The translations under genes and the position numbers were made by a program. The notes under the pieces are model-generated. The model searched no databases, was not told the origin of the DNA, and saw only the letters and a program-made list of their open reading frames with translations. A DNA stretch of 64,000 nucleotides, taken from positions 3,224,001 to 3,288,000 of the forward strand of contig NZ_CP110001.1 in assembly GCF_025947185.1 (NCBI RefSeq). Reading direction: 5' to 3'. The DNA comes from Flavobacterium sp. N2038. GTDB lineage: Bacteria > Bacteroidota > Bacteroidia > Flavobacteriales > Flavobacteriaceae. Below, in pieces: positions 1-64,000 of the stretch (positions within the stretch are counted from its first letter, which is position 1; each line of letters opens with the position of its first letter).

Positions 1-2640
1 TTGGATCTTTTATCGCTGCATAGTATGTTCCTGTTGTCAAGGCTGTAGTTGACGGAATTAAATTTCCTCCGGTTAAAGCATCATACCAAACAATATTGGT
101 AGCAGGACTTACGTCGATGCTCGCAAACGTTGGTGCATTTACTAAACAGAAATCTTGTGAAGTTTTTGTAATTACCGGTGTTCCTGGATCTGTTACGCTA
201 ATAGTGATCGCTAATCTAACATTACTCTCGCAAGTAGTTGTTGGATCTTTTATCGCTGCGTAATACGTTCCTGTTGTCAAGGCTGTAGTTGACGGAATTA
301 AATTTCCTCCGGTTAAAGCATCATACCAAACGATATTGGTAGCAGGACTTACGTCGATGCTGGCAAAAGTTGGTGCATTTACTAAACAAAAATCTTGTGA
401 GGTTTTTGTAATTACCGGTGTTCCTGGATCTGTTACGCTAATAGTGATCGCTAATCTAACATTACTTTCGCAAGTAGTTGTTGGATCTTTTATCGCTGCG
501 TAGTATGTTCCTGTTGTTAAAGCCGTTGTAGATGGAATTAAATTTCCTCCGCTTAAAGCATCATACCAAACGATATTGGTAGCAGGACTTACGTCGATGC
601 TCGCAAAAGTTGGTGCATTTACTAAACAGAAATCTTGTGAAGTTTTAGTAATTACCGGTGTTCCTGGATCTGTTACGCTAATAGTGATGGCCAATCTAAC
701 ATTACTTTCGCAAGTAGTTGTTGGATCTTTTATCGCTGCATAGTATGTTCCTGTTGTCAAGGCTGTAGTTGACGGAATTAAATTTCCTCCGGTTAAAGCA
801 TCATACCAAACAATATTGGTAGCAGGACTTACGTCGATGCTCGCAAACGTTGGTGCATTTACTAAACAGAAATCTTGTGAAGTTTTTGTAATTACCGGTG
901 TTCCTGGATCTGTTACGCTAATAGTAATAGCCAATCTAACATTACTTTCACAAGTAGTTGTTGGATCTTTTATCGCTGCATAGTATGTTCCTGTTGTCAA
1001 GGCTGTAGTTGACGGAATTAAATTTCCTCCGGTTAAAGCATCATACCAAACGATATTGGTAGCAGGACTTACGTCGATGCTGGCAAAAGTTGGTGCATTT
1101 ACTAAACAGAAATCTTGTGAGGTTTTTGTAATTACCGGTGTTCCTGGATCAGTCACACTAATAGTAATAGCCAATCTAACATTACTTTCACAAGTAGTTG
1201 TTGGATCTTTTATTGCTGCATAGTATGTTCCTGTTGTCAAGGCTGTAGTTGATGGAATTAAATTTCCTCCGGTTAAAGCATCATACCAAACTATGTTTGT
1301 TGCAGGACTTACGTCGATGCTCGCAAAAGTTGGTGCATTTACTAAACAGAAATCTTGTGAGGTTTTTGTAATTACCGGTGTTCCTGGATCAGTCACACTA
1401 ATAGTAATAGCCAATCTAACATTACTTTCACAAGTAGTTGTTGGATCTTTTATTGCTGCATAGTATGTTCCTGTTGTCAAGGCTGTAGTTGATGGAATTA
1501 AATTTCCTCCGGTTAAAGCATCATACCAAACGATATTGGTAGCAGGACTTACGTCGATGCTGGCAAACGTTGGTGCATTTACTAAACAAAAATCTTGTGA
1601 AGTTTTTGTAATTACCGGTGTTCCTGGATCTGTTACGCTAATAGTGATGGCTAATCTAACATTACTTTCGCAAGTAGTTGTCGGATCTTTTATCGCTGCG
1701 TAATAGGTGCCTGTTGTTAAGACTGTAGTCGATGGAATTAAATTTCCTCCTGTCAATGCATCATACCAAACAATATTGGTAGCAGGACTTACGTCGATGC
1801 TGGCAAAAGTTGGTGCATTTACTAAACAAAAATCTTGTGACGTTTTTGTAATTACCGGCGTTCCTGGATCAGTCACACTAATAGTAATAGCCAATCTAAC
1901 ATTACTTTCACAAGTAGTTGTTGGATCTTTTATCGCTGCATAGTATGTTCCTGTTGTCAAGGCTGTAGTTGATGGAATTAAATTTCCTCCGGTTAAAGCA
2001 TCATACCAAACTATGTTTGTTGCAGGACTTACGTCGATGCTCGCAAAAGTTGGTGCATTTACTAAACAGAAATCTTGTGAAGTTTTTGTAATTACCGGTG
2101 TTCCTGGATCAGTCACACTAATAGTGATAGCCAATCTAACATTACTCTCGCAAGTAGTGGTCGGATCTTTTATCGCTGCGTAGTATGTTCCTGTTGTTAA
2201 AGCCGTTGTAGATGGAATTAAATTTCCTCCGGTTAAAGCATCATACCAAACTATGTTTGTAGCAGGACTTACGTCGATGCTGGCAAAAGTTGGTGCATTT
2301 ACTAAACAAAAATCTTGTGAGGTTTTTGTAATTACCGGTGTGCCTGGATCTGTTACGCTAATAGTGATCGCTAATCTAACATTACTTTCGCAAGTAGTTG
2401 TCGGATCTTTTATCGCTGCATAATAAGTGCCTGTTGTCAAGGCTGTAGTTGATGGAATTAAATTTCCTCCGGTTAAAGCATCATACCAAACAATATTGAT
2501 AGCAGGACTTACGTCGATGCTGGCAAACGTTGGCGCATTTACTAAACAAAAATCTTGTGACGTTTTAGTAATTACCGGTGTACCAGGATCACTTACTGTT
2601 ACTGTTACAACAGATCTTAAAGAACTTTCGCAACCTGTAA
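1..2640 (-). repeat. Eleven tandem 240-bp coding repeats
   Basis: Units begin at 1, 241, 481, 721, 961, 1201, 1441, 1681, 1921, 2161 and 2401, exactly 240 bp apart with no indels. Each encodes 80 residues of the giant secreted protein. The unit at 2401 diverges after about 2588 where it joins older, diverged modules. Units differ by a small pool of shared variants that are almost all synonymous. The array continues past the left edge, so its true length cannot be seen. Confidence 0.97.
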
Positions 2641-5600
2641 CATCTTTTATTGCTCCATAATAAATTCCATTTGCTAATGCTGTTGTTGGATCTAATGCTG
2701 TTCCTCCGTTTGCAGTAGTATACCAAACTACATTTGCTTCATTAACCTGAAGATTTGCAACTGTTGGCGCATTTACTAAACAGAAATTCTGAGTATAATT
2801 ATTAGATGTTGGCGTTGGAGGATCGTTAACAATTACTGTTACAGCTTTTAATTCTCCATTTTTATTTTGACAAGTATTATCACTTGCTACCGCTACGTAA
2901 TATGTAATCGGGCTCATTGCAGTTGTTAAACCAGAAGCTGTTAAAACTCCTGTACCGCTTATTGTGTAGGTTACACCACCTATTACTCCGTTTGATATAG
3001 GTTGCGTTTTATTAGCATCTAAATACCAAAAGAATACTGGGTTTACTAAACTACTTGTAGGTGTAAGCACAGCATTTGTATCATGACAAATTGTAGCATT
3101 GTCTATTACAATATCAGTAGATAATGAACTTGGTAAAATAGTAAAAGTAACTTGTTTTCTGTCTGCCGGTGCAGTTTCACAATATACATCAGAACGAACT
3201 CCAACATAATAAGTGTAAGTACCAGGAGTTAATCCTGTTAAGATTAATTTAGAAGTTGTTTGTCCAACTATTAAATTACTTGTTGTACCATCAAAACTAT
3301 ACCAGGAGTATACTGGATTTGTAAGTGCTGGTGTACCACTTAATACAGCATCCAAAGTTACCTGACCACTTTCTGAACAAATGATTGTACTGTTTCCTCC
3401 GTTTATTGTTACGTTTGCAATTGCAGCTGCCGGAGTAGTTGCTGTAACAACTACTGTTACAAGTCCTCTCTCTAAAGCCGCGCAACCGTAACGAATAGGC
3501 TGAACATAAAATTTATAAGTTCCCGCAGCAAGTGTAGCCGGAAGCGAATAGGTTTGACCACTCGCTACTACATTTCCTCCTGTAGGAGAATCATACCATA
3601 TATAATCTGCACATGATTTTGGCGGAACCTTGAGTGTAATATCTGTTCCGGGGCAGACCGTTACCGTATTAGTCGGATCGGCTCCTATTACCTGTGTATT
3701 GGTTGTACGATCAATTGTATGAACTCTAAGCTGATCTAAAACACTTGCAACTCCTCCTAGACTAATAACAACTTTGTCATAAGGTTCAGTTTGCGGTGCA
3801 ATAAGTGTCATTGCCATTGTATCAGCCGAAAGTAATTTTAAAGTCAATAAACTACTTGTATTTTCTATTGGAGCTCCAACAGGAATATTTCCTGAATAAA
3901 GCTGAACGCTAAATCCGGTAAGCAAATTTAGATTTAAAATTGTTCCTGGTTTTGAAATCACAATTCTAAGGGTATCACCAACCATAGATGGTGTTCTAAA
4001 TTTTGCTGTAAGTTGTGCAGCGGCAAGTACTCCAACTGCATTAAACATTGTAGCATATGTAGATACATCTCCATCGGCTACATTCCATGCATTAGAAACT
4101 CCTACTGTAGAGGTTAACACACCAAGACCTAAATCTTTTACTCCATAAAATACATCTTCAATATCGCCTTGTCCACATGCAATTTGAGTTACCTGTTTTT
4201 GATAATGAGCATCGTAAACATTTACATTTTGTGCAACACTTAAAATTGAACCTAATTGTACACGGATACCATCATAATCCTGAGGTCCTGAATTATTAGA
4301 CGGTACAAAAGTAAATTCAAATGAATTTTGGCCTGGTAATAAATTCAATAATGATCCTGATACCGGTTGTAATGTTCCAATATCAATTGGATTATTCAAT
4401 GCATTACGTTTAGTACCTACAACGGTAATACTTTGTCCTACCGCAACTGCACTGTATTCTAAACCAAGTTTCACTGTTACCGGTGTTCCTTTGGATATAG
4501 TTGTTGGCCATTGCAGATTTTGCCACGTAGTTCCAATACCTAAAAGTCCTAATCCTGTAGTTATCGTAGAATAAGTACTTGGATCACCATCTACTGCCAA
4601 AGGCCCGTTTGATACTCCACCTGTAATAACTGATCCCCATGATTGACTGTTAGCATAAACTCTTTCAAATAATGAGTCGCAAGTTGCAGGATCAATAACA
4701 CTAATGGTTACTGTCTGACTAGTAGTACAATTTCCAATACTTGCAATTACTGTATAAGTAAATGTACCCACAGTATTTAAAGCACCCGTATTATTAGAAG
4801 GCAAAACATTCCCTTGTGGATCGTACCATGTTATTGTTCCATTTGATGTAGCAGCTAATGTTACTGAAGTTCCTTTTGTAACTGCTATTGAACTTGTTAC
4901 TCCTGTTAAGGTTGGTACAGGATTTACGGTTACTGCAACTGGTAATTTAGCAGAAGAACAAGCAACACCAGTTGTTTGAGCCTGAATAAAATAATTACCA
5001 TTACCCAAAATATTTGTCGCAGCTTGCTCTGTGATCGGATTACCTGCTGAATCAAAGAAAGTATAAGTAGTATTTCCTGATGTATCAAAGTCTGTTATAG
5101 CATCTCTTAAACTTGCTTTCCCACAAGCTACCAATGGAGATACAACTGTTAAATCAGAAGCTGCAGGGTAATTAACCACAACTGGTTGTAATGAACCGTT
5201 TGGACTCTCACAAATACCACCATTAAGCACAGATACATAATAAGTATAAGGAGCATTCAAAGCAGTAAGACCACTAATAGTTAATGCACTAGTTACAGGA
5301 TCTTTAGAATAGGTTATACCTCCTACTGTTCCGTTTGCAAGTTCCTGAGTTTTATTTTGATCAGTATAATATTTAAAAGTTGCTCCCGCTAAAGCAGATG
5401 TCGGAGCCAAAACTACACCTCCAGAACAAGAAGCTGTCACAGGAGTTGTAATTGTAATATCTGAAGCTGTCGGGATAGTCAACACATTGATTGCTACAGC
5501 CTGACGCGCGCTATTAACACAAGATCCGCGACTTGCCTCTAAATAATAAGTTGTATTAGCCGTTAATGGAATCGTAGGATTAACAGCAACAGGATTCCCT

Positions 5601-8600
5601 CCTGTTGGAGCATCAAACCATGCAAAAGTTTGCGTTCCTGTAGCAGTAGCGGTTAACGTAGCTGTACTGCCTGCACAAATAGGTGCTGAAGCTCCTGTTA
5701 TTGTTGCATTAGGGAATCTGTATGAAGCTTCATAAATTTCCAGACTTGATAATGCAGTCGCTAATCCGTTTAGTTGTACTCTAACACTTGTAAAAGGTCC
5801 AGCTGCAACAAAACTTGCTTTAAAACGATTTCCGGATAATAACTGAACATTTAAAAGTGAACTAATTGCTGAAAAATCACCGTTAGGTAGACCAGCATTA
5901 AAACTTTGCAAACTAATATAAGATAAAGCACTAATATCCAGAAGTCCAACAGGAATTCCTAATTCTACCTCTATAATATCACCAGTCTCGCCTGTTGTAG
6001 GAAAAGTTAATACTTGTTCAATATGATCATTTAACAAGCCCAAAGGTATTGATAAGGTCGCAGCTGTACTATTACTTCCATCTACAGAACCTCCATCATT
6101 AGATGAACTACAGGTCAAACATCCTGTTGTTCCTCCTTTGGTGGTCACTTGTGAATTTGCTAATAAACAATTACTAACCGCATTTATAACCGTAACAGTA
6201 ATAACTGCTCTTGTACTACTTGGACAATCTGTTGTCAAATCTCTTGCTTCAACATAAAATGTTTTATTTGCTGTTAAAGCCGGGCTGGGAGTATAAGTAC
6301 TTCCTGAAGCTAACGAAGTCCCTCCAGTTGCAACATCATACCATGTATAGGTAAATCCCGGAGCATCTGTAACGGCTAACATTACACTTTGTCCCGATTG
6401 AATAACAACATTTGAATTTACCGGAACCGGTGCTGCTGGTCTAGCATTTACATTTACAGTCGTTGCTGTACGACCTGGACTTACGCAAGTACCAATTACC
6501 GCTTCTATATGATAAGTTGTACTGGCAGTCAAATTTGGAGTTGCAAAAATTTCACCCGTAAACACTAAATTTCCTCCAGTTGCGGCATCATACCAATTGT
6601 AAGTTGTACCGGCAACCGGTGACTGAATCGTTATGGTTGTAGCGTCTCCACTGCATATATTTAAAGGACTTGCTACTACTGTGGTCGGTGCCAAAGGATT
6701 GTCTACAGTAACAATTACAGGATTACGTTCGCTATTAACACAGCCATCACGTGTAAGTTCTGTATAAAAAGTAGTTGTTGCATTTAAAACTGGCGTTGTA
6801 TAGGCAGCTGTAGAAGCAAGTAAACTTCCTCCAGTTGGAGCATCATACCATTTAACTGTTTCGGCAACTGCTAAATTTGCTGTTAAAGTTGTTGTCTGTC
6901 CGCCGCAAATATTTTTATTACCTGTAACTGCCGGCGCTTTGTATCTGTAAGATGCCTGATAAATGTCTAAATTAGTAAGTAAAGTTACTAAACCACCTAT
7001 TCTAATTTCGATACGGTCAAAAGTGCCTCCAGCTACAATACTTGCTTTAAATCTATTTCCGGATAATAATTGTAAAGTAACCAAAGAGTTATTAATAAAG
7101 ACTCTGTCTCCATTATAAGTTGAGCCATTATATGTAGCCAGACTAACTGCGCCAAGTAAACCGACATCGGCAATTCCGCCAGGTAAAGCTAACTCAACAT
7201 CTATGGTATCATCCGCTTTTCCCGGATTATTAAATTGCAATGTTTGCTGAATCCATCCATCTGCTAAACCTACCGGAAGAGTTAGTCTTGCAAAAGTGGC
7301 AGGATTTCCATCAACTGAATTATTTGGAGTTGTAGAAGAGCAAAGTAAACAGAGTCCATTTTGAGCCGTTTGCTGGCTATTTGCTTCTAAGCAAGTTCCT
7401 AAAGGATTAGCAGAAACATTTACGGTCACTGCTACTCTTGAAGCACTTACACAACCTGCGGCACTATTACGTGATTCGATATAATAAGTTTTTGAAGCCG
7501 TTAAAATAGGAGTTGTAAAAGTATTAGAATCTCCTAATAATTTAGTTCCTCCGGTTGGTACATCATACCAGTCTAAAACAACTCCGGCTTCAGATGTTGA
7601 AGCACTTAAGGTTGCATTTTGTCCTGATAAAATAGAAACACTTTGTGTTAATACTGTTGCCAGTCCGGGAACCGGAGTTGAAGTAACACTCACTTTAGTA
7701 CGAGCCGATTTGCAAGAGCCAATTGCTGCCTCTACATAAAAATCAGTTACACCTACCGGCACGGTTGGTGTATAAGTTGTACTTGTACTTAATGCACTTC
7801 CTCCTGTGGCCACATTAAACCAGGAATAAGTGGTTCCGGGAACGGGATTTATAACAGAAAGTGTTGTTGCCTGTGTTGCCCCCGAAGAACAAATTGAAGT
7901 TCCGGTCGTGCTTATAGTAGGTTGTATTGGTTCTATAACATTTATCGTTACAGGGAGCCGTGAATCACTTTCGCAACCCGGATTTCTTGAAGTACTTATA
8001 TAATAAGTTGTTGTAGCTGTTAAAGCCGGAGTAGTATAGGTCGCCGAAGTTGAAAGCGCGGTCGTTGCAGTTGGAGTATCATACCAGGCAATAGTAGTAC
8101 CTGAGGCTACAGTAGCCGAAAGTGCAATCGACTGTCCAAAACATACCGATTGTGTTTCTCCTCCTGTAATAGTTGGTTTTGCAAATTGTAATCGCACATC
8201 GTAAATCCTTAAATCAACTAATGCGGACAAAAGTCCGCCTGATTGAATTTGTATCTGATTGGCATCACCGGGTAATGTGTACTTTATTACTGCAGAGTTC
8301 CCCGCAGATAATAACTGGAGATTTAAAATGGGATTATTCATCGCAACTGCAGAACCAACATTAGCTGCTCCGTTTTTTGCCTGAATAGTTGCATTTGCAA
8401 GCAAACCAACATCCAACAATCCATTTCCTTCACCAAAATAGATCACTATTTGGTCCCCTGCCCTTGCAGTCTGATTAAAATGCAATGTTTCTTGCGCAAA
8501 ACAGGCTAGACCCAGCACGTTTGTAATAGATGCATAAGTCGCCATGCTCGAATCAAATGCATTATCCGGATTCGTAACACTCATTCCTACGCACAAAAGA

Positions 8601-8737
8601 CCTCCAGTACTATTTGTCTGGGAGTCTGGTCGACAAAAAGTTTGTGCAAAGTTTTTATTGCAAAAAAGCAACAAAAACAACAAACTAAATAATCTCTTCT
8701 TTAGGATGAGATCATAAAAAGTAAATTTTTTTTTCAT
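1..8737 (-). CDS. Giant secreted Ig-like repeat protein (3' end outside window)
   Basis: The reading frame stays open from an ATG at 8737 to the left edge, at least 2912 codons, so the C-terminus is missing. Residues 1-32 form a signal peptide (basic start, Leu/Phe-rich core, cleavage near NFAQ). The N-terminal two thirds alternate beta-sandwich-like modules of about 140 residues with Ig-like modules that share the pattern TWYD..TGG...Y....T and a conserved Cys. The last 880 visible residues are eleven nearly identical 80-residue units, each with two Cys (TTCES and DFCLV) and ending in TGTYYAAIKDP. This matches the Ig-like domain associated with CHU_C/gliding-motility-associated C-terminal domains. 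From the family I infer export by the type IX system (type B C-terminal domain beyond the window) and a surface adhesin role. No carbohydrate-active motif is seen. The family is fairly sure; the ligand is unknown. Confidence 0.85.
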   Translation of the reverse strand, partial: MKKKFTFYDLILKKRLFSLLFLLLFCNKNFAQTFCRPDSQTNSTGGLLCVGMSVTNPDNAFDSSMATYASITNVLGLACFAQETLHFNQTARAGDQIVIYFGEGNGLLDVGLLANATIQAKNGAANVGSAVAMNNPILNLQLLSAGNSAVIKYTLPGDANQIQIQSGGLLSALVDLRIYDVRLQFAKPTITGGETQSVCFGQSIALSATVASGTTIAWYDTPTATTALSTSATYTTPALTATTTYYISTSRNPGCESDSRLPVTINVIEPIQPTISTTGTSICSSGATQATTLSVINPVPGTTYSWFNVATGGSALSTSTTYTPTVPVGVTDFYVEAAIGSCKSARTKVSVTSTPVPGLATVLTQSVSILSGQNATLSASTSEAGVVLDWYDVPTGGTKLLGDSNTFTTPILTASKTYYIESRNSAAGCVSASRVAVTVNVSANPLGTCLEANSQQTAQNGLCLLCSSTTPNNSVDGNPATFARLTLPVGLADGWIQQTLQFNNPGKADDTIDVELALPGGIADVGLLGAVSLATYNGSTYNGDRVFINNSLVTLQLLSGNRFKASIVAGGTFDRIEIRIGGLVTLLTNLDIYQASYRYKAPAVTGNKNICGGQTTTLTANLAVAETVKWYDAPTGGSLLASTAAYTTPVLNATTTFYTELTRDGCVNSERNPVIVTVDNPLAPTTVVASPLNICSGDATTITIQSPVAGTTYNWYDAATGGNLVFTGEIFATPNLTASTTYHIEAVIGTCVSPGRTATTVNVNARPAAPVPVNSNVVIQSGQSVMLAVTDAPGFTYTWYDVATGGTSLASGSTYTPSPALTANKTFYVEARDLTTDCPSSTRAVITVTVINAVSNCLLANSQVTTKGGTTGCLTCSSSNDGGSVDGSNSTAATLSIPLGLLNDHIEQVLTFPTTGETGDIIEVELGIPVGLLDISALSYISLQSFNAGLPNGDFSAISSLLNVQLLSGNRFKASFVAAGPFTSVRVQLNGLATALSSLEIYEASYRFPNATITGASAPICAGSTATLTATATGTQTFAWFDAPTGGNPVAVNPTIPLTANTTYYLEASRGSCVNSARQAVAINVLTIPTASDITITTPVTASCSGGVVLAPTSALAGATFKYYTDQNKTQELANGTVGGITYSKDPVTSALTISGLTALNAPYTYYVSVLNGGICESPNGSLQPVVVNYPAASDLTVVSPLVACGKASLRDAITDFDTSGNTTYTFFDSAGNPITEQAATNILGNGNYFIQAQTTGVACSSAKLPVAVTVNPVPTLTGVTSSIAVTKGTSVTLAATSNGTITWYDPQGNVLPSNNTGALNTVGTFTYTVIASIGNCTTSQTVTISVIDPATCDSLFERVYANSQSWGSVITGGVSNGPLAVDGDPSTYSTITTGLGLLGIGTTWQNLQWPTTISKGTPVTVKLGLEYSAVAVGQSITVVGTKRNALNNPIDIGTLQPVSGSLLNLLPGQNSFEFTFVPSNNSGPQDYDGIRVQLGSILSVAQNVNVYDAHYQKQVTQIACGQGDIEDVFYGVKDLGLGVLTSTVGVSNAWNVADGDVSTYATMFNAVGVLAAAQLTAKFRTPSMVGDTLRIVISKPGTILNLNLLTGFSVQLYSGNIPVGAPIENTSSLLTLKLLSADTMAMTLIAPQTEPYDKVVISLGGVASVLDQLRVHTIDRTTNTQVIGADPTNTVTVCPGTDITLKVPPKSCADYIWYDSPTGGNVVASGQTYSLPATLAAGTYKFYVQPIRYGCAALERGLVTVVVTATTPAAAIANVTINGGNSTIICSESGQVTLDAVLSGTPALTNPVYSWYSFDGTTSNLIVGQTTSKLILTGLTPGTYTYYVGVRSDVYCETAPADRKQVTFTILPSSLSTDIVIDNATICHDTNAVLTPTSSLVNPVFFWYLDANKTQPISNGVIGGVTYTISGTGVLTASGLTTAMSPITYYVAVASDNTCQNKNGELKAVTVIVNDPPTPTSNNYTQNFCLVNAPTVANLQVNEANVVWYTTANGGTALDPTTALANGIYYGAIKDVTGCESSLRSVVTVTVSDPGTPVITKTSQDFCLVNAPTFASIDVSPAINIVWYDALTGGNLIPSTTALTTGTYYAAIKDPTTTCESNVRLAITISVTDPGTPVITKTSQDFCLVNAPTFASIDVSPATNIVWYDALTGGNLIPSTTALTTGTYYAAIKDPTTTCESNVRLAITISVTDPGTPVITKTSQDFCLVNAPTFASIDVSPATNIVWYDALTGGNLIPSTTALTTGTYYAAIKDPTTTCESNVRLAITISVTDPGTPVITKTSQDFCLVNAPTFASIDVSPATNIVWYDALTGGNLIPSTTVLTTGTYYAAIKDPTTTCESNVRLAITISVTDPGTPVITKTSQDFCLVNAPTFASIDVSPATNIVWYDALTGGNLIPSTTALTTGTYYAAIKDPTTTCESNVRLAITISVTDPGTPVITKTSQDFCLVNAPTFASIDVSPATNIVWYDALTGGNLIPSTTALTTGTYYAAIKDPTTTCESNVRLAITISVTDPGTPVITKTSQDFCLVNAPTFASIDVSPATNIVWYDALTGGNLIPSTTALTTGTYYAAIKDPTTTCESNVRLAITISVTDPGTPVITKTSQDFCLVNAPTFASIDVSPATNIVWYDALTGGNLIPSTTALTTGTYYAAIKDPTTTCESNVRLAITISVTDPGTPVITKTSQDFCLVNAPTFASIDVSPATNIVWYDALSGGNLIPSTTALTTGTYYAAIKDPTTTCESNVRLAITISVTDPGTPVITKTSQDFCLVNAPTFASIDVSPATNIVWYDALTGGNLIPSTTALTTGTYYAAIKDPTTTCESNVRLAITISVTDPGTPVITKTSQDFCLVNAPTFASIDVSPATNIVWYDALTGGNLIPSTTALTTGTYYAAIKDP

Positions 8738-9967
8738 AATTTGGAAGATTAGAAAATGGACAATAAAATACCTGTTGCGATAAGCACATATGCTTAGGCA
8801 ATTCAAAAAATCGTTAATAATCAACTACTTAAAATGAAATTTAAATCTTAGCTGCTAAGATTTCATATTCCATTTCTTTTAAAAAAATTCATGATGCATT
8901 GTGTTTACAATATGTAAACTAAAGAGCATTCTCTACCTTAAAAGGTCTAAAACGCCTGGAAACTTTTAGGGAATACAGATCTTAATCAGTCTTCCATACG
9001 GAGTGATTTATTGGAGGCCTAATTTTCATAAACGAAAATTTAAGTTAAGCTAAAAGGGGGGAACTCTGAAAATATATTGGGTATTTCAATATTCTAAGAA
9101 AGTTGATTAGGCCATCTATGAATTTGTTTTTATTTTGAAATAGTCATGTAGATCAAAATAATTGAAATACGATTTTTAATCATTACTGCTATCACATTTA
9201 ATAACTATTAAACATGAAAAAGTTTTTCATTTACACAATCGCCGACCGAAATTGATAAATAAAAAACAGATATAATTTTGACTTTCGTGGAACAAGTCTG
9301 CTATAGAAACAAAATTTACTTTTGTAGCAAATTTTAAAAAAGCAAAAAATAAAGTTAAAATAATTTGAACGCTTAATACAAACTTAATTATTAGAGTAGT
9401 TGTCAATTCCATATGCAAACTAATTTAAGTTAATTAATAAACCTTATTCTTTTTAAGACATTTTTAAATTCTCAAACATTAAACAAAACAGACACTTAAT
9501 TTGTTTTAAGAAAAAGCACAAAGTATTTTGTTTAACATTTTCCTATCCTAAAATTAAGCAAAAGAAAAATATAAAACAAACAAAATATTATTATTATTTT
9601 AAGAGACTTGTGCTCAAAAAAGGAAAAAAAGGCTTATTCTATAGGAAAAAACAGCTATTTCAGGCAAAAAAGACTATTTTGCAAGTGAAGTTAAAAATGC
9701 AATATTTAACAAAAATATTTGCAAATATAGTATTTTTACTACATAAATATAAATTTCAATCGATTTAAATTTAACAACAGCTTAAAAACAGAGATAAAAC
9801 CTACATTTTAAGCCCGAATATCTTAAAATTTTAAATAAATAAGAAAAAACACGTAAAAGTACGGGGTAAACAAAATACAAAAGATTAAACAAACGTTAAA
9901 AAAATAAAGAAAAAACAAACAATATACAGCAATATTGTTTATCCTTTCTTTATATGATTAAATACTA
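8738..9967. other. A+T-rich intergenic gap with no supported gene
   Basis: About 1.2 kb between the start of the giant repeat-protein gene and the end of the DUF6495 gene. No reading frame has plausible protein composition. The stretch 9400-9960 is extremely A+T rich with long A runs. Visible small structures are a palindrome at 8781-8796 (TAAGCA, 4-nt loop, TGCTTA) and a hairpin at 9022-9039 (ATTTTC/GAAAAT). The promoter and leader of the giant gene must lie here, but no clear TAnnTTTG element is seen near its start. Confidence 0.6.
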
Positions 9968-10441
9968 CTAAGACTCAATTATAGTATTAATTTGCTTAAA
10001 TAACTGTCCGTCACTTAAAAAAGCACCTTGCTGGATTAATTCAAATATCGAAGCATTTCTATCTTCTGTAAACACTTTCTTCCCTACTTTCATTTCAATG
10101 TTTTCTGTAAACATATTATCACTTAACCATTGCAAGCCTTCTTTAGACAGGAAATCCGTTTCCTGAACCAAAGACTTCAATACTATAGATTGCACATGAG
10201 TATCAAAACACTGAAATAAAAAGATATGATTTCTTGAAAAATGCTCTAAAAATTCTGCTCTTGACAAAACTCCTTCCCAAATCAAATCTGAAAAGACATC
10301 CAATTCCTGCTCAGCAACTTCCGGTTTATTTATTTTAAGTGAATCCCACTCAGCTTTATCAATTGCCTGTGTAGCCAAAAAGCTGGCAAATTCTGCATGC
10401 AATTCATCAAATTGCTCCTTAGTTAATCTTGCGTATTTCAT
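9968..10441 (-). CDS. DUF6495 family protein
   Basis: A 157-residue soluble protein of unknown function. I start it at the ATG at 10441 (MKYARLTKEQFDELHAEF), the usual family start; an upstream in-frame ATG at 10480 would add a basic 13-residue stretch that looks like leader. The sequence is acidic and helical with no signal peptide, no membrane segment and no recognisable catalytic motif. I assign it from memory to DUF6495, a Flavobacteriia-restricted family. It sits downstream of the Oar-like receptor gene but is separated from it by a strong terminator, so it is probably transcribed on its own. Confidence 0.75.
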   Translation of the reverse strand: MKYARLTKEQFDELHAEFASFLATQAIDKAEWDSLKINKPEVAEQELDVFSDLIWEGVLSRAEFLEHFSRNHIFLFQCFDTHVQSIVLKSLVQETDFLSKEGLQWLSDNMFTENIEMKVGKKVFTEDRNASIFELIQQGAFLSDGQLFKQINTIIES

Positions 10442-10508
10442 TTTGTTTTTTTTTGCGTTTAAATACTTTCCGGAAGGCAAATAAATATTTTACGACAATA
10501 TTATCTAT

Positions 10509-10535
10509 AAAAAAAGCCCCCGCAAATGCGAGGGC
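10509..10535 (-). terminator. Rho-independent terminator of the Oar-like receptor gene
   Basis: On the minus strand an 8-bp stem GCCCTCGC/GCGGGGGC (one G-T pair) with loop ATTT is followed by a run of T. It lies 24 bp after the receptor stop codon. Confidence 0.85.
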
Positions 10536-10559
10536 AAATTTATCACTTTTTTTGCTTTA

Positions 10560-13500
10560 CTAAAAAATGTATCTAAGACCAAATTGCGCTTGCCATCTGG
10601 ACGTCAAACTAGCATCATAACTATACGTTTTAGTCTGAGTACCATTAAAGGTATAAGTAGGTACATTCCCTGCCACAGTTACCCCAATAGGCTGAACACT
10701 GGTAGGAACCTGCACAACTCCCCAATCAGAATTTATAAGGTTTCCAAAGTTCAGAACATCGATACTAAACTGAATAGTATTTTTTTTCTCTGATGCCGAT
10801 GAAATTTTAAAATTATAATCCTGCATTACTTTAAGATCACATCTTCCTCTCCAAGGCGATATTGCCCCATAGCGCTCTGCATATTGCCCTCTTCTGTCTT
10901 TCATATAATCATCCTGCGCAATAAACCTGTCAAAAGCTTCAGCTTGTCCGGCAGCACTAAAATTCATCTGAGCAATTTCTGCAGTTGTAGGAATATAAAT
11001 TAAATCATTTACAGAAGAACCATCTCCATTAATATCACCTCCGTACGTATAATTATAACGTCCTCCCTGAGCATATTCAAAAAAAGCAGAAACGGTCGTT
11101 GCCCATTTATCTTTTCCATATTTCCATTTTTTAGAACCAACTGCAATAAAACGATGATTATCTCCATATTTAGAATTTGAAAGCACATCATTATTCACAT
11201 TACCCAATGCTGGATTAAAAGCAAATGCATCTCCGGTTATTTCTGCTTCAATAGAATTCACATCTTTTGATTTTAAATAGTTATATGCAATACTTGCATA
11301 TAAACCATTCTCAAAATTTTTCTGCAATTTAATTGTTGCATTAAAAGCACTTCCTTTATCTGAATTTGTCATCACATAAGCATTATTAGCTCCTTTATCT
11401 GCCGCTGTATAAATCAATCTGTTATCTACCCCTGCCAATGTTCCTGTTGGAGGTTTTAATCCCCAGTTTTGCACATGAACAGCATTTATATCTTTATTAT
11501 ACGATAAATCAAGAGTTACAATATAATTTCCTTCAAATCGGTGATCATAACCCAAACTTGTTCTCCAAACCTGAGGCCATTTATAGTCAGGATCCATAAT
11601 TTGTAAAAAACTATCATCCGCACCACTTACCTGATTTCCCAACCAAACAAACGGAATTCTTCCCGTAAATATTCCGGATCCACCACGAAGCTGAGAAGTA
11701 GCATCACCTTTTACATCCCAGTTAAATCCAATTCTTGGAGACCAAAGAATTCTGTCACTTGGTAAATCTGTCGAAATTAATTTAACAGCCTGCCCTGTTT
11801 GTGGATCATAATAATCAATACTATTATCTCTGCCCGCTCCTCCGTTATCAGTATCAATATATTTCTGAATCAAATCTGCCGTATTAAAATACAAAGGTTT
11901 ATCGATTCTTAATCCTAACGATAATTTAAAATCATCACTAACACGAATATCATCCTGAGCATAAAAAGCCCATTGCCCTACGTTTAATTCAGCAAGCTTC
12001 CATCCGCCATCAGAACCAACAGCAAATTGACTTTTAGTATTGTGAGTATCCTGAGCATATTGAAGATTTTGAGCAATGATACTAGTAGCAAAAGGTTTTG
12101 CTGCATCATTCAAAAAGTCCTGTGTTGTAAAATAAGGCGTAAAAAAAGTACCCGCATACCCATTTGGATTACCGAAATTATCATAACCTGCCAAATTGAA
12201 AGAATTAGCAAATTCAAATTTTTCAAAAGAAGTTCCAAAAGTAAAAGCATGTTTACCTACCGTATAAGACAAATTATCAGTAATCTGAATTACTTTTTGA
12301 TCTAGTGTATTATTGATAGAAAACGGTTCATGTCCTGCAATAATATAATTAGAACCCGCTCCATCCTGAATATTAATTACAGGCGCCGGAGTCGAAAAAG
12401 GTCTTCTGTAATCATTAAAATGAGTATAACCAGCCTGCAGTTTATTAGAAACTGATTCACTAAATTTTGAATTCAATTCTAATAAAACCGAATTCAACTT
12501 ATTGTTAATCTGATATCCTGAATTTTGAAATTGTAAAATAGAAGCATTTGGCCCTCTAAATCCAAGAGCTGTTGGGTGTGCCGGTTTGTCTTTTGAAGCA
12601 TCAAGGAAGTTGTAAATAACAGCCAGCTTATGATTGTCATTTATATTCCAGTCTACTTTTATAATTCCTTTACTGGAATTTGATTCATGTATAAACCCCT
12701 GATAAGCTCCTGTATTATATCCTAACTTAGCCAAAGCATCAGAAACCGCAATTAGATCAGACTCCATAACACGGGATTCATTAATTCCTGTTACACCGTC
12801 ATTATTATTGGCCACAAAATTAGATCCAAGATCGCTTCTTTTATCAATTTCAAAATTTCCAAAAACAAACAATTTGTCTTTTATAATTGGTGCCCCTAAA
12901 CTAAAACCTGCCTGAGTCTGCTCTAAGGTAGGAACAAATATTTTTTCTCCTTTAATTTTACTACCTGTTAAATCCTGATTTCTGTAAAAAACATAAGCAG
13001 TACCGTGAATTTCATTTGTACCCGATTTTGTAACCGCATTTACAGAAGCTCCTGTAAAACCTGATAAAGTAACATCATAAGGTGCTGTTGCTACCTGAAT
13101 TTGCTCAATTGCGTCAAGAGAAATAGGCTGAGCACCTGTTTGCCCACCTGGAGTTGCAGCATCTAAACCAAACGGATTATTAAACACTGCTCCGTTTAGA
13201 GAGTAATTATTATATTGGTCATTTCTCCCTCCAAAAGAACCGCCACTTGCAGTTGGTTCTAAACGGGTAAAATCCTCAGCAGATCTTGAAATTGTTGGCA
13301 AAGCGGTTAATTCTCTTCTTCCAATAGAAGTTTCAGCACCTGTTTTTCCACTTTTAAAAACTTTATCTTTTGCTGTCACTTTTACTTCTTCAAGAGCCTG
13401 ACTTTCATCTGCCAGCTGAACATCAAGAGTAAACGGCTTCCCCAAATCAAGGTAAAGATCGTTGTATTCCTGATTTTGAAATCCAACAAAGGACACAATT

Positions 13501-13730
13501 ACTTTATACGGGCCTCCAATTCTCATGTTTAAAATATTAAACCTTCCATCTTCATTGGAAATAGCAGAATATTTAGTTCCGGTTGGAGTATGAATTGCCA
13601 AAATTCCGGCTCCTGGCAAAAGTTCATTACTTGAACTCTTAATAATCCCTTTAATACTCGAAGTTGTTGTTTGTCCCGTAGCAAGGGTGAGCCCGAAGAC
13701 ACACAACATTAGTGCAAAGATTTTTTTCAT
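10560..13730 (-). CDS. TonB-dependent receptor, Oar-like
   Basis: A 1056-residue outer membrane receptor. Residues 1-20 are a signal peptide (MKKIFALMLCVFGLTLATGQ). Residues about 24-110 are a carboxypeptidase regulatory-like beta-sandwich (SIKGIIKSSSNELLPGAGI), followed by a plug domain (about 130-245, containing YSLNGAVFNNPFGL and VNAVTKSGTNEIHGTAYVF) and a long beta-barrel ending in the aromatic strand FGLRYIF. The plug wording matches the Oar subgroup rather than SusC. No SusD gene is adjacent, so glycan import is not implied; Oar-type proteins are linked to peptide/protein uptake or surface adhesion. It is a single-gene unit: a terminator follows, and the ribosomal operon terminator lies just upstream. 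A TATTTTTG element (13760-13767, minus) is a weak promoter candidate. Confidence 0.9.
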   Translation of the reverse strand: MKKIFALMLCVFGLTLATGQTTTSSIKGIIKSSSNELLPGAGILAIHTPTGTKYSAISNEDGRFNILNMRIGGPYKVIVSFVGFQNQEYNDLYLDLGKPFTLDVQLADESQALEEVKVTAKDKVFKSGKTGAETSIGRRELTALPTISRSAEDFTRLEPTASGGSFGGRNDQYNNYSLNGAVFNNPFGLDAATPGGQTGAQPISLDAIEQIQVATAPYDVTLSGFTGASVNAVTKSGTNEIHGTAYVFYRNQDLTGSKIKGEKIFVPTLEQTQAGFSLGAPIIKDKLFVFGNFEIDKRSDLGSNFVANNNDGVTGINESRVMESDLIAVSDALAKLGYNTGAYQGFIHESNSSKGIIKVDWNINDNHKLAVIYNFLDASKDKPAHPTALGFRGPNASILQFQNSGYQINNKLNSVLLELNSKFSESVSNKLQAGYTHFNDYRRPFSTPAPVINIQDGAGSNYIIAGHEPFSINNTLDQKVIQITDNLSYTVGKHAFTFGTSFEKFEFANSFNLAGYDNFGNPNGYAGTFFTPYFTTQDFLNDAAKPFATSIIAQNLQYAQDTHNTKSQFAVGSDGGWKLAELNVGQWAFYAQDDIRVSDDFKLSLGLRIDKPLYFNTADLIQKYIDTDNGGAGRDNSIDYYDPQTGQAVKLISTDLPSDRILWSPRIGFNWDVKGDATSQLRGGSGIFTGRIPFVWLGNQVSGADDSFLQIMDPDYKWPQVWRTSLGYDHRFEGNYIVTLDLSYNKDINAVHVQNWGLKPPTGTLAGVDNRLIYTAADKGANNAYVMTNSDKGSAFNATIKLQKNFENGLYASIAYNYLKSKDVNSIEAEITGDAFAFNPALGNVNNDVLSNSKYGDNHRFIAVGSKKWKYGKDKWATTVSAFFEYAQGGRYNYTYGGDINGDGSSVNDLIYIPTTAEIAQMNFSAAGQAEAFDRFIAQDDYMKDRRGQYAERYGAISPWRGRCDLKVMQDYNFKISSASEKKNTIQFSIDVLNFGNLINSDWGVVQVPTSVQPIGVTVAGNVPTYTFNGTQTKTYSYDASLTSRWQAQFGLRYIF

Positions 13731-13774
13731 TTTCCTGGTTTTGAGTGAGTTAATTCAATCAAAAATAGGCAAAA

Positions 13775-13800
13775 AAAAATCACTCCTAAGAGTGATTTTT
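13775..13800 (-). terminator. Terminator of the rpsF-rpsR-rplI operon
   Basis: A perfect 11-bp stem (AAAAATCACTC/GAGTGATTTTT) with a 4-nt loop lies 30 bp after rplI. A/T runs on both sides could let it work in both directions. Confidence 0.8.
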
Positions 13801-13830
13801 ATATTTTATTAACAAGAAGTTAACAAAATG

Positions 13831-14271
13831 TTATTTTTCAGCAACGATTTCGTATGCTAATTCAACGATAACATCTCTGTGTAAACGGATGCTCGCTGCA
13901 TATTTTCCAGTACGTTTTACGATACCACTAGTGATGAATTTTCTATCGATAGCATTTCCAGATTTCTCTAAAGCTTCAGCGATATCAATATTCGTGATAG
14001 AACCAAAAAGTTTCTCTCCACCAGCTTTTGCTGTAAGTTTAATTTCAAGAGCTTTTAAAGTTTCAGCTAATGCTTTAGCATCAGCAACAACTTTAGCTTC
14101 TTTGTGAGCTCTTTGTTTTAAATTTTCAGCTAAAACTTTTTTAGCAGAAGGAGTTGCTAAAGTAGCAAAACCTTGAGGAATTAAAAAGTTACGACCGTAA
14201 CCAGGTTTTACAGATACTACATCATCTTTAAATCCTAAGTTTTGTACGTCTTGTTTTAAAATAAGTTCCAT
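13831..14271 (-). CDS. rplI: 50S ribosomal protein L9
   Basis: A 146-residue L9, near the usual 148-150. The N-terminal RNA-binding domain shows MELILKQDVQNLGFKDDVV and the highly conserved GYGRNFLIPQGFA at residues 24-36. A long connecting helix rich in Lys, Ala and Glu follows, then the C-terminal domain with KLFGSITNIDIAEAL. L9 binds domain V of 23S rRNA near the L1 stalk and helps limit frameshifting. It is the last gene of the three-gene ribosomal operon, 66 bp after rpsR and followed by a hairpin terminator. Confidence 0.98.
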   Translation of the reverse strand: MELILKQDVQNLGFKDDVVSVKPGYGRNFLIPQGFATLATPSAKKVLAENLKQRAHKEAKVVADAKALAETLKALEIKLTAKAGGEKLFGSITNIDIAEALEKSGNAIDRKFITSGIVKRTGKYAASIRLHRDVIVELAYEIVAEK

Positions 14272-14337
14272 GTTGTTGTCCTTATATTTTAGAAGTTAGG
14301 TTCTGCTTTAACAGAAACCAGCGACTAGAGTTTTTAA

Positions 14338-14634
14338 TTATTTTAATAAATCGGCCACGTATGGCATTAAAGCTAAGTGACGAGCTCTTTTTACAGCTAC
14401 AGAAACTTTTCTTTGGTATTTTAATGAAGTTCCGGTTAAACGACGAGGAAGAATTTTTCCTTGCTCATTTACGAATTTCAATAAGAAATCAGCATCTTTG
14501 TAATCGATGTATTTGATTCCTGATTTTTTGAAACGACAATACTTTTTAGTTTTGTTAGTTTCAATGTTTAAAGGCGTTAAATATCTGATATCTCCGTCTT
14601 TTTTTCCTTTTGCAGATTGCTCGATTGTAGACAT
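14338..14634 (-). CDS. rpsR: 30S ribosomal protein S18
   Basis: A 98-residue S18. The Bacteroidota-type N-terminal extension (residues 1-30) precedes the conserved core [18 protein letters not shown] and the C-terminal block [33 protein letters not shown]18 pairs with S6 on the platform of the small subunit. It lies 5 bp after rpsF, with no priB gene between them, unlike enterobacterial operons. Confidence 0.98.
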
Positions 14635-14639
14635 AATAA

Positions 14640-14981
14640 TTACGCTTTAGTAGATTTTAATTTAGCTCTTCTTCTTTCCGCCCATGAAATAGCATGTTTG
14701 TCTAAACTTACAGTTAAGAAACGCATAACTCTTTCGTCACGTCTAAATTCAGTTTCAAAAGCTACAAGAACTTCTCCAGCTACTTTGAATTCGAATAAGT
14801 GATAAAAACCACTTTTTTTGTTTTGGATTTCGTAAGCCATTTTTTTCAGACCCCAATCCTCTTTCGATACCATTTCAGCTCCTCTACTAGTAAGAAATTC
14901 TTCAAATTTCGTTACTGTTTCCTTCACCTGAACCTCAGATAAAACGGGATTTAAAATGAAAACAGTTTCATAATGATTCAT
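14640..14981 (-). CDS. rpsF: 30S ribosomal protein S6
   Basis: A 113-residue S6. It opens with [16 protein letters not shown] and carries the conserved [18 protein letters not shown] and [13 protein letters not shown] motifs of the ferredoxin-like fold that binds S18 and 16S rRNA. It is the first gene of rpsF-rpsR-rplI. A good Bacteroidota promoter lies 32 bp upstream. Confidence 0.98.
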
Positions 14982-15012
14982 AAATACAATATTTATTTGT
15001 TAAAATTGGGTG

Positions 15013-15042
15013 CAAAAGTAAGCATAAAATTTAAATATCCAA
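15013..15042 (-). promoter_or_regulatory. Promoter of the rpsF operon (TTG-N19-TACTTTTG)
   Basis: On the minus strand TTG (15042-15040) is followed after 19 bases by TACTTTTG (15020-15013). This matches the Flavobacterium consensus TTG-N17-23-TAnnTTTG, 32 bp before the rpsF start codon. Confidence 0.75.
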
Positions 15043-15158
15043 CAAAATTTTACTTTTATTCGTCATACAGCAAAAAATAGTCGCTCATTTTAGTTTTTTG
15101 TTCAAAAAAATAATACATTTACTATTGCTATCCTGAATTTATTCTAAATTAAAATGTT

Positions 15159-15857
15159 ATGAAACTAAACTGTGTTGTTGTAGATGATAGTTCTATACAG
15201 AGGACAATTATTGCAAAATTAGTTAATAATCACCCAGGTTTGCACTTAATCGGGGATTTTTCTAATGCAATAGAAGCGAAAAGCTGTATCTCTTTAAATA
15301 ATATCGATTTAATATTTCTTGATATTGAAATGCCTGTTATCAATGGTTTTGACTTCCTAGACGGATTAAAATCAAAACCTCAGATTATATTTATCACTTC
15401 TAAAGCAGAATATGCTTTAAAAGCTTTTGATTATGACGCTACCGATTATCTGCAAAAACCAATTGCCGTTGATCGATTTAATGCTTCTGTCAAAAGAGCC
15501 ATTGATATGCATTTACTTAAGAAAGAGGTTAAAGAAGAAGAAGGTGAGCATATTTTCATCAAAAGCAATCTTAAAAAACTCAAAATTTTCACTGCCAAAA
15601 TCAAATGGATTGAAGCTTTTGGAGATTATGTAAGGGTAGTTACCGAAGATGACAGCAATTTGGTCCTTTCAACAATGAAATCTTTTGAAAATGATTTATC
15701 AAAAGACAAATTTATTCGTGTACATAAATCGTATATCATTAATATTGATAAAGTAGAACGCTTCAATAGTAAGTTTGCAGAAATTCGAATTACTAAAATC
15801 CCATTAAGCCGCAACAAAAAAGAAGACTTAGTTAAAGCACTATCTACATCGTCTTAA
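15159..15857 (+). CDS. LytTR-type response regulator
   Basis: A 232-residue two-component response regulator. The receiver domain (1-118) has the acidic pair D9-D10, the phospho-acceptor D55 in LIFLDIEMP, the Thr/Ser switch FITSK and K100 in YLQKP. The C-terminal LytTR DNA-binding domain (about 130-228) contains IFIKSNLKKLKI, IKWIEAFGDYVRVV and FIRVHKSYIINIDKVE. No histidine kinase gene is next to it, so the partner is elsewhere. In Bacteroidota such regulators usually pair with LytS/YpdA-like membrane kinases. Its stop overlaps the convergent priA stop by 4 bp. No clear promoter was found upstream. Confidence 0.93.
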   Translation: MKLNCVVVDDSSIQRTIIAKLVNNHPGLHLIGDFSNAIEAKSCISLNNIDLIFLDIEMPVINGFDFLDGLKSKPQIIFITSKAEYALKAFDYDATDYLQKPIAVDRFNASVKRAIDMHLLKKEVKEEEGEHIFIKSNLKKLKIFTAKIKWIEAFGDYVRVVTEDDSNLVLSTMKSFENDLSKDKFIRVHKSYIINIDKVERFNSKFAEIRITKIPLSRNKKEDLVKALSTSS

Positions 15858-18304
15858 TAGAAATCGACATTCACAACAACTTTTATAGCTCTGTACTGAG
15901 CGACAGCTTCAAAACTATTCAACATTTTCTGAATAGTTTTTTTAGTATTCCCTAAATGCAGATTTTGTGGAATCTTAATTAATATAGTTCTAAGGTATTC
16001 ATTTCTTATCCTGCTTATTGCCGGTTCTTCCGGTCCTAAAACCGGTATATTCAGATTCTGACTTAAAACCTGATACAGCCACATTGATCCTTCTTTTAAT
16101 TTCTCGAATTCACGATGCTTTAAAGTCAGCTTTATAATTCTGAAATAAGGTGGGTATTTATAGATTTGTCTGTCATACAATTGCTCCTTATACATACCTA
16201 TATAATTATGACTTGTAACCTGCTGAATTGTATTATGATACGGATTATAAGTCTGAATCACTACTTTTCCTTGTTTTTCAGATCTTCCGGCTCTCCCCGC
16301 GACTTGTGTCATCATTTGAAAACTACGCTCAAAAGCTCTAAAATCAGGATGATGCAGCATATTATCTGCATTCATAATTCCAACCAGACTTACATTATCA
16401 AAATCCAGACCTTTAGCCAGCATTTGTGTTCCAACTAAAATATCGATTTCTCTATTTTTAAAAGTATCGATAATCTTTTCAAAACCAAATTTTCCACGTG
16501 TGGTATCCTGATCCATTCTTCCGGTTTTTGCCTTCGGAAAAAGAGATAACAACTCCTGTTCGATTTGCTCAGTACCAAAACCTTTTGTCGTTAAATCTAT
16601 ACTGGAGCAGCTATGACAATTGGTAGGTTTTGCAATTGAATAGCCACAATAATGACAACGCAACTGATTTTTATACTTATGAAAAGTCAAACTTACATCA
16701 CACTGTTGACAATGTGGTACATGACCACAAGTCATACATTCTATTATTGGCGAATATCCTCGTCTGTTTTGAAACAAAATCACTTGCTCACCCAAAGACA
16801 AAGCTTCGGCAATTTCTTCTATTAAAAGATCACTAAAATGCCCTGTCATTCTTTTTCTGAAATGCTTATCTTTTAAATCAACCAGAACAACCTCGGGCAT
16901 CTGAACGTTTTTATAACGTTCAGTCAAAGTAACCAAACCAAATTTTTCAATCTGAGTATTAAAATACGTCTCAATACTTGGAGTTGCAGAACCTAACAGC
17001 ACCTTAGCATTATGCAAATTTGCCAAAACAATTGCCGCATCACGAGCATGATATCTTGGTGCAGGATCGGTTTGTTTAAAAGTTTGTTCATGCTCTTCAT
17101 CGACAATTAATAAACCTAAATCATTAAATGGCAAAAACAAGGCCGACCTTGCTCCTATCACAATTTGGGCTTTCTCTGAATTTTCAAGCGTTTGCCTCCA
17201 AACCTCAACTCTTTCATTGTTACTATATTTCGAGTGAAAAACAGCTACTTTATCCCCAAAATGAAGTCGTAAACGTGAAACTAACTGAGTCGTTAAAGCA
17301 ATTTCCGGAAGCAAATACAATACTTGTCTTCCTGTTAACAAATATTCTTCTATTAATTTGATATAGATTTCAGTTTTCCCACTTGACGTTACCCCATGAA
17401 GCAGACAGACCTCTTTTTCTGAAAAACTATTCTTAATCTCAGAAAATGCATTCTCCTGTGCCTCACTTAACGTAAGTTCTTTCTCCGACTTTTCACCATT
17501 ATAAGAAACCCTGTCGTGTTGTAAAAAATATTCTTCAAAAATCTCCTTTTCAATTAAAGCCTTAACAACTGCCGATGTAGCATTCGAAACTTCAGTAAGT
17601 TTTTTTACTGTAATTGGCTTTTTTTCTGAGGCATTAAGCTGAAAATAAGTCAAAACAATTTCTTTTTGTTTATTAGCGCTTTTCAACACTTCCAGTAATT
17701 CTGCCAGACCATTATCAGATTCATATTTTGAATGTAGCTTTACATATCGAATCAATTTTGGTTTATAAGTTTCTTTTATTTCCTCTTCTAAAACAATGAT
17801 ATCTTTACTCATTAATTTTTGAAGAACGGGAAGAATATTCTTTTTATTTAAAATTGAAGCAATTTCCTGAACCTTTAATGAACTCTGATGCTGCAATGCT
17901 TCATAAACCAGAAATTCATCATCAGAAAGTTCACTGTCATTTACTACAACTTCAGGCTTATGTGTAACTATGGTTTCACTCTCCAGTAATAATCCACTCG
18001 GGAAAGCACCACGATAGACATCACCAATACCACACATATAATAGCTTGCAACCCAAAGCCAGTGTTTGATCTGTATTTCGGTTGCAATAGGTTTTTCATC
18101 TAAAATCTGATGAATTTCTTTAGCATCATATAATGTTGGCTCATTTTCATGAATATCCAGCACAAGAGCAGTGTATATCTTACTTTTACCAAAAGGTACC
18201 GCCACCCGCATTCCTTTTTTAATGAAATGATATTCGGCCTCAGTAATACGATATGTAAACGTTTTTGCTAAGGAAAGCGGTAAAATAACTTCGATAAAAA
18301 ACAT
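15854..18304 (-). CDS. priA: Primosomal helicase PriA
   Basis: An 816-residue replication-restart helicase, slightly longer than E. coli PriA (732). The N-terminal 3'-DNA-binding domain begins MFFIEVILPLSLAKTFTY. The helicase core shows Walker A GVTSSGKTEIY (about residue 305), Walker B LLIVDEEHEQTFK, GSATPSIET, and the zinc-binding Cys cluster between the helicase lobes (CMTCGHVPHCQQCDVSLTFH, then two further CxxC pairs). Late motifs IDILVGTQMLAKGLDFDNV and QVAGRAGR are intact. It reloads the replisome at collapsed forks. It is convergent with the LytTR gene and 48 bp downstream of the PIN-toxin gene. Confidence 0.97.
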   Translation of the reverse strand: MFFIEVILPLSLAKTFTYRITEAEYHFIKKGMRVAVPFGKSKIYTALVLDIHENEPTLYDAKEIHQILDEKPIATEIQIKHWLWVASYYMCGIGDVYRGAFPSGLLLESETIVTHKPEVVVNDSELSDDEFLVYEALQHQSSLKVQEIASILNKKNILPVLQKLMSKDIIVLEEEIKETYKPKLIRYVKLHSKYESDNGLAELLEVLKSANKQKEIVLTYFQLNASEKKPITVKKLTEVSNATSAVVKALIEKEIFEEYFLQHDRVSYNGEKSEKELTLSEAQENAFSEIKNSFSEKEVCLLHGVTSSGKTEIYIKLIEEYLLTGRQVLYLLPEIALTTQLVSRLRLHFGDKVAVFHSKYSNNERVEVWRQTLENSEKAQIVIGARSALFLPFNDLGLLIVDEEHEQTFKQTDPAPRYHARDAAIVLANLHNAKVLLGSATPSIETYFNTQIEKFGLVTLTERYKNVQMPEVVLVDLKDKHFRKRMTGHFSDLLIEEIAEALSLGEQVILFQNRRGYSPIIECMTCGHVPHCQQCDVSLTFHKYKNQLRCHYCGYSIAKPTNCHSCSSIDLTTKGFGTEQIEQELLSLFPKAKTGRMDQDTTRGKFGFEKIIDTFKNREIDILVGTQMLAKGLDFDNVSLVGIMNADNMLHHPDFRAFERSFQMMTQVAGRAGRSEKQGKVVIQTYNPYHNTIQQVTSHNYIGMYKEQLYDRQIYKYPPYFRIIKLTLKHREFEKLKEGSMWLYQVLSQNLNIPVLGPEEPAISRIRNEYLRTILIKIPQNLHLGNTKKTIQKMLNSFEAVAQYRAIKVVVNVDFY

Positions 18305-18351
18305 GTAGTAATTTTAAAAAATTGAGAAATGAAACAGAACAAATCAGTCAT

Positions 18352-18756
18352 TTATTTTCTTTCAAACCAATTCTCTATTTGAATTCCGTCTAAAAATTTA
18401 AAATCCTTAATATTATCTGTAACTAAAATCAATTGATTCTCAACTGCAGTAACGCCAATTAAAAGATCAAACTCGTCATTAATAGGTTTTCCTATTTTTC
18501 TAAGCCTGACTTTCTCAACAGCATACCTTTTAATTGATCCGAAAATTGGAAGTATCGTTAAACCTTTTAAAAATATATCCACAGCTTTATTAGACTTTAT
18601 AGGGTCATCACTATTTTCTGCACCAAAGCGAAGCTCTGCAACTGTTATTTCTGAAATATAACAGTTTTCTAAACCAACTTGCTTTATCATTTTATCAAGA
18701 TTAAGTTTTCCTCTAAGAAAAAAAACGCAAATACTTGTATCTAATAAATATCCCAT
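18352..18756 (-). CDS. VapC-like PIN-domain toxin
   Basis: A 134-residue PIN-domain protein. The four acidic positions of the nuclease site can be placed at D6 (LLDTSI), E41 (VAELRFG), D97 (EFDLLIGVTA) and D114 (VTDN..DF). VapC enzymes are Mg-dependent ribonucleases, often against tRNA. The start codon overlaps the antitoxin stop by one base (TAATG), typical of translationally coupled toxin-antitoxin operons. All catalytic residues are present, so I expect an active toxin. Confidence 0.9.
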   Translation of the reverse strand: MGYLLDTSICVFFLRGKLNLDKMIKQVGLENCYISEITVAELRFGAENSDDPIKSNKAVDIFLKGLTILPIFGSIKRYAVEKVRLRKIGKPINDEFDLLIGVTAVENQLILVTDNIKDFKFLDGIQIENWFERK

Positions 18757-18992
18757 TAAAACTTAATTTCTTTGTCCTTAAAGTTTCTATTAGATTTTAT
18801 TTCTGAAACTATTTCTTCTGCTGATTTTTCAGATACAAAAGCTCCAAAAGATTTATAAAAATTATTCTCTTTTGATTTATTGCTTTTTAAAGATTTTGTA
18901 AGTCGTTCTATAAGTTCAATTTTATTAGAAAAACTAAGCCCTTCAAACAAGTTTGAGTAGGTTTCAAGTATATTTTTATCTATTACTGTCAT
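18756..18992 (-). CDS. VapB-like antitoxin
   Basis: A 78-residue protein directly upstream of, and overlapping, the PIN toxin gene by one base. The N-terminal half (LSFSNKIELIERLTKSLK) resembles the helical dimerisation/DNA-binding segment of small antitoxins. The C-terminal half, with conserved-looking SFGAFVSEKSAEEIVSEIKSNRNF, resembles the toxin-wrapping tail. I do not recognise a standard AbrB or MetJ fold motif, so the call rests mainly on size, position and overlap. Confidence 0.75.
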   Translation of the reverse strand: MTVIDKNILETYSNLFEGLSFSNKIELIERLTKSLKSNKSKENNFYKSFGAFVSEKSAEEIVSEIKSNRNFKDKEIKF

Positions 18993-19070
18993 TTTATTTT
19001 TCTTAATAATTACAATTACAAAATTAAACTATTTTTAGACTCTAATTATGTCCTGCTGAGATTTATAAAT

Positions 19071-19817
19071 TTACTTTTTCTCAGAAGACTTCTGAGCCAA
19101 ATACTCGTCGACTAATTTCTGTGTATGATTTAAAGACTCTATATTAGTCCAATCATCATGACCTGGAATGATATAAACAGGATTTTTAAATTTTGTCTGC
19201 ACTTTTTTGATAGATTTTTGCCACTCCTTTACATCAGCATCACCCAAATAACCTAGATCTGTTGCCACAGTACTTTTTACAAAACAACCTCCGTAAAGTA
19301 CTTTTTCTTTAGCAAACCAAACTACAATATTATCTGGCGCATGGCCTTTTCCAGGATAATAAACCTCAAAAGTATATTGTCCAACCTTAAAAGTTTTATC
19401 ATTTGGAATTATAAATTCAGCTCTGCCTTCATTATTCTTTTTAAGAATATCATCGGTCAATTTGATTGAATACGTTTTTATTCCCTTTTTCTTATAAAAA
19501 TCAAACCCTCCCGCACGGTCTTCATGAGAATGCGTTCCAAAAAGCATTACAACTTCTTTATGATGTTTTGCTTTTATACTGTCTAATAAAGGCTGAAACT
19601 GCGTTTTATCCCATGGGGCATCAAACAAAACAACACCTTTATCTGTAACCAGATACATGGCATTGGCAGAAATCAATGTTCCTTTGTAATCATGAAATGT
19701 TTTATAAACATAAAAGTCACCTGTAAGATGACTTATTTGTAATGGCGAATTCTTAGATTGTCCAAAAGTATTTGAAAAAATCACTAAGAATAAAACTATC
19801 GAAGCTAATTTTCGCAT
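19071..19817 (-). CDS. Subclass B1 metallo-beta-lactamase (BlaB/IND/JOHN type)
   Basis: A 248-residue secreted beta-lactamase, the usual size for B1 enzymes. Residues 1-19 are a signal peptide. All zinc ligands are present: H96, H98 and D100 in GTHSHEDRAGG, H159 in PGKGHAPDN, C178 in YGGCFVKS and H220 in IPGHDDW. The substrate-carboxylate Lys after the Cys (K181) is kept. These enzymes hydrolyse penicillins, cephalosporins and carbapenems in the periplasm. The sequence style is that of chromosomal Flavobacteriaceae enzymes (IND, BlaB, JOHN-1). It is the last gene of a tight run with yihY and the DUF2147 gene (11-bp gap), which suggests a resident, not recently acquired, gene. Confidence 0.93.
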   Translation of the reverse strand: MRKLASIVLFLVIFSNTFGQSKNSPLQISHLTGDFYVYKTFHDYKGTLISANAMYLVTDKGVVLFDAPWDKTQFQPLLDSIKAKHHKEVVMLFGTHSHEDRAGGFDFYKKKGIKTYSIKLTDDILKKNNEGRAEFIIPNDKTFKVGQYTFEVYYPGKGHAPDNIVVWFAKEKVLYGGCFVKSTVATDLGYLGDADVKEWQKSIKKVQTKFKNPVYIIPGHDDWTNIESLNHTQKLVDEYLAQKSSEKK

Positions 19818-19828
19818 TTATATTTTAT

Positions 19829-20257
19829 TTAGTTTTTTACGCGTGTCCAGTATTGCGTTCTGCCCATTAACGAGATTCCAACATAACCACGAAGTTTCAA
19901 CTTATCTGCAGAATCTAAAGTGATATAACATTTGTATTTTTTACCATTTGTCGGATCAAGAATAGTCCCGTCATTATATTCACTTCCGTCTTTTTTAAGA
20001 CCATTAATAATAACCATTCCTAAAATTGGTTTATTTTTCTCTGCACCGCTACATTTAGTGCAAACATCTTTTTTGTGGCTCTCACGAAGTATCTCTACTA
20101 CTTTACCATAAATTTTCCCAGACTTTTCATAAACCTCTACAATAGATTTTGCTTCACCTGTTTCATCATCTATTGTTTTCCATTTGCCAACAACACTTTG
20201 AGCCTGCATTGTCATAGCGAAGAAAAAAACACCAATAGTTAACATCCAATTTTTCAT
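19829..20257 (-). CDS. DUF2147 exported protein
   Basis: A 142-residue exported protein with a signal peptide (1-19, ending TMQAQS) and a single small beta-rich DUF2147 domain starting VVGKWKTIDDETGEAKSIVEVYEKSGKIYGKVV. A CxxC pair (CTKCSG) follows and could bind metal or form a disulfide. The C-terminus has the family ending LRGYVGISLMGRTQYWTRV. Function is unknown; related lipocalin-like DUF2147 proteins are periplasmic. It lies 1 bp after yihY and 11 bp before the beta-lactamase gene. Confidence 0.88.
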   Translation of the reverse strand: MKNWMLTIGVFFFAMTMQAQSVVGKWKTIDDETGEAKSIVEVYEKSGKIYGKVVEILRESHKKDVCTKCSGAEKNKPILGMVIINGLKKDGSEYNDGTILDPTNGKKYKCYITLDSADKLKLRGYVGISLMGRTQYWTRVKN

Positions 20258-20258
20258 A

Positions 20259-21182
20259 TTATTTATTTTTTTTTTGTTTTAATTTTCTGATAGTAGCATT
20301 CAGTTCGAACCCCAAAAGCAGAATCATACAGTTTATCCAAATGTAAAACATTAGAATTAATAATGTACCAATTGAACCATAAAGTTCGTTATATTTTGAA
20401 AATTTTATAACCCAAATCCCAAAAAAGAACGAAGATATAACAATTAATATCGTCGTAAAAACAGATCCAATACTTATAAATGGCACTTTATTATACTGCT
20501 TAGTGCCATAACGAAGTAATATTGAAGACGTTATCAAAATCATTAAAACAACAAACAAATATCGGCCCAAAATAATCAGCGGAATTCGGTCACTAAGCAC
20601 ATCCTGAATAATAGTCTTTTGAATAAACACCTCAAAAACCACAATTGTTGCCACAGTTACAAATAAAATAATAGTCATGACAAGTGAAATTGCCAACGCA
20701 ACAAGATACTGATTTAGAAAACCACGCTTATCAAAAACATGTTTGGATGATTCAAAACCACTTAAAATTCCGTTAATACCATTTGCCATTAAAAAAATCG
20801 AAAGCAAAAATCCCGTTGACAGCAATCCTGAGTGACTATTATTTAAAATATCACTAATAATTTTACTTATCGCATCATATGTATTTGGAGGAACTCCCTG
20901 TTGCACAAACTGAAGAAAGTCATCCTGAAAATTATCTATCGGAATAAACGGAATCAAGTTTAAAATAAACAGTGCAAAAGGAAACAAAGCCATAAAAAAA
21001 CTAAAAGAAACTGCGCTTGCATGATATGAAAATGCACCATCAATAATTCCGATAGTGTACATTTCGAGCAGATCATACAACGAAAAGCCTTCCAGCCAGG
21101 GCAATTTTATTCTCTTTAAAAGTCGGGCCAAAGAACGAACTACAGGTAGCTTCTCAATCCGGTCTTCTATCTCTTTAGACAT
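20259..21182 (-). CDS. YihY/BrkB family inner membrane protein
   Basis: A 307-residue membrane protein with about six hydrophobic segments after a cytoplasmic N-terminus (about 60 residues). The family block DGAFSYHASAVSFSFFMALFPFALFILNLIPFIP is recognisable in pieces, as is NGINGILSGFESSKHVFDKRGF. The end is a Lys-rich tail. YihY/BrkB proteins were once called ribonuclease BN, wrongly; their transport role is unclear. It is first in the run yihY-DUF2147-beta-lactamase, with 99 bp between it and nadC upstream. Confidence 0.92.
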   Translation of the reverse strand: MSKEIEDRIEKLPVVRSLARLLKRIKLPWLEGFSLYDLLEMYTIGIIDGAFSYHASAVSFSFFMALFPFALFILNLIPFIPIDNFQDDFLQFVQQGVPPNTYDAISKIISDILNNSHSGLLSTGFLLSIFLMANGINGILSGFESSKHVFDKRGFLNQYLVALAISLVMTIILFVTVATIVVFEVFIQKTIIQDVLSDRIPLIILGRYLFVVLMILITSSILLRYGTKQYNKVPFISIGSVFTTILIVISSFFFGIWVIKFSKYNELYGSIGTLLILMFYIWINCMILLLGFELNATIRKLKQKKNK

Positions 21183-21281
21183 ATTTTTTTTGATTTTAGA
21201 TTTCTGAGCTTAGATTTTAGATGAAGAATAAACTAAATAATTTTCAAACTCGCAACTTATAACTCACAATTCAAAACTTAA

Positions 21282-22139
21282 TTAAAAAGCTTTCAGACTC
21301 AAATCCATATTATAAACAGAGTGCGTTAAAGCTCCGGACGATATATAATTAACACCGCAAAGTCCATATTCGCGAATAGTTTTTTCATTAATATTTCCAG
21401 AAGATTCTGTCTGGCACTTTTTACCAATTAAAGCCACTGCTTTTTTAGTATCTTCATAATTGAAGTTATCTATTAAAATTCTGTGAACACCATCGCTTAA
21501 TAATATTTCACGAATTTCATCCAGATTTCTGGCTTCAACAATAATTTTTAAATCCAGATTATTAGCTTTTAGATATTCTTTGGTCTTTTTAATTGCCAAT
21601 GTAATTCCGCCTGCAAAATCAATATGGTTATCTTTCAGCATGATCATATCGTAAAGAGCATAACGATGATTTTCTCCTCCTCCTATTTTTACTGCCCATT
21701 TTTCAGCCACTCTGAAATTTGGAGTCGTTTTTCGGGTATCTAATATTTTAGCTCCCGTTCCTTCTAACAATTGCATCAAATGACTTGTTTTTGTCGCAAT
21801 TGCAGACATACGCTGCATGGTATTCAAAACCACTCTTTCTGACTTTAAGATAGATTGTGAACTGCCTGAAACTTCAAAAACCACATCACCATATTCTACA
21901 TGCGTTCCATCTTCAATAAAAGTTTTTACTTTTAATTTAGGATCAACAAACTCAAATATCATCTTTGCCATTGCAACTCCCGCAATAATTCCCTGGTCTT
22001 TAACCAATAATCTAGCCTGACCGTGCGCTGTATCAGGAATACAGGCAAGCGAACTGTAATCGCCTGGTCCCACATCTTCTCTAATGGCATTACTGATTAA
22101 AAGTTGTAATTCTGCTTGAAATTGAGCTTCGGTTATCAT
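21282..22139 (-). CDS. nadC: Nicotinate-nucleotide pyrophosphorylase (carboxylating)
   Basis: A 285-residue quinolinate phosphoribosyltransferase, which converts quinolinate and PRPP to nicotinate mononucleotide, CO2 and PPi in NAD synthesis. Conserved parts visible are REDVGPGDYSS, ERVVLNTMQRMSAIAT, ILDTRKTTPNFR (residues about 145-156), KWAVKIGGGENHRYALYD, MIMLKDNHI, IIVEARNLDE and the C-terminal SGNINEKTIREY...ISSGALTHS. Active-site His, Arg and Lys are in place. Length is typical. No nadA or nadB gene is in the window. Confidence 0.97.
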   Translation of the reverse strand: MITEAQFQAELQLLISNAIREDVGPGDYSSLACIPDTAHGQARLLVKDQGIIAGVAMAKMIFEFVDPKLKVKTFIEDGTHVEYGDVVFEVSGSSQSILKSERVVLNTMQRMSAIATKTSHLMQLLEGTGAKILDTRKTTPNFRVAEKWAVKIGGGENHRYALYDMIMLKDNHIDFAGGITLAIKKTKEYLKANNLDLKIIVEARNLDEIREILLSDGVHRILIDNFNYEDTKKAVALIGKKCQTESSGNINEKTIREYGLCGVNYISSGALTHSVYNMDLSLKAF

Positions 22140-22451
22140 TTTTCTATTTTTAATAATATGCTAAATTAGGATATATTTTATGGATTTGAAAATTTAGAGC
22201 ATTTGAAAAAAGCTTAATTTTTTATTTAATTGCTGATACTAAAATGATTCCATTACAAACCAACCAAAAAAAACATATAATGTTATTTTAAAAACTTTTA
22301 AGGGATGCTACTTGATTCATTTTAAAATATTTTTATCAGAATAGCTATTAAAAAACATCAAAACCATTTTAACAGTGTGAACTATAAGGAATAAAGCTTC
22401 AAAATAGTTCCAAAAATTTTAATTCTATCTAATCAATTAAATTTTATTAAG
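22140..22451. other. Intergenic region between divergent nadC and lipase genes
   Basis: 312 bp of A+T-rich sequence separating two divergent genes. It must hold both promoters, but I see no exact TAnnTTTG element in the right place on either strand, and no reading frame or hairpin worth reporting. Confidence 0.5.
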
Positions 22452-23768
22452 ATGAACAAATTTACACTCTTATTGTTTTTTGCTGCATTTTTCTATTCTT
22501 GTGATAAAGATGATAATTCTGCTCCTCAACCTTATACTCCGGGAGAACAACCAACAGCAAATTTACCCGCCTATCCCGTTCAACGGCAAAATAATTATCC
22601 TATAGTACTCGTACATGGAATGTGCGGCTGGGGAAGAGATGAAATGAACGGTTTTTATTATTGGGGTGGCAAAGGTGATATTCAGACTTATTTAAACACA
22701 CAAGGTTACACAACTTATACCGCTTCGATGGGACCATTATCAAGTAATTGGGACCGGGCTGTCGAATTGTATTATAATATAGTGGGCGGCGTGGTCGATT
22801 ATGGTGCCGTGCACGCTATGCGTCACGGACACAGTCGTTATGGCGAATCGTACCCGGGATTTTACCCAAAATGGAATGCTGCCAACAAGGTTCATTTTAT
22901 AGGACATAGTATGGGAGGGCCAACTCCCAGATTATTAATTGAGTTACTTGAAAATGGTGATGAACAGGAAAAAGCCTATATCCCGGGACCACATGAAGCT
23001 CCAACTTCTGATTTATTTAAAGGCGGTAAAAACAACTGGGTGGCAAGTCACACAACCATTTCAGGTGTTCACGATGGAGCTCTGCCTGCAGATTTTGTAG
23101 GTTTTCATGATAACTTAATGAAAATGTTAATTGGCATGGGTGCGATAGGCGGAATTATACTTGAAGAAAACGCCGTTTATAATTTTGATCTGGGACAATG
23201 GGGGCTTCAAAGACAAGAAAACGAAAGCCCAAAAGCATACATGGAACGTGTTTTTGATAAAACAGCTGCAGATGATGGCTCTGCAGCCCGCTTTTGGCAA
23301 TCACAGGATAATTGTGTTTATGATTTAAGTGTAAAAGCATCCCAAATGCAAAATTATTGGGCAAAAAGCTCTCATAATGTATACTATGCTTCTTATTCGT
23401 TTAATGATATGACAGAACAACCGGACGGAATCTGGACACCTTCGGATAACATGAATCCATTATTAAAGCCAGACGGAGTTGGTATAGGTAAAACTACTTT
23501 AAATTTACCGCTGGGTTATAATAAATGGAGGCCTTGCGATGGATTGGTAAGTGTACCTTCCGGTCAATACCCAATTGGACATGATTATATTTTGAGAGAC
23601 ACAATTCATAGAAAATTAGCTCCAAAAGGTGTTTGGGATGTACATCCCGTTATTCAGGGACAAGACCACATCAGCATCATTACACCAGACAATAAACAAT
23701 CTTCAACAAATTGGTTAAATAAATTTTACTTAAAGATTGCTAAAGATCTTTCCTGTTTACCCATCTAG
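22452..23768 (+). CDS. Secreted lipoprotein lipase of family I.5/I.6 type
   Basis: A 438-residue alpha/beta hydrolase with a lipoprotein signal (FFYSCDKDD, Cys17). The sequence from residue 49 (YPIVLVHGMCGWGRDEM) through YWGGKGDIQTYL, MGPLSSNWDRAVELYY and VDYGAVHAMRHGHSRYG closely follows the large lipases of Geobacillus and Staphylococcus, including the zinc-binding insertion typical of that family. The catalytic triad is S153 (GHSMGG), D363 (CDGLVSV) and H406 (QDHISII). It should cut long-chain triacylglycerols or other esters at the cell surface. A hairpin terminator follows directly, and it faces nadC divergently, so it is a single-gene unit. Confidence 0.92.
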   Translation: MNKFTLLLFFAAFFYSCDKDDNSAPQPYTPGEQPTANLPAYPVQRQNNYPIVLVHGMCGWGRDEMNGFYYWGGKGDIQTYLNTQGYTTYTASMGPLSSNWDRAVELYYNIVGGVVDYGAVHAMRHGHSRYGESYPGFYPKWNAANKVHFIGHSMGGPTPRLLIELLENGDEQEKAYIPGPHEAPTSDLFKGGKNNWVASHTTISGVHDGALPADFVGFHDNLMKMLIGMGAIGGIILEENAVYNFDLGQWGLQRQENESPKAYMERVFDKTAADDGSAARFWQSQDNCVYDLSVKASQMQNYWAKSSHNVYYASYSFNDMTEQPDGIWTPSDNMNPLLKPDGVGIGKTTLNLPLGYNKWRPCDGLVSVPSGQYPIGHDYILRDTIHRKLAPKGVWDVHPVIQGQDHISIITPDNKQSSTNWLNKFYLKIAKDLSCLPI

Positions 23769-23775
23769 CTCATCT

Positions 23776-23820
23776 AAAAGCCGAAAAATCAAAGCATACA
23801 ATATTGATTTTCGGCTTTTA
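23776..23820 (+). terminator. Terminator of the lipase gene
   Basis: A 15-bp stem (AAAAGCCGAAAATCA-type, with one bulged A) and a 13-nt loop, 7 bp past the lipase stop. It is A/T flanked and could act on both strands. Confidence 0.75.
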
Positions 23821-23949
23821 TTACTTACTTCCTCTCTGCCTCATCAATTTACATAACACTTTAAAAAATGCGCTGTTCTTTACAATAAATCTTAAATAAA
23901 ATTCCTATTCTTAAAATAATTTGTTTACCAAAAATCGAAGAACATTAAA

Positions 23950-23957
23950 TATCTTTG
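23950..23957 (+). promoter_or_regulatory. -7 element TATCTTTG of the AlkD-like gene
   Basis: An exact TAnnTTTG match 19 bp before the ATG at 23977. The nearest upstream TTG (23921-23923) is 26 bases away, longer than the usual 17-23, so the -33 part is weak. Confidence 0.5.
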
Positions 23958-23976
23958 AGGTTCAATCAAACAAATT

Positions 23977-25077
23977 ATGGCATTAATCAAAGATATTTAC
24001 TCCGTTTCTTTCTACGAAAAATTTGGTCAGGCTGTCGCCGAAGTGCATCCAGCATTCAATAAACAAAAATTCATTGAAACAATTTATGAAGGTGATTTTG
24101 CACAGAAAGAATGGAAAGAACGGATGAAACACACTACTGTTGTTTTTCATCAATTTATGCCACAAAATTTTACCGAAGCTGTTGCTTTAATTGATAAAAT
24201 CATCGAAAACCTAAAGAAAAACAATTTCGCAGAAAGCAATTTAGCTTTCATTTTCTTTGCTGATTATGTCGAAATGTACGGTTTAGACGATTTTAAAACT
24301 TCTGCTAAAGCTTTTATTTCTATCACACAATTTATAAGCTGTGAATTTGCAGTTCGTCCTTTTATTTTAAAGTATAAAGAAAAAATGATTGACGAAATGA
24401 TCCAATGGTCACTGCATGAAAATCTCCATGTACGAAGATTAGCAAGCGAAGGTTCACGCCCGAGATTACCGTGGGCAATGGCGATTCCGTTTTTGAAAAA
24501 AGATCCCTCTTCTATCCTTCCTATTTTAGAGAATTTAAAAAATGATTCTTCAGAATATGTTCGAAGAAGTGTGGCTAACAATTTAAATGATATTGCAAAA
24601 GATAACCCGCAGATTGTTCTGGAAATTGCCTCTAGATGGAAAGATCACAGCAAAGAAACCGACGCAATCATTAAACACGGAAGCCGAACTTTACTAAAAC
24701 AAGGTCATCCGGAAATTTTAAGCCATTATGGCTTGGAAAGCAACAATATTGAACTTTCCTCTTTTGCAATCAAAACACCAATTGTAAAAATTGGAGATTA
24801 TCTTCAATTTCATTTTCATTTAAACAATAAAAATGAAGAAGCTAAAACAGTTCGCTTAGAATATGCAGTTCATTACAAAAAAGCAAAAGGACATTTGGCC
24901 AAAAAAGTCTTCAAAATCAGTGAGAAAATTTATCCGCCGAATCAATTAATAAAGGTTGACAGAAATCAATCTTTTAAGATAATTACAACGAGAGTTTTCC
25001 ATACGGGAATTCATCAATTATCGATTATAATTAATGGTACAGAAAGTGACGTTTTGGAGTTTGAATTGATTGATTAA
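23977..25077 (+). CDS. AlkD-like DNA alkylation repair protein
   Basis: A 366-residue protein related to HEAT-like-repeat DNA glycosylases. The recognisable block is residues 140-205: WSLHENLHVRRLASEGSRPR followed by LPWA, then KNDSSEYVRRSVANNLNDIAK. Such proteins excise alkylated bases (for example N3- and N7-alkylpurines) by stacking DNA along a right-handed helical solenoid. The C-terminal part (about 255-366) is a beta-rich region not found in short AlkD proteins but present in the long Bacteroidota homologues. No signal peptide. The gene stands alone, with a promoter-like element upstream and an inverted-repeat element 26 bp downstream. Confidence 0.88.
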   Translation: MALIKDIYSVSFYEKFGQAVAEVHPAFNKQKFIETIYEGDFAQKEWKERMKHTTVVFHQFMPQNFTEAVALIDKIIENLKKNNFAESNLAFIFFADYVEMYGLDDFKTSAKAFISITQFISCEFAVRPFILKYKEKMIDEMIQWSLHENLHVRRLASEGSRPRLPWAMAIPFLKKDPSSILPILENLKNDSSEYVRRSVANNLNDIAKDNPQIVLEIASRWKDHSKETDAIIKHGSRTLLKQGHPEILSHYGLESNNIELSSFAIKTPIVKIGDYLQFHFHLNNKNEEAKTVRLEYAVHYKKAKGHLAKKVFKISEKIYPPNQLIKVDRNQSFKIITTRVFHTGIHQLSIIINGTESDVLEFELID

Positions 25078-25103
25078 AGAGAAAAGAAATCTTCATCAAT
25101 ATT

Positions 25104-25174
25104 GTCAGACTGAGGGAAGTCGAAGTCCAGCAAAGTGATTCAGCATGTGAGACTTCGACTTCGCTCAGTCTGAC
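25104..25174. repeat. 24-bp inverted repeat element
   Basis: Arms 25104-25127 and 25151-25174 are reverse complements with one mismatch (core GACTGAGNGAAGTCGAAGTC) around a 23-nt spacer. This style of element is, from memory, common between genes of Flavobacterium. It can fold as a hairpin in RNA and may end transcription of the upstream gene, though it lacks a clean U tail. Confidence 0.85.
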
Positions 25175-25304
25175 AAAAATGCACTTCGCCTTACAACAAC
25201 AAAAATGAAATGAACTATTCGGGATTTTTCTTATTTTTATAAAACAAAAATCCAGAAACAACTTTTCTTAATCTAAATTAAGTTACAGACTCGCATTACT
25301 ACTG

Positions 25305-25312
25305 TAATTTTG
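25305..25312 (+). promoter_or_regulatory. -7 element TAATTTTG of the pirin operon
   Basis: An exact TAnnTTTG match 22 bp before the pirin ATG at 25335. No good TTG lies at the expected -33 distance. Confidence 0.5.
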
Positions 25313-25334
25313 TTTTCAAATCAAACTATACCAC

Positions 25335-26216
25335 ATGTCAAATATCAATTTAATTATCGAAGAACGTGCTGCCAATATTGGCAACTTTATGGTAGGTCGT
25401 TTATTGCCTTTCCGCGAAAAAAGAGCCGTTGGGCCATTTGTATTTATCGATCATATGGGGCCAGCGCATTTAAGTGATCATGAAAATATGGATGTTCCGC
25501 CACATCCGCATATTGGACTTTCTACACTAACTTTTTTGTTTGAAGGAAGCATTATGCACCGCGATAGTTTAGGAACAGAATTAGAAATAAAACCCGGAGC
25601 AGTCAACTGGATGACAGCCGGAAAAGGAATCGTTCACTCTGAAAGAACTCCTGAATATTTAAGACATTCAGACAAAATGCTTCACGGATTGCAGATTTGG
25701 GTGGCACTCCCTAAAGAATTGGAACAAATGGATCCAAATTTTGCACATGTTGAAGCAGATGATATTCCGGCTTGGGAAGAAGATGGTGTTTCATACAAAT
25801 TAATTGCCGGCGAAGCATTCGGAAAAAAATCTCCGGTTCCCGTTTATAGTCCGTTATATTTTATTGAAATTAAAAGTAAAACCACTCAAAAAATTAATAT
25901 TGGAAGCCATTTATTTGGTGAAAGCGGTTTGTATATTTTAGAAGGAAGTATTAAAAGTGGTGAACATGTTTATGATCCAAAACAGATCTTAATTACCAAC
26001 GACAGTACACTTTGCGAATTTGAAATTGCCGCTAATTCAACCGTATATATCTTTGGAGGGCAATCGTTTCCTGAAGAACATTTTATATTTTGGAACTTTG
26101 TTTCTTCGGATAAAAACCTCATCGAAAAAGCCAAACATGACTGGACAGCACAGACTTTTCCAAAAGTACCGGGAGAAACTGAATTTGTTCCGTTACCTGA
26201 ACCAAGAATCAAATAA
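25335..26216 (+). CDS. Pirin family protein
   Basis: A 293-residue bicupin protein. The N-terminal cupin contains the metal-binding set in VPPHPHIGLSTLTFLFEGS (His residues near 56-60) and HRDSLG, then GAVNWMTAGKGIVHSE with the conserved His and Glu. The C-terminal cupin (about 190-260) includes SGLYILEGSIKSG. Bacterial pirins are iron proteins, some with quercetinase activity and others modulating metabolism; the substrate here cannot be told. It is followed after 2 bp by the OsmC gene and then a GNAT gene, so the three form one operon possibly tied to oxidative or electrophile stress. Confidence 0.94.
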   Translation: MSNINLIIEERAANIGNFMVGRLLPFREKRAVGPFVFIDHMGPAHLSDHENMDVPPHPHIGLSTLTFLFEGSIMHRDSLGTELEIKPGAVNWMTAGKGIVHSERTPEYLRHSDKMLHGLQIWVALPKELEQMDPNFAHVEADDIPAWEEDGVSYKLIAGEAFGKKSPVPVYSPLYFIEIKSKTTQKINIGSHLFGESGLYILEGSIKSGEHVYDPKQILITNDSTLCEFEIAANSTVYIFGGQSFPEEHFIFWNFVSSDKNLIEKAKHDWTAQTFPKVPGETEFVPLPEPRIK

Positions 26217-26218
26217 AT

Positions 26219-26614
26219 ATGGATACAGTATCAGCAAAAATAGATACGCGTTTATATCGCACCGAAATAACATCTACCAGTGGAAATATCTTAATTTCAG
26301 ACGAACCGACACAATTGGGAGGTAAAAACTTAGGTTTAAATCCTACTGAACTTTTAGCTTCGTCTTTGGCCTCATGCACTTTGATTACTTTACGAATGTA
26401 CATCAATCGCAAACAATGGGATGTTTCAGAAATAAACGTCAAAATTGATTTTGAAAGAAACTCAGAACGAAATGTATCTTCTTTTATCCGAAAAATTGAA
26501 GTAATTGGCGAAGTCGACGAGATGCAAAGACTAAGATTAGAAACCATTGCAAATAGTTGCCCTATACATAAAACACTAACACATTCAATCGAAATTAAAA
26601 CGACATTAATATAA
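26219..26614 (+). CDS. OsmC family peroxidase-like protein
   Basis: A 131-residue OsmC-type protein. The motif NPTELLASSLASCTLITLRMYI holds the first reactive Cys (about residue 58), and LETIANSCPIHKTL holds the second (about 118), as in thiol peroxidases that reduce organic hydroperoxides. It starts 2 bp after the pirin stop and ends 6 bp before the GNAT gene, so it is translated as the middle of a three-gene operon. Confidence 0.92.
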   Translation: MDTVSAKIDTRLYRTEITSTSGNILISDEPTQLGGKNLGLNPTELLASSLASCTLITLRMYINRKQWDVSEINVKIDFERNSERNVSSFIRKIEVIGEVDEMQRLRLETIANSCPIHKTLTHSIEIKTTLI

Positions 26615-26620
26615 CTTATC

Positions 26621-26905
26621 ATGGAAATTCAACAAATAAACGATACAAGAAGAGGCTATTTTGAAGCTGTAGAAGATGGGAAAGAAGCTGGAAAAATGAC
26701 CTACACTTGGGCAGGAGACTCAAAATTTATTATTGATCATACAGAAGTGAATCCTGAATTTAATGGAAAAGGTGTTGGTAAAAAACTAGTCATGGCCGCA
26801 GTAGAATATGCCAGAACAAACAATCTGAAAATTATTCCACTTTGTCCTTTTGCAAAAAGTGTTTTTGATAAGGTGCAGGAAATACATGATGTACTTTTTT
26901 CTTAA
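26621..26905 (+). CDS. YjdJ-type GNAT-fold N-acetyltransferase
   Basis: A 94-residue minimal GNAT domain. The acetyl-CoA loop appears as VNPEFNGKGVGKKLVMAAVEYAR, followed by LKIIPLCPFAKSVFDK, a motif of the short YjdJ/GtlX family with its conserved Cys-Pro. Human and plant members of this mini-GNAT family are also poorly defined; the acceptor is unknown. Third gene of the pirin-OsmC-GNAT operon. No terminator hairpin follows at once, but a large inverted repeat lies 59 bp downstream. Confidence 0.9.
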   Translation: MEIQQINDTRRGYFEAVEDGKEAGKMTYTWAGDSKFIIDHTEVNPEFNGKGVGKKLVMAAVEYARTNNLKIIPLCPFAKSVFDKVQEIHDVLFS

Positions 26906-26963
26906 AAGGTACTAAGGTTCTGAGATACTAAGTTTTTTTTAACCGCAAAGCTCGCGAAGAATT

Positions 26964-27011
26964 ACGCAAAGTTCGCAAAGTTTTTTTTTAAAAGCTTTGC
27001 GAACTTTGCGT
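26964..27011. repeat. Perfect 17-bp inverted repeat, CGCAAAGTTCGCAAAG type
   Basis: Arms 26964-26980 and 26995-27011 are perfect reverse complements (core CGCAAAGTTCGCAAAG) around an A/T loop. Related pieces flank it (CGCAAAG at 26944-26950, TTGCGTTCTTTGCG at 27041-27054), so the block looks like a dispersed palindromic element with decayed copies. Confidence 0.85.
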
Positions 27012-27105
27012 TTATACTAAGTCTAGCAGATAACAAAACCTTGCGTTCTTTGCGTTAAAAAAACAACGCATAGAAATTCGATTTTCAAATTTCCGCGAAA
27101 ACTCG

Positions 27106-27113
27106 TATATTTG
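27106..27113 (+). promoter_or_regulatory. -7 element TATATTTG of the adenosine deaminase gene
   Basis: Exact TAnnTTTG match 21 bp before the ATG at 27135; no TTG at the expected -33 position. Confidence 0.5.
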
Positions 27114-27134
27114 CATGTAATTTAAACTTAGAGT

Positions 27135-28550
27135 ATGACAAGGATAATTACGCTTTTCTGTATTTTTATAGCACAAATCGGCTTTTCTCAATCGGCTGAA
27201 AGTTATTTAGAAAAAATCAGAAACAATGAAGCTCTCTTAACAGCTTTTTTTCAACAAATGCCAAAAGGAGGCGATTTACACCACCATTTTTCAGGATCAA
27301 TTTATGCAGAACCTCTTTTAGAAAGAGCAATCACAGAAGATTTCTATTTGAATTTAGAAACTATGGAAGTTTCTAAAACCAAACCTGCAAACGGAAACTG
27401 GCAAACTTTCTCCTCATTAAAAAATCAAGGCAAACTAGATTACTACCAACAGCAAGTTATGCAGACCTGGTCTATCAAGGATTATAATGGATCTGTACCT
27501 TCCGATGATCAGTTTTTTGACTCTTTCATGAAATTTGAACCAACTATCGCAGGTCATTTTGCAGAAGGAATGCTCGAATTAAAAAAACGTGCTATTGCAG
27601 AAAATGTAAGTTATATCGAAACACAATTATCGACAATTCCATGCGATATGAATGTTTCGGATTTGACTGATTTTAATACAAAATTGCGTCAGGCTGCGGC
27701 TCAAAAAGATGAAAAAGCAGTTTTAAAACTTTTAGACGAATTGTATAAATCATTTCAACAAAAAGACGCCAAAAAATATGCATTAGATTTCAACACAAAT
27801 TTTATTGCTAAGTTGCATAAAGATTTAAAAATAGATGACGAAAAATTCACCATGCGTTATCAGAATTTTGTGCTTCGATTTATGGATCCGGTTGATTTGT
27901 TTAAAAACTTAAGCATCGCCTTTATCTCTGCAAATGACAGTAAGCTGGTTGCAGGTGTCAATATTGTTTCTCCGGAACATGGCGAAAATTCAATGAAAGA
28001 TTACTGGTTACATATGGTAATGTTTAAATATTGTCATTCGAAATTTCCTGATGTAAAATATACGCTTCATGCCGGCGAATTGACTTTAGGCTTAGTTCAG
28101 CCAGAAGATTTAACCTGGCATATTAACGACGCTATTTATGTTGCCGGCGCTAACAGAATTGGTCATGGAGTTGATATAGCTTACGAAGCAAATTCGTATG
28201 ATTTACTGAAATACATGTCCAAAAATAATATTCCTGTTGAGATCAATTTAACGAGCAATGAATTTATTCTGAAAGTAAAAGATAACAGACATCCGTTTAC
28301 GCTTTATAAAGAATTTAATGTGCCAATTGTAATTAGTACAGATGATGCTGGAATTTTGAGAAGTAATATGACCGAACAATATGTTTTATTAGCCAAAAGA
28401 TATCAGGATGTTTCATATGCAACGATAAAACAATACGTTTACAACAGCATTAATTACAGTTTCATTCAAGATGCATCTGTAAAAAAACAATTAATTAAAG
28501 ATTTAGATACTCGTTTTAAAGCTTTTGAAGCGAAGTTTTCTAAAAACTAA
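27135..28550 (+). CDS. Secreted adenosine deaminase family protein
   Basis: A 471-residue enzyme with a signal peptide (1-18, ending GFSQS) ahead of an adenosine/AMP deaminase TIM barrel. Metal ligands and catalytic residues are visible: H49 and H51 in GGDLHHHFSGS, the HAGE motif (YTLHAGELTLG, catalytic Glu), NRIGHGVDIA with its His, and the ISTDDAGI Asp pair. A helical insertion at about 65-230 is longer than in the 340-residue cytoplasmic enzyme and resembles ADGF-type or Bacteroidota exported forms. It would turn extracellular or periplasmic adenosine into inosine for purine salvage. It is a single-gene unit with a promoter element before and a hairpin after. Confidence 0.9.
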   Translation: MTRIITLFCIFIAQIGFSQSAESYLEKIRNNEALLTAFFQQMPKGGDLHHHFSGSIYAEPLLERAITEDFYLNLETMEVSKTKPANGNWQTFSSLKNQGKLDYYQQQVMQTWSIKDYNGSVPSDDQFFDSFMKFEPTIAGHFAEGMLELKKRAIAENVSYIETQLSTIPCDMNVSDLTDFNTKLRQAAAQKDEKAVLKLLDELYKSFQQKDAKKYALDFNTNFIAKLHKDLKIDDEKFTMRYQNFVLRFMDPVDLFKNLSIAFISANDSKLVAGVNIVSPEHGENSMKDYWLHMVMFKYCHSKFPDVKYTLHAGELTLGLVQPEDLTWHINDAIYVAGANRIGHGVDIAYEANSYDLLKYMSKNNIPVEINLTSNEFILKVKDNRHPFTLYKEFNVPIVISTDDAGILRSNMTEQYVLLAKRYQDVSYATIKQYVYNSINYSFIQDASVKKQLIKDLDTRFKAFEAKFSKN

Positions 28551-28553
28551 ACC

Positions 28554-28586
28554 AAACCCGACAAGTTTTAAAAACCTGTCGGGTTT
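28554..28586 (+). terminator. Hairpin terminator / dispersed palindrome
   Basis: A perfect 10-bp stem AAACCCGACA/TGTCGGGTTT with a 13-nt loop, 3 bp past the deaminase stop. The same palindrome style (CCGACAGGTTTT) is, from memory, widespread in Flavobacterium genomes and may be both repeat and terminator. The U tail is short. Confidence 0.7.
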
Positions 28587-28601
28587 GCTAACGTTACAAC
28601 T

Positions 28602-28904
28602 ATGATTCTAGAAGCAGCATTTTTATATGTTAAACCGGAATTAGCCTCTCAATTTGAGGTTGATTTTGCAAAAGCAAGCCAATACATATCATCAATAAAC
28701 GGTTATTCAGGACATCGTTTGGAAAAATGTCTGGAAGTCCAAAACAAATATCTTTTATTGGTCGATTGGAATACGCTTGAAGATCATACAATTGGTTTTA
28801 GAACTTCTGAAGCTTATCTGGAATGGAAAAAGATTTTACATCATTATTACGAACCGTTTCCGATTGTAGAACATTTTGAAACTGTTTTCGAGAATAAAAA
28901 ATAG
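28602..28904 (+). CDS. Antibiotic biosynthesis monooxygenase (ABM) domain protein
   Basis: A 100-residue single ABM ferredoxin-like domain: MILEAAFLYVKPELASQFE, then SINGYSGHRLEKCLEVQNKYLLLVDWNTLEDHTIGFRTSEAYLEWKKIL, which follows the dimeric ABM pattern with the GF..SEAYLEW helix. Family members include cofactor-free monooxygenases and haem-degrading enzymes, but the haem-ligand Asn/His pattern is not clear, so substrate is unknown. It lies alone between two repeat elements. Confidence 0.85.
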   Translation: MILEAAFLYVKPELASQFEVDFAKASQYISSINGYSGHRLEKCLEVQNKYLLLVDWNTLEDHTIGFRTSEAYLEWKKILHHYYEPFPIVEHFETVFENKK

Positions 28905-28915
28905 ATTTTTATTTT

Positions 28916-28993
28916 GCCACAGATTAAAAAGATTTCCACAGATTAATTTAAAGTAAAATAACAAAAATCTTTTCAATCCTCTTAATCTGTGCC
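28916..28993. repeat. Imperfect inverted repeat, GCCACAGATTAA type
   Basis: GCCACAGATTAAAAAGATT (28916-28934) is mirrored by AATCTTTT...TTAATCTGTGCC (28966-28993), with an extra CCACAGATTAA copy inside (28936-28946). The same GCCACAGATTAAAAGATT string recurs at 37476-37493, so at least two copies of this intergenic element are in the window. Confidence 0.8.
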
Positions 28994-29008
28994 TAAAAAA
29001 ACAAACCA

Positions 29009-29482
29009 ATGAACATCAAACTCATCGCAATAGGCAAAACGGATAACAAATCGCTTCAAACTCTGATTGACGATTATACCAAACGTTTGTCGTTTTACAT
29101 CAAATTTGATTTGGAAATTATTCCCGATATCAAAAACGTAAAAAACTTATCTGAAAGCCAGCAAAAGGAAAAAGAAGGCGAATTAATTCTGTCGAAACTT
29201 TCGGCTACTGATCAATTAATACTTTTGGATGAAAACGGAAAAAACTTCTCTAGTGTAGGTTTCTCAGAAGAATTGCAAAAGAAAATGAATTCAGGAATCA
29301 AAACACTGGTTTTTGTAATTGGCGGACCTTACGGGTTTTCAGATACCGTTTACAGTAAAGCGCAGGGAAAAATTTCGCTTTCGCTAATGACGTTTTCTCA
29401 TCAAATGGTTCGTTTATTTTTTATCGAGCAGCTATACAGAGGATTTACGATTTTGCGTAATGAACCTTATCACCATCAATAA
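29009..29482 (+). CDS. rlmH: 23S rRNA (pseudouridine1915-N3)-methyltransferase
   Basis: A 157-residue SPOUT methyltransferase that methylates pseudouridine 1915 in helix 69 of 23S rRNA using S-adenosylmethionine. Starts MNIKLIAIGKTDNKSL; conserved motifs are LLDENGKNFSSVGFSE, LVFVIGGPYGFSD (the SAM-binding glycine loop), LSLMTFSHQMVRLFFIEQLYRGFTI and the ending NEPYHHQ. Full length; no anomalies. It follows an inverted-repeat element with no clear promoter. Confidence 0.97.
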   Translation: MNIKLIAIGKTDNKSLQTLIDDYTKRLSFYIKFDLEIIPDIKNVKNLSESQQKEKEGELILSKLSATDQLILLDENGKNFSSVGFSEELQKKMNSGIKTLVFVIGGPYGFSDTVYSKAQGKISLSLMTFSHQMVRLFFIEQLYRGFTILRNEPYHHQ

Positions 29483-29651
29483 ATTGTCAATCACAAGAAA
29501 AACCACAATACTAACAATCAGCATTTTAAAATCAAAAAAAATTCTAAATCCAAAATAAAAGCGTAATTTTATACTGCTTTTATTAAATCTTAATAAAATT
29601 TAATAATTATAGTTTTTTAACCCTATTTTTTTAATCTAAAAACATATAATT

Positions 29652-30113
29652 ATGAAATCTTTACTTCGTTTTTCAGCAATCTTATGTTTGCTTTTTATTG
29701 GAATTTCATGTTCTAATAATGATGACAATTCTAGTCCGGTTATTGTGACATTTACTGCAAGTTTGACTCCCGTTACAGGCGCTACTTCAACAGCCTCTGG
29801 TGATGCTACACTCAAATTAAACCAAACAGCCAAAACGTTTGAAATAAAAGTAAATTTTACAGGACTAACACCAATTCACGGGCATGTTCACAATGCTGCC
29901 AAAGCAATTGTTATTCCATTTCCCGACTCAAGTGTATCAACTTCACCCATAACAGTGTCCGGTACACTTACAGATACACAAATAGCTGAATTAATGGCTA
30001 ATCAATATTATGTAAACCTGCATACAACTGCTTATCCTGATGGAGAAATAAGCGGAACCCTCATCAAAACAGGTACCTCCGGTGGCGGAGGTGGTGGAGG
30101 TGGCGGTTATTAA
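29652..30113 (+). CDS. CHRD-domain lipoprotein with poly-Gly tail
   Basis: A 153-residue lipoprotein (lipobox FIGISCSNNDD, Cys20) carrying one CHRD domain: VTFTASLTPVTGATSTASGDATLKL at its start, then HGHVHNAA and YYVNLHTTAYPDGEISGTL. CHRD domains occur in chordin and in many bacterial exported proteins of unknown role; the His-rich HGHVHNA and NLHT motifs may bind metal. The C-terminus is odd: after LIKTGTS there are nine consecutive Gly and a final Tyr, coded by mixed GGT/GGC/GGA codons. A strong bidirectional terminator follows. Confidence 0.88.
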   Translation: MKSLLRFSAILCLLFIGISCSNNDDNSSPVIVTFTASLTPVTGATSTASGDATLKLNQTAKTFEIKVNFTGLTPIHGHVHNAAKAIVIPFPDSSVSTSPITVSGTLTDTQIAELMANQYYVNLHTTAYPDGEISGTLIKTGTSGGGGGGGGGY

Positions 30114-30133
30114 CACCTGAAAAAACTAAAAAC

Positions 30134-30168
30134 AAAGCCTTTCTATCATTTGGACGGAAAGGCTTTTT
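30134..30168. terminator. Bidirectional terminator between CHRD gene and convergent operon
   Basis: Stem AAAGCCTTT(C)/(G)AAAGGCTTT with about 15-nt loop between two convergent genes. A T run follows on the plus strand and another on the minus strand, so it can serve both. Confidence 0.8.
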
Positions 30169-30186
30169 GCTGTTTTATATTTCAAA

Positions 30187-30819
30187 TTAGAAAATGAATT
30201 CTACCGGAAGTTTATCAAGATTGTAAGTCACATATTTTTGCAGTAAAATTTTATCTTGAATATATTCTTCATAACTCATGTTCTTATCAAATAAGAACAC
30301 CAAATCTGGTACTTTCTCAAACTTTATACTATAAAAATGCTGTAATATCTCTGTTATTTTTATTTCCTTATTTCCCATCAAAACATGTTCTTTTCCTTTT
30401 CTAAAATAAAAGACAAAATTTTCCTTATTCGGTTTTTCTGTTTTATAGTACACTTTCGTGAAAGACAAAAAAGCAAGATTCTTTCCAATAGAATCTGCAT
30501 AAGAATAATAATTTTGGGCATTTTCATTTTTGTGTGCACTGTCAGCCCTTTTCTTTTCCTGCATTTTTATAACCTCCGGAATCACTAATTTCAAAGGCAA
30601 ACGCTTATCGATATTAAAAATCCAATTGGTCGAAATAATAGCACTTTTTCTATTCAAATCAGCTATTGTATCTTTTCCTTCAACTTTTAAGAAAATATAA
30701 ACTGGCGAATGATCCTGGACATCTTTTACAATCGAAATATTTGATTTTGGGAGTAAAACATCTTTCTTTTCTTCACAGGAGAAAAGAAGAAAAACAATAA
30801 TTAATGTAATATATTTCAT
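30187..30819 (-). CDS. Putative lipoprotein of unknown function
   Basis: A 210-residue protein with a short lipoprotein signal (VFLLFSCEEKK, Cys15). I do not recognise the family. It is a mixed alpha/beta protein with hydrophilic, Lys-rich stretches (PEVIKMQEKKRADSAHKNENAQ) and aromatic-rich C-terminal half; no Cys beyond the lipobox and no catalytic motif. It lies 15 bp after the DUF4919-like gene and is the last gene of the folP transcription unit. Confidence 0.7.
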   Translation of the reverse strand: MKYITLIIVFLLFSCEEKKDVLLPKSNISIVKDVQDHSPVYIFLKVEGKDTIADLNRKSAIISTNWIFNIDKRLPLKLVIPEVIKMQEKKRADSAHKNENAQNYYSYADSIGKNLAFLSFTKVYYKTEKPNKENFVFYFRKGKEHVLMGNKEIKITEILQHFYSIKFEKVPDLVFLFDKNMSYEEYIQDKILLQKYVTYNLDKLPVEFIF

Positions 30820-30834
30820 GTTTCCTTAATTATT

Positions 30835-31665
30835 TTATTCGATTTTATAATCTTCTGGTTTAAGTAAAGGAAGCCAATGCGTTAAATTTGAAAAACGCAT
30901 TATATGATAACTATCATAGCCTCCTAAAAGCACTTTTTCTTTTGTGAGAATCAGCCTGGTCTTTTGAGGATACAAACCAAATCTGGCTTCATATATAGAT
31001 ACTCCTTCAAAAAAATTATTCAAAATATAAGGCGATTCGCGACTTCCTTCTCCATATTTAAATACTGATGCGATAATCTTGACCATCATCGAAAAATGAA
31101 GATTGCACAATTCTGTATTACCAAGACGTTTATAAGCGTAACTTAATTCTTTATGCCCCGTAATGTTGTTAGGACTTTGACTGAGAATTTCTTTAGCTAC
31201 AATAATTGCTTCATTATATTTTTTGTCTTCATTAAGTTTATAAACTTTACGGGCTAAACTATCTAAATAAGTCGGATTTATTGTCTTAGAATGAATTTTA
31301 TATTTAGTCAGACTTATTATTTGTGCAGCCGTTATAGCTGTTGTATCTCCTTTTTGAAGAAGAGCTTCAACATTTTTGTAGTAATAAATAGAATTTGGAT
31401 TTGTAGATTCGGTAAACTTTACATCAAAACGCTGAACGCTTTGTTGGGATTTATCTTCTCCGTAAACTTTAGTACTATTTTTTACTCCTGTTGCTTTTAC
31501 TTTAGAGTTTTGACTTTTCTTATTATCTTTTCCGTCGGGATCTCCATAAATTAGATCTGCTTTTTTAACCTTTTGCGTTGGCGGTGGTGGTGGCAAAGGA
31601 GCTTGTCCAGAGCTTAAATTAACCATAAAACAAACAAAGCAAACCAAGAAACATTTCTTTTTCAT
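30835..31665 (-). CDS. DUF4919-like exported protein
   Basis: A 276-residue exported protein with signal peptide (1-20, ending LSSGQ) then a proline run (APLPPPPPTQ) and a Lys/Asn-rich linker to about residue 75. The C-terminal two thirds include a TPR-like pair (YNEAIIVAKEILSQSPNNITGHKELSYAYKRLGNTELCNLHFSMM) and the segment GEGSRESPYILNNFFEGVSIYEARFG, which I associate with DUF4919. Function unknown. It lies 29 bp after folP and 15 bp before the lipoprotein gene. Confidence 0.7.
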   Translation of the reverse strand: MKKKCFLVCFVCFMVNLSSGQAPLPPPPPTQKVKKADLIYGDPDGKDNKKSQNSKVKATGVKNSTKVYGEDKSQQSVQRFDVKFTESTNPNSIYYYKNVEALLQKGDTTAITAAQIISLTKYKIHSKTINPTYLDSLARKVYKLNEDKKYNEAIIVAKEILSQSPNNITGHKELSYAYKRLGNTELCNLHFSMMVKIIASVFKYGEGSRESPYILNNFFEGVSIYEARFGLYPQKTRLILTKEKVLLGGYDSYHIMRFSNLTHWLPLLKPEDYKIE

Positions 31666-31694
31666 ATTAATATCTAAACTTAAAAGTATATAAT

Positions 31695-32519
31695 TTAAAA
31701 ACTCATTTTATTAAACAAAGTAACGCACTCAACAGCTTCTTTCACATCATGAACACGAAGGATTTTTGCTCCTTTGGTCAAAGCAATTGTATTCAGGAAT
31801 GTTGTTCCGTTTAAAGCTTCTTGTGGTGTAATATCAAGTGTTTTGTATATCATCGATTTTCTGGAAATTCCTGCTAAAACCGGTAACTTTAATAAATTAA
31901 AAAGCTCCATTTTTTGCATTACTTCATAATTCTGATCGGTTGTTTTAGCAAAACCAAAACCGGGATCTAAAATCAAGTCGTTGATTCCTAAACTTCTTGC
32001 TTTTTTTACTTTTTCAGAAAAATAGAAAAGCATTTCTTTTACAATATCTTCGTATTGTGTCAGGCTCTGCATCGTTTGTGGATTACCTCGCATATGCATC
32101 ATAATGTATGGTACATTGTAATGCGCAATTACATCAAACATATTCTCGTCGAGTTCTCCTGCTGCAATATCGTTTATAATCGCTGCGCCACTTTCTATAC
32201 TTGCTTTTGCCACTTCGGCTCTAAAAGTATCTATTGACAACAATGCTTCCGGATAATGCTTTAAAATCAATTCAATTGCAGGAACAATTCGGTCAATTTC
32301 TTCTTGCTCTGTTACAAATTCAGCGCTTGGTTTACTGGAATATGCTCCTATATCAATGAAAGTTGCCCCTTCTGAAAGCATTTTTTCAACCTGCGAAATA
32401 ATTTCAACTTCGTTTTTATATTTTCCACCGTCAAAAAAAGAATTTGGCGTGACATTCAGGATTCCCATTACCTTTGGAATCTCTAAATCTATAAGTTTGC
32501 CTTTGCAGTTAATTGTCAT
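31695..32519 (-). CDS. folP: Dihydropteroate synthase
   Basis: A 274-residue TIM-barrel enzyme joining p-aminobenzoate to dihydropterin pyrophosphate in folate synthesis; target of sulfonamides. I start at 32519 (MTINCKGKLIDL), normal for the family; an earlier in-frame ATG at 32585 would add 22 residues that fall in repeat-like leader DNA. Signature motifs: VMGILNVTPNSFFDGGKY, EGATFIDIGAYSSKP (substrate loop 2 with the Ser/Lys), LSIDTFRAEVA, IINDIAAG, YIMMHMRGNPQTMQ, LILDPGFGFAKT and LAGISRKSM, and the end with ILRVHDVKEA. Divergent from the DUF1599 gene; heads an operon with two exported-protein genes. Confidence 0.96.
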   Translation of the reverse strand: MTINCKGKLIDLEIPKVMGILNVTPNSFFDGGKYKNEVEIISQVEKMLSEGATFIDIGAYSSKPSAEFVTEQEEIDRIVPAIELILKHYPEALLSIDTFRAEVAKASIESGAAIINDIAAGELDENMFDVIAHYNVPYIMMHMRGNPQTMQSLTQYEDIVKEMLFYFSEKVKKARSLGINDLILDPGFGFAKTTDQNYEVMQKMELFNLLKLPVLAGISRKSMIYKTLDITPQEALNGTTFLNTIALTKGAKILRVHDVKEAVECVTLFNKMSF

Positions 32520-32529
32520 TGTTTGTTTT

Positions 32530-32606
32530 GTTTCAGGTTTCAAGTTATCACCGTTAACAATTTGTTTAGAAAAAACTTGAAACAAAGAAAACCTGAAACT
32601 TGAAAC
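32530..32606. repeat. Imperfect inverted repeat, GTTTCAGGTTTCAAGTT type
   Basis: GTTTCAGGTTTCAAGTT (32530-32546) faces AACTTGAAAC (32574-32583) and AACCTGAAACTTGAAAC (32590-32606). It fills the gap between divergent folP and DUF1599 and overlaps the -33 region of the DUF1599 promoter. Confidence 0.7.
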
Positions 32607-32630
32607 TCTTTAATATTATCCCTATTTTTG
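32600..32630 (+). promoter_or_regulatory. Promoter of the DUF1599 gene (TTG-N20-TATTTTTG)
   Basis: TTG at 32600-32602, 20-base spacer, TATTTTTG at 32623-32630, an exact match to the Flavobacterium consensus, 30 bp before the ATG at 32661. Confidence 0.8.
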
Positions 32631-32660
32631 GAAAAATTTAAGCAAATATACAGCATATAA

Positions 32661-33203
32661 ATGAAGAATACTTCCCAAGAGTTTGATAATGTAATCGCGG
32701 TTTGCCGAACCTTGTTTATCAATAAAATGAAAGATTATGGCAGTGCGTGGCGAATTTTAAGACTACCATCACTAACAGATCAGATTTTCATAAAAGCGCA
32801 AAGAATTAGAAGTTTACAGGAAAATGATGTCCGTAAAGTTGATGAGGATGAAAAAGGAGAATTTATCGGTATCATCAATTATTCTATCATGGCTTTGATT
32901 CAGCTGGAACTGGGTGTTGTAGATCAACCCGATCTGGATGTTGAAAAAGCAACTGAATTATATGATGCTAAGGTTAAACTTACCAAAGAACTAATGGAAG
33001 CCAAAAATCACGATTACGGTGAAGCCTGGCGTGACATGCGTGTAAGTTCTTTAACCGATTTGATTTTGCAAAAATTACTTCGCGTAAAGCAAATTGAAGA
33101 CAATAAAGGCCTTACTTTAGTTTCTGAAGGCATTGATGCTAATTATCAGGACATGATTAATTATTCTGTTTTTGCTTTGATTTTAAACCCTATTACTAAA
33201 TAA
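32661..33203 (+). CDS. DUF1599 protein with two tandem domains
   Basis: A 180-residue soluble protein made of two related halves. Half one has MKDYGSAWRILRLPSLTDQIFIKAQRIRSLQ and ends FIGIINYSIMALIQLEL; half two has NHDYGEAWRDMRVSSLTDLILQKLLRVKQIE and ends YQDMINYSVFALIL. This internal duplication is the DUF1599 pattern, and the shared DYG.AWR, SLTD and INYS motifs mark it as conserved. Function is unproven; the family has been linked by others to nucleotide modification. It has its own good promoter, divergent from folP, and the BT_3928-type gene follows after 72 bp. Confidence 0.88.
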   Translation: MKNTSQEFDNVIAVCRTLFINKMKDYGSAWRILRLPSLTDQIFIKAQRIRSLQENDVRKVDEDEKGEFIGIINYSIMALIQLELGVVDQPDLDVEKATELYDAKVKLTKELMEAKNHDYGEAWRDMRVSSLTDLILQKLLRVKQIEDNKGLTLVSEGIDANYQDMINYSVFALILNPITK

Positions 33204-33221
33204 ATTCCAAATCGTAAAATT

Positions 33222-33251
33222 CCAAATTCCAATGCTAAACTTGGAATTTGG
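33222..33251. repeat. 11-bp inverted repeat between DUF1599 and BT_3928-type genes
   Basis: CCAAATTCCAA (33222-33232) and TTGGAATTTGG (33241-33251) are perfect reverse complements with an 8-nt loop. Without a U tail it looks more like a small dispersed palindrome than a terminator. Confidence 0.65.
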
Positions 33252-33275
33252 ATTTTGAATATTTAAATATTTGTT

Positions 33276-34397
33276 ATGAAGAACATCATTACCCAATTCT
33301 CCCGATTATTTGTCGGTATTTTATTTATCATTTCCGGATTAATTAAATTAAATGATCCAGTTGGTTTCTCTTATAAATTAGCAGAATATTTCAGCGAACC
33401 GGTTTTCAATATGCCTTTTTTAGAGCCATTAGCTTTAGGATTGGCTATTATCTTAGTGATTCTCGAAGTGGTTTTGGGTGTAATGCTTTTGGTTGGATAC
33501 AAATCAAAGCTAACCATTTGGGCTTTATTACTTTTAATTGTTTTCTTCACATTCCTTACCTTTTACTCTGCTTATTTTGATGTGGTAAAAGATTGCGGAT
33601 GTTTTGGAGACGCTTTACATTTAACGCCTTGGCAATCCTTCTCTAAAGATGTTGTTTTATTATTTTTCATTCTGATTTTATTCATCAATCAAAAATTAAT
33701 TAAACCTTTATTTTCAACACCGCAAACTAACTTTGCTGTTTATGTGAGCGTTTTTTTATGTGCATTTATGGCGGTTTGGGTTTTAAATCACAATCCGTTA
33801 AAGGATTTCCGTCCGTATAAAGTTGGAACTAATATCGAGAAAGGGATGGAAATTCCTGAAGGTGCTCCGAAATCTGTGGTAGAAATGATTTTTATCTACA
33901 AAGTAAATGGTGTTGATAAAGAATTTACAGAGAAAGATTTAATGAATATTCCTGAAGGTGCCACTTTTGTTGATCGTAAAGACAAAGTAATCACAGAAGG
34001 TTATGTACCGCCAATTCATGATTTTACCATGACAAAAGATGATTCAGATTATAAAGACGAATTATTAAAGGAACCAAAACTGGTCATTTTTGTTACTTAC
34101 GATTTGACTTTATCAGAACCAGCCGGTATGAAAAAACTAGCTAAAGTAACTGCCGATGCAAAAGCAAAAGGATACAAAGTAGTTGCTATGACAGCATCTG
34201 GAGCTGATGAAATTGCAAAAGCTAAAAAGACATACGGATTAGATGTTGATTTCTATTTCTGCGATGCAACAGCATTAAAAACTATCGAAAGAGCAAATCC
34301 TAGCATTGTAATTTTACATAAAGGAACAATAGTACAAAAAGTACATTATAATGACGTTGATAAATTAGAATTATCAGATGTTGCTTATGGTATTTAA
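33276..34397 (+). CDS. BT_3928 family DoxX-like membrane protein
   Basis: A 373-residue protein in two parts. Residues 1-190 are a DoxX-type four-helix membrane domain plus one more helix, with LFVGILFIISGLIKLNDPVGFSYKLAEYF and the Cys pair VVKDCGCFGDAL found in MauE/DoxX relatives. Residues about 255-373 form a thioredoxin-like domain (KLVIFVTYDLTLSEPAGMKKLAKV) that lacks the CxxC motif. Proteins of this kind are thought to act in membrane redox or disulfide relay; the CGC here may be the redox pair. A strong terminator follows. Confidence 0.85.
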   Translation: MKNIITQFSRLFVGILFIISGLIKLNDPVGFSYKLAEYFSEPVFNMPFLEPLALGLAIILVILEVVLGVMLLVGYKSKLTIWALLLLIVFFTFLTFYSAYFDVVKDCGCFGDALHLTPWQSFSKDVVLLFFILILFINQKLIKPLFSTPQTNFAVYVSVFLCAFMAVWVLNHNPLKDFRPYKVGTNIEKGMEIPEGAPKSVVEMIFIYKVNGVDKEFTEKDLMNIPEGATFVDRKDKVITEGYVPPIHDFTMTKDDSDYKDELLKEPKLVIFVTYDLTLSEPAGMKKLAKVTADAKAKGYKVVAMTASGADEIAKAKKTYGLDVDFYFCDATALKTIERANPSIVILHKGTIVQKVHYNDVDKLELSDVAYGI

Positions 34398-34420
34398 AAA
34401 ATATCATCATACTATTCAAA

Positions 34421-34453
34421 AAAAGCTACAATTAAAATTTGTAGCTTTTTTTT
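34421..34453 (+). terminator. Terminator of the BT_3928-type gene
   Basis: Perfect 11-bp stem AAAAGCTACAA/TTGTAGCTTTT with a 7-nt loop and a nine-base T run. Confidence 0.92.
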
Positions 34454-34465
34454 TACTTATTTTTA

Positions 34466-34473
34466 TACTTTTG
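34466..34473 (+). promoter_or_regulatory. -7 element TACTTTTG of the DUF6934 gene
   Basis: Exact TAnnTTTG match 18 bp before the ATG at 34492. A TTG at 34439-34441 sits 24 bases upstream, within the preceding terminator stem. Confidence 0.6.
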
Positions 34474-34491
34474 TGAATTTAAGACAAAAGA

Positions 34492-34965
34492 ATGAAACAT
34501 CTACAATACGATCTTTATAGAAATACTGACACAACTATTTTGGAATTTAAAAGCATCGGACCAAATAGAGAAATAACGAAAGTTATAACTTTTAATCCAA
34601 CTCAATCTAAAGAAATTTATAATCTGGCATTTGGAGATTTAATTTATAATGAAGTTCAGGAAAGATATATTTTGGATGATTCAATAATAACTGACAACGG
34701 AGACAGAAATATCATTTTAGCTACCGTCGCAAAATCGGTTTATATTTTCACAGAAAAATATCCTGAAAAGATGGTCTTTTTTAAAGGCAGTACACCTGGA
34801 CGAACACGTTTATACAGGAGAGCAATATCAATTCATTTAGAGGAATTATCTGAAACTTTCACTATCTTTGGAACAATAAAGAATGAGGCTGAAAATGTTG
34901 TAAGTGTTCCGTTTAAAACAAATGGCGATTTTTTTGGTTTTATATTAAAAAGAAAAGAATTATGA
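34492..34965 (+). CDS. DUF6934 family protein
   Basis: A 157-residue soluble protein. I recognise the DUF6934 style: MKHLQYDLYRNTDTTILEFKSIGPNREI at the start, then FNLAFGD-like YNLAFGDLIYNEV, DNGDRNIILATVAKSVYIFTEKYPEKMVFFKGSTPGRTRLYRRAI, and a C-terminal Phe/Gly/Lys tail. No enzyme motif is visible; the conserved GSTPGRTRLYR stretch is basic and could touch nucleic acid or a phosphate. Its stop codon overlaps the start of a 50-residue ORF (ATGA), and the pair lies between two terminators as an isolated two-gene unit. Confidence 0.82.
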   Translation: MKHLQYDLYRNTDTTILEFKSIGPNREITKVITFNPTQSKEIYNLAFGDLIYNEVQERYILDDSIITDNGDRNIILATVAKSVYIFTEKYPEKMVFFKGSTPGRTRLYRRAISIHLEELSETFTIFGTIKNEAENVVSVPFKTNGDFFGFILKRKEL

Positions 34966-35114
34966 AAGCTACAGTAAGAAAAAAATCAGCTGAAAACAAA
35001 AATGCTTCTATTAATTCCAAAATAAAGATTGATAGAAAATTAGACGATTTAAAAATTACAGAATCAAATAAGCAAGAAGAAGTTAATAAACTTACTTTTA
35101 ATGTGAATTTATAA
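34962..35114 (+). CDS. Small basic 50-residue protein coupled to the DUF6934 gene
   Basis: An ORF of 50 codons starting at the ATG in the overlap ATGA with the previous stop. The product opens MKATVRKKSAENKNASINSK, is rich in Lys, Asn and Ser, and ends NKLTFNVNL. It has no hydrophobic segment. The coupled start, the A/T codon use like its neighbours and the terminator 24 bp later support it as a real gene. Function unknown; size and arrangement recall a toxin-antitoxin partner, which is inference only. Confidence 0.7.
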   Translation: MKATVRKKSAENKNASINSKIKIDRKLDDLKITESNKQEEVNKLTFNVNL

Positions 35115-35137
35115 TTTAAGTCAACATATAAATAAGT

Positions 35138-35168
35138 AAAAAGTCCTTTTGTAAAATGGACTTTTTTT
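35138..35168 (+). terminator. Terminator of the DUF6934 unit
   Basis: Stem AAAAAGTCC/GGACTTTTT with an 11-nt loop and T run. Confidence 0.88.
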
Positions 35169-35189
35169 ATGATAAAAAAATAATATTCT

Positions 35190-35858
35190 ATGAAACACTT
35201 TCAAAAAATCTTCTTTACATTTTTATTTACTCTATCTCTTGTTTTTATGGCTTCTAGTCAGGAAAAAACAGCTAAACAAGACCAACGCTATATTTTCTTT
35301 CTGCACAATGCGTTTGTAGAACAAAATGATTTAAATGTTGCACATCCCGAATATGGTAAAGCTGAATACAACGAAATTCTGGCTTCTTTTAGAAAAGATA
35401 ATTTTATTGTTTTTAGCGAAAAAAGAAAGAAAAATACAAATGCAGCAGATTATGCAGAAAAGATTGTAAAACAAATCAAAGGTTTATTAAAAAAAGGAAT
35501 CTCTCCAGATAAAATAACTGTTATCGGGACTTCAAAAGGTGGTTACATTGCACAATTTGTTTCGACTTTTTTAGCCAATCCAGATGTGAATTTTGTTTTT
35601 ATTGGATGCTTTATGGACTCTGACATAACGAAAATTCCGGATATTAATTTCTGCGGAAACATTTTAACGATCTACGAAAAATCAGATGTTTATGGCGTTT
35701 CTGCTATTAAGAGAAAGGAAACTTCTAAACTCAAAATAAATCATTTTAAGGAAATCGAATTAAATACGAATCTGAAACATGGCTTTTTGTACAAAGCTGC
35801 AGATAATTGGATTGCTCCATGTAAAAAATGGGCAAACGGAAATTACGACTTAAACTAA
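35190..35858 (+). CDS. Exported alpha/beta hydrolase
   Basis: A 222-residue protein with a signal peptide (1-23, ending MASSQE). The alpha/beta hydrolase core shows YIFFLHNAFVEQND, the nucleophile elbow VIGTSKGGYIAQFV (Ser near residue 115), an acidic strand end (ILTIYEKSDVYGV, probable catalytic Asp) and the late His in NLKHGFLY. No lid domain, so it is a small esterase-like enzyme; the substrate is unknown. It lies between two hairpin terminators, so it is a single-gene unit. Confidence 0.82.
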   Translation: MKHFQKIFFTFLFTLSLVFMASSQEKTAKQDQRYIFFLHNAFVEQNDLNVAHPEYGKAEYNEILASFRKDNFIVFSEKRKKNTNAADYAEKIVKQIKGLLKKGISPDKITVIGTSKGGYIAQFVSTFLANPDVNFVFIGCFMDSDITKIPDINFCGNILTIYEKSDVYGVSAIKRKETSKLKINHFKEIELNTNLKHGFLYKAADNWIAPCKKWANGNYDLN

Positions 35859-35865
35859 AATCTTT

Positions 35866-35900
35866 AAGCCTTCAATAGAATTATTTATTGAAGGCTTTTT
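35866..35900 (+). terminator. Terminator of the exported hydrolase gene
   Basis: Perfect 12-bp stem AAGCCTTCAATA/TATTGAAGGCTT with a T run, 7 bp past the stop. The rest of the 304-bp gap to 36163 holds only the promoter at 36100-36128. Confidence 0.92.
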
Positions 35901-36099
35901 TTATGAAATCTGACGTTTTTTTATTTCAAAATTCTATCAGAGAAGTAAAATTCTTCTCCATTTTTTAATCATTAGAAAAAACATTTAAAAAAACTGTCTG
36001 TTTTAAGCTCAACTATTACGATTTCATTCGATATTTTCTAACCTAAATTTCCAGTTTTGTTATAAAATAAGCTAGTCTTGAAATTTTGTTAATCTACAA

Positions 36100-36128
36100 T
36101 TGGCATTCCATTTGTTTGTTTAACTTTG
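36100..36128 (+). promoter_or_regulatory. Promoter of the thioredoxin-tpiA unit (TTG-N18-TAACTTTG)
   Basis: TTG at 36100-36102, 18-base spacer, TAACTTTG at 36121-36128; exact consensus match, 34 bp before the ATG at 36163. Confidence 0.8.
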
Positions 36129-36162
36129 TGAATTCAGTATTAAAATAAAAATAGAAACTTAT

Positions 36163-36663
36163 ATGAAACAATTAGCCCTAATCGTTATTGCATTTATTAC
36201 ATTTTCTTGTTCACAAGCACAGAAAACAAGTTTTTCAAAAGAGGCTTTATCAGAAAAATTATTAGCAGCAGATGGAAGTCAGGTTGCATTTAAAGACATT
36301 TTAAAAAAATATAAAGGAAAAAATCTGGTTATTGAAGTTTGGGCTTCATGGTGTGGAGATTGTGTAAAAGCAATGCCAAAAGTAAAAGAATTACAAGCTG
36401 CAAATCCAAATGTATCTTACTTATTCCTTTCTGCTGATAAAACAGCTGACAAATGGAAAGCAGGAATCGAAAAGCACGAATTAAAAGGAGATCATTTTAT
36501 GATGAATGACGGTATGAAAGGTGTTTTTGGAAAAGCAATTGATTTAGACTGGATTCCAAGATACATTGTTATTGACAGAACTGGTACTATTGTATTATAC
36601 CGTGCTATTGAAACTGATTTTGATAAAATCAATGAGACGGTAAAAACTACACAATATGAATAA
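36163..36663 (+). CDS. TlpA-like thioredoxin lipoprotein
   Basis: A 166-residue thioredoxin-fold lipoprotein. The lipobox is TFSCSQAQ (Cys16), so it should be anchored in a membrane facing the periplasm. The active site is WASWCGDCVKAMP with C64 and C67, and the cis-proline is in LDWIPRYIVIDRTG. It is a TlpA/ResA-type oxidoreductase, likely a reductant for periplasmic disulfides. It is followed after 51 bp by tpiA on the same strand with no terminator, so they may be co-transcribed although functionally unrelated. Confidence 0.93.
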   Translation: MKQLALIVIAFITFSCSQAQKTSFSKEALSEKLLAADGSQVAFKDILKKYKGKNLVIEVWASWCGDCVKAMPKVKELQAANPNVSYLFLSADKTADKWKAGIEKHELKGDHFMMNDGMKGVFGKAIDLDWIPRYIVIDRTGTIVLYRAIETDFDKINETVKTTQYE

Positions 36664-36714
36664 GTCTTTGACTTATTAAAAGCAAAAATTAAAAGAATAA
36701 TAAAAACTACCAAA

Positions 36715-37467
36715 ATGAGAAAAAAGATTGTTGCAGGAAACTGGAAAATGCATAAAAACGCAGCACAGACTGAAGAATTATTAAGCGAGTTAATCACTAA
36801 AATACCTGCAAAAACTACTGCACAAGTAATTGTAGCACCAACGTTTGTAAACTTACAAGCTGCAGTTGCAAAAGTAAAAAACACTACAATTGGTGTTTCT
36901 GCTCAAAACGTTCACCAGGCAGAAGGTGGTGCTTTTACAGGAGAAATTTCTGCTGATATGTTAACTAGTATTGGTGTAAACACTGTAATTCTTGGTCACT
37001 CTGAGCGTAGAGCTATTTTTCACGAAACTGATGCATTAATCGCAAACAAAGTTGATACTGCTTTAAAGCATGATATGACTGTTATATTCTGTTTTGGAGA
37101 AGAATTAAAAGACCGTCAGTCTGGAAATCATTTCAACATTGTTGAAAATCAATTACGTGACGGATTATTTCAAATTGCAAAAGAATCATGGTCTAAAGTT
37201 GTTTTAGCTTACGAACCAGTTTGGGCTATTGGAACGGGAGAAACTGCTTCACCAGAACAAGCTCAGGAAATGCACGAATTTATCAGAGAAGTTGTTCGTA
37301 AAGCTTACGGAGCTCAAATCGCTGACGAAGTTTCTATTTTATACGGTGGTTCTGTAAAACCAGAAAACGCTAAAGAAATATTCTCTAAACCAGACGTAGA
37401 CGGTGGTTTAATTGGAGGTGCTGCTTTAAAAGCAGATGATTTCTTAGCAATCGTTACTGCAATCTAA
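36715..37467 (+). CDS. tpiA: Triosephosphate isomerase
   Basis: A 250-residue TIM barrel that interconverts dihydroxyacetone phosphate and glyceraldehyde 3-phosphate. All signature residues are present: the Asn-Lys pair in VAGNWKMHKN, the electrophilic His in ILGHSERRAIF, the catalytic Glu in VLAYEPVWAIGTGETASPEQ, and the phosphate loops SILYGGSVKPENA and GGLIGGAAL. Length is standard. A strong terminator follows at 37524. Confidence 0.98.
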   Translation: MRKKIVAGNWKMHKNAAQTEELLSELITKIPAKTTAQVIVAPTFVNLQAAVAKVKNTTIGVSAQNVHQAEGGAFTGEISADMLTSIGVNTVILGHSERRAIFHETDALIANKVDTALKHDMTVIFCFGEELKDRQSGNHFNIVENQLRDGLFQIAKESWSKVVLAYEPVWAIGTGETASPEQAQEMHEFIREVVRKAYGAQIADEVSILYGGSVKPENAKEIFSKPDVDGGLIGGAALKADDFLAIVTAI

Positions 37468-37523
37468 AAACATTTAGCCACAGATTAAAAGATTCAAAAA
37501 GATTTTAAAATCTACTAAATAAT

Positions 37524-37553
37524 AAAAGCGTTCGTAAACCGAACGCTTTTTTT
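37524..37553 (+). terminator. Terminator of tpiA
   Basis: Perfect 11-bp stem AAAAGCGTTCG/CGAACGCTTTT with a 5-nt loop and T run. Confidence 0.93.
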
Positions 37554-37566
37554 GTGTCTATTTTAA

Positions 37567-37663
37567 ACCATATAAGTGATATAAGAAAATTTAAGCGAGA
37601 CTTCGAGTAAGAACTTTAAATGAACTTATATCACTTATATGGTGAAAAATAACTTATATGGTT
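37567..37663. repeat. Perfect 19-bp inverted repeat with a decayed extra arm
   Basis: Arms 37567-37585 and 37625-37643 (core ATATAAGTGATATAAG) are perfect reverse complements separated by 39 bp. A partial third arm, AACTTATATGGTT, sits at 37651-37663. It lies between convergent tpiA and the 769-residue exported protein gene. Confidence 0.85.
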
Positions 37664-37671
37664 AAAAAATT

Positions 37672-39981
37672 TTAGTTTATAAATGCTTTTAATAACGGGC
37701 AATTGTATCTTTTAAACGTTGGTGTTGTCTTATAAACGGAATAAAAATTAACCAGCTCCTGCCCTGCTTTAAATGGATTTTTTTCCTCTTCTTCAGCCGA
37801 AACAATATTAGCATAATGATTATAATAGTTACATTCAAAAATCATTAAACTGGCTAAGGCTTTTTCATTATTGTTTTTTGACATTTTTAAGGCTTTTTCG
37901 TAATACATTTTAGCCATGGTTAAACCGTAATAATTACCTTTTTGATAGCTCTTTTCATGCTCCGAATTGTCTCCATAAACATAATCAACATAAGATTCTC
38001 CCGATGTCCAGTCATACGCCACCATCATCCATGAATTTCCTAAATACGACACATTAAAATACGCATGAGCCAATTGCAAATTGCTAGCGGCTGTATTCTG
38101 TTTCTTCAATTGAATAAGTTTAGCAATAAAATCGGCTTTATTGAAATGATAATCAAATTTGCGTTCTTTATCATTCTGGAGAATTTTAGGAGCAAAAGGA
38201 TTTTCGTTTAAGTAATTTTTAAACTCATAGTTTTTATCCCAGAAATCCTTTGGCATACTTGAAAAAGTTTTAAGAGCTAACTCTAAATTATTATTTCTAA
38301 AAGCAATAGTTCCTTTCAGGTCTTTATAATAATTAATATCCGGAGCAATTGTTCCGGAGCAAATATATTTTTCAAAAGGTGTTTTGTCTTCTTTTTCTTT
38401 TAGTGCCATTAAATGATCCATATCTTCTACTGTTGCACTTCGGTCAAAATAACCGATATAACTGTAATAATAAGGATTATTGCAAATAGAATATTCTCCT
38501 TCGTTTTTAAGGTCAGATTTCATCATTAACAAACCTGCTGACACCCGATCTCCTTTTTTCGAAAAATCAGCACTGGCAATTCTGTACAAACTGTATAAAT
38601 TCTTAAACAATCCGTAATCCGTCTCCACCAGATTTTCGACTGAATCAAAATATGCAAAAAGCTGATTTTGCACTTTCTCACTTTTTAAATCATCTTGTTT
38701 TAATGAAACCAAAGCCAATTGAATATTCTTTTGCATTTTTATTGATGCATTGGCATTATCAGAAATCATATTAGTATATTTTTTCCCCTCATCAACCTGA
38801 TCATCAATAAAACAAAGCTGAGCAATTGCCGCAGTTATGTAATCTTTTTGTTCTCCTGATGTTTGTTCTCGTATAGAGATCAAAAAGTACTCTAATGCTC
38901 TTAAATGCAAAATATCTTTGTTATAATTTTCTTCTTTTGCTTTGGCATAATTATCATACCAGACTGTTCCGTTAAAAACGACCGATGGACTTCCGTTATT
39001 GGTATATTGTGGTGTAAAAATCCAGTCTTCAAGTTTGTTGATTTCCCTTCCAATTAAAAAGCTCAAATTGACACTGTTTGGGCTTAACGCATAGATTTCT
39101 TCAATTGTTTTTAAATCCGGTGCAGGATTTCGAAAACTTTCTATTGCCAAAATTACACTTCGTTCTTCATCGTTTTGTGCTAAGGCTAAGGTTTCTGCGG
39201 TTAATTTCCAGTTATAATGTTGCAGGACAGCAAATGATTTTTCTTCGCAGGCAGCAAAAACTTTACTTAATAAATAATTTTGCAAAGGAAAATCATCAAT
39301 ACACAATGCTTTGTAATATAAGGCCCAAGGGGCTAAAATAGTATTCTTATTATCTGCAAAATAAGTATCATACAAACGAATTACTTCATTTTTATCCTGA
39401 GCATAAAAACTATATCTCAGCATCAAAAATGCATAACGCTGTTTAAGGAAAGTATCTTTTGCCGATTTTATTTTCTTCTCAAAATCGGTTACATCTGCAA
39501 GTTTATGCTCTTTGCTTCCATAACCAATTTGCGACCATGATTCCCATTTCACTTCTGTATTACTATTGTATTCCAGTTTTTTAGCAAACACTATATAGTT
39601 TAAAAAAGCTTTATTTTTTGGTAATAGCAGCGCCTCAATAAAGGTGTTTTTTTCAAATGCTTTTTTTAGCGATTTGTTTTCAAAAGCTGTTTCAAATTGC
39701 TCAGAATCTGTTTCATACAAAATAGTATGAACATCTTTAGGGTCAATCTGATTTCCCAATTTTTTCTTCCATTCTAAACAATTCAATTCCTGATCAACAC
39801 CTGAAATAGTATTTGTCGAATAGTAATAATCTGCGGAATAGTAAAATGGCGTGAGCTTAAAAAATCCTTCACGTTGCGCTTTAAACAAAGCCAGTCTGCT
39901 GGTTTCAGGAGAAACACTCCAGCCGCAGGCAAAAGAAACCTGAAAACTTAAAACTAAAAGTAGGCTACTAAAAATGCGCAT
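37672..39981 (-). CDS. Large exported protein of unknown function
   Basis: I start this at the ATG at 39981 (MRIFSSLLLVLSFQVSFACG), giving 769 residues with a clean signal peptide; an upstream in-frame ATG at 40032 would bury the signal. The mature protein starts CGW and is rich in Tyr, Lys, Glu and Asn. It appears mostly helical, with many A..YN/KAL segments (LLMLRYSFYAQDKNEVIRLYDTYF, AKMYYEKALKMSKNNNEKALASLMIFE) that look like degenerate tetratricopeptide-type repeats. I do not recognise the family. Its start overlaps the end of the upstream lipoprotein gene by 14 bp, so the two are translationally coupled and probably work together at the cell surface. Confidence 0.75.
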   Translation of the reverse strand: MRIFSSLLLVLSFQVSFACGWSVSPETSRLALFKAQREGFFKLTPFYYSADYYYSTNTISGVDQELNCLEWKKKLGNQIDPKDVHTILYETDSEQFETAFENKSLKKAFEKNTFIEALLLPKNKAFLNYIVFAKKLEYNSNTEVKWESWSQIGYGSKEHKLADVTDFEKKIKSAKDTFLKQRYAFLMLRYSFYAQDKNEVIRLYDTYFADNKNTILAPWALYYKALCIDDFPLQNYLLSKVFAACEEKSFAVLQHYNWKLTAETLALAQNDEERSVILAIESFRNPAPDLKTIEEIYALSPNSVNLSFLIGREINKLEDWIFTPQYTNNGSPSVVFNGTVWYDNYAKAKEENYNKDILHLRALEYFLISIREQTSGEQKDYITAAIAQLCFIDDQVDEGKKYTNMISDNANASIKMQKNIQLALVSLKQDDLKSEKVQNQLFAYFDSVENLVETDYGLFKNLYSLYRIASADFSKKGDRVSAGLLMMKSDLKNEGEYSICNNPYYYSYIGYFDRSATVEDMDHLMALKEKEDKTPFEKYICSGTIAPDINYYKDLKGTIAFRNNNLELALKTFSSMPKDFWDKNYEFKNYLNENPFAPKILQNDKERKFDYHFNKADFIAKLIQLKKQNTAASNLQLAHAYFNVSYLGNSWMMVAYDWTSGESYVDYVYGDNSEHEKSYQKGNYYGLTMAKMYYEKALKMSKNNNEKALASLMIFECNYYNHYANIVSAEEEEKNPFKAGQELVNFYSVYKTTPTFKRYNCPLLKAFIN

Positions 39982-41110
39982 AATAGTCTGTGATATTTGG
40001 AATTCCATAATCGTTGATGTATTTTTTATCAAAAGAGAAAAATGTCACTTTGGTTTGATTATCAATCTTAATTTTGCTTTTTACAATCGAAATCATTTTC
40101 TCAAGTTCATCTTCAGAGATTTTCTCAATTCTGATTTCATCGCCATTCCGCAAATAGGTTTGTCCAATTAATACATCGTCCTGAAGAATATATTTAGAGT
40201 CTGAAATCTTTTTTAATTTGAGACTATCATTTCTCAATTGATCATAATCAGATAAAATTCCTTTAAATTGATTTCCTCTAAAAACTACTGCCCAACTGTA
40301 CAACGGCAAAGCGATATCGAGTTTTAGTTTGTATTTATCACGCGTAATATATTGTGCTAATTCTTCGCTTGTTCCAATTGAATTTTTAGTTTTAAAATCA
40401 TCTGGTTTTGATATATTATAACACATTAGCAAACCTTTATCTACTGGTGGTGTTCCTGCTTTTTCAGCATATTTATACTGCCACAATCTTATTGTTGCCG
40501 CAATTTTTGCTGTTGGATACTCTTTTTTGATTTGATGTAACAAATAGAAATAATTCTGTTGAGATTTTTGTGTCCAGTCGCAATCAATCAGGATCTCTTT
40601 GAAATCGACTTTTAATTTGGCTAACTCTATTGATTTTACAGAATCGTAATCGAGGCGCTTATAATTTTCATTTTTATAATAATCCTTTGGATAAACAATC
40701 GCATTTGTGTTATTATCTGCGGTGACCTCGTTCATTTTCACTCCAATCTGATGCACACGCTTAGCAATTCGAACCGCCAGACTATCTAATTGTTGCTTGC
40801 TTGATTGCAAAACAACTTCGTTTGTTATAAATATACTTGGCGTTATGTCAGGCTTGCTATTATTTAATCTTATATCATAAATGGTAGCTACAGGCAAAGG
40901 TTCTTTGGCATAAGGATTCCAGTCGATGTCAAAAAAACGCACGTAAAGATGTTTTACGTTTAGATTCTGTATCAAAGAATCATCTTGTTTATCAAAATTC
41001 AAATCGGTTTTCCAATAACAAAATGATCGTATAACTTCGTGTTCATTCTCACAACTTCCTGAGGTTAACACAACAAAGAGCAAAACAAAAATAACATTCC
41101 TCATATTCAA
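39968..41110 (-). CDS. Putative TIM-barrel-like lipoprotein of unknown function
   Basis: A 380-residue lipoprotein (lipobox VLTSGSCENEH, Cys20; a second ATG two codons in is also possible). The order of strands, for example VKHLYVRFFDIDWNP, FKEILIDCDWTQKSQQNYFYLLHQIKKEYPTAKIAATIRLWQY, LLMCYNI and LDIALPLYSWAVVF, looks like a GH18-type TIM barrel. A typical catalytic DxxDxDxE is not seen; the place is taken by LIDCDWTQ, so it may bind rather than cut sugar, or have another role. The downstream gene overlaps by 14 bp. A CAAATTTA (TAAATTTG on the minus strand, 41138-41131) lies 21 bp upstream as a weak promoter. Confidence 0.72.
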   Translation of the reverse strand: MNMRNVIFVLLFVVLTSGSCENEHEVIRSFCYWKTDLNFDKQDDSLIQNLNVKHLYVRFFDIDWNPYAKEPLPVATIYDIRLNNSKPDITPSIFITNEVVLQSSKQQLDSLAVRIAKRVHQIGVKMNEVTADNNTNAIVYPKDYYKNENYKRLDYDSVKSIELAKLKVDFKEILIDCDWTQKSQQNYFYLLHQIKKEYPTAKIAATIRLWQYKYAEKAGTPPVDKGLLMCYNISKPDDFKTKNSIGTSEELAQYITRDKYKLKLDIALPLYSWAVVFRGNQFKGILSDYDQLRNDSLKLKKISDSKYILQDDVLIGQTYLRNGDEIRIEKISEDELEKMISIVKSKIKIDNQTKVTFFSFDKKYINDYGIPNITDYYAHF

Positions 41111-41194
41111 AAAATCCTTACAATTTGAATCAAATTTAACATTAATAATTATTAGAATACGAATTATTTATAAACAACTTTTGCTTTGTATTCA

Positions 41195-41202
41195 TACCTT
41201 TG
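41195..41202 (+). promoter_or_regulatory. -7 element TACCTTTG of prmA-clpS
   Basis: Exact TAnnTTTG match 14 bp before the prmA ATG at 41217; no TTG with 17-23 spacing was found. Confidence 0.55.
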
Positions 41203-41216
41203 CAAAAAAATAATTT

Positions 41217-42050
41217 ATGTCGAATATATATTTAGGATATCATTTTACGATTGAGCCGAAAGAATTAGGATCAGAAATTTTAGTTGCTGAATTAGGCGAA
41301 AAAGCATTTGAAAGTTTTACAGAAACTGAAAATGGAATTTCGGCTTTTGTGAAGAAGGATTTGTGGGATGAAAACATTCTGGATGATATTTACATTTTAC
41401 AATCGGAAGAGTTTAAAATCGAATATACTATTGAAGAAATCGATCAGGTAAACTGGAATGAGGAATGGGAAAAAAACTTCGAACCAATTGATGTTGACGG
41501 CAAATGCCACGTTCGCGCTCCTTTTCATCCAAAAACAGATGCCGAATTTGATATTGTTATTGAACCAAAAATGAGTTTTGGAACCGGACATCATGAAACT
41601 ACACATATGATGATTCAGCATTTATTAGAAATGGATGTTAAGGGGCTTAAAACTTTAGATATGGGATGCGGAACTGCAATTCTTGCAATTCTTGCTGAAA
41701 TGAAAGGTGCCGAACCAATTGATGCAATTGATATTGACAACTGGTGTTATCTGAATTCTATCGAAAATGCTGAACGCAATAATTGCAAACATATCAGTGT
41801 TTATGAAGGCGATGCTGCTTTATTGGCCGGTAAAAAGTATGACCTGATTATTGCTAATATCAACAGAAATATTTTATTAAACGATATGCAGGCTTATGTT
41901 GATTCTTTAAACCCAAAAGGTATTATACTTTTTAGCGGTTTTTATGAAGAAGATGTTCCTTTTATCGACGCTTCATGTACTGAAAAAGGTTTAACTTATG
42001 TTAAAAAAATTCAAAGAAACAACTGGGTTTCATTAAAATACGTAAATTAG
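41217..42050 (+). CDS. prmA: Ribosomal protein L11 methyltransferase
   Basis: A 277-residue SAM-dependent methyltransferase that trimethylates ribosomal protein L11. The N-terminal substrate-recognition domain (1-95) is followed by the linker and the class I methyltransferase fold: MSFGTGHHETTHMM, LKTLDMGCGTAILAILAEMKGA (SAM motif I), DAIDIDNWCYLNSIENAERN and YDLIIANINRNILL (motif IV, NPP-like NINR). Length is somewhat short of E. coli PrmA (293) but normal for Bacteroidota. clpS follows after 35 bp. Confidence 0.96.
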   Translation: MSNIYLGYHFTIEPKELGSEILVAELGEKAFESFTETENGISAFVKKDLWDENILDDIYILQSEEFKIEYTIEEIDQVNWNEEWEKNFEPIDVDGKCHVRAPFHPKTDAEFDIVIEPKMSFGTGHHETTHMMIQHLLEMDVKGLKTLDMGCGTAILAILAEMKGAEPIDAIDIDNWCYLNSIENAERNNCKHISVYEGDAALLAGKKYDLIIANINRNILLNDMQAYVDSLNPKGIILFSGFYEEDVPFIDASCTEKGLTYVKKIQRNNWVSLKYVN

Positions 42051-42085
42051 TTAATATCAATTACAAAGTACAAAAACTAAAAAAG

Positions 42086-42361
42086 ATGAGTACTAAAGAA
42101 AAAGTAAGAGAAAGAGTTCGGGAAAAAGAAGCGACAGGATTCAATAATGAAATCATTATGTATAACGATGATGTTAATACTTTTGATCATGTTATCGATA
42201 CCTTAATACGCGTTTGTAACCACACGGCAGAACAAGCAGAACAATGCTCCTTAATTGTACATTACAACGGAAAATGCACTGTAAAAACGGGTCCTATTGA
42301 CAAACTAAAACCTCAATGTTTACAACTTTTGGAAGCTGGGCTTAGCGCCGAAATTGTTTAA
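42086..42361 (+). CDS. clpS: ClpS adaptor of the ClpAP/ClpCP protease
   Basis: A 91-residue N-end-rule adaptor. After a charged N-terminal tail (about 20 residues) the conserved core reads NEIIMYNDDVNTFDHVIDTLIRVCNHT (the NDD.NT.D.V binding-pocket motif), then EQCSLIVHYNGKCTVKTGP (equivalent of the HxxG segment), and the Leu-rich end. It delivers N-degron substrates to the Clp ATPase. It is the last gene of the prmA-clpS unit and is followed by a very long terminator hairpin. Confidence 0.95.
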   Translation: MSTKEKVRERVREKEATGFNNEIIMYNDDVNTFDHVIDTLIRVCNHTAEQAEQCSLIVHYNGKCTVKTGPIDKLKPQCLQLLEAGLSAEIV

Positions 42362-42378
42362 TTGCAAATAATTTAAAA

Positions 42379-42427
42379 AACATTCTATTTTATTCTATAT
42401 TTGAAATAAAATAGAATGTTTTTTTTT
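42379..42427 (+). terminator. 16-bp-stem terminator of prmA-clpS
   Basis: Perfect 16-bp stem AACATTCTATTTTATT/AATAAAATAGAATGTT, loop of 10 nt and a T run to 42427. The next gene's ATG follows immediately at 42428. Confidence 0.9.
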
Positions 42428-43699
42428 ATGGAAGAATACGGAAAGATATTAATTATTGCGATGCCCATTTTTCTAACTTTAATAGTGATAGAAAAGTTAT
42501 ATGGCATTTATAAAAAAGACGATACTGCGCCCTTAATAGACAGTGTGTCCAGCATTAGCTCAGGAATTACAAATTCTGTAAAAGATGTGCTGGGACTAAG
42601 TATAACTTTCCTGTCGTATGAATGGCTGGTTTCTAAAATTGCATTACAGCACTTAGAACCTAGTATTCTTTCTTATTGTATTGGCTTTTTTGTCATTGAC
42701 TTTTATGGTTATTGGAGCCATCGTCTGGCACATCAAATCAATTTTCTTTGGAACAAACATGCAATTCATCACAGCAGCGAAGAATTCAATCTGGCCTGTG
42801 CCCTTCGTCAGCCCATTGCCAGTTTAGTTAACTTGTTTACTTTTTTATTAATTCCTGCTGCCCTTTTAGGAGTTCCGGCTTCTGTTATCGCTATCACATT
42901 GCCATTGCATTTGTTTTTGCAGTTTTGGTATCATACCAAACACATCAAAAAAATGGGCTTTTTGGAGCACATTATTGTGACACCTTCACATCATCGTGTG
43001 CATCACGCTATCAATCCTGAATATTTAGATAAAAATCATTCTCAGATCTTTATTTTCTGGGACAAACTTTTTGGCACATTTCAGGAAGAATTAGACGATG
43101 TTCCACCTGTTTTTGGTATAACAAGACCAGCAAACACCTGGAATCCTATTCGTATAAATTTCCAGCACTTAAGTTTATTAATTAAAGATGCATGGCGTGC
43201 CGAAAACTGGAAAGACAAACTCACCATCTGGTTTAAACCAACTGGATGGAGACCTGAAAATTTTGAAGAAAAATATCCGGTAAACAAAATCGAAAATGTT
43301 TTTGAATTTGATAAATACGGTACACAAAACTCATCAAAACTAGTTTACTGGTCAATTGCACAGATGTTAATTACGCTTTTGTTTGTAAGTTATCTCTTTG
43401 ATAATATTGCCAAAATCGGACTTCCAAATATCTTTATTTATGGCTTTTTTATTCTGGTAACTATTTACAGTTATACCGAACTGATGGACAAAAGTAAATA
43501 TGCTATCTTCTGGGAAGGTCTGCGTTTTGCAACCGTAGTTTCAATTATCGCTTATTATGGAGACTGGTTTGGTTTAAACCATGTTTTTTCTGCCAGTAAT
43601 TATATTATTTTAGCTTATCTAAGTTTATCGTTTCTAATTACAGTTTATTTTGTAACAATCGATTTTAAAACCTACCAAAACCAACTAATAAAATCTTAA
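42428..43699 (+). CDS. Sterol desaturase / fatty acid hydroxylase family membrane protein
   Basis: A 423-residue membrane protein starting MEEYGKILII; an ATG 12 bases upstream lies inside the terminator stem, so I do not use it. The di-iron histidine clusters are HRLAH (98-102), HAIHHSS (111-115) and SHHRVHHAINP (about 178-186), the HxxxH, HxxHH and HxxHH pattern of the superfamily. The N-terminal half holds the hydroxylase-fold helices and the C-terminal half has four more predicted membrane segments, as in long forms related to alkylglycerol mono-oxygenase. It likely hydroxylates a lipid. The YhhN-family lysoplasmalogenase gene follows 7 bp later, which makes an ether-lipid substrate attractive (inference). 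Confidence 0.9.
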   Translation: MEEYGKILIIAMPIFLTLIVIEKLYGIYKKDDTAPLIDSVSSISSGITNSVKDVLGLSITFLSYEWLVSKIALQHLEPSILSYCIGFFVIDFYGYWSHRLAHQINFLWNKHAIHHSSEEFNLACALRQPIASLVNLFTFLLIPAALLGVPASVIAITLPLHLFLQFWYHTKHIKKMGFLEHIIVTPSHHRVHHAINPEYLDKNHSQIFIFWDKLFGTFQEELDDVPPVFGITRPANTWNPIRINFQHLSLLIKDAWRAENWKDKLTIWFKPTGWRPENFEEKYPVNKIENVFEFDKYGTQNSSKLVYWSIAQMLITLLFVSYLFDNIAKIGLPNIFIYGFFILVTIYSYTELMDKSKYAIFWEGLRFATVVSIIAYYGDWFGLNHVFSASNYIILAYLSLSFLITVYFVTIDFKTYQNQLIKS

Positions 43700-43706
43700 C
43701 CCCACG

Positions 43707-44387
43707 ATGAGAAACGCAACATTTTTTAAAACCTACATTCTATTTAGCATTTTCTATCTCTTTGCTATGCTTTTAGGATACGAAAATCTGGATTGTTTTT
43801 TAAAACCTGCCTTAATTCCCCTTTTAAGTTTAGGAGCCTATTTTTACAGAAAATTTCCATCCCAAAATCTACTTTTAAGCGCTTTATTATTTTCCTGGAT
43901 TGGCGATGTGATTTTGCTCTTTACAGATATGGGCGAAATTTACTTTATCCTTGGATTAGTGGCTTTTCTAATCTCACACATTCTGTATTGTGTCCTTTTT
44001 AATAAACAAGGTAAAAAAGAAAGAAAAAAGAACAAAACAGTATTTGCAATTGGATCTGTTGTAATAGCACTTTATTTAGTTGGAATGCTTGCTCTTTTAT
44101 TACCTTCTTTGGGAGATTTAAAAATTCCGGTAATTGTATATGCAACGGTTATTTCATTTATGCTTCTGTTTGCTTTTAATGGCTATTTAATATGGAAAAA
44201 ACCTGGCAATCTTTACGTTTTTTTAGGGGCAATAGTGTTTGTAATTTCAGATAGTATTTTAGCAATCAACAAATTCTATTCTCCAATTGAGAAAAGTTCA
44301 TTTTTTATCATGCTAACGTATCTTGTGGCACAATATCTGATTGTGGTTGGGATATTAAAACTGAATCCAAAAAAACCAAAAGTATAA
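43707..44387 (+). CDS. YhhN family lysoplasmalogenase-like membrane protein
   Basis: A 226-residue protein with about eight hydrophobic segments. YhhN/TMEM86 motifs are present: FLKPALIPLLSLGAYFY near the start, LLFSWIGDVILLFT, and FLGAIVFVISDSILAINKFY at the end, whose Asp residues are the conserved acid pair of the family. TMEM86 enzymes cut the vinyl-ether bond of lysoplasmalogen. It starts 7 bp after the hydroxylase-family gene, so the two are an operon. Confidence 0.9.
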   Translation: MRNATFFKTYILFSIFYLFAMLLGYENLDCFLKPALIPLLSLGAYFYRKFPSQNLLLSALLFSWIGDVILLFTDMGEIYFILGLVAFLISHILYCVLFNKQGKKERKKNKTVFAIGSVVIALYLVGMLALLLPSLGDLKIPVIVYATVISFMLLFAFNGYLIWKKPGNLYVFLGAIVFVISDSILAINKFYSPIEKSSFFIMLTYLVAQYLIVVGILKLNPKKPKV

Positions 44388-44413
44388 TTTAGTTCCGGTA
44401 ATAATCTTTAGTC

Positions 44414-44866
44414 ATGAAAAAAATAGCACTGTTTATTGTTTTACTCATTTCAACTGCTTCCTGTATAAGCACAAAATCGACTTTGAAAAATGTTGATGAC
44501 AGTGCTCCGGATTTAGTTTTAAATAAAAATAATACGTTTGTAATTTCATTATTCAGCAAAGACAAAAAATACGGTTATGATCCAGATTATCCTGTAAATA
44601 TATTTTTTAGAAATACCAGAGACGAGGCAGCAAACGAAGTTCGTTTCCTTAATGCTCTTGCTGGTCCTAATGGCGAAAAAATCACGTATAAACGTATGGA
44701 GACCTGTTGCCCTTTTCCAACAAAACGAAGCGACATGGGAGCCGGATTTCTAAATGTTTACGAATTAACGTGGGAAGGACAAAAGAAACCAATCACGCTT
44801 TATTTGAACATTTATGAAAAAGGAATTTTAATGGTACCGATGGGATTGAGTTTAAAGAAAGAATAA
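44414..44866 (+). CDS. Putative lipoprotein of unknown function
   Basis: A 150-residue lipoprotein (LISTASCISTK, Cys17). The mature part includes KYGYDPDYPVNIFFRNTRDEAANEVRFLNALAGPNGEKITYKR, then a ETCCPFPTKRSDMGAGFLNVYELTW segment with two adjacent Cys, and ends IYEKGILMVPMGLSLKKE. I know close relatives only as unnamed Flavobacterium proteins. It starts 26 bp after the YhhN gene and is 11 bp before the YcxB-like gene. Confidence 0.75.
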   Translation: MKKIALFIVLLISTASCISTKSTLKNVDDSAPDLVLNKNNTFVISLFSKDKKYGYDPDYPVNIFFRNTRDEAANEVRFLNALAGPNGEKITYKRMETCCPFPTKRSDMGAGFLNVYELTWEGQKKPITLYLNIYEKGILMVPMGLSLKKE

Positions 44867-44877
44867 TTTTTTTTTGA

Positions 44878-45399
44878 ATGGATAAAATAAGTTATGATAT
44901 AAAAATTTTTGGTGATGACTTTGCAGCTGCAAGGGCTCTTAACACTGCACAAAAAAAAGTTTCTTTAAAAAAAATAGTAATAGCAGTAGCAGCGTTAGGA
45001 ATTTGCTCTATAATTTTTGGTTTTATTATATATTTCCTGGTTATCTCCATTTCACTTATTATACTGATTTTAATAGGTTTAAAATTTTATAATCAATGGA
45101 CGCAAAAAAGAAGCACGCATATCAACGAAAAAGAAGCTCAAAGAATTTATGCTCATGAAAATATCAAAGTTACTTTTGATCATGAAAAAATAATATTTGG
45201 AAAAAGTGAGAAATATTATAAAGACGTACAAAGAGTTCTGGAAAACAATGCAATTTATTATTTTGGAACAAATGTAAATCCTTCTTTTCCTGAAAATGAA
45301 GCGGCGGTGATAATTCCTAAAAGATATATTGATAAAATAGAATTTGAAAATTTCATATTAAAAACCGCATTAGCAGAACATTTTTCAAATAAAAATTAA
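44878..45399 (+). CDS. YcxB-like membrane protein
   Basis: A 173-residue protein. An N-terminal cytoplasmic part (about 1-28) precedes two membrane helices (about 32-67), then a soluble domain with IKVTFDHEKIIFGKSEKYYKDVQRVLENNAIYYFGT and ...AAVIIPKRYI. That arrangement, two helices plus a small PH-like domain ending in an IPKR motif, is the YcxB-like pattern. Function unknown. It is the first of three consecutive small membrane-protein genes. Confidence 0.72.
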   Translation: MDKISYDIKIFGDDFAAARALNTAQKKVSLKKIVIAVAALGICSIIFGFIIYFLVISISLIILILIGLKFYNQWTQKRSTHINEKEAQRIYAHENIKVTFDHEKIIFGKSEKYYKDVQRVLENNAIYYFGTNVNPSFPENEAAVIIPKRYIDKIEFENFILKTALAEHFSNKN

Positions 45400-45425
45400 G
45401 AAAACGAACAATAAAGAATTAAATC

Positions 45426-45755
45426 ATGCTCAGTCGGTTACCCTTTATTTTAATTCTTCTGCCCTTATTATTTCAATTAATATTAGGAACAAAAGCTATT
45501 TACAAATCTACCTCACTAAAATTTAGTACCATATCGTGGATCAGTTTTATAGCGCAATTAGTCTTTTCCTTTTTAGCGATATATATTGTAAATTATAATT
45601 TCTCAAAATACTTTGAAGAGCATCCAAATGTGACCAGATGCGGAATGCCTTTTTTAGGCTTCATCATGGCCACACTGTTTTTTATTTTGGTTCTCATCGT
45701 TATTATAATTATTCAATTTCTAATCAAAAAATGGAGGGATAAACAACTTAGATAA
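45426..45755 (+). CDS. Small membrane protein of unknown function
   Basis: A 109-residue protein with three hydrophobic segments (about 5-20, 36-58 and 76-100), a short loop between helices two and three containing EEHPNVTRCGMPFLGF, and a basic C-terminus KKWRDKQLR. No family recognised. It lies 26 bp after the YcxB-like gene and 7 bp before the next membrane-protein gene. Confidence 0.68.
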   Translation: MLSRLPFILILLPLLFQLILGTKAIYKSTSLKFSTISWISFIAQLVFSFLAIYIVNYNFSKYFEEHPNVTRCGMPFLGFIMATLFFILVLIVIIIIQFLIKKWRDKQLR

Positions 45756-45762
45756 AACAAAT

Positions 45763-46236
45763 ATGATCAGAACAAAAACGGCATTTATAGTATTCTTGAT
45801 TTTGTCCCTAATTATATTTCCATATTACACCATTTACCTGCAGTCAGATTTTTTAACCTCATTAGTTCCAGGCTGGAATACGAATATTTTTCCCGGAGAA
45901 ATTATGGGTGATTTATTTAAATTTTTGATTCTAATGGTTACCGTTTATTTTTATTGGAAACTTTCTGTCATTTTGAAGGAGTTTAGTTTTAAAAGATTTT
46001 TAATTCATTTTATACTCACTCTTCCTGCTATTATTATTTCTAAAATTAGTTTTCATGAGTTTTTCAATTTTAATCCTTTAGATGCTGAAAAACTAATTCA
46101 AAAAACTCATCTTATTGTTTACAGCATTACCTTAATCAACATTTTATTTTTTATTAGTCAGGCCCTTTTCTGGAGATTTTATCTCAAAACTGAAAGAGCT
46201 GTCTTAAAGCAGCATAAAAATAATCTCAGACATTAA
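45763..46236 (+). CDS. Membrane protein of unknown function
   Basis: A 157-residue protein with four predicted membrane segments and a short basic tail (KTERAVLKQHKNNLRH). Aromatic-rich loops (FPYYTIYLQSD, VPGWNTNIFPGEIMG) are likely outside. No family recognised. It starts 7 bp after the previous membrane-protein gene, so they are probably co-transcribed. The following 259 bp hold only the kdsA promoter. Confidence 0.68.
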   Translation: MIRTKTAFIVFLILSLIIFPYYTIYLQSDFLTSLVPGWNTNIFPGEIMGDLFKFLILMVTVYFYWKLSVILKEFSFKRFLIHFILTLPAIIISKISFHEFFNFNPLDAEKLIQKTHLIVYSITLINILFFISQALFWRFYLKTERAVLKQHKNNLRH

Positions 46237-46467
46237 AAGTGTTGAATAAGTTAACTTAATTTCTCTTAATTCGATTAAGGTCTTAACTTTTTGTTAGCTT
46301 GAATTATTCTCAATAAAACTGCCTTTTTAGTTTCTTTATTAAAATAATCTCGTTAATTTAAAAAATAGATGCAAACAAAACATTAAAGTAATAAAAAGAC
46401 TACACAATTAACATGCGTGCATCTTAAAATAATCTTAAATCTTAATCTGAAACTCATAAATCATAAC

Positions 46468-46475
46468 TACCTTTG
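46468..46475 (+). promoter_or_regulatory. -7 element TACCTTTG of kdsA
   Basis: Exact TAnnTTTG match 20 bp before the ATG at 46496. The -33 region lacks a clear TTG. Confidence 0.6.
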
Positions 46476-46495
46476 CACTGTCAAAAAATCATATT

Positions 46496-47314
46496 ATGAA
46501 CATACAACATATTCCTCAAATTAAGCATACTGACAGCGGGAATTTCTTTTTATTGGCGGGACCTTGTGCCATCGAAGGAGAAGAAATGGCGCTTAGAATT
46601 GCTGAAAAATTAGTTGGTATTACCGACAACCTTCAGATTCCTTACGTATTTAAAGGGTCTTTTAAAAAAGCTAATCGTTCAAGAATTGACAGTTTCTCTG
46701 GAATTGGTGACGAAAAAGCTTTAAAAATTTTAAGAAAAGTATCCGAAACTTTTCATGTTCCTACTGTAACAGATATTCATACCAATGAAGATGCTGATAT
46801 GGCAGCGCAATACGTAGACGTTTTACAAATTCCCGCTTTCTTAGTTCGCCAGACTGATCTTGTTGTAGCTGCCGCTAACACAGGAAAAGTAGTAAATCTG
46901 AAAAAGGGACAATTTATGAGCCCGGAAAGTATGAAACATGCTGTACAGAAAGTATTAGACTGTAACAACGAAAATGTAATGGTTACAGATCGCGGTACTA
47001 TGTTTGGTTACCAGGACATGATTGTTGATTTTAGAGGTATTCCTACTATGCAGCAATATGCGTCTACAGTACTTGACGTTACGCATTCGTTACAACAACC
47101 AAATCAAACTGCCGGTGTTACAGGCGGAAGACCTGATATGATCGAAACTGTTGCCAAAGCTGGTATCGCTGTAGGTGTGGACGGTATTTTTATCGAAACT
47201 CATTTTGATCCTGCTAACGCAAAAAGTGATGGTGCGAATATGCTTCATTTAGACTATTTTGAAGGTTTAATGAACAAGCTGGTTGCCATTAGAAAAACTG
47301 TAAATGCCTTTTAA
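46496..47314 (+). CDS. kdsA: 3-deoxy-8-phosphooctulonate (Kdo8P) synthase
   Basis: A 272-residue aldol-type synthase that condenses phosphoenolpyruvate and arabinose 5-phosphate for the lipopolysaccharide inner core. Conserved parts: FFLLAGPCAIEGEE (PEP site), YVFKGSFKKANRSR, TDIHTNEDADMAAQYVDVLQIPAFLVRQTDL, NLKKGQFMSPESM, VTDRGTMFGY, and GVTGGRPDM and IETHFDPANAKSDGANML at the end. The metal-binding Cys of class II enzymes is in GPCAIEG (C23 area) and may mark a metal-dependent form. An outer membrane protein gene follows 19 bp later. Confidence 0.97.
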   Translation: MNIQHIPQIKHTDSGNFFLLAGPCAIEGEEMALRIAEKLVGITDNLQIPYVFKGSFKKANRSRIDSFSGIGDEKALKILRKVSETFHVPTVTDIHTNEDADMAAQYVDVLQIPAFLVRQTDLVVAAANTGKVVNLKKGQFMSPESMKHAVQKVLDCNNENVMVTDRGTMFGYQDMIVDFRGIPTMQQYASTVLDVTHSLQQPNQTAGVTGGRPDMIETVAKAGIAVGVDGIFIETHFDPANAKSDGANMLHLDYFEGLMNKLVAIRKTVNAF

Positions 47315-47333
47315 TTTATAATACTTAAGTTCT

Positions 47334-48230
47334 TTGAAAACAAAAATTTTATTTTTCTTACTGGCTTGCGTTTCTTTAAACACATTTGCTCAGGAAGAAA
47401 TTCCAGTACAAAAATATGCTGCTCATAACAAAGGAAAATTCTTTGTTATGTGGGGTGGTAACAGAGAAAGTTACTCTAAATCTGATGTAAATTTCAGAGG
47501 TAAAGATTACAACTTTACAGTGGATAATATGAGTGCTCATGACAAACCAAAAGGTTGGCATGTTGATTATGTTAATCCGGTAAATATGACTATTCCGCAA
47601 ACCAATTTGAGATTAGGTTATTTTTTTAGCGATCATTATAGTGTTACTATTGGTGTTGATCACATGAAATATGTAATGACACAGAATCAAATTGCAAATG
47701 TTACCGGAAATATCAATTTACCTGCAGATCAGGACGGCTCAATTTACAATGGAGTTTACAACAATACGCCTGTAGATATGTCCCAAGGTGGCGCTGTTGA
47801 AGGTGGTATGCCTGCGGGTAGCACTGGCACTCCTTTTTTAATTTATGAGCATACTGATGGTCTGAATTACATTAATACGGAAGTTTCCAGATTTGATGAT
47901 GTTTCTAAATGGTTTGGTTTACCAAATATTGATAAAGTTCAGATTAACTTAACTGAAGGTTTAGGAATTGGGCTTTTATACCCTAAGACAAATACAACAC
48001 TTTTAGGTAAAGAACGTCACGATGATTTTCACGTTTCTGGTTATGGTGTTTCTGCAAAAGCAGGTCTTAACATTACTTTTTTCAAACACTTCTATATTCA
48101 GGGAGAGTTAAAAGGTGGTTACATTAACATGCAGGATATTAGAACTACAACAAGCAGTGAAGACAAAGCTTCGCAGGACTTCTTCTTCTTCCAAAGAATT
48201 ATTGCTGTTGGAGGAATTTTCAGAATCTAA
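47334..48230 (+). CDS. Outer membrane beta-barrel-like protein (TTG start)
   Basis: A 298-residue exported protein. It must start at TTG 47334 (read as MKTKILFFLLACVSLNTFAQ), since no ATG or GTG lies upstream in frame and the signal peptide begins right there. The mature part alternates in the manner of a beta-barrel (YAAHNKGKFFVMWGGNRESYSKSDVNFRG, LRLGYFFSDHYSVTIGVDHMKY, GYGVSAKAGLNITFF, IQGELKGGYINM) and ends in an aromatic/Ile strand. Function unknown. It follows kdsA by 19 bp and is followed by a terminator, so the two may be one transcript. Confidence 0.85.
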   Translation: MKTKILFFLLACVSLNTFAQEEIPVQKYAAHNKGKFFVMWGGNRESYSKSDVNFRGKDYNFTVDNMSAHDKPKGWHVDYVNPVNMTIPQTNLRLGYFFSDHYSVTIGVDHMKYVMTQNQIANVTGNINLPADQDGSIYNGVYNNTPVDMSQGGAVEGGMPAGSTGTPFLIYEHTDGLNYINTEVSRFDDVSKWFGLPNIDKVQINLTEGLGIGLLYPKTNTTLLGKERHDDFHVSGYGVSAKAGLNITFFKHFYIQGELKGGYINMQDIRTTTSSEDKASQDFFFFQRIIAVGGIFRI

Positions 48231-48252
48231 TTCTTCTCAGAAAATTATATTT

Positions 48253-48289
48253 AAAATAGCTGTCATTTTATTTGGCAGCTATTTTTTTT
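48253..48289 (+). terminator. Terminator of kdsA and outer membrane protein unit
   Basis: Perfect 10-bp stem AAAATAGCTG/CAGCTATTTT with a 13-nt loop and T run. Confidence 0.9.
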
Positions 48290-48331
48290 ATTATTTACTT
48301 TGTACTTCAAAGTACTTTAAAAATATACTTT

Positions 48332-49000
48332 ATGAAAAAATATTTATTTCCACTGATTACTTTTATTCTAAGTTTTGGATGCGCTCTGTTTGTTGCTTTA
48401 AAAGTTTTTCCTAACAATCCATTTACAGGAACTGCACCAGAAAAAACAATAGCGAGCAAATATAAAGATGGCGATATTATATTTCAAACCTCGGAATCGA
48501 AACAATGTGAAGCGGTTCGTATTGCAACTAATTCTAAGTTTTCGCACTGTGGAATTATTTATGATATTGACGGAAAATGGTTTGTTTTTGAGGCAGTTCA
48601 GCCTGTTAAACTTACTCCTTTTGAAGACTGGATTAAACACGGAAAAGAAAATAAATATGTAGTGAAAAGATTAAAAGACGAAAGTGCTTTGAATCCGCTG
48701 ATTTTACAAAAAATGAAAGATTACAGTCAGCAATTTGATGGCAAAGAATATGACGCTTATTTTGAATGGACGGACAACAGAATTTACTGTTCTGAACTAA
48801 TCTGGAAGATTTACAAGAATGCTGCAGGAATTGAGTTGTCTAAACTACGAGAATTAAAAGATTTTAACCTTGAAGATCCAAGAGTTCAAAAGATACTGAA
48901 AGAACGTTATGGAAATGACATTCCGCTAGACGAAAAAGTCGTTGCTCCTTCTGATCTTGCCGATTCTAATTTATTGAAAACTGTAATAGACACTTATTAA
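48332..49000 (+). CDS. YiiX-like papain-fold cysteine hydrolase
   Basis: A 222-residue protein starting at 48332 (MKKYLFPLIT); an earlier ATG at 48272 lies in the upstream terminator. Residues 1-26 are a membrane anchor or signal. The catalytic parts of the YiiX/YebB permuted NlpC/P60 fold are visible: H72 in SKFSHCGIIYDIDGKWFVFEA and C153 in DNRIYCSELIWKIYK, with a Glu in the FEA strand. Such enzymes are putative peptidases or amidases, possibly on peptidoglycan or lipids. It lies between two terminators, so it is a single-gene unit. Confidence 0.9.
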   Translation: MKKYLFPLITFILSFGCALFVALKVFPNNPFTGTAPEKTIASKYKDGDIIFQTSESKQCEAVRIATNSKFSHCGIIYDIDGKWFVFEAVQPVKLTPFEDWIKHGKENKYVVKRLKDESALNPLILQKMKDYSQQFDGKEYDAYFEWTDNRIYCSELIWKIYKNAAGIELSKLRELKDFNLEDPRVQKILKERYGNDIPLDEKVVAPSDLADSNLLKTVIDTY

Positions 49001-49006
49001 TACATT

Positions 49007-49039
49007 AAAAGCTGGTTGATAATTTCCGGCTTTTTTATT
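49007..49039 (+). terminator. Terminator of the YiiX-like gene
   Basis: 9-bp stem AAAAGCTGG/CCGGCTTTT (one T-G pair), 10-nt loop, T run. Confidence 0.8.
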
Positions 49040-49046
49040 TACTATT

Positions 49047-49054
49047 TAACTTTG
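49047..49054 (+). promoter_or_regulatory. -7 element TAACTTTG of the Coq4-like gene
   Basis: Exact TAnnTTTG match 28 bp before the ATG at 49083; no TTG at the -33 distance. Confidence 0.5.
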
Positions 49055-49082
49055 AATTCCAAAGAACTTTTAAAACTATTTT

Positions 49083-49535
49083 ATGAGAGATTTTTTAATT
49101 GAAAAACTGTATGAATCTTCGAAGAAACCTTATCAGAAATATTTCAAGAAAAATGAACCCTGGAATATTCCTAAACCCAAATTAATGGACTATCCGGAAA
49201 ATAGTTTAGGATTTGGTCTGGGCAATTTTTTATATAAAAATCATTTTGATATTCAGGAAAAACTGGAGGATCACGACGTTATTCATGTTTTAACCAATAC
49301 AGGAGTTTCAGTTTACGAAGAAATCGGGATGCAGTATTATTTGTTAGGAAACGGAAAGAAAAGCCTGTATTTATTTATGGTCATTTTATCCGGTACTATT
49401 TTTTATCCCAAACGAATGTATTATTTCATTCAACAATTTAAAAGAGGAAAAAAAGCACTTCCGTTTCACTATTTAGATTTTTCAAAAATGCTTTTCATGC
49501 CAGTTCAGTCTATTCAAAAAACTTTTAATATTTAA
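49083..49535 (+). CDS. Coq4-like protein
   Basis: A 150-residue protein with the Coq4-type motif: EDHDVIHVLTNTGVSVYEEIG, in which H64, D65, H68 and E79/E80 form the HDxxH...E metal site of the Coq4 family. It also keeps the leading block MDYPENSLGFGLGNFLY. Coq4 acts in ubiquinone synthesis in eukaryotes and some bacteria. Flavobacteria make menaquinone, so a ubiquinone role is unlikely and another lipid or quinone role is possible. A small membrane-protein gene follows 4 bp later. Confidence 0.8.
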   Translation: MRDFLIEKLYESSKKPYQKYFKKNEPWNIPKPKLMDYPENSLGFGLGNFLYKNHFDIQEKLEDHDVIHVLTNTGVSVYEEIGMQYYLLGNGKKSLYLFMVILSGTIFYPKRMYYFIQQFKRGKKALPFHYLDFSKMLFMPVQSIQKTFNI

Positions 49536-49539
49536 AATT

Positions 49540-49845
49540 ATGAAAACTCTTAACGAAGAACCTTTCGAAGAAAAAGAATCAACCGAATTAGCTATTGGTT
49601 CATTTATAATCAGTACAGTTTTACTACTTCTTTATATTGCTTCAAATGAAAGTCCGACCGTTTTAGTGATTGGCTGGCCATTTGCTTTAGGGGCAATAGT
49701 TGTAAACATAATCATGCTTGTTCATTTAACAGATCGGTTTATTCACCTACCTCAGCAACGAAAAGTAATTGGCATTAAAATTTTAATTCTGTTATCTAAT
49801 ATTCCAGTCACCTTTTTGTATTATTTGATTGTGATGAAATCCTAA
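49540..49845 (+). CDS. Small three-helix membrane protein
   Basis: A 101-residue protein with an acidic N-terminus (MKTLNEEPFEEKESTE) and three membrane segments (about 18-34, 42-62 and 77-98), separated by a short loop HLTDRFIHLPQQRKVIG. No family recognised. It starts 4 bp after the Coq4-like gene, so the two are coupled and may act together. Confidence 0.68.
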   Translation: MKTLNEEPFEEKESTELAIGSFIISTVLLLLYIASNESPTVLVIGWPFALGAIVVNIIMLVHLTDRFIHLPQQRKVIGIKILILLSNIPVTFLYYLIVMKS

Positions 49846-49946
49846 TTCTTAAGTGCTATTTTACTATTTAATACAACAGATTGAAATCGGTTGTGACTAA
49901 ATCATTTCCACAGAATTTATGCATTACAAGCATTTTATTACAGCAC

Positions 49947-49982
49947 AAAAAAAAAGCCATAAGTTTTTGTACTTATGGCTTT
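49947..49982 (-). terminator. Terminator of the M28 peptidase gene
   Basis: Perfect 11-bp stem AAAGCCATAAG/CTTATGGCTTT with an 8-nt loop; nine A (T run on the minus strand) follow in the minus direction. Confidence 0.9.
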
Positions 49983-50004
49983 AATACTTTTTTTATTTAA
50001 AATC

Positions 50005-51393
50005 TTAATTTGCTTTTTTAGTCTCGATTCCGTTTTGATCTAATAAATACATTAACGTAGTCATTGTTGCAGCACCAAGTTCTAATTCTCTTTTATTAAT
50101 AGCATCAAATTTATCATTTGCTGCGTGATGGTAATCAAAATAACGTTGTGAATCTGGTTTTAAACCTGCTTTAACAATTGCCTGTGATGTTAAATGACTA
50201 ATATCTGAACCTGCGTGACCAATTGTAAAACTATGTACTAAATAAGGCTCAAAAAGATCTCTGTATCCTTGTATTTTTTTTACGTTGGCATCATCTGCTT
50301 CAATTGAAAATCCGCGTGGTGAGAATCCGCCTGAATCACTTTCTAATGCAAAAATATGATTCTCTTTCTTTTGTTTTGAAACTTCTTCATATTTAGCACC
50401 ACCTTTTCCTCCATTCTCTTCGTTCATAAATAATACAACACGAATCGTATTTTTAGGTTTGTAGTTTAGGTTTTTTAGAATGCGAATTACCTCCATACTC
50501 TGTACTACTCCCGCTCCATCATCATGAGAACCATCGGCTAAATCCCAGGAATCTAAATGTCCTCCCACTACCATAATATTTTCCGGAGTTACTGTTCCTG
50601 TTAATTCTCCGATTACATTATAAGACAAAACGTCCGGCAAAGTTTCGCAAGATTGTTTGAAATAAAATTTTAAAGACGGATTACGTTTCAAACTGGCACT
50701 TAGCAATTCAGCACCATTTGTACTAATTGCTGCAGTTGGAATATATTGCTCTTTTGGTAAATCTCCGTAGCTCTGTGCTCCTGTATGTGGAAAGTCATCT
50801 AAACGCAAATTCATCGAACGAACAATTGTTCCTACTGCGCCCAGTTTTGCAGCTTCTTTTGCACCTGCATATCTTTGATCTACGCAAGCTCCATAAGATG
50901 TAAATGTTTCGATATTTTCAGGATTCATTGGTCTGTTATAAAACACAATTTTTCCTTTTACTTTATCTCCTAATGCTTCCAGTTCTTTGATTCCCTGAAC
51001 TTCTATTATCTCTGCTGTAAGTCCTGTTTTTGCAGTTGCAACAGAACCGCCTAAAGCACAAATTGGCACTGCAATTTTAGCTTTATTATCTAAGATAAAA
51101 GCAGTTTCTTTTGCGCCGCGTACCCAGTGTGGTACCATAACTTCCTGTAGATATACTTTGTCTAGACCTAAGCTTTCTAATTGGGTTTTAGTATACTGAA
51201 CTGCCTGCTCTGCACTTGCTGATCCTGACAGACGGCTTCCAATATCATTTGACAAATACTCTAACCAAGTGTAGCATTTAGCTTCGGTTAAAGCTTTTTT
51301 ATAAAATAATTTAATGTTCTTTTCATCATTTGACTGTGCAAAAGATGTTAATCCGCTTAAAACTATAGCAGTTAAAAGAATCGTTTTTTTCAT
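50005..51393 (-). CDS. M28 family zinc peptidase with PA domain
   Basis: A 462-residue exported peptidase. I start at 51393 (MKKTILLTAIVLSGLTSFAQ), a clean signal peptide; the in-frame ATG at 51474 adds residues from the leader. A PA-type insert (about 120-225) precedes the zinc domain: VVGGHLDSWDLADGSHDDGAG (ligand His and Asp, then bridging Asp), FMNEENGGKGG (catalytic Glu and ligand Glu), ALESDSGGF (Asp ligand) and YFDYHHAAND (His ligand). It resembles exported aminopeptidases or carboxypeptidase Q. It sits at the end of the polysaccharide locus but has its own terminator and lies past the terminator of the GH43 gene, so it probably is not a locus member. Confidence 0.93.
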   Translation of the reverse strand: MKKTILLTAIVLSGLTSFAQSNDEKNIKLFYKKALTEAKCYTWLEYLSNDIGSRLSGSASAEQAVQYTKTQLESLGLDKVYLQEVMVPHWVRGAKETAFILDNKAKIAVPICALGGSVATAKTGLTAEIIEVQGIKELEALGDKVKGKIVFYNRPMNPENIETFTSYGACVDQRYAGAKEAAKLGAVGTIVRSMNLRLDDFPHTGAQSYGDLPKEQYIPTAAISTNGAELLSASLKRNPSLKFYFKQSCETLPDVLSYNVIGELTGTVTPENIMVVGGHLDSWDLADGSHDDGAGVVQSMEVIRILKNLNYKPKNTIRVVLFMNEENGGKGGAKYEEVSKQKKENHIFALESDSGGFSPRGFSIEADDANVKKIQGYRDLFEPYLVHSFTIGHAGSDISHLTSQAIVKAGLKPDSQRYFDYHHAANDKFDAINKRELELGAATMTTLMYLLDQNGIETKKAN

Positions 51394-51473
51394 AGGTTTA
51401 TTAACTTTTTGGGTTGTTGTCACAAAGGAACAAAATTCTTCAGACCTGTAAGAGTTTTTATACCACCTTTTCA

Positions 51474-51518
51474 CAAAAAAAAACCTTGATTACAAATTAT
51501 TTTGTTTGTAATCAAGGT
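51474..51518 (-). terminator. Terminator of the GDPD-GH43 unit
   Basis: Perfect 14-bp stem ACCTTGATTACAAA/TTTGTAATCAAGGT with an 8-nt loop, followed on the minus strand by T run 51482-51474. Confidence 0.92.
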
Positions 51519-51542
51519 CTTTATAAGTTTAGCAGGTTAAAA

Positions 51543-53474
51543 CTATTTCACTTCTGTAATTTTAGTTTTTGCACCTATTCCATTTTCATTGAATGGTTCA
51601 ATCGTAAAATAATACTTTGTGCCTTTGTCTAATCCTCTAAAATCGTATGCGCTTTCGTCATAAACCATAATACTATTATATAATTTATCAGGGCTAATTC
51701 CGTAGTAAATATTATATCCTATAGCATCTGTTTGTTTTTTCCAGCTGATCATTGCATTTCTTGAATCTGTGGCATTTCTGGCTACTTTAAAATTAGAAAC
51801 TGCTTTTGGCTTAGTTTCTAATCCGTTTCCGAAAACTCTGAAATCTGAAATCGCAAATAATCCGGAAGCGTTATGAATATTTACCATTTTGATGTAACGC
51901 GCCTTAAACGATTTTGTCAATTCTACATAGTCATGAGGAACGTCTTTGGTGTTTTGAGATTTATCTACCACCAATGTCCAATTTTGAGCATCATCTGACA
52001 TAAAGATTTTATATTGATAATAAATATCCATTGCCTTATTATACTGCGTTGCTTTATGATCAGCATAATTAATTTGAAGTGCATTTATCTCCATTGCTCT
52101 TCCTAAATCAAGTTGCAGCCATTCTCCCGGAGCATCTGTCTTTGCAGACCAATACGTCTGAATATTTTCATCGGTTAAATTATTTGCTCCGTAACAAAAC
52201 TTCTCATACACTTTTTTCCCTCCATTATCCATTCTGTGGGTTTCGACTTCCATACAATCTTCAGAAGAGGAAACTGTAACCGGTTTTTTATATGAAAGTA
52301 GCATCCAGCCTTTTGAAGCTCCGTTTTCCTGGTTTCTTTGACCAGTTGGAAGTACAGTTGGAAAATCGCCATAAGCTGTAATAGAATACATTACATCGTC
52401 TTTATCAAATCCCGCAGGAAACATATCAATACGACGTTCAAAACGATCCTTAATAGAGATTTTACAAGTTCCGGTATTCCAGTAATTTCCATAATTATCT
52501 GCAAAAGTATTTCCGTGTCCTGCCCCAATTACAAACCCACCTGGTTTATACGACATTGGATTGTGTTTTTGATAGGTAAATGGTCCTAACGGATTATCAC
52601 CAACATGCACACCGTTTGCATATCCTTTAAATTCGGTTGCAGGTGCTCCATACTGCATATAATACTTTCCATTATGTTTGGTCATCCAGGCACCTTCAAT
52701 AAAATTCCCCCAGGGTGCAGGTTCCATATCATTGTTAGGTCCAAAACGCTCCCATCCATGATTTGCAGGATCTAAACCTACAACTTCTTTTATTTGTCCA
52801 TACGGACGCTGAATATCTTCAACTTCTGTTGCTTTATATAATTGTGCATAATCTGCCTGATTTCCTTTTGGAAGCCAGGTTTTATAATCAACTTCTGTAC
52901 CTACAAGTGGTAACTTCCCACTTGATCCGTAATACATATAGACTTTTTTATCATCATCCTGAAAAATGGCAGGATCCCAGGTTGGCAACATGGCTTTGTT
53001 TACGTGGCGTGTCCATCTTCCTGATTTTGGATCTGCTGTTTTCCAGATTGGATGGTCTCTTTTCCATGTTGAACCTACATAAAATAAGGTATCATTTACC
53101 ACCCATGCAGCTGGTGCACACTGGTCATCATCACCTGGCTGTCTTTGAAAACTTCCGTAAACAAAATTCCAGTCTGACATGTCTTTACTCCAAAAGAAAC
53201 CAGCCTGATTGGTAGCAAATAAATAATATTCGCCTTTATAAGTGATAATTACAGGATCTGCACTTGAACGTCGGGATTCCGGAATTCCGTTATGATTATG
53301 AGTTGTATAATTGTAACCGATATTAATTGGGTTACAATAGGTTGTCGCCGGTTTATTTGGATCAAACCATTCCGTTTTACCGGGAAGAGCCAAATTTTGA
53401 GCCTGAATATTGTTATTGAAAAATATCACAAACAATAAAACAGGGAATGTAAGCTGTTTATATATTTTTTTCAT
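51543..53474 (-). CDS. GH43-like glycosidase with discoidin and FnIII domains
   Basis: A 643-residue exported protein. Signal peptide 1-25 (ending NIQAQ). Residues about 40-400 form a five-bladed beta-propeller of GH43 style: SSADPVIITYKGEYYLFAT (catalytic base Asp), LPTWDPAIFQDDDKKVYMYYG (Asp) and NFIEGAWMTKHNGKYYMQYG (general acid Glu). Residues about 415-550 are a discoidin (F5/8C) domain (EWLQLDLGRAMEINALQINYADH...YIKMVNIH) and 555-643 an FnIII domain. GH43 enzymes usually act on arabinose, xylose or galactose units; this long form with extra domains may differ. It is 25 bp after the GDPD gene. Confidence 0.88.
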   Translation of the reverse strand: MKKIYKQLTFPVLLFVIFFNNNIQAQNLALPGKTEWFDPNKPATTYCNPINIGYNYTTHNHNGIPESRRSSADPVIITYKGEYYLFATNQAGFFWSKDMSDWNFVYGSFQRQPGDDDQCAPAAWVVNDTLFYVGSTWKRDHPIWKTADPKSGRWTRHVNKAMLPTWDPAIFQDDDKKVYMYYGSSGKLPLVGTEVDYKTWLPKGNQADYAQLYKATEVEDIQRPYGQIKEVVGLDPANHGWERFGPNNDMEPAPWGNFIEGAWMTKHNGKYYMQYGAPATEFKGYANGVHVGDNPLGPFTYQKHNPMSYKPGGFVIGAGHGNTFADNYGNYWNTGTCKISIKDRFERRIDMFPAGFDKDDVMYSITAYGDFPTVLPTGQRNQENGASKGWMLLSYKKPVTVSSSEDCMEVETHRMDNGGKKVYEKFCYGANNLTDENIQTYWSAKTDAPGEWLQLDLGRAMEINALQINYADHKATQYNKAMDIYYQYKIFMSDDAQNWTLVVDKSQNTKDVPHDYVELTKSFKARYIKMVNIHNASGLFAISDFRVFGNGLETKPKAVSNFKVARNATDSRNAMISWKKQTDAIGYNIYYGISPDKLYNSIMVYDESAYDFRGLDKGTKYYFTIEPFNENGIGAKTKITEVK

Positions 53475-53499
53475 GATTTGGTTTGTTTTTGTAATGGGA

Positions 53500-54273
53500 T
53501 TACTTTTTCTGGTTTATTCTTTCCTGCAAAAGTTCCGGTTCATTTGTAGTTATATAATTGAATTTATAATCTATAATCCAATCCATATCTGTCGCCTCAT
53601 TGACTGTCCAGGCATTCAGAATAATCTTGTTGTCTTTTGCTTCTTTAACCCATTCCGGATGCTTTTTGAAAACGGAATAATGATAATCTACGCCATTAAT
53701 CTTGTCAGCCTTAACTTCCTTTGGAGATTTATTTCCTTCCAGGTATTGCAATACTGTTTTAGAATCAATTGTTCTTATTTGTTTTAGAATATCATAATCA
53801 AAACTAATATAACAGGTCTTTTTATCTGCTTTGAGTTTTTTGATGGTTTCTACTGTTTTTAAAGCTGTTATTTTTCCATGCTCTTTGCTAATTTCTGAGG
53901 GTTTTATTTCACAAACCAAAAGAGTATGTTTATTGTTTCTTAAACCTTCAGTAATATACTCATGAAGCGTTGGCAGCTTTTCACCATTAGACAATTTAAA
54001 TTGTATTAAATCTGCGTAATTGGTTTCTTCAATAAGTAATTTATTATAATGTGCATCGTGATTGATTACAAGTGAATCATCTGCGGTTCTCCAAACATCA
54101 AATTCCGAACCTGTCAAATTTAAATCGATGGCATGTCTTAGGGCTGCGATTGAATTTTCGGGCATATTATTTTTTTTCCATGCACCACGATGTGCCACAA
54201 TGCCATTCTTTTTTACACTGCAGGAAGAAAAAACTACCAACAGAACTAATGAAGCTATTTTAAAAGTATTCAT
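53500..54273 (-). CDS. Glycerophosphodiester phosphodiesterase lipoprotein
   Basis: A 257-residue GDPD-family lipoprotein (VVFSSCSVKK, Cys18). The TIM-barrel active site is complete: H28-R29 in VAHRGAWKKNNMPENS, E57 and D59 in SEFDVWRTADDSLVINHD (metal ligands) with H72, and the E-K pair in LLVCEIKPSE. The C-terminal WTVNEATDMDWIIDY keeps the conserved Trp-Thr-Val. GDPDs cut glycerophosphodiesters into glycerol 3-phosphate and an alcohol. Being surface or periplasm anchored and in a polysaccharide locus, its target may be phosphoglycerol groups on a glycan (inference). It lies after the terminator that ends the SusCD-GH3 run, then leads to the GH43 gene. Confidence 0.92.
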   Translation of the reverse strand: MNTFKIASLVLLVVFSSCSVKKNGIVAHRGAWKKNNMPENSIAALRHAIDLNLTGSEFDVWRTADDSLVINHDAHYNKLLIEETNYADLIQFKLSNGEKLPTLHEYITEGLRNNKHTLLVCEIKPSEISKEHGKITALKTVETIKKLKADKKTCYISFDYDILKQIRTIDSKTVLQYLEGNKSPKEVKADKINGVDYHYSVFKKHPEWVKEAKDNKIILNAWTVNEATDMDWIIDYKFNYITTNEPELLQERINQKK

Positions 54274-54305
54274 ACAATTTAAAAATTAAAAGAGGTTTTA
54301 TACTA

Positions 54306-54340
54306 GAAAAAAAGCCCTTCGCTAACCAACACGAAGGGCT
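54306..54340 (-). terminator. Terminator after the GH3 gene
   Basis: Perfect 9-bp stem AGCCCTTCG/CGAAGGGCT with a 10-nt loop and a T run on the minus strand. It separates the SusC-to-GH3 run from the GDPD-GH43 pair. Confidence 0.9.
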
Positions 54341-54361
54341 AATTACTAATCAATAAACCAA

Positions 54362-56662
54362 CTATTTAGTTAACTCAAAACTAACTTTCTTGTCGGCAGC
54401 TGAATTTCCTCCAACGAAAATCTCAAACTGTCCAGGCTCTGCTACGAATTGTAAATCAGAGTTATAAAATTTTAAATCTTCAACAGTAATATCAAAACTT
54501 ACTGTTTGTTTCTCCCCTTTTTTAAGGGCTATTTTCTGGAAACCTTTCAATTCTCTAACTGGTCTTGTTACCGAACCAACTAAATCTCTGATGTATAACT
54601 GAACTGTTTCTTTACCGTCAAAATTTCCTGTATTTGCAAGATCAACTGTAACTTTAAGTTTTCCGGTTGCATTCATTTTGTCTGATGAAATTTTCAGATT
54701 TGAATAATCAAAAGTCGTATAACTTAAACCAAACCCGAATGGAAATAAAGCTTCGTTTCTTTCGTCGATATAGTTTGATCTGAATTTTTCAAATTTCCCT
54801 TCTGTATTAGAAAGTGGTCTTCCTGTATTTTTGTGTGCGTAATAAATTGGCAACTGACCAACACTTCTTGGGAAAGTTGATGTTAATTTTCCTGAAGGGT
54901 TTACATCTCCAAATAAAACATCAGCAATAGCGTAACCTGCTTCTGTACCAGCAAACCAAACGTTTAAGATTGCAGGAACTGTTTTTGCTTCGTCCGTAAT
55001 TACCAACGGACGTCCGTCAAATAAAACTAAAACAACTGGTTTTCCTGTTTTTAATAAAGCGTTTAATAAATCTTTTTGCGCCTGAGGAATTTCTAAGTTT
55101 GTACGGCTGCTTGATTCTCCGCTCATTTCTGCAGATTCTCCTAAGGCAGCTACAATTACATCCGATTGCTCAGCAACTTTTAAAGCTTCAGCTAATAATT
55201 CTTCTTTTGAACGTGCATCACGGTGTAATGTTTTTCCAAACATTGTTGCATTAGTCTCAAAAGTTTCATCGTAATCTAAGTTACTTCCTTTAGCGTATAA
55301 AACTTTTGTTCCTGCTCCTGCAACTTCTTTGATTCCGGCTAATAATGAAATAGCATTTTCCATTTTTGTAGCTACACTCCAGGTACCCGGCATATTTTCT
55401 TTAGCATCTGCCAATGGTCCGATAAGTCCAATCGTTCCTGATTTTTTAAGAGGCAATACCTGATTTTGATTTTTTAGCAACACTAAAGATTGTGAGGCGA
55501 TTTGACGTGCTTCTTTTCTGCTATCCATAGTAAAGATTTCAGTTTTAGCTCTTTTTTCATCACAATATTTATATGGATCCTGGAATAAACCTAAATCGTA
55601 TTTTGCTTCTAAGATAAGTTTAACAGCATTGTCGATTGTTTCGATTTTTACTTTTCCTTCATCCAAAGATTTTTTCAAAGTTCCTAAGAAACCTTCTCCA
55701 ACCATATCCATTTCAACTCCGGCGTTTAATGACAAAGCAGAAACTTGTTGAAGATCTCCCATTCCGTGCTCAATCATTTCAGGAATTCCTGTAAAATCTG
55801 TAACCACAAAACCTTTAAAACCCCATTGTTTTCTTAGAATATCTGTCATTAACCATTTATTTCCTGTTGCCGGAATTCCGTCAATTTCATTAAAAGAAGC
55901 CATAACCGAACCTACACCAGCATCAACTGCTGCTTTGTAAGGAGGAAAATAATCGTTAAACATTCTGATGTGACTCATATCAACTGTGTTGTAATCACGT
56001 CCGCCTTCTGGAGCACCGTATAATGCAAAGTGTTTAACGCAAGCTAAAATCGAATTGTTTTTAGAAAGATCGTGTTGTTGGTAACCGTTTACCATTGCTT
56101 TTGCAATCTGGCTTCCTAAATATGGATCTTCTCCTGAACCTTCAGAAACTCTTCCCCAACGCGGATCACGCGAAATATCTACCATTGGCGAGAATGTCCA
56201 GTTGATTCCGTCAGCACTAGCTTCTTTTGCCGCGATTTGAGCACTTCTTTCGATTAAGCCCATATCCCATGTACAAGACAATCCTAACGGAATTGGGAAT
56301 GTTGTTTCATAACCATGAATAACATCCATACCAAAAAGCAACGGAATTTTCAAGCGGCTCTTTTCAACCGCAATTTTTTGAACTTCCTTAATTTTTTGAA
56401 CTGATTTAATGTTGAACAAACCTCCTACTTTACCTTCGGCAATATTTTTTGCAACATTTGAGCTGTTTGCCTGTCCTGTTGTAATATCTCCTGATGTAGG
56501 TAAATTTAATTGTCCTAATTTTTCATCTAATGTCATTTTTGACATTAATTCTGCTACAAACTCCGACTTAGGTTTAATTTTTACTGTACTCTTTGTGTTC
56601 TTTTTTTGAGCGTAACCCAAAACAGCACATCCTAAAAAAAGTAAGACTAATTTGTTTTTCAT
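54362..56662 (-). CDS. bglX: GH3 family beta-glucosidase (BglX type)
   Basis: A 766-residue exported GH3 enzyme. Signal peptide 1-19 (ending GYAQ). The N-terminal TIM barrel contains LFGMDVIHGYETTFPIPL, FSPMVDISRDPRWGRVSEGSGEDPYLG and CVKHFALYG; the nucleophile is D289 in GFVVTDFTGIPE. The alpha/beta sandwich holds LGESAEMSGESSSRTNLEIPQ with the likely acid/base Glu, and the C-terminal FnIII-like domain is at about 670-750. It releases terminal beta-linked glucose; GH3 enzymes of Bacteroidota act on beta-1,2-, 1,3-, 1,4- or 1,6-linked oligosaccharides. Next to a GH144-like gene, beta-1,2-gluco-oligosaccharides are the best guess. Confidence 0.95.
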   Translation of the reverse strand: MKNKLVLLFLGCAVLGYAQKKNTKSTVKIKPKSEFVAELMSKMTLDEKLGQLNLPTSGDITTGQANSSNVAKNIAEGKVGGLFNIKSVQKIKEVQKIAVEKSRLKIPLLFGMDVIHGYETTFPIPLGLSCTWDMGLIERSAQIAAKEASADGINWTFSPMVDISRDPRWGRVSEGSGEDPYLGSQIAKAMVNGYQQHDLSKNNSILACVKHFALYGAPEGGRDYNTVDMSHIRMFNDYFPPYKAAVDAGVGSVMASFNEIDGIPATGNKWLMTDILRKQWGFKGFVVTDFTGIPEMIEHGMGDLQQVSALSLNAGVEMDMVGEGFLGTLKKSLDEGKVKIETIDNAVKLILEAKYDLGLFQDPYKYCDEKRAKTEIFTMDSRKEARQIASQSLVLLKNQNQVLPLKKSGTIGLIGPLADAKENMPGTWSVATKMENAISLLAGIKEVAGAGTKVLYAKGSNLDYDETFETNATMFGKTLHRDARSKEELLAEALKVAEQSDVIVAALGESAEMSGESSSRTNLEIPQAQKDLLNALLKTGKPVVLVLFDGRPLVITDEAKTVPAILNVWFAGTEAGYAIADVLFGDVNPSGKLTSTFPRSVGQLPIYYAHKNTGRPLSNTEGKFEKFRSNYIDERNEALFPFGFGLSYTTFDYSNLKISSDKMNATGKLKVTVDLANTGNFDGKETVQLYIRDLVGSVTRPVRELKGFQKIALKKGEKQTVSFDITVEDLKFYNSDLQFVAEPGQFEIFVGGNSAADKKVSFELTK

Positions 56663-56696
56663 GTGTATTTAATATTTATTTTTTAATGGAACATGG

Positions 56697-56741
56697 AATC
56701 GCTTTTCTTGATTCTGTTTGTAATTTGGAATCAAAGCGATT
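56697..56741 (-). other. Intercistronic hairpin between alpha/beta hydrolase and GH3 genes
   Basis: AATCGCTTT (56697-56705) and AAAGCGATT (56733-56741) pair, with inner GATTC/GAATC extending the stem across small loops. There is no strong U tail. It may stabilise mRNA or lessen transcription into the GH3 gene. Confidence 0.55.
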
Positions 56742-56751
56742 TCATTCTGTT

Positions 56752-57474
56752 TTATTTATTTGTTTGTATTGTATTCTTTCTATTCTGTTTAAACATCCAG
56801 TCATATATTTCCTGATTGTCGTAAACTTTTGTCCAGCTATCATGTCCTGCGTTGTCAAAAATGGTCAATTGAACATCTTTTGCATTACATTTTTTCAATT
56901 CTTTGTAAATCGTAATTGCATAATCAACATTAACTACATCATCTAATAATCCGTGGAAAATTCTGGTTGGAATATTGGCTATTTCACAGGTTTTTTCCAG
57001 CTGAATTAAATCTACAAAACCAGCGACAGGTACGTTTGCTGCAAATAGATCCGGATGTGCAAAAGCCAAATTCCATGAAGCCCAGCCTCCTGAGCTCAAA
57101 CCAGTAACATATATTCTATCGGAATCAATATTGTTTTCTTTTTGCATTTTCAAGATCAACTGATAAATTGATTCAATGTCCCAATTTTCATCTTCTTTAC
57201 ATTGCGGCGCCAGAATATAGGCATCTAATGCGTGTGTTTTTAAATATTTGAACGGACCATTAATTTTAACCTTTTCAATGTCGGTCCCTTTCTCACCATC
57301 TCCCGAAATAAAAACTATTAATGGCTTCTTTTCTTTTGTACTTAAAGGCTTATGAAATGCATAACCTAATTCAGTATTGATGACAACAACTGTTTTAAAT
57401 TTTCCTATGGTTTCACTTTGTGCAAAACCAAATACAGAAAACAATAGAATAAGCGCCGTTATTTTATATCTCAT
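56752..57474 (-). CDS. Exported alpha/beta hydrolase (esterase type) of the polysaccharide locus
   Basis: A 240-residue exported enzyme with signal peptide (1-19, ending FGFAQS). The alpha/beta hydrolase fold shows PLIVFISGDGEKGTD, the nucleophile elbow VTGLSSGGWASW (S128), IFHGLLDDVVNV (D178 or D179) and FDNAGHDSWTKVYDN (H211). It resembles feruloyl or acetyl esterases and the PHB-depolymerase-like family. It lies 10 bp after the GH144-like gene, so it is part of the locus and probably removes an ester decoration, such as acetyl or succinyl, from the glycan. Confidence 0.88.
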   Translation of the reverse strand: MRYKITALILLFSVFGFAQSETIGKFKTVVVINTELGYAFHKPLSTKEKKPLIVFISGDGEKGTDIEKVKINGPFKYLKTHALDAYILAPQCKEDENWDIESIYQLILKMQKENNIDSDRIYVTGLSSGGWASWNLAFAHPDLFAANVPVAGFVDLIQLEKTCEIANIPTRIFHGLLDDVVNVDYAITIYKELKKCNAKDVQLTIFDNAGHDSWTKVYDNQEIYDWMFKQNRKNTIQTNK

Positions 57475-57484
57475 TTATTTGAAT

Positions 57485-58864
57485 TTAAATTCCGTATTTA
57501 CCTGATTTAAACCCAAGTTTTGTTAATCCTTGTTTTACTTCCGGAGCATTCATAAATAATTTCCAAAGTAGACCTGTACGATAATTTTCGATCATCACTA
57601 TTTCCGGCCCCTGATCGATTGCTAAATAGCGTTTTGCTACCCAATTATCATTTCCTAAACTAAGTGCATCGTAAAAACCGGCCTCTCCCCAGGTTTGCTC
57701 TTTATGATTTTCGTATAAATTACGTATCAAAGCCATTGACTCTTTTGGTGTATACACAATTGAACTAATTGCTGCCGTTGGAGAAATTACGTCCTGATCA
57801 TTACTTGGCATGTGTGCATTATATCCAATTGAACCGTCAGGGTTTCTGGAATATGAGGCTGTTAATCCCCAATAATCTTTACCGTAACCTTTAAACTTTT
57901 TAGGATTCTCTACACAATATTTGTAATCAATCTTAACCTGATTTACATTTAGATCCCAATAGTTTGCATATTTATCTGTTAATTGGTTCGGATCTAGTCC
58001 TACATAAGAATAATGTGCCCAAAATAATGGTCCACCAAATTCTTCTGCTCCATTGTGTTTTAGCACTAAAGGAATATTGTATTTAGTTTTAGAAGAAACA
58101 ATTCCGCCACTTCTTGCCCAGCCTTCATGGTATGCTTTTGCATCAATACCATGTGTTGGCGAAGAAGCTGCCAAAATGTACGTGATTAAACATTCGTTGT
58201 ATCCTTCCAACGGAAAATTCATTTGCCAGTCATAATTTGGCGACCAGTGCCAGTACAAAACATTTTTGTTATTGGTATACCATTGCCACTCTACGCCTTT
58301 CCAAAGCGCATCATATTTTTGTGCAACAGCTTTTTCTTTTTCAGAACCATTTTTAAGATATTCACGAACTGTAATCATTCCTGAAATTAAAAATGATGTT
58401 TCGACTAAGTCTCCTCCATTATCTTTAGTCCCAAATGGTTTTACTTTTCCTGTATTTCCGTCAATCCAGTGTGACCATGCTCCATGAAAACGATCTGCTT
58501 TTGCAAGAAAATCGGCAATTTTATCTAATCTTTTTACTCCTTCCTCTTTTGTAACATAACCTCTTGACATTCCGGAAACAATAGCCATTAATCCAAAACC
58601 TGATCCTCCTGTTGTTACAATATTTGAATCATTTTCAGGGTAATTTCCATCAGGATGATAACGTTCTCTTCCTAATCCTGAATTTGGTTCAGCATAATCC
58701 CAGAAGTATTTAAAGGTTTGTTTTTGAACAACATCTAAAAGTTGTTCATCAGTTAATGCAGTAACACCAGAAGTATTTTCTCCTGTATTATTCTTTGATT
58801 TTTGGGCATTTGATCCACAACCAAAAAAGGTAAAAGCTAAAAACAAAACTGAAATTCTAATCAT
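57485..58864 (-). CDS. GH144-like endo-beta-1,2-glucanase (glycoamylase family)
   Basis: A 459-residue lipoprotein, started at 58864 (MIRISVLFLAFTFFGCGSNAQ, lipobox Cys16); the ATG at 58897 adds 11 residues that overlap a hairpin. The (alpha/alpha)6-barrel glycoamylase domain is recognisable from QTFKYFWDYAEPNSGLGRERY, VTTGGSGFGLMAIVSGMSRGYV, RFHGAWSHWIDGNTGK, GGDLVETSFLISGM, NMFPLEGYNEC-like NFPLEGYNECLITYILA, GGPLFWAHYSYVGLDP, DYWGLTASY and AHMPSNDQDVISPTAAISSIVY. This is the family whose characterised Bacteroidota members are endo-beta-1,2-glucanases (GH144). The linkage here is inferred. It follows SusD. Confidence 0.88.
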   Translation of the reverse strand: MIRISVLFLAFTFFGCGSNAQKSKNNTGENTSGVTALTDEQLLDVVQKQTFKYFWDYAEPNSGLGRERYHPDGNYPENDSNIVTTGGSGFGLMAIVSGMSRGYVTKEEGVKRLDKIADFLAKADRFHGAWSHWIDGNTGKVKPFGTKDNGGDLVETSFLISGMITVREYLKNGSEKEKAVAQKYDALWKGVEWQWYTNNKNVLYWHWSPNYDWQMNFPLEGYNECLITYILAASSPTHGIDAKAYHEGWARSGGIVSSKTKYNIPLVLKHNGAEEFGGPLFWAHYSYVGLDPNQLTDKYANYWDLNVNQVKIDYKYCVENPKKFKGYGKDYWGLTASYSRNPDGSIGYNAHMPSNDQDVISPTAAISSIVYTPKESMALIRNLYENHKEQTWGEAGFYDALSLGNDNWVAKRYLAIDQGPEIVMIENYRTGLLWKLFMNAPEVKQGLTKLGFKSGKYGI

Positions 58865-58893
58865 TATAAAAATTTTGAGATTGTAATAAATAA

Positions 58894-58925
58894 TCACTTC
58901 CTTCTGAGAACCAGAAGGAAGTGAT
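58894..58925 (-). other. Strong hairpin between SusD and GH144-like genes
   Basis: Perfect 14-bp stem (ATCACTTCCTTCTG/CAGAAGGAAGTGAT) with a 4-nt loop, 11 bp after the SusD stop. It lacks a clean U tail in the minus direction. As in other SusCD operons it may stabilise the upstream mRNA or partly end transcription so that susCD outnumbers enzyme mRNA. Confidence 0.75.
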
Positions 58926-58935
58926 ATTATGAATA

Positions 58936-60411
58936 TTAATTATAACCAGGATTTTGAGAAGACATTCCTTCTGCTATTAAAAGGAAAGATGCCGGAATTG
59001 GGAATAATTCATTTTTACCCACTGTAAATACTTTTCCATCTACAGCGAAAGCATCTTTTGCCTGACCAGTTCTAACTAAATCAAAAAATCTGTCAAATTC
59101 AAATGCTAACTCAACTCTTCTTTCTTTCCAGATTGCAGTTCTAACTGCTGCCTGAGAAGTTGCTGGAGTATCTCCTAAACCAGCTCTGTGTCTGATTACG
59201 TTTAATAATGGAATTGCTTCTGAAGTCTGACCTAGTTCATTTAAAGCTTCTGCTTTCATTAACAATACTTCACCATATCTCAAATACTTGATATTTGCAT
59301 CCGTTTCCCATGCATTTGTGAACGCAGAAGAATATGCTTTAAAGTTGTATCTCGGATTAGGATCTACTTGTCCTTCTGGTAATACAACCAAAGGAACTAC
59401 TGTACCATCATATAAAGTTGTTCCTCTAAAAATAATGGTAGCATCTTTTCTAACATCACCAGGCTCATAAGCATTTACCAAACTTTGAGAAGGCTGATTG
59501 AAGCCCCATCCCCATGAATCACGAACACCCTGAGTATTAGAATATCCTTGAATTCCGCGTGCAGGAACACTACCTACACCATTTATTTCAAAAATAGATT
59601 CTCCATCATTTTCTCCTTCCAATCTAAACATTTTAGCATAGCTCGGAGAAATAATATATCCTGTGATCAGATTACAATTATCAACAACACTTTGCCATTT
59701 TTTCTGATACAAACTCACTTTTGCTAACAATGCATAAGCTGCTCCTTTTGAAGCTCTGGCTTTTTCAGCATCAGCATATTGGGATTTATTTGGTAAAACC
59801 GCAGCTGCTTCTTTTAAATCTTTTTCAATAAAAGCATAAACTTCAGCAGATGTTTTACGAGTTAACTGCATCGCTTTATCTTCTGTTGATAATGGAATTT
59901 TTGATACATGATCTACAATAGGCACTCCTCCATAACATTTTACTAAAGTAAAGTACATGAAAGCTCTTAAAAATTTTGCCTCAGCCATTAATCTTTCTCT
60001 TAATGCAGGATCAGCTTTAGATAATTTAGGCAGAATTTCTAATGCCTGATTACATCTGTTAATTCCGTCATAGTTTGCATTAAACGTACTCTCAGCAGAT
60101 GGATTTGATGCATTATATGTTAATGCATCCAAAACGTCTTTATCAGTACCAGTATCACTAGGAGTTGAACCTTTATCAGCATCATCAGATGTAATACTTG
60201 CTAGTCCAATCCATCCGAATGAACTCATATCCCAGTCTAAAAATTTGCTGTAAATAGAAGTCACAAATGTTTTTGCTCCATTGTCATTGTTAAACAACTC
60301 GATATCGTCAACAGAAACTGTTTCTGTTTGTTTAACATCTAAGTAATCATCAGCACATCCTGTAAAAGTGAATGCTGATAACACGAAGATTGATATATAT
60401 ATCTTTTTCAT
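58936..60411 (-). CDS. SusD/RagB family glycan-binding lipoprotein
   Basis: A 491-residue SusD-type lipoprotein, started at 60411 (MKKIYISIFVLSAFTFTGCADD, lipobox Cys19); the ATG at 60438 lies inside the susC end and adds 9 residues. It has the family's TPR-like helical core (TYNASNPSAESTFNANYDGINRCNQALEIL, RLMAEAKFLRAFMYFTLVKCYGGVPIV, AEKARASKGAAYALLAKVSLYQKKWQ), the C-terminal EVLLMKAEALNELGQTSEAIPLLNVIRHRAGL, and the ending IWKERRVELAFEFDRFFDLVRTG. SusD sits as a lid on SusC and captures the glycan at the cell surface. It lies 4 bp after susC. Confidence 0.96.
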   Translation of the reverse strand: MKKIYISIFVLSAFTFTGCADDYLDVKQTETVSVDDIELFNNDNGAKTFVTSIYSKFLDWDMSSFGWIGLASITSDDADKGSTPSDTGTDKDVLDALTYNASNPSAESTFNANYDGINRCNQALEILPKLSKADPALRERLMAEAKFLRAFMYFTLVKCYGGVPIVDHVSKIPLSTEDKAMQLTRKTSAEVYAFIEKDLKEAAAVLPNKSQYADAEKARASKGAAYALLAKVSLYQKKWQSVVDNCNLITGYIISPSYAKMFRLEGENDGESIFEINGVGSVPARGIQGYSNTQGVRDSWGWGFNQPSQSLVNAYEPGDVRKDATIIFRGTTLYDGTVVPLVVLPEGQVDPNPRYNFKAYSSAFTNAWETDANIKYLRYGEVLLMKAEALNELGQTSEAIPLLNVIRHRAGLGDTPATSQAAVRTAIWKERRVELAFEFDRFFDLVRTGQAKDAFAVDGKVFTVGKNELFPIPASFLLIAEGMSSQNPGYN

Positions 60412-60415
60412 AATA

Positions 60416-63400
60416 TTAAAATTTAAAATTAGCACCAATTACAAACGATCTTAATGTTGGATAAGCATCCAATTCAACCCCTTGAGTTCCATAAGGATTC
60501 CCGTCTCCATTCAATTCAGGAGAAAAACCTGAGAATTTTTGAGTAATGAATGGATTAATTGCATTCAGGTAAATTCTGCAAGAGCTAATAAATTGATCTT
60601 CTCTAAGAGGAAGTTTGTAACCCAATGTAATATTGTTGATTCTAAAGAAATCTCCAGATTCCATATAGTAAGTAGATGCTACCGGAACAGTATTAAATGG
60701 TCTTGGATTTGGCGATGTTGTATTTGTTGGTGTCCAATAATCATTTGTCATAGAAGCTTCAATATTTTCACCTCCAAAACGCTGTGCTTTTTTACCATTG
60801 TATACTTTTGCTCCTCCAGTACCATATCCGTCAACTGAGAAATCAATGTTTTTGTAAACAACTCCTAAAGAAACTCCGTAGTTAGATGTTGGCAAAATTG
60901 AACCTACATATTTTTTATCAGCTGTTGCAGATAAAGCATCCTGAGTTACTTTAGCACCTGCAGCATTATAGTAAAGCATATTTCCATTTGCCGGATCTAC
61001 ACCTGCATATTCATAAAGATAAAAACTACCTAATGGCTGACCTATTGAGTTGTTATATAACAATTTGGTATCCTGACCATTTCCTAAATTACCTCCGACA
61101 ACCTGAGATAATGAAACATCTTTTAAACTTGTAAGTTCATTCTTGTTGTTAGAATAGTTTCCTCCAACCCAGTAACTTAAATCGTCTGTAATTTTATCAT
61201 CCCAACGTAAAGCTATCTCATAACCTTTATTTGAAACCTCACCAACATGTGATGGAGTTGCTACTGTAATACCAGAAGTTGGATATGGTTTAATGTTCAG
61301 AATAACATTGTTTGTATTTTTATCGTAAACATCAAAAGATCCTTTTAATCTATTTTGAAATAATTCAAAATCTAAACCTACAGAAGCTTCCTCAGTAATC
61401 TCCCAAGTTAAAGTAGGGTCAATTTGAGAAGTAATACTTGTTCCTTCATTTAAGATAGATCCGCCTAAATAACTGTTTAATCCAGAAGCATACCCTTGAT
61501 TATTTAATGGTACATTTTGGTTACCTAATTTACCCCAGCTTCCTCTTAATTTAAGCAAATCAACTCCTTTAATATCTGACAAGAAACTTTCTTTAGTCAT
61601 AATCCATCCAAGACCTACGGATGGGAAAGTTCCCCAACGGTAATCTTTTGCAAAGTTTGAAGATCCGTCACGTCTAATAGTTCCAGTTACTAAGTATCTG
61701 TCCATTAATTTGTACTGAAGACGGCCAAAATAAGAAGCTAATTTACTTTCGTTAAATACAACATCTTGTAAACTTGTAACTGTACCAACATAGTCTACAC
61801 CTTTTGAATCTTTTGAGTTATATAAGGCCCAATAGTTAGAATCCGGACTTACATTTTTTCTTACGATTGTTAATTTTTCTCTTGGCCCTTTTACAGAAGT
61901 TTCAATACCAGCAGTTAATTCAACATCATTAATATTAGCAAATACTTTATTATAAGTAAAATAGTTAGATAAGTTCCAGTTAAAGTACTGCTCTCTACCT
62001 TTAGTCAATAAATTGATAGGATCTGATGAAGGATAACCTGAATCAACGCGAGTTGGATTTGCTGCTAACCAAACATTTTTAGTATCTTCATAATTATATT
62101 GTTTCCAGCTATAATACTCTCCATTAAATTGTGAAGTAAATTTTAACCCGTCTACAATTTCATAATCTAATTTCAGACCTCCTTGAAGAGTAATACTTCT
62201 TTGTTCTTCATTATAGAAATCTAATTGTGCAACCGGGTTTCCAACATTATTAAACGATGAACCAGTTGGACTTGCTACTCCGTTTGCATCTGCAAAAGGA
62301 ACACCATATTTACCATTTGAAAAACGCACAGGAACAATAGATGATTGCTTGTATGCATTTGTAAATGCACTTAACGGTTTTGGTGAAGAATTAGCTGATG
62401 TAAAACTAAAGTTTTGATTTAAAGTAACTTTTTTAGAAAGTTTAAATTCATTGTTATTTCTAAAACTTGTACGGCTATAATCTAAGCCATTTAGAATCGC
62501 TTTTTCTTGATAGTTACCTGCGCTAAAAAAGTATTTAATATTTTCTGAAGCTCCAGAAATAGAAATATTATTTTGAGTATAAGTACCCGTTCTTGTAATT
62601 TCATCAAACCAATCTGTATTTACTGGCTGATTTGTAGAGAATTTGTTTGTCCCTAAAGCTGCATTACTATAGCTTGCATATTGATTTGCATCTGCCATTT
62701 TTACTTTCTTAAGTGGTGTTCTTACACCACCAAAGCTTTCAACTTCTACAGAAACTTTGTCACCTTTACCTTTCTTTGTTGTAATAATGATTACCCCGTT
62801 TGCAGCTCTGGTACCATAGATCGCCAGAGACGAAGCATCTTTTAGAATTTCGTAAGAAGTAATATCGTTTGTATTGATATTATTGATGTTTTCAGTTGGC
62901 ATTCCATCAACAATATATAAAGGATTTCTTCCTCCTAATGCAGTACCCAAACCTCTAATAACCACAGAAGGTGTACTTCCCGGAACATCTGAAGAAGTTA
63001 CCTGAACCCCTGCAGCTTTACCCTGAATAGCCTGAGATGCATTTAATACCTTTGTTTTTGTAACATCTTCTGCTCTTAATGAAGTAATAGCAGAAGTATT
63101 ATCAATTTTCTTTCTGGTACCGTAACCAATTACAACCACTTCTTTTAAGGAAGTATCACCAGCTTCTTTTAATGTAACTGACATTACACCTGCAGTTGCA
63201 GGTACAGAAACAGAATCGAAACCAAGCATCGAGATTTTTAAAGTCTCTCCAACTTTAGCATTAATGGTAAAATTACCATCGAAGTCAGCATCAGCAGATG
63301 TTCTGGATTCCGAAGCACTAATTATAGCTCCCGGAACTCCCATTCCACTACTGTCTACTACTTTTCCTTTAATTGCCTGTGCCTGCCCCATCATAAATGC

Positions 63401-63445
63401 TGGCAGCAACAAGAGTGCTAAAAAGCTAAAAATAAAATTTTTCAT
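60416..63445 (-). CDS. SusC/RagA family TonB-linked outer membrane receptor
   Basis: A 1009-residue importer. Signal peptide 1-20; carboxypeptidase regulatory-like domain (IKGKVVDSSGMGVPGAIISASE) up to about residue 95; TonB box region with EVVVIGYGTRKKIDNTSA; plug with VVIRGLGTALGGRNPLYIVDGMPTENINNI and LKDASSLAIYGTRAANGVIIITTKKG, the SusC signature; then a barrel with many Y/F-ended strands ending RSFVIGANFKF. It forms the pedal-bin pair with the next gene, SusD, and brings oligosaccharides into the periplasm. The upstream region carries four TGATGTA-type motifs and the end of the regulator gene. Confidence 0.97.
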   Translation of the reverse strand: MKNFIFSFLALLLLPAFMMGQAQAIKGKVVDSSGMGVPGAIISASESRTSADADFDGNFTINAKVGETLKISMLGFDSVSVPATAGVMSVTLKEAGDTSLKEVVVIGYGTRKKIDNTSAITSLRAEDVTKTKVLNASQAIQGKAAGVQVTSSDVPGSTPSVVIRGLGTALGGRNPLYIVDGMPTENINNINTNDITSYEILKDASSLAIYGTRAANGVIIITTKKGKGDKVSVEVESFGGVRTPLKKVKMADANQYASYSNAALGTNKFSTNQPVNTDWFDEITRTGTYTQNNISISGASENIKYFFSAGNYQEKAILNGLDYSRTSFRNNNEFKLSKKVTLNQNFSFTSANSSPKPLSAFTNAYKQSSIVPVRFSNGKYGVPFADANGVASPTGSSFNNVGNPVAQLDFYNEEQRSITLQGGLKLDYEIVDGLKFTSQFNGEYYSWKQYNYEDTKNVWLAANPTRVDSGYPSSDPINLLTKGREQYFNWNLSNYFTYNKVFANINDVELTAGIETSVKGPREKLTIVRKNVSPDSNYWALYNSKDSKGVDYVGTVTSLQDVVFNESKLASYFGRLQYKLMDRYLVTGTIRRDGSSNFAKDYRWGTFPSVGLGWIMTKESFLSDIKGVDLLKLRGSWGKLGNQNVPLNNQGYASGLNSYLGGSILNEGTSITSQIDPTLTWEITEEASVGLDFELFQNRLKGSFDVYDKNTNNVILNIKPYPTSGITVATPSHVGEVSNKGYEIALRWDDKITDDLSYWVGGNYSNNKNELTSLKDVSLSQVVGGNLGNGQDTKLLYNNSIGQPLGSFYLYEYAGVDPANGNMLYYNAAGAKVTQDALSATADKKYVGSILPTSNYGVSLGVVYKNIDFSVDGYGTGGAKVYNGKKAQRFGGENIEASMTNDYWTPTNTTSPNPRPFNTVPVASTYYMESGDFFRINNITLGYKLPLREDQFISSCRIYLNAINPFITQKFSGFSPELNGDGNPYGTQGVELDAYPTLRSFVIGANFKF

Positions 63446-63488
63446 ACAGTATGTAATCGTTTAAGTTAGTAGAGCCAAATTAAACAAT

Positions 63489-63628
63489 TACAACGTTGTA
63501 GTACATCAAATACCACTACTACATAACTACATCATTATGTTAATATAAATATGTAAAATATTGATAATCAATGTTATAATTATCTAAAATTTTACATTAA
63601 CAAAACCTTATGATGTAGTAATGATGTA
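63489..63628. promoter_or_regulatory. Putative operator region of susC: four TGATGTA/TACATCA motifs
   Basis: TACATCA at 63502-63508 and 63528-63534, TGATGTA at 63611-63617 and 63622-63628 (the last two 11 bp apart, one helical turn), plus a 12-bp perfect palindrome TACAACGTTGTA at 63489-63500. All lie between the regulator gene and susC. A weak promoter for susC, TTAATTTG (63483-63476, minus), lies 30 bp before its ATG. Confidence 0.5.
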
Positions 63629-63689
63629 TTGTAATTCTATAAAGAAAGAATTGAAAAAATATAAATTATTTAAAAAATAAAACCAAATC

Positions 63690-64000
63690 TTACAGACTTA
63701 ATAAAAACTTTGACAGGTTTTCCTCCTGGTTAAGATTTAATTTCTTCCTCAAACGATATCTGTGTAGTTCTACACCTCTAAAAGAGATATTCATCATAGG
63801 TGCAATTTCTTTTGAAGAGAGATTCATTTTAAGATAAACACACAGTTTTATATCTTTTGGAGTCAGTTGTGGATATTTTTTAGAAAGTGTAATGATAAAC
63901 TCATTATGAATTTGATTCAGATTGGTTTCAAAAATTTCCCATTCATGTTTATTCACTTCATTTATCTTAATTGCTTTTTTGATTTCGCTTTTAAGTTTAT
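63690..64000 (-). CDS. C-terminal end of a LuxR-type sensor/regulator (5' end outside window)
   Basis: The frame continues past the right edge, so only the last 103 or so codons are seen. A coiled-coil-like segment (NLKSEIKKAIKINEVNKHEW) leads to a LuxR-type helix-turn-helix: FEITLSKKYPQLTPKDIKLC-like sequence and then NLSSKEIAPMMNISFRGVELHRYRLRKKL. This ending is typical of the one-protein regulators of Bacteroidota with large ligand-sensing (beta-propeller/triple-tyrosine) domains that control polysaccharide loci. It lies directly upstream of susC and is likely its activator; the sensor part is not visible. Confidence 0.85.
   Translation of the reverse strand, partial: KLKSEIKKAIKINEVNKHEWEIFETNLNQIHNEFIITLSKKYPQLTPKDIKLCVYLKMNLSSKEIAPMMNISFRGVELHRYRLRKKLNLNQEENLSKFLLSL

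Follow-up and report, generated by a model that had tools for sequence, protein, structure and literature searches.

What does a GDPD lipoprotein do in a gene cluster that otherwise appears equipped to break down β-1,2-glucan? The question is raised by a locus at 51543..63445 of a 64,000-nt stretch of Flavobacterium DNA, hereafter the window, to which all coordinates refer. Many Proteobacteria make osmoregulated periplasmic glucans (OPGs), which are substituted with glycerophosphoryl and succinyl groups, among others; to our knowledge no catabolic route for substituted periplasmic glucans has been described. In the passages of the literature available, the OPG substituents of E. coli are phosphoglycerol, succinate and phosphoethanolamine, and the cyclic β-1,2-glucan of S. 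meliloti bears glycerophosphoryl or succinyl groups at C6. No role for a GDPD in glucan breakdown was found in the portion of the open PMC full text that was covered.

Organization of the locus and its predicted β-1,2-glucan core

Seven open reading frames, in the order SusC, SusD, GH144, α/β hydrolase, GH3, GDPD and GH43, occupy the place that the original prediction had given them, all on the minus strand (as are all features described below) and each with Pfam or family-profile matches above the curated cut-offs, including those for SusD, the TonB plug/barrel and the α/β hydrolase. Neighboring genes are separated by -23 to 89 bases. The locus extends beyond this cluster, with an M28 peptidase downstream and a regulator upstream; the latter is represented by the C-terminal part of a 914-residue protein with a LuxR-type DNA-binding end (63690..64000; PF00196), the rest lying beyond the window (L002:1191-3935). 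The SusC/RagA outer-membrane transporter (60416..63445, 1009 residues) matches TIGR04056 with 710 bits and has the TonB plug and barrel. The SusD-family glycan-binding protein (58936..60438, 500 residues) has a lipoprotein pattern in which acidic residues (ADD) follow the lipobox cysteine; by the export-signal rule that links acidic residues in this position to surface exposure, this suggests that SusD is displayed at the cell surface.

The GH144 lipoprotein (57485..58897, 470 residues) scores 272 bits with PF10091 against a cut-off of 27, and resembles the CpSGL structures 5gzk and 5gzh, with 619 bits over residues 26-465 for 5gzk. Residues D159, D163, E166 and E235 align with D135, D139, E142 and E211 of CpSGL and have a conserved fraction of 1.00, as rounded, among 129 GH144 sequences; the catalytic acid and the proposed base of CpSGL are thereby covered. 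The predicted endo-β-1,2-glucanase make-up of this protein is therefore borne out. The GH3 protein (54362..56662, 766 residues) is a β-glucosidase of the BglX type, with 959 bits to profile NF011678, above its cut-off, and 1090 bits to 5xxl. Together with the SusC/SusD pair and the regulator, these enzymes constitute the make-up of a β-1,2-glucan PUL, and GH144 has a related regulator nearby in 31 of the 35 loci that lack a GDPD and in all 14 examined with one. Judged by its gene content, the core is of a common and already known kind, GH144 PULs assigned to β-1,2-glucan being described as abundant in Bacteroidota (Lapebie et al. 2019, PMC6499787, seen in part).

The GDPD and its linkage to GH144

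The GDPD (53500..54273, 257 residues) matches PF03009 with 88 bits and begins with a signal-like stretch followed by a lipobox-like Cys-18 (FSSC). The GDPD family has a catalytic His pair and metal-binding acids, and His28/Arg29, Glu57/Asp59, His72 and Glu122/Lys124 are conserved across 127 sequences. The predicted model (pLDDT 92) is a TIM barrel whose closest folds are 7wwc and 7ww4, followed by 3no3; the two nearest solved structures are two-domain GDPD/β-1,3(4)-glucanases. A second GDPD in the same genome is not linked to the GH144 locus. As regards stereochemistry, the phosphoglycerol of OPGs derives from phosphatidylglycerol and is thus sn-1, whereas characterized GlpQ-type GDPDs favor sn-3, a mismatch that counts against a role on glucan.

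Within Flavobacterium, all 32 GDPDs at least 77% identical to that of the window have a GH144 gene no more than 4.1 kb away, as against none of the 13 less similar ones. GH3 and GH43 flank the GDPD gene, with all three on one strand, in all 14 loci of a first set (window included) and in 54 of 55 named loci, the contig of the 55th ending after the GDPD; overall it takes the slot after GH3 in 69/69 loci. These counts are not independent, as the sets of 14 and 55 partly overlap (L139/L178, for example), and the 55 come from 80 loci kept, out of 559 candidates that passed, by likeness to the window GDPD. A chance neighborhood in Flavobacterium is ruled out by the 32/32 linkage and the constant slot. 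The GDPD also adjoins GH144 in some Chitinophagaceae, as a separate group, so that its conservation beside GH144 outside the window, for which the original prediction had proposed to look, extends to many Flavobacterium species and part of a second family. A linked GDPD is nevertheless missing from 49 of 81 GH144-bearing Flavobacterium genomes, and in a count over 392 genomes of the phylum a close GDPD was present in 45 and GH144 in at least 140, the two being linked in at least 11 of the 45 (at least 12 with G111).

The GDPD tree, which includes 12 of the 55 named loci, requires at least two changes of GH144 context, and the GH3 tree, which includes nine of them and leaves out L154 (its contig ends after GH3), at least four changes of GDPD presence. 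The trees do not distinguish gain from loss, and a single joining followed by losses may be compatible with both. That the GDPD is present or absent at one slot while the core is stable is what might be expected of an accessory that deals with a substituent.

Hairpins and transcription

A terminator-like hairpin with a T-run lies directly 3' of GH3 and ahead of the GDPD (54313..54340), so the seven genes need not form one transcription unit, and GDPD and GH43 may be transcribed weakly or apart from the genes upstream. A hairpin with a T-run occurs in 50 of 67 GH3-GDPD gaps and in all eight GH3-GH43 gaps tested, which come from eight of the 17 loci read that lack a GDPD; a run of five or more T follows GH3 in 77/77 cases, a raw count without a shuffle control. 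Further hairpins were located between SusD and GH144 (58893..58925; found in 36/49 such gaps) and 3' of GH43 (51479..51522, terminator-like; a hairpin is present in 28/59 GH43-M28 gaps). Terminator-like sites were mildly above chance (13 found, 7.5 expected, sd 3.0), and sigma-70-like sites were not (46 against 55.7). The promoter motif TAnnTTTG, sought as a possible promoter of the GDPD's own, was present in one of 67 GH3-GDPD gaps.

Accessory proteins

The exported α/β hydrolase (56752..57474, 240 residues) has a Pfam match and keeps Ser127, Asp178 and His211 among 90 aligned hydrolases, its closest solved proteins being general esterases. It is present in 26 of 35 GH144 loci without a GDPD (15/18 at family level, 11/17 at genus level) and in 60 of 69 with one (10/14 and 50/55), being missing from the other nine; it is thus somewhat commoner with the GDPD, yet not tied to it. 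The original prediction had cast it as a succinyl esterase acting alongside the GDPD. No evidence was found for that role or against it; the hydrolase also occurs without the GDPD, and passages of the cited literature place the glycerophosphoryl and succinyl groups of S. meliloti on separate molecules.

The GH43 protein (51543..53474, 643 residues, with F5/8C and fn3 domains by Pfam) starts 25 bases after the GDPD and had been given no role in the original prediction. Asp73, Asp167 and Glu260 are conserved, and its best solved match is weak, at 42 bits. GH43 with kept catalytic residues is found in 54/55 named GDPD loci, and GH43 in 8/18 family-level and 14/17 genus-level GH144 loci without a GDPD. 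We know of no target in periplasmic glucans for GH43, or for the GH97 of some relatives. Sulfatases were counted in 10/18 family-level and 0/17 genus-level loci without a GDPD, and in 0/14 and 1/55 named loci with one; as these counts are confounded with phylogeny, no mutual exclusion of sulfatase and GDPD is claimed. The M28-family peptidase (50005..51474, 489 residues, Pfam) neighbors the locus in 49/55 named Flavobacterium loci.

Relatives of the GDPD

The sequence kinship of the window GDPD with the GDPDs of GH16-containing systems is clear. Among 48 loci with a close GDPD and no GH144, the GDPD is fused to GH16 in 19 and stands beside it in six (25/48), the fusions making up 19 of 74 classified loci, and the GDPD domains of these GH16-linked relatives are 47-65% identical to that of the window. 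An EEP gene, whose product has a relative of solved structure bearing the name mannosyl-6-phosphatase, accompanies 13 of the 25, and glpK/glpF/glpD-like genes accompany eight of the 25 (plus L131), compared with 0/35 GH144 loci without a GDPD. The loci compared differ in length, L123 contributes only a glpF fragment at its edge, and one group of 17 "GDPD+GH16" loci, eight of them with glp-like genes, includes L131, which has GDPD and EEP and no labelled GH16, the figure without it being 7/16; in the nine named GDPD+GH16 loci, glycerol genes occur in one and EEP in none. Neither glycerol genes nor EEP were found in the 69 Flavobacterium GH144+GDPD loci, and EEP is also present in 3/18 GH144 loci without a GDPD. 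GH16 is absent from the window locus; the genome has GH16 at two sites, which are about 276 kb away.

Not all close GDPDs have such neighbors. Neither GH144 nor GH16 lies within 8 kb in 12/28 close GDPD loci outside the named records and in 11/25 named loci from outside Flavobacterium, some contigs ending there, and 9/74 classified loci have no labelled glycan neighbor. Distant Flavobacteriaceae GDPDs (25-30% identity) have a SusC gene nearby in 12 of 20 control loci, a picked subset of weaker GDPD matches, and one of these (L255) also has GH16; proximity of a GDPD to a PUL is therefore no proof of a joint substrate. The large neighbors in the control loci appear, from ORF lengths, L117 and the legend of an IR1 figure, to be GH65 and amylase genes, and the ORF pattern around L118 and L120, both of them close GDPDs, suggests that these occupy the usual place of a distant GDPD. 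The glpK-glpF pair beside the GDPD in L117 was discounted as independent evidence, as its place resembles that site. For the glp genes of L124-L126, L130, L131, L161 and L249, no such setting was seen within reach of the loci, several of them lying at a locus edge.

Relation to described systems

In the parts of PMC6499787 available, GH144 PULs share a SusC, SusD, GH144 and GH3 core built around GH144, to which the window locus adds GDPD and GH43 behind a terminator-like hairpin, while the marine variant of that paper adds a sulfatase instead. The GH16 loci with a β-1,3-glucan assignment (7ww4/7wwc; L114, L115, L119, L123-L128, L130, L158, L161 and named relatives) have a related GDPD domain and, as in the window, SusC/SusD in most and a regulator and GH3 in many; there, GDPD and GH16 are fused or adjacent, whereas in the window the GDPD is a separate protein next to GH144, and both EEP and glp genes are missing. 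In Flavobacterium IR1, the genes PAM95095-90 (glycoamylase, GH3, GDPD, GH43) are reported as a PUL operon upregulated in a delta-moeA mutant (PMC12758843, 2026), the same gene set by the names given; in the passages seen, it is described in terms of cellulose, hemicellulose and pectin functions, with neither β-1,2-glucan nor GH144 named. The Pi-starvation-induced clusters PUS I-IV of F. johnsoniae (PMC8115612, likewise in part) share with the window locus a SusCD or SusC-like transporter and a phosphodiesterase; they contain phosphomonoesterases and transporters, whereas glycosidases dominate here. The combination had been put forward as lacking any established description; in view of the known GH144 PULs and the IR1 gene set this holds in part, the glucan-substituent reading being absent from the available passages of those papers. 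The GDPD is the unusual part of an otherwise known PUL.

Proposed function and alternatives

On the gene content, we regard it as an even prospect that the locus is a PUL for β-1,2-glucans made by other bacteria, whether cyclic or linear OPGs, with the GDPD as an optional accessory for glycerophosphoryl-bearing ones. The regulator would sense a glucan fragment, and SusD and SusC, to judge from the export signals, would import a small glucan whole; GH144 would cut the β-1,2 backbone and GH3 would free glucose, as is known for their homologues. The GDPD would hydrolyze the glucan-6-phosphate-glycerol diester, yielding either glycerol phosphate and clean glucan or glycerol and glucan-6-phosphate, which would let GH144 and GH3 finish the glucan, and the α/β hydrolase probably removes an acyl group. 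The joining of the GDPD to GH144, and that of its relatives to GH16, often accompanied by EEP and sometimes by glycerol genes, lends indirect support to a removal of glycerophosphoryl groups from β-glucans. Of the originally predicted substituted β-1,2-glucan locus, the GH144 make-up, the GDPD beside it and the kinship with β-glucanase-linked GDPDs (25/48) are supported, and the succinyl-esterase part is not.

It is unlikely, if by no means negligible, that the GDPD merely shares the site of a β-1,2-glucan PUL and scavenges glycerophosphodiesters in general (deacylated phospholipids or wall teichoic acid fragments) for phosphate and glycerol, with no relation to glucan. The hairpin that separates it from GH3, its absence from the locus in 49/81 genomes, the occurrence of distant GDPDs in SusC-gene loci (12/20), the apparent position of L118 and L120 at the place of a distant GDPD, and the 9/74 loci without labelled glycan neighbors would all fit such a scavenger; an invariant slot after GH3 (69/69), the joining to GH144 in Chitinophagaceae too, fusion to GH16 in 19/74 loci and the presence of another, unlinked GDPD in the genome are harder to reconcile with it. 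The substrate might also be a different β-1,2-glucose polymer, with branches that need GH43 (GH97 or sulfatase in relatives) and a phosphodiester-linked group removed by the GDPD, and the marine GH144 PULs have been taken to point to an unknown sulfated polymer (PMC6499787, in part). The wide occurrence of GH43 (54/55 named GDPD loci; 8/18 and 14/17 without a GDPD) and the sulfatases of 10/18 family-level loci point the same way, whereas the 42-bit match of GH43 argues against it. We know of no natural polymer that contains β-1,2-linked glucose and such GH43-requiring branches, and we consider this reading quite improbable.

That the locus is a PUS-type SusCD system, with phosphorylated glycans serving chiefly as a source of phosphorus, is very improbable indeed. 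Pi-starvation-induced SusCD clusters with phosphodiesterases do exist in Flavobacterium (PMC8115612, in part), but no phosphomonoesterase or phosphate transporter was found among the nine proteins scanned at the window locus, loci that lack a GDPD have a similar regulator and core, and the IR1 cluster rose in the moeA mutant alongside other carbohydrate PULs (PMC12758843, in part).

Implications

Beyond the OPG reading of this locus, we tentatively propose, at somewhat short of even confidence, that Bacteroidota PULs for glycerophosphorylated bacterial glucans of the β-1,2 (GH144) and β-1,3 (GH16) types have this GDPD subfamily, partly with EEP glycan phosphatases and glycerol genes, as a module in common, the window holding the β-1,2 version. 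The locus offers one candidate enzyme, and the GDPD-GH16-EEP-glp clusters open another way into the problem. If the proposal is true, it would describe the first route known to us by which bacteria remove and use the groups that substitute the periplasmic glucans of others, and would yield a tool enzyme for taking glycerophosphate off such glucans; it would also link the recycling of carbon, phosphorus and glycerol from dead bacteria.

Locus composition and backbone enzymes

The GH144 locus is carried on the minus strand in the order regulator, SusC, SusD, GH144, alpha/beta hydrolase, BglX-type GH3, GDPD lipoprotein, GH43 with F5/8C and fn3 domains, and M28 peptidase; the regulator, a protein of 914 aa with a LuxR-type domain at its end, lies mostly outside the window. 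The genome (4.67 Mb, one contig) holds a single GH144 and two GDPDs, the second being 27% identical to the locus GDPD and encoded elsewhere, near GH97-like genes. Among the loci fetched, the nearest named relative is that of F. branchiicola (GH3 99%, GH144 96% and GDPD 91% identical).

The GH144 protein scores 619 bits against CpSGL (5gzk/5gzh) and 423 bits against BDI_3064 (5z06), which we take to be an exo-type enzyme, and is therefore placed nearer to the endo type. The GH3 matches 5xxl, presumably the beta-1,2-glucooligosaccharide beta-glucosidase BT_3567, at 1090 bits. According to PMC12102758, mutation of D135, D139, E142 and E211 in CpSGL leads to drastic activity loss; an alignment reading gives D159, D163, E166 and E235 as their counterparts, which are kept in 129 GH144 sequences (fraction 1.00 as rounded). 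GH144 PULs are described in PMC6499787 as abundant beta-1,2-glucan PULs to which marine species add a sulfatase. The core function of the locus is very probably beta-1,2-glucan use and, since its GH144 and GH3 resemble known enzymes and GH144 PULs are already in print, the PUL core is ordinary.

The GDPD within Flavobacterium

GDPD was found at E <= 1e-30 in 43 of 199 Flavobacterium genomes (45 matches), and GH144 in 81 of them. Every one of the 32 GDPDs with 77% identity or more has a GH144 3.2-4.1 kb away, and none of the 13 less similar ones lies within 8 kb of it. The pairing of the two genes, put forward from a single sequence in the original prediction, thus recurs in other genomes, being found in 32 of the 81 GH144 genomes of the genus and also in Chitinophagaceae. 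In a scan of named records, of which the best 80 of 559 candidate loci were read, GH144, GH3, SusC and SusD were present in all 55 Flavobacterium loci, with GH43 in 54, the alpha/beta hydrolase in 50 and M28 in 49. Together with 14 loci from the genus genomes, GDPD directly follows GH3 in 69 of 69 loci (55 from these best 80 of 559), and GH43 comes next in 68, the remaining one reaching a contig end. In one locus, L182 of Flavobacterium sp. ACN2, the frame of the alpha/beta hydrolase is split and six additional ORFs separate GH43 from M28. Where GDPD is missing (17 genus loci), GH3 is followed by GH43 (10), GH97 (3), M28 (1), an opposite-strand ORF (2) or a contig end (1); GH97 occurs in 7 of these loci, and a 33-residue GDPD remnant is left in one of the 17, L167. 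A tree built from 39 GH3 proteins requires seven changes in GDPD presence, four forced by well-supported branches, and gains cannot be told apart from losses. The PUL core is stable, and the GDPD is an optional extra.

Transcription units

A terminator-like hairpin with a T-run recurs in Flavobacterium GH144 loci after GH3 and before GDPD (54313-54340 of the window, minus strand), and its stem, e.g. CCCTTCGT/ACGAAGGG, shows pair-keeping variants. Of 67 GH3-GDPD gaps, 50 showed this hairpin, as did all 8 GDPD-less loci tested, and a run of at least five T follows GH3 in 77 of 77, a raw count made without a shuffle control; no such hairpin was seen in 65 GDPD-GH43 gaps. GDPD and GH43 are probably transcribed as a separate unit or by read-through. 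Against a separate unit counts PMC12758843, in which a glycoamylase, GH3, GDPD and GH43 cluster is reported as an operon upregulated in the IR1 moeA mutant. Another recurrent hairpin, after SusD (58893-58925, minus strand), lacks a long T-run in this stretch; it may determine relative transcript levels.

Accessory enzymes and protein location

The GH43 is a regular member of GH144 loci, with D73, D167 and E260 kept in 92 sequences; we know of no target for it in periplasmic glucans. Judged by its kept S127, D178 and H211, the alpha/beta hydrolase looks intact, and it is present in 26 of 35 GH144 loci without GDPD versus 60 of 69 with it. In four Flavobacterium genomes (loci L165, L166, L171, L172) a GH144-type domain is part of proteins of 1421-1521 aa; a domain scan of the L165 protein shows PF10091 joined to a PF01120 alpha-L-fucosidase domain, an unusual fusion.

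Acidic residues after the lipobox Cys direct lipoproteins to the surface. At least two among the following five residues were found in 45 of 56 SusD proteins and in 16 of 16 LamG-type proteins of some loci, and in none of the 26 GDPDs and 54 GH144 proteins with a detectable lipobox (the pattern matched 26 of 56 GDPDs and gave no match in the other 30). By this rule SusD is predicted on the surface, with GH144 and GDPD facing the periplasm, which would fit uptake of small glucans whole, such as osmoregulated periplasmic glucans (OPGs) or cyclic glucans. E. coli OPGs have a DP of 5-12, and S. meliloti cyclic glucans about 19-25 units. The glycerophosphate of OPGs is sn-1. The chance that the GDPD acts on glycerophosphoryl glucan is about even.

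GDPD relatives in other glucan loci

The GDPD matches residues 5-236 of its closest solved relatives, 7ww4/7wwc, which have two domains and bear the name beta-1,3(4)-glucanase; a fold search with an AlphaFold model of the GDPD (pLDDT 92) also ranked them first (51% identical), followed by 3no3 of Parabacteroides distasonis (38%). One paper describes 7WWC as a laminarin complex that has no publication of its own, and names its organism inconsistently. A flavobacterial GDPD+GH16 protein aligns with 7wwc over almost its full length. By labelled genes within 8 kb, 74 close GDPD loci comprise 26 with GH144 (21 being the Flavobacterium sample), 19 with fused and 6 with adjoining GH16, 14 with other PUL or glycosidase genes and 9 without any labelled gene. 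Three close relatives (L159, L160, L241) have GH20 and/or GH2 genes of the exo-glucosaminidase type as neighbours, and L160 a PIG-L/glucosamine-6-phosphate isomerase protein as well, so the family extends beyond glucan loci.

On the tree of these 74 GDPDs, GH144 context takes three changes, two of them forced, and the GH144 loci form one Flavobacterium and one Chitinophagaceae group (L237, L240, L243, L247, L250; two further members of the latter, L232 and L242, start at contig edges). The simplest reading is that GDPD joined GH144 twice, separately; a single joining followed by losses is possible. GDPD also directly adjoins GH144 in a genome of the phylum sample (G585).

Neighbourhood-only arguments are weakened by 20 control loci of Flavobacteriaceae (L253-L272; GDPDs 25-30% identical to that of the locus), since flavobacterial GDPDs often lie close to PULs with which they share no evident substrate: 12 have a SusC-like gene, one has GH16 and none has GH144. 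The genes usually found beside them resemble the maltose/GH65/GH13 genes that a figure legend places beside a GDPD in Flavobacterium IR1, and by ORF lengths the recurrent setting is a GH65/amylase region with a FAD-binding protein. Genes resembling glpK, glpF or glpD occur in 3 of the 20 (glpK-glpF).

Flavobacterial GDPD-GH16 loci frequently run regulator, SusC, SusD, GDPD-GH16, EEP protein, GH3. EEP was found in 13 of 16 GDPD+GH16 loci of the genome set and in 0 of 9 from the named-record scan (best 80 of 559). Among GH144 loci lacking GDPD it is present in 3 of the 18 from the family and in none of the 17 from the genus; among GH144+GDPD loci, in 0 of 69 from Flavobacterium and 1 of 5 from Chitinophagaceae. 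One of the EEP proteins has matches to four solved sequences, including 4c1r, named a mannosyl-6-phosphatase (176 bits), and by this likeness may be a glycan phosphatase. In the genome set and the named-record scan, respectively, glpK/glpF/glpD-like genes accompany 7 of 16 and 1 of 9 GDPD+GH16 loci, and L131, with GDPD and EEP, also has such genes; all three kinds are present in L130, L161 and L249. None was found in the 35 GDPD-less GH144 loci or the 69 Flavobacterium GH144+GDPD loci, and in the N2038 genome they sit together, away from the locus. That genome has a second beta-glucan locus (L277, contig positions 4624500-4643500) with SusD, two GH30, GH3, EEP and another GH3, and no labelled GDPD; its EEP protein shares 66% identity with one whose gene adjoins a GDPD-GH16 gene.

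Degrading a glycerophosphorylated glucan would require such a set of functions around the beta-glucanase: GDPD, sugar phosphatase, and import and oxidation of glycerol. The PULs with GDPD-GH16 or GDPD, mostly with EEP and GH3 (L123-L128, L130, L131, L161, L249; several glp-flanked), are candidates for a system that acts on glycerophosphorylated beta-1,3-glucan. A GDPD family common to beta-1,2- and beta-1,3-glucan loci is a more interesting finding than the PUL variant.
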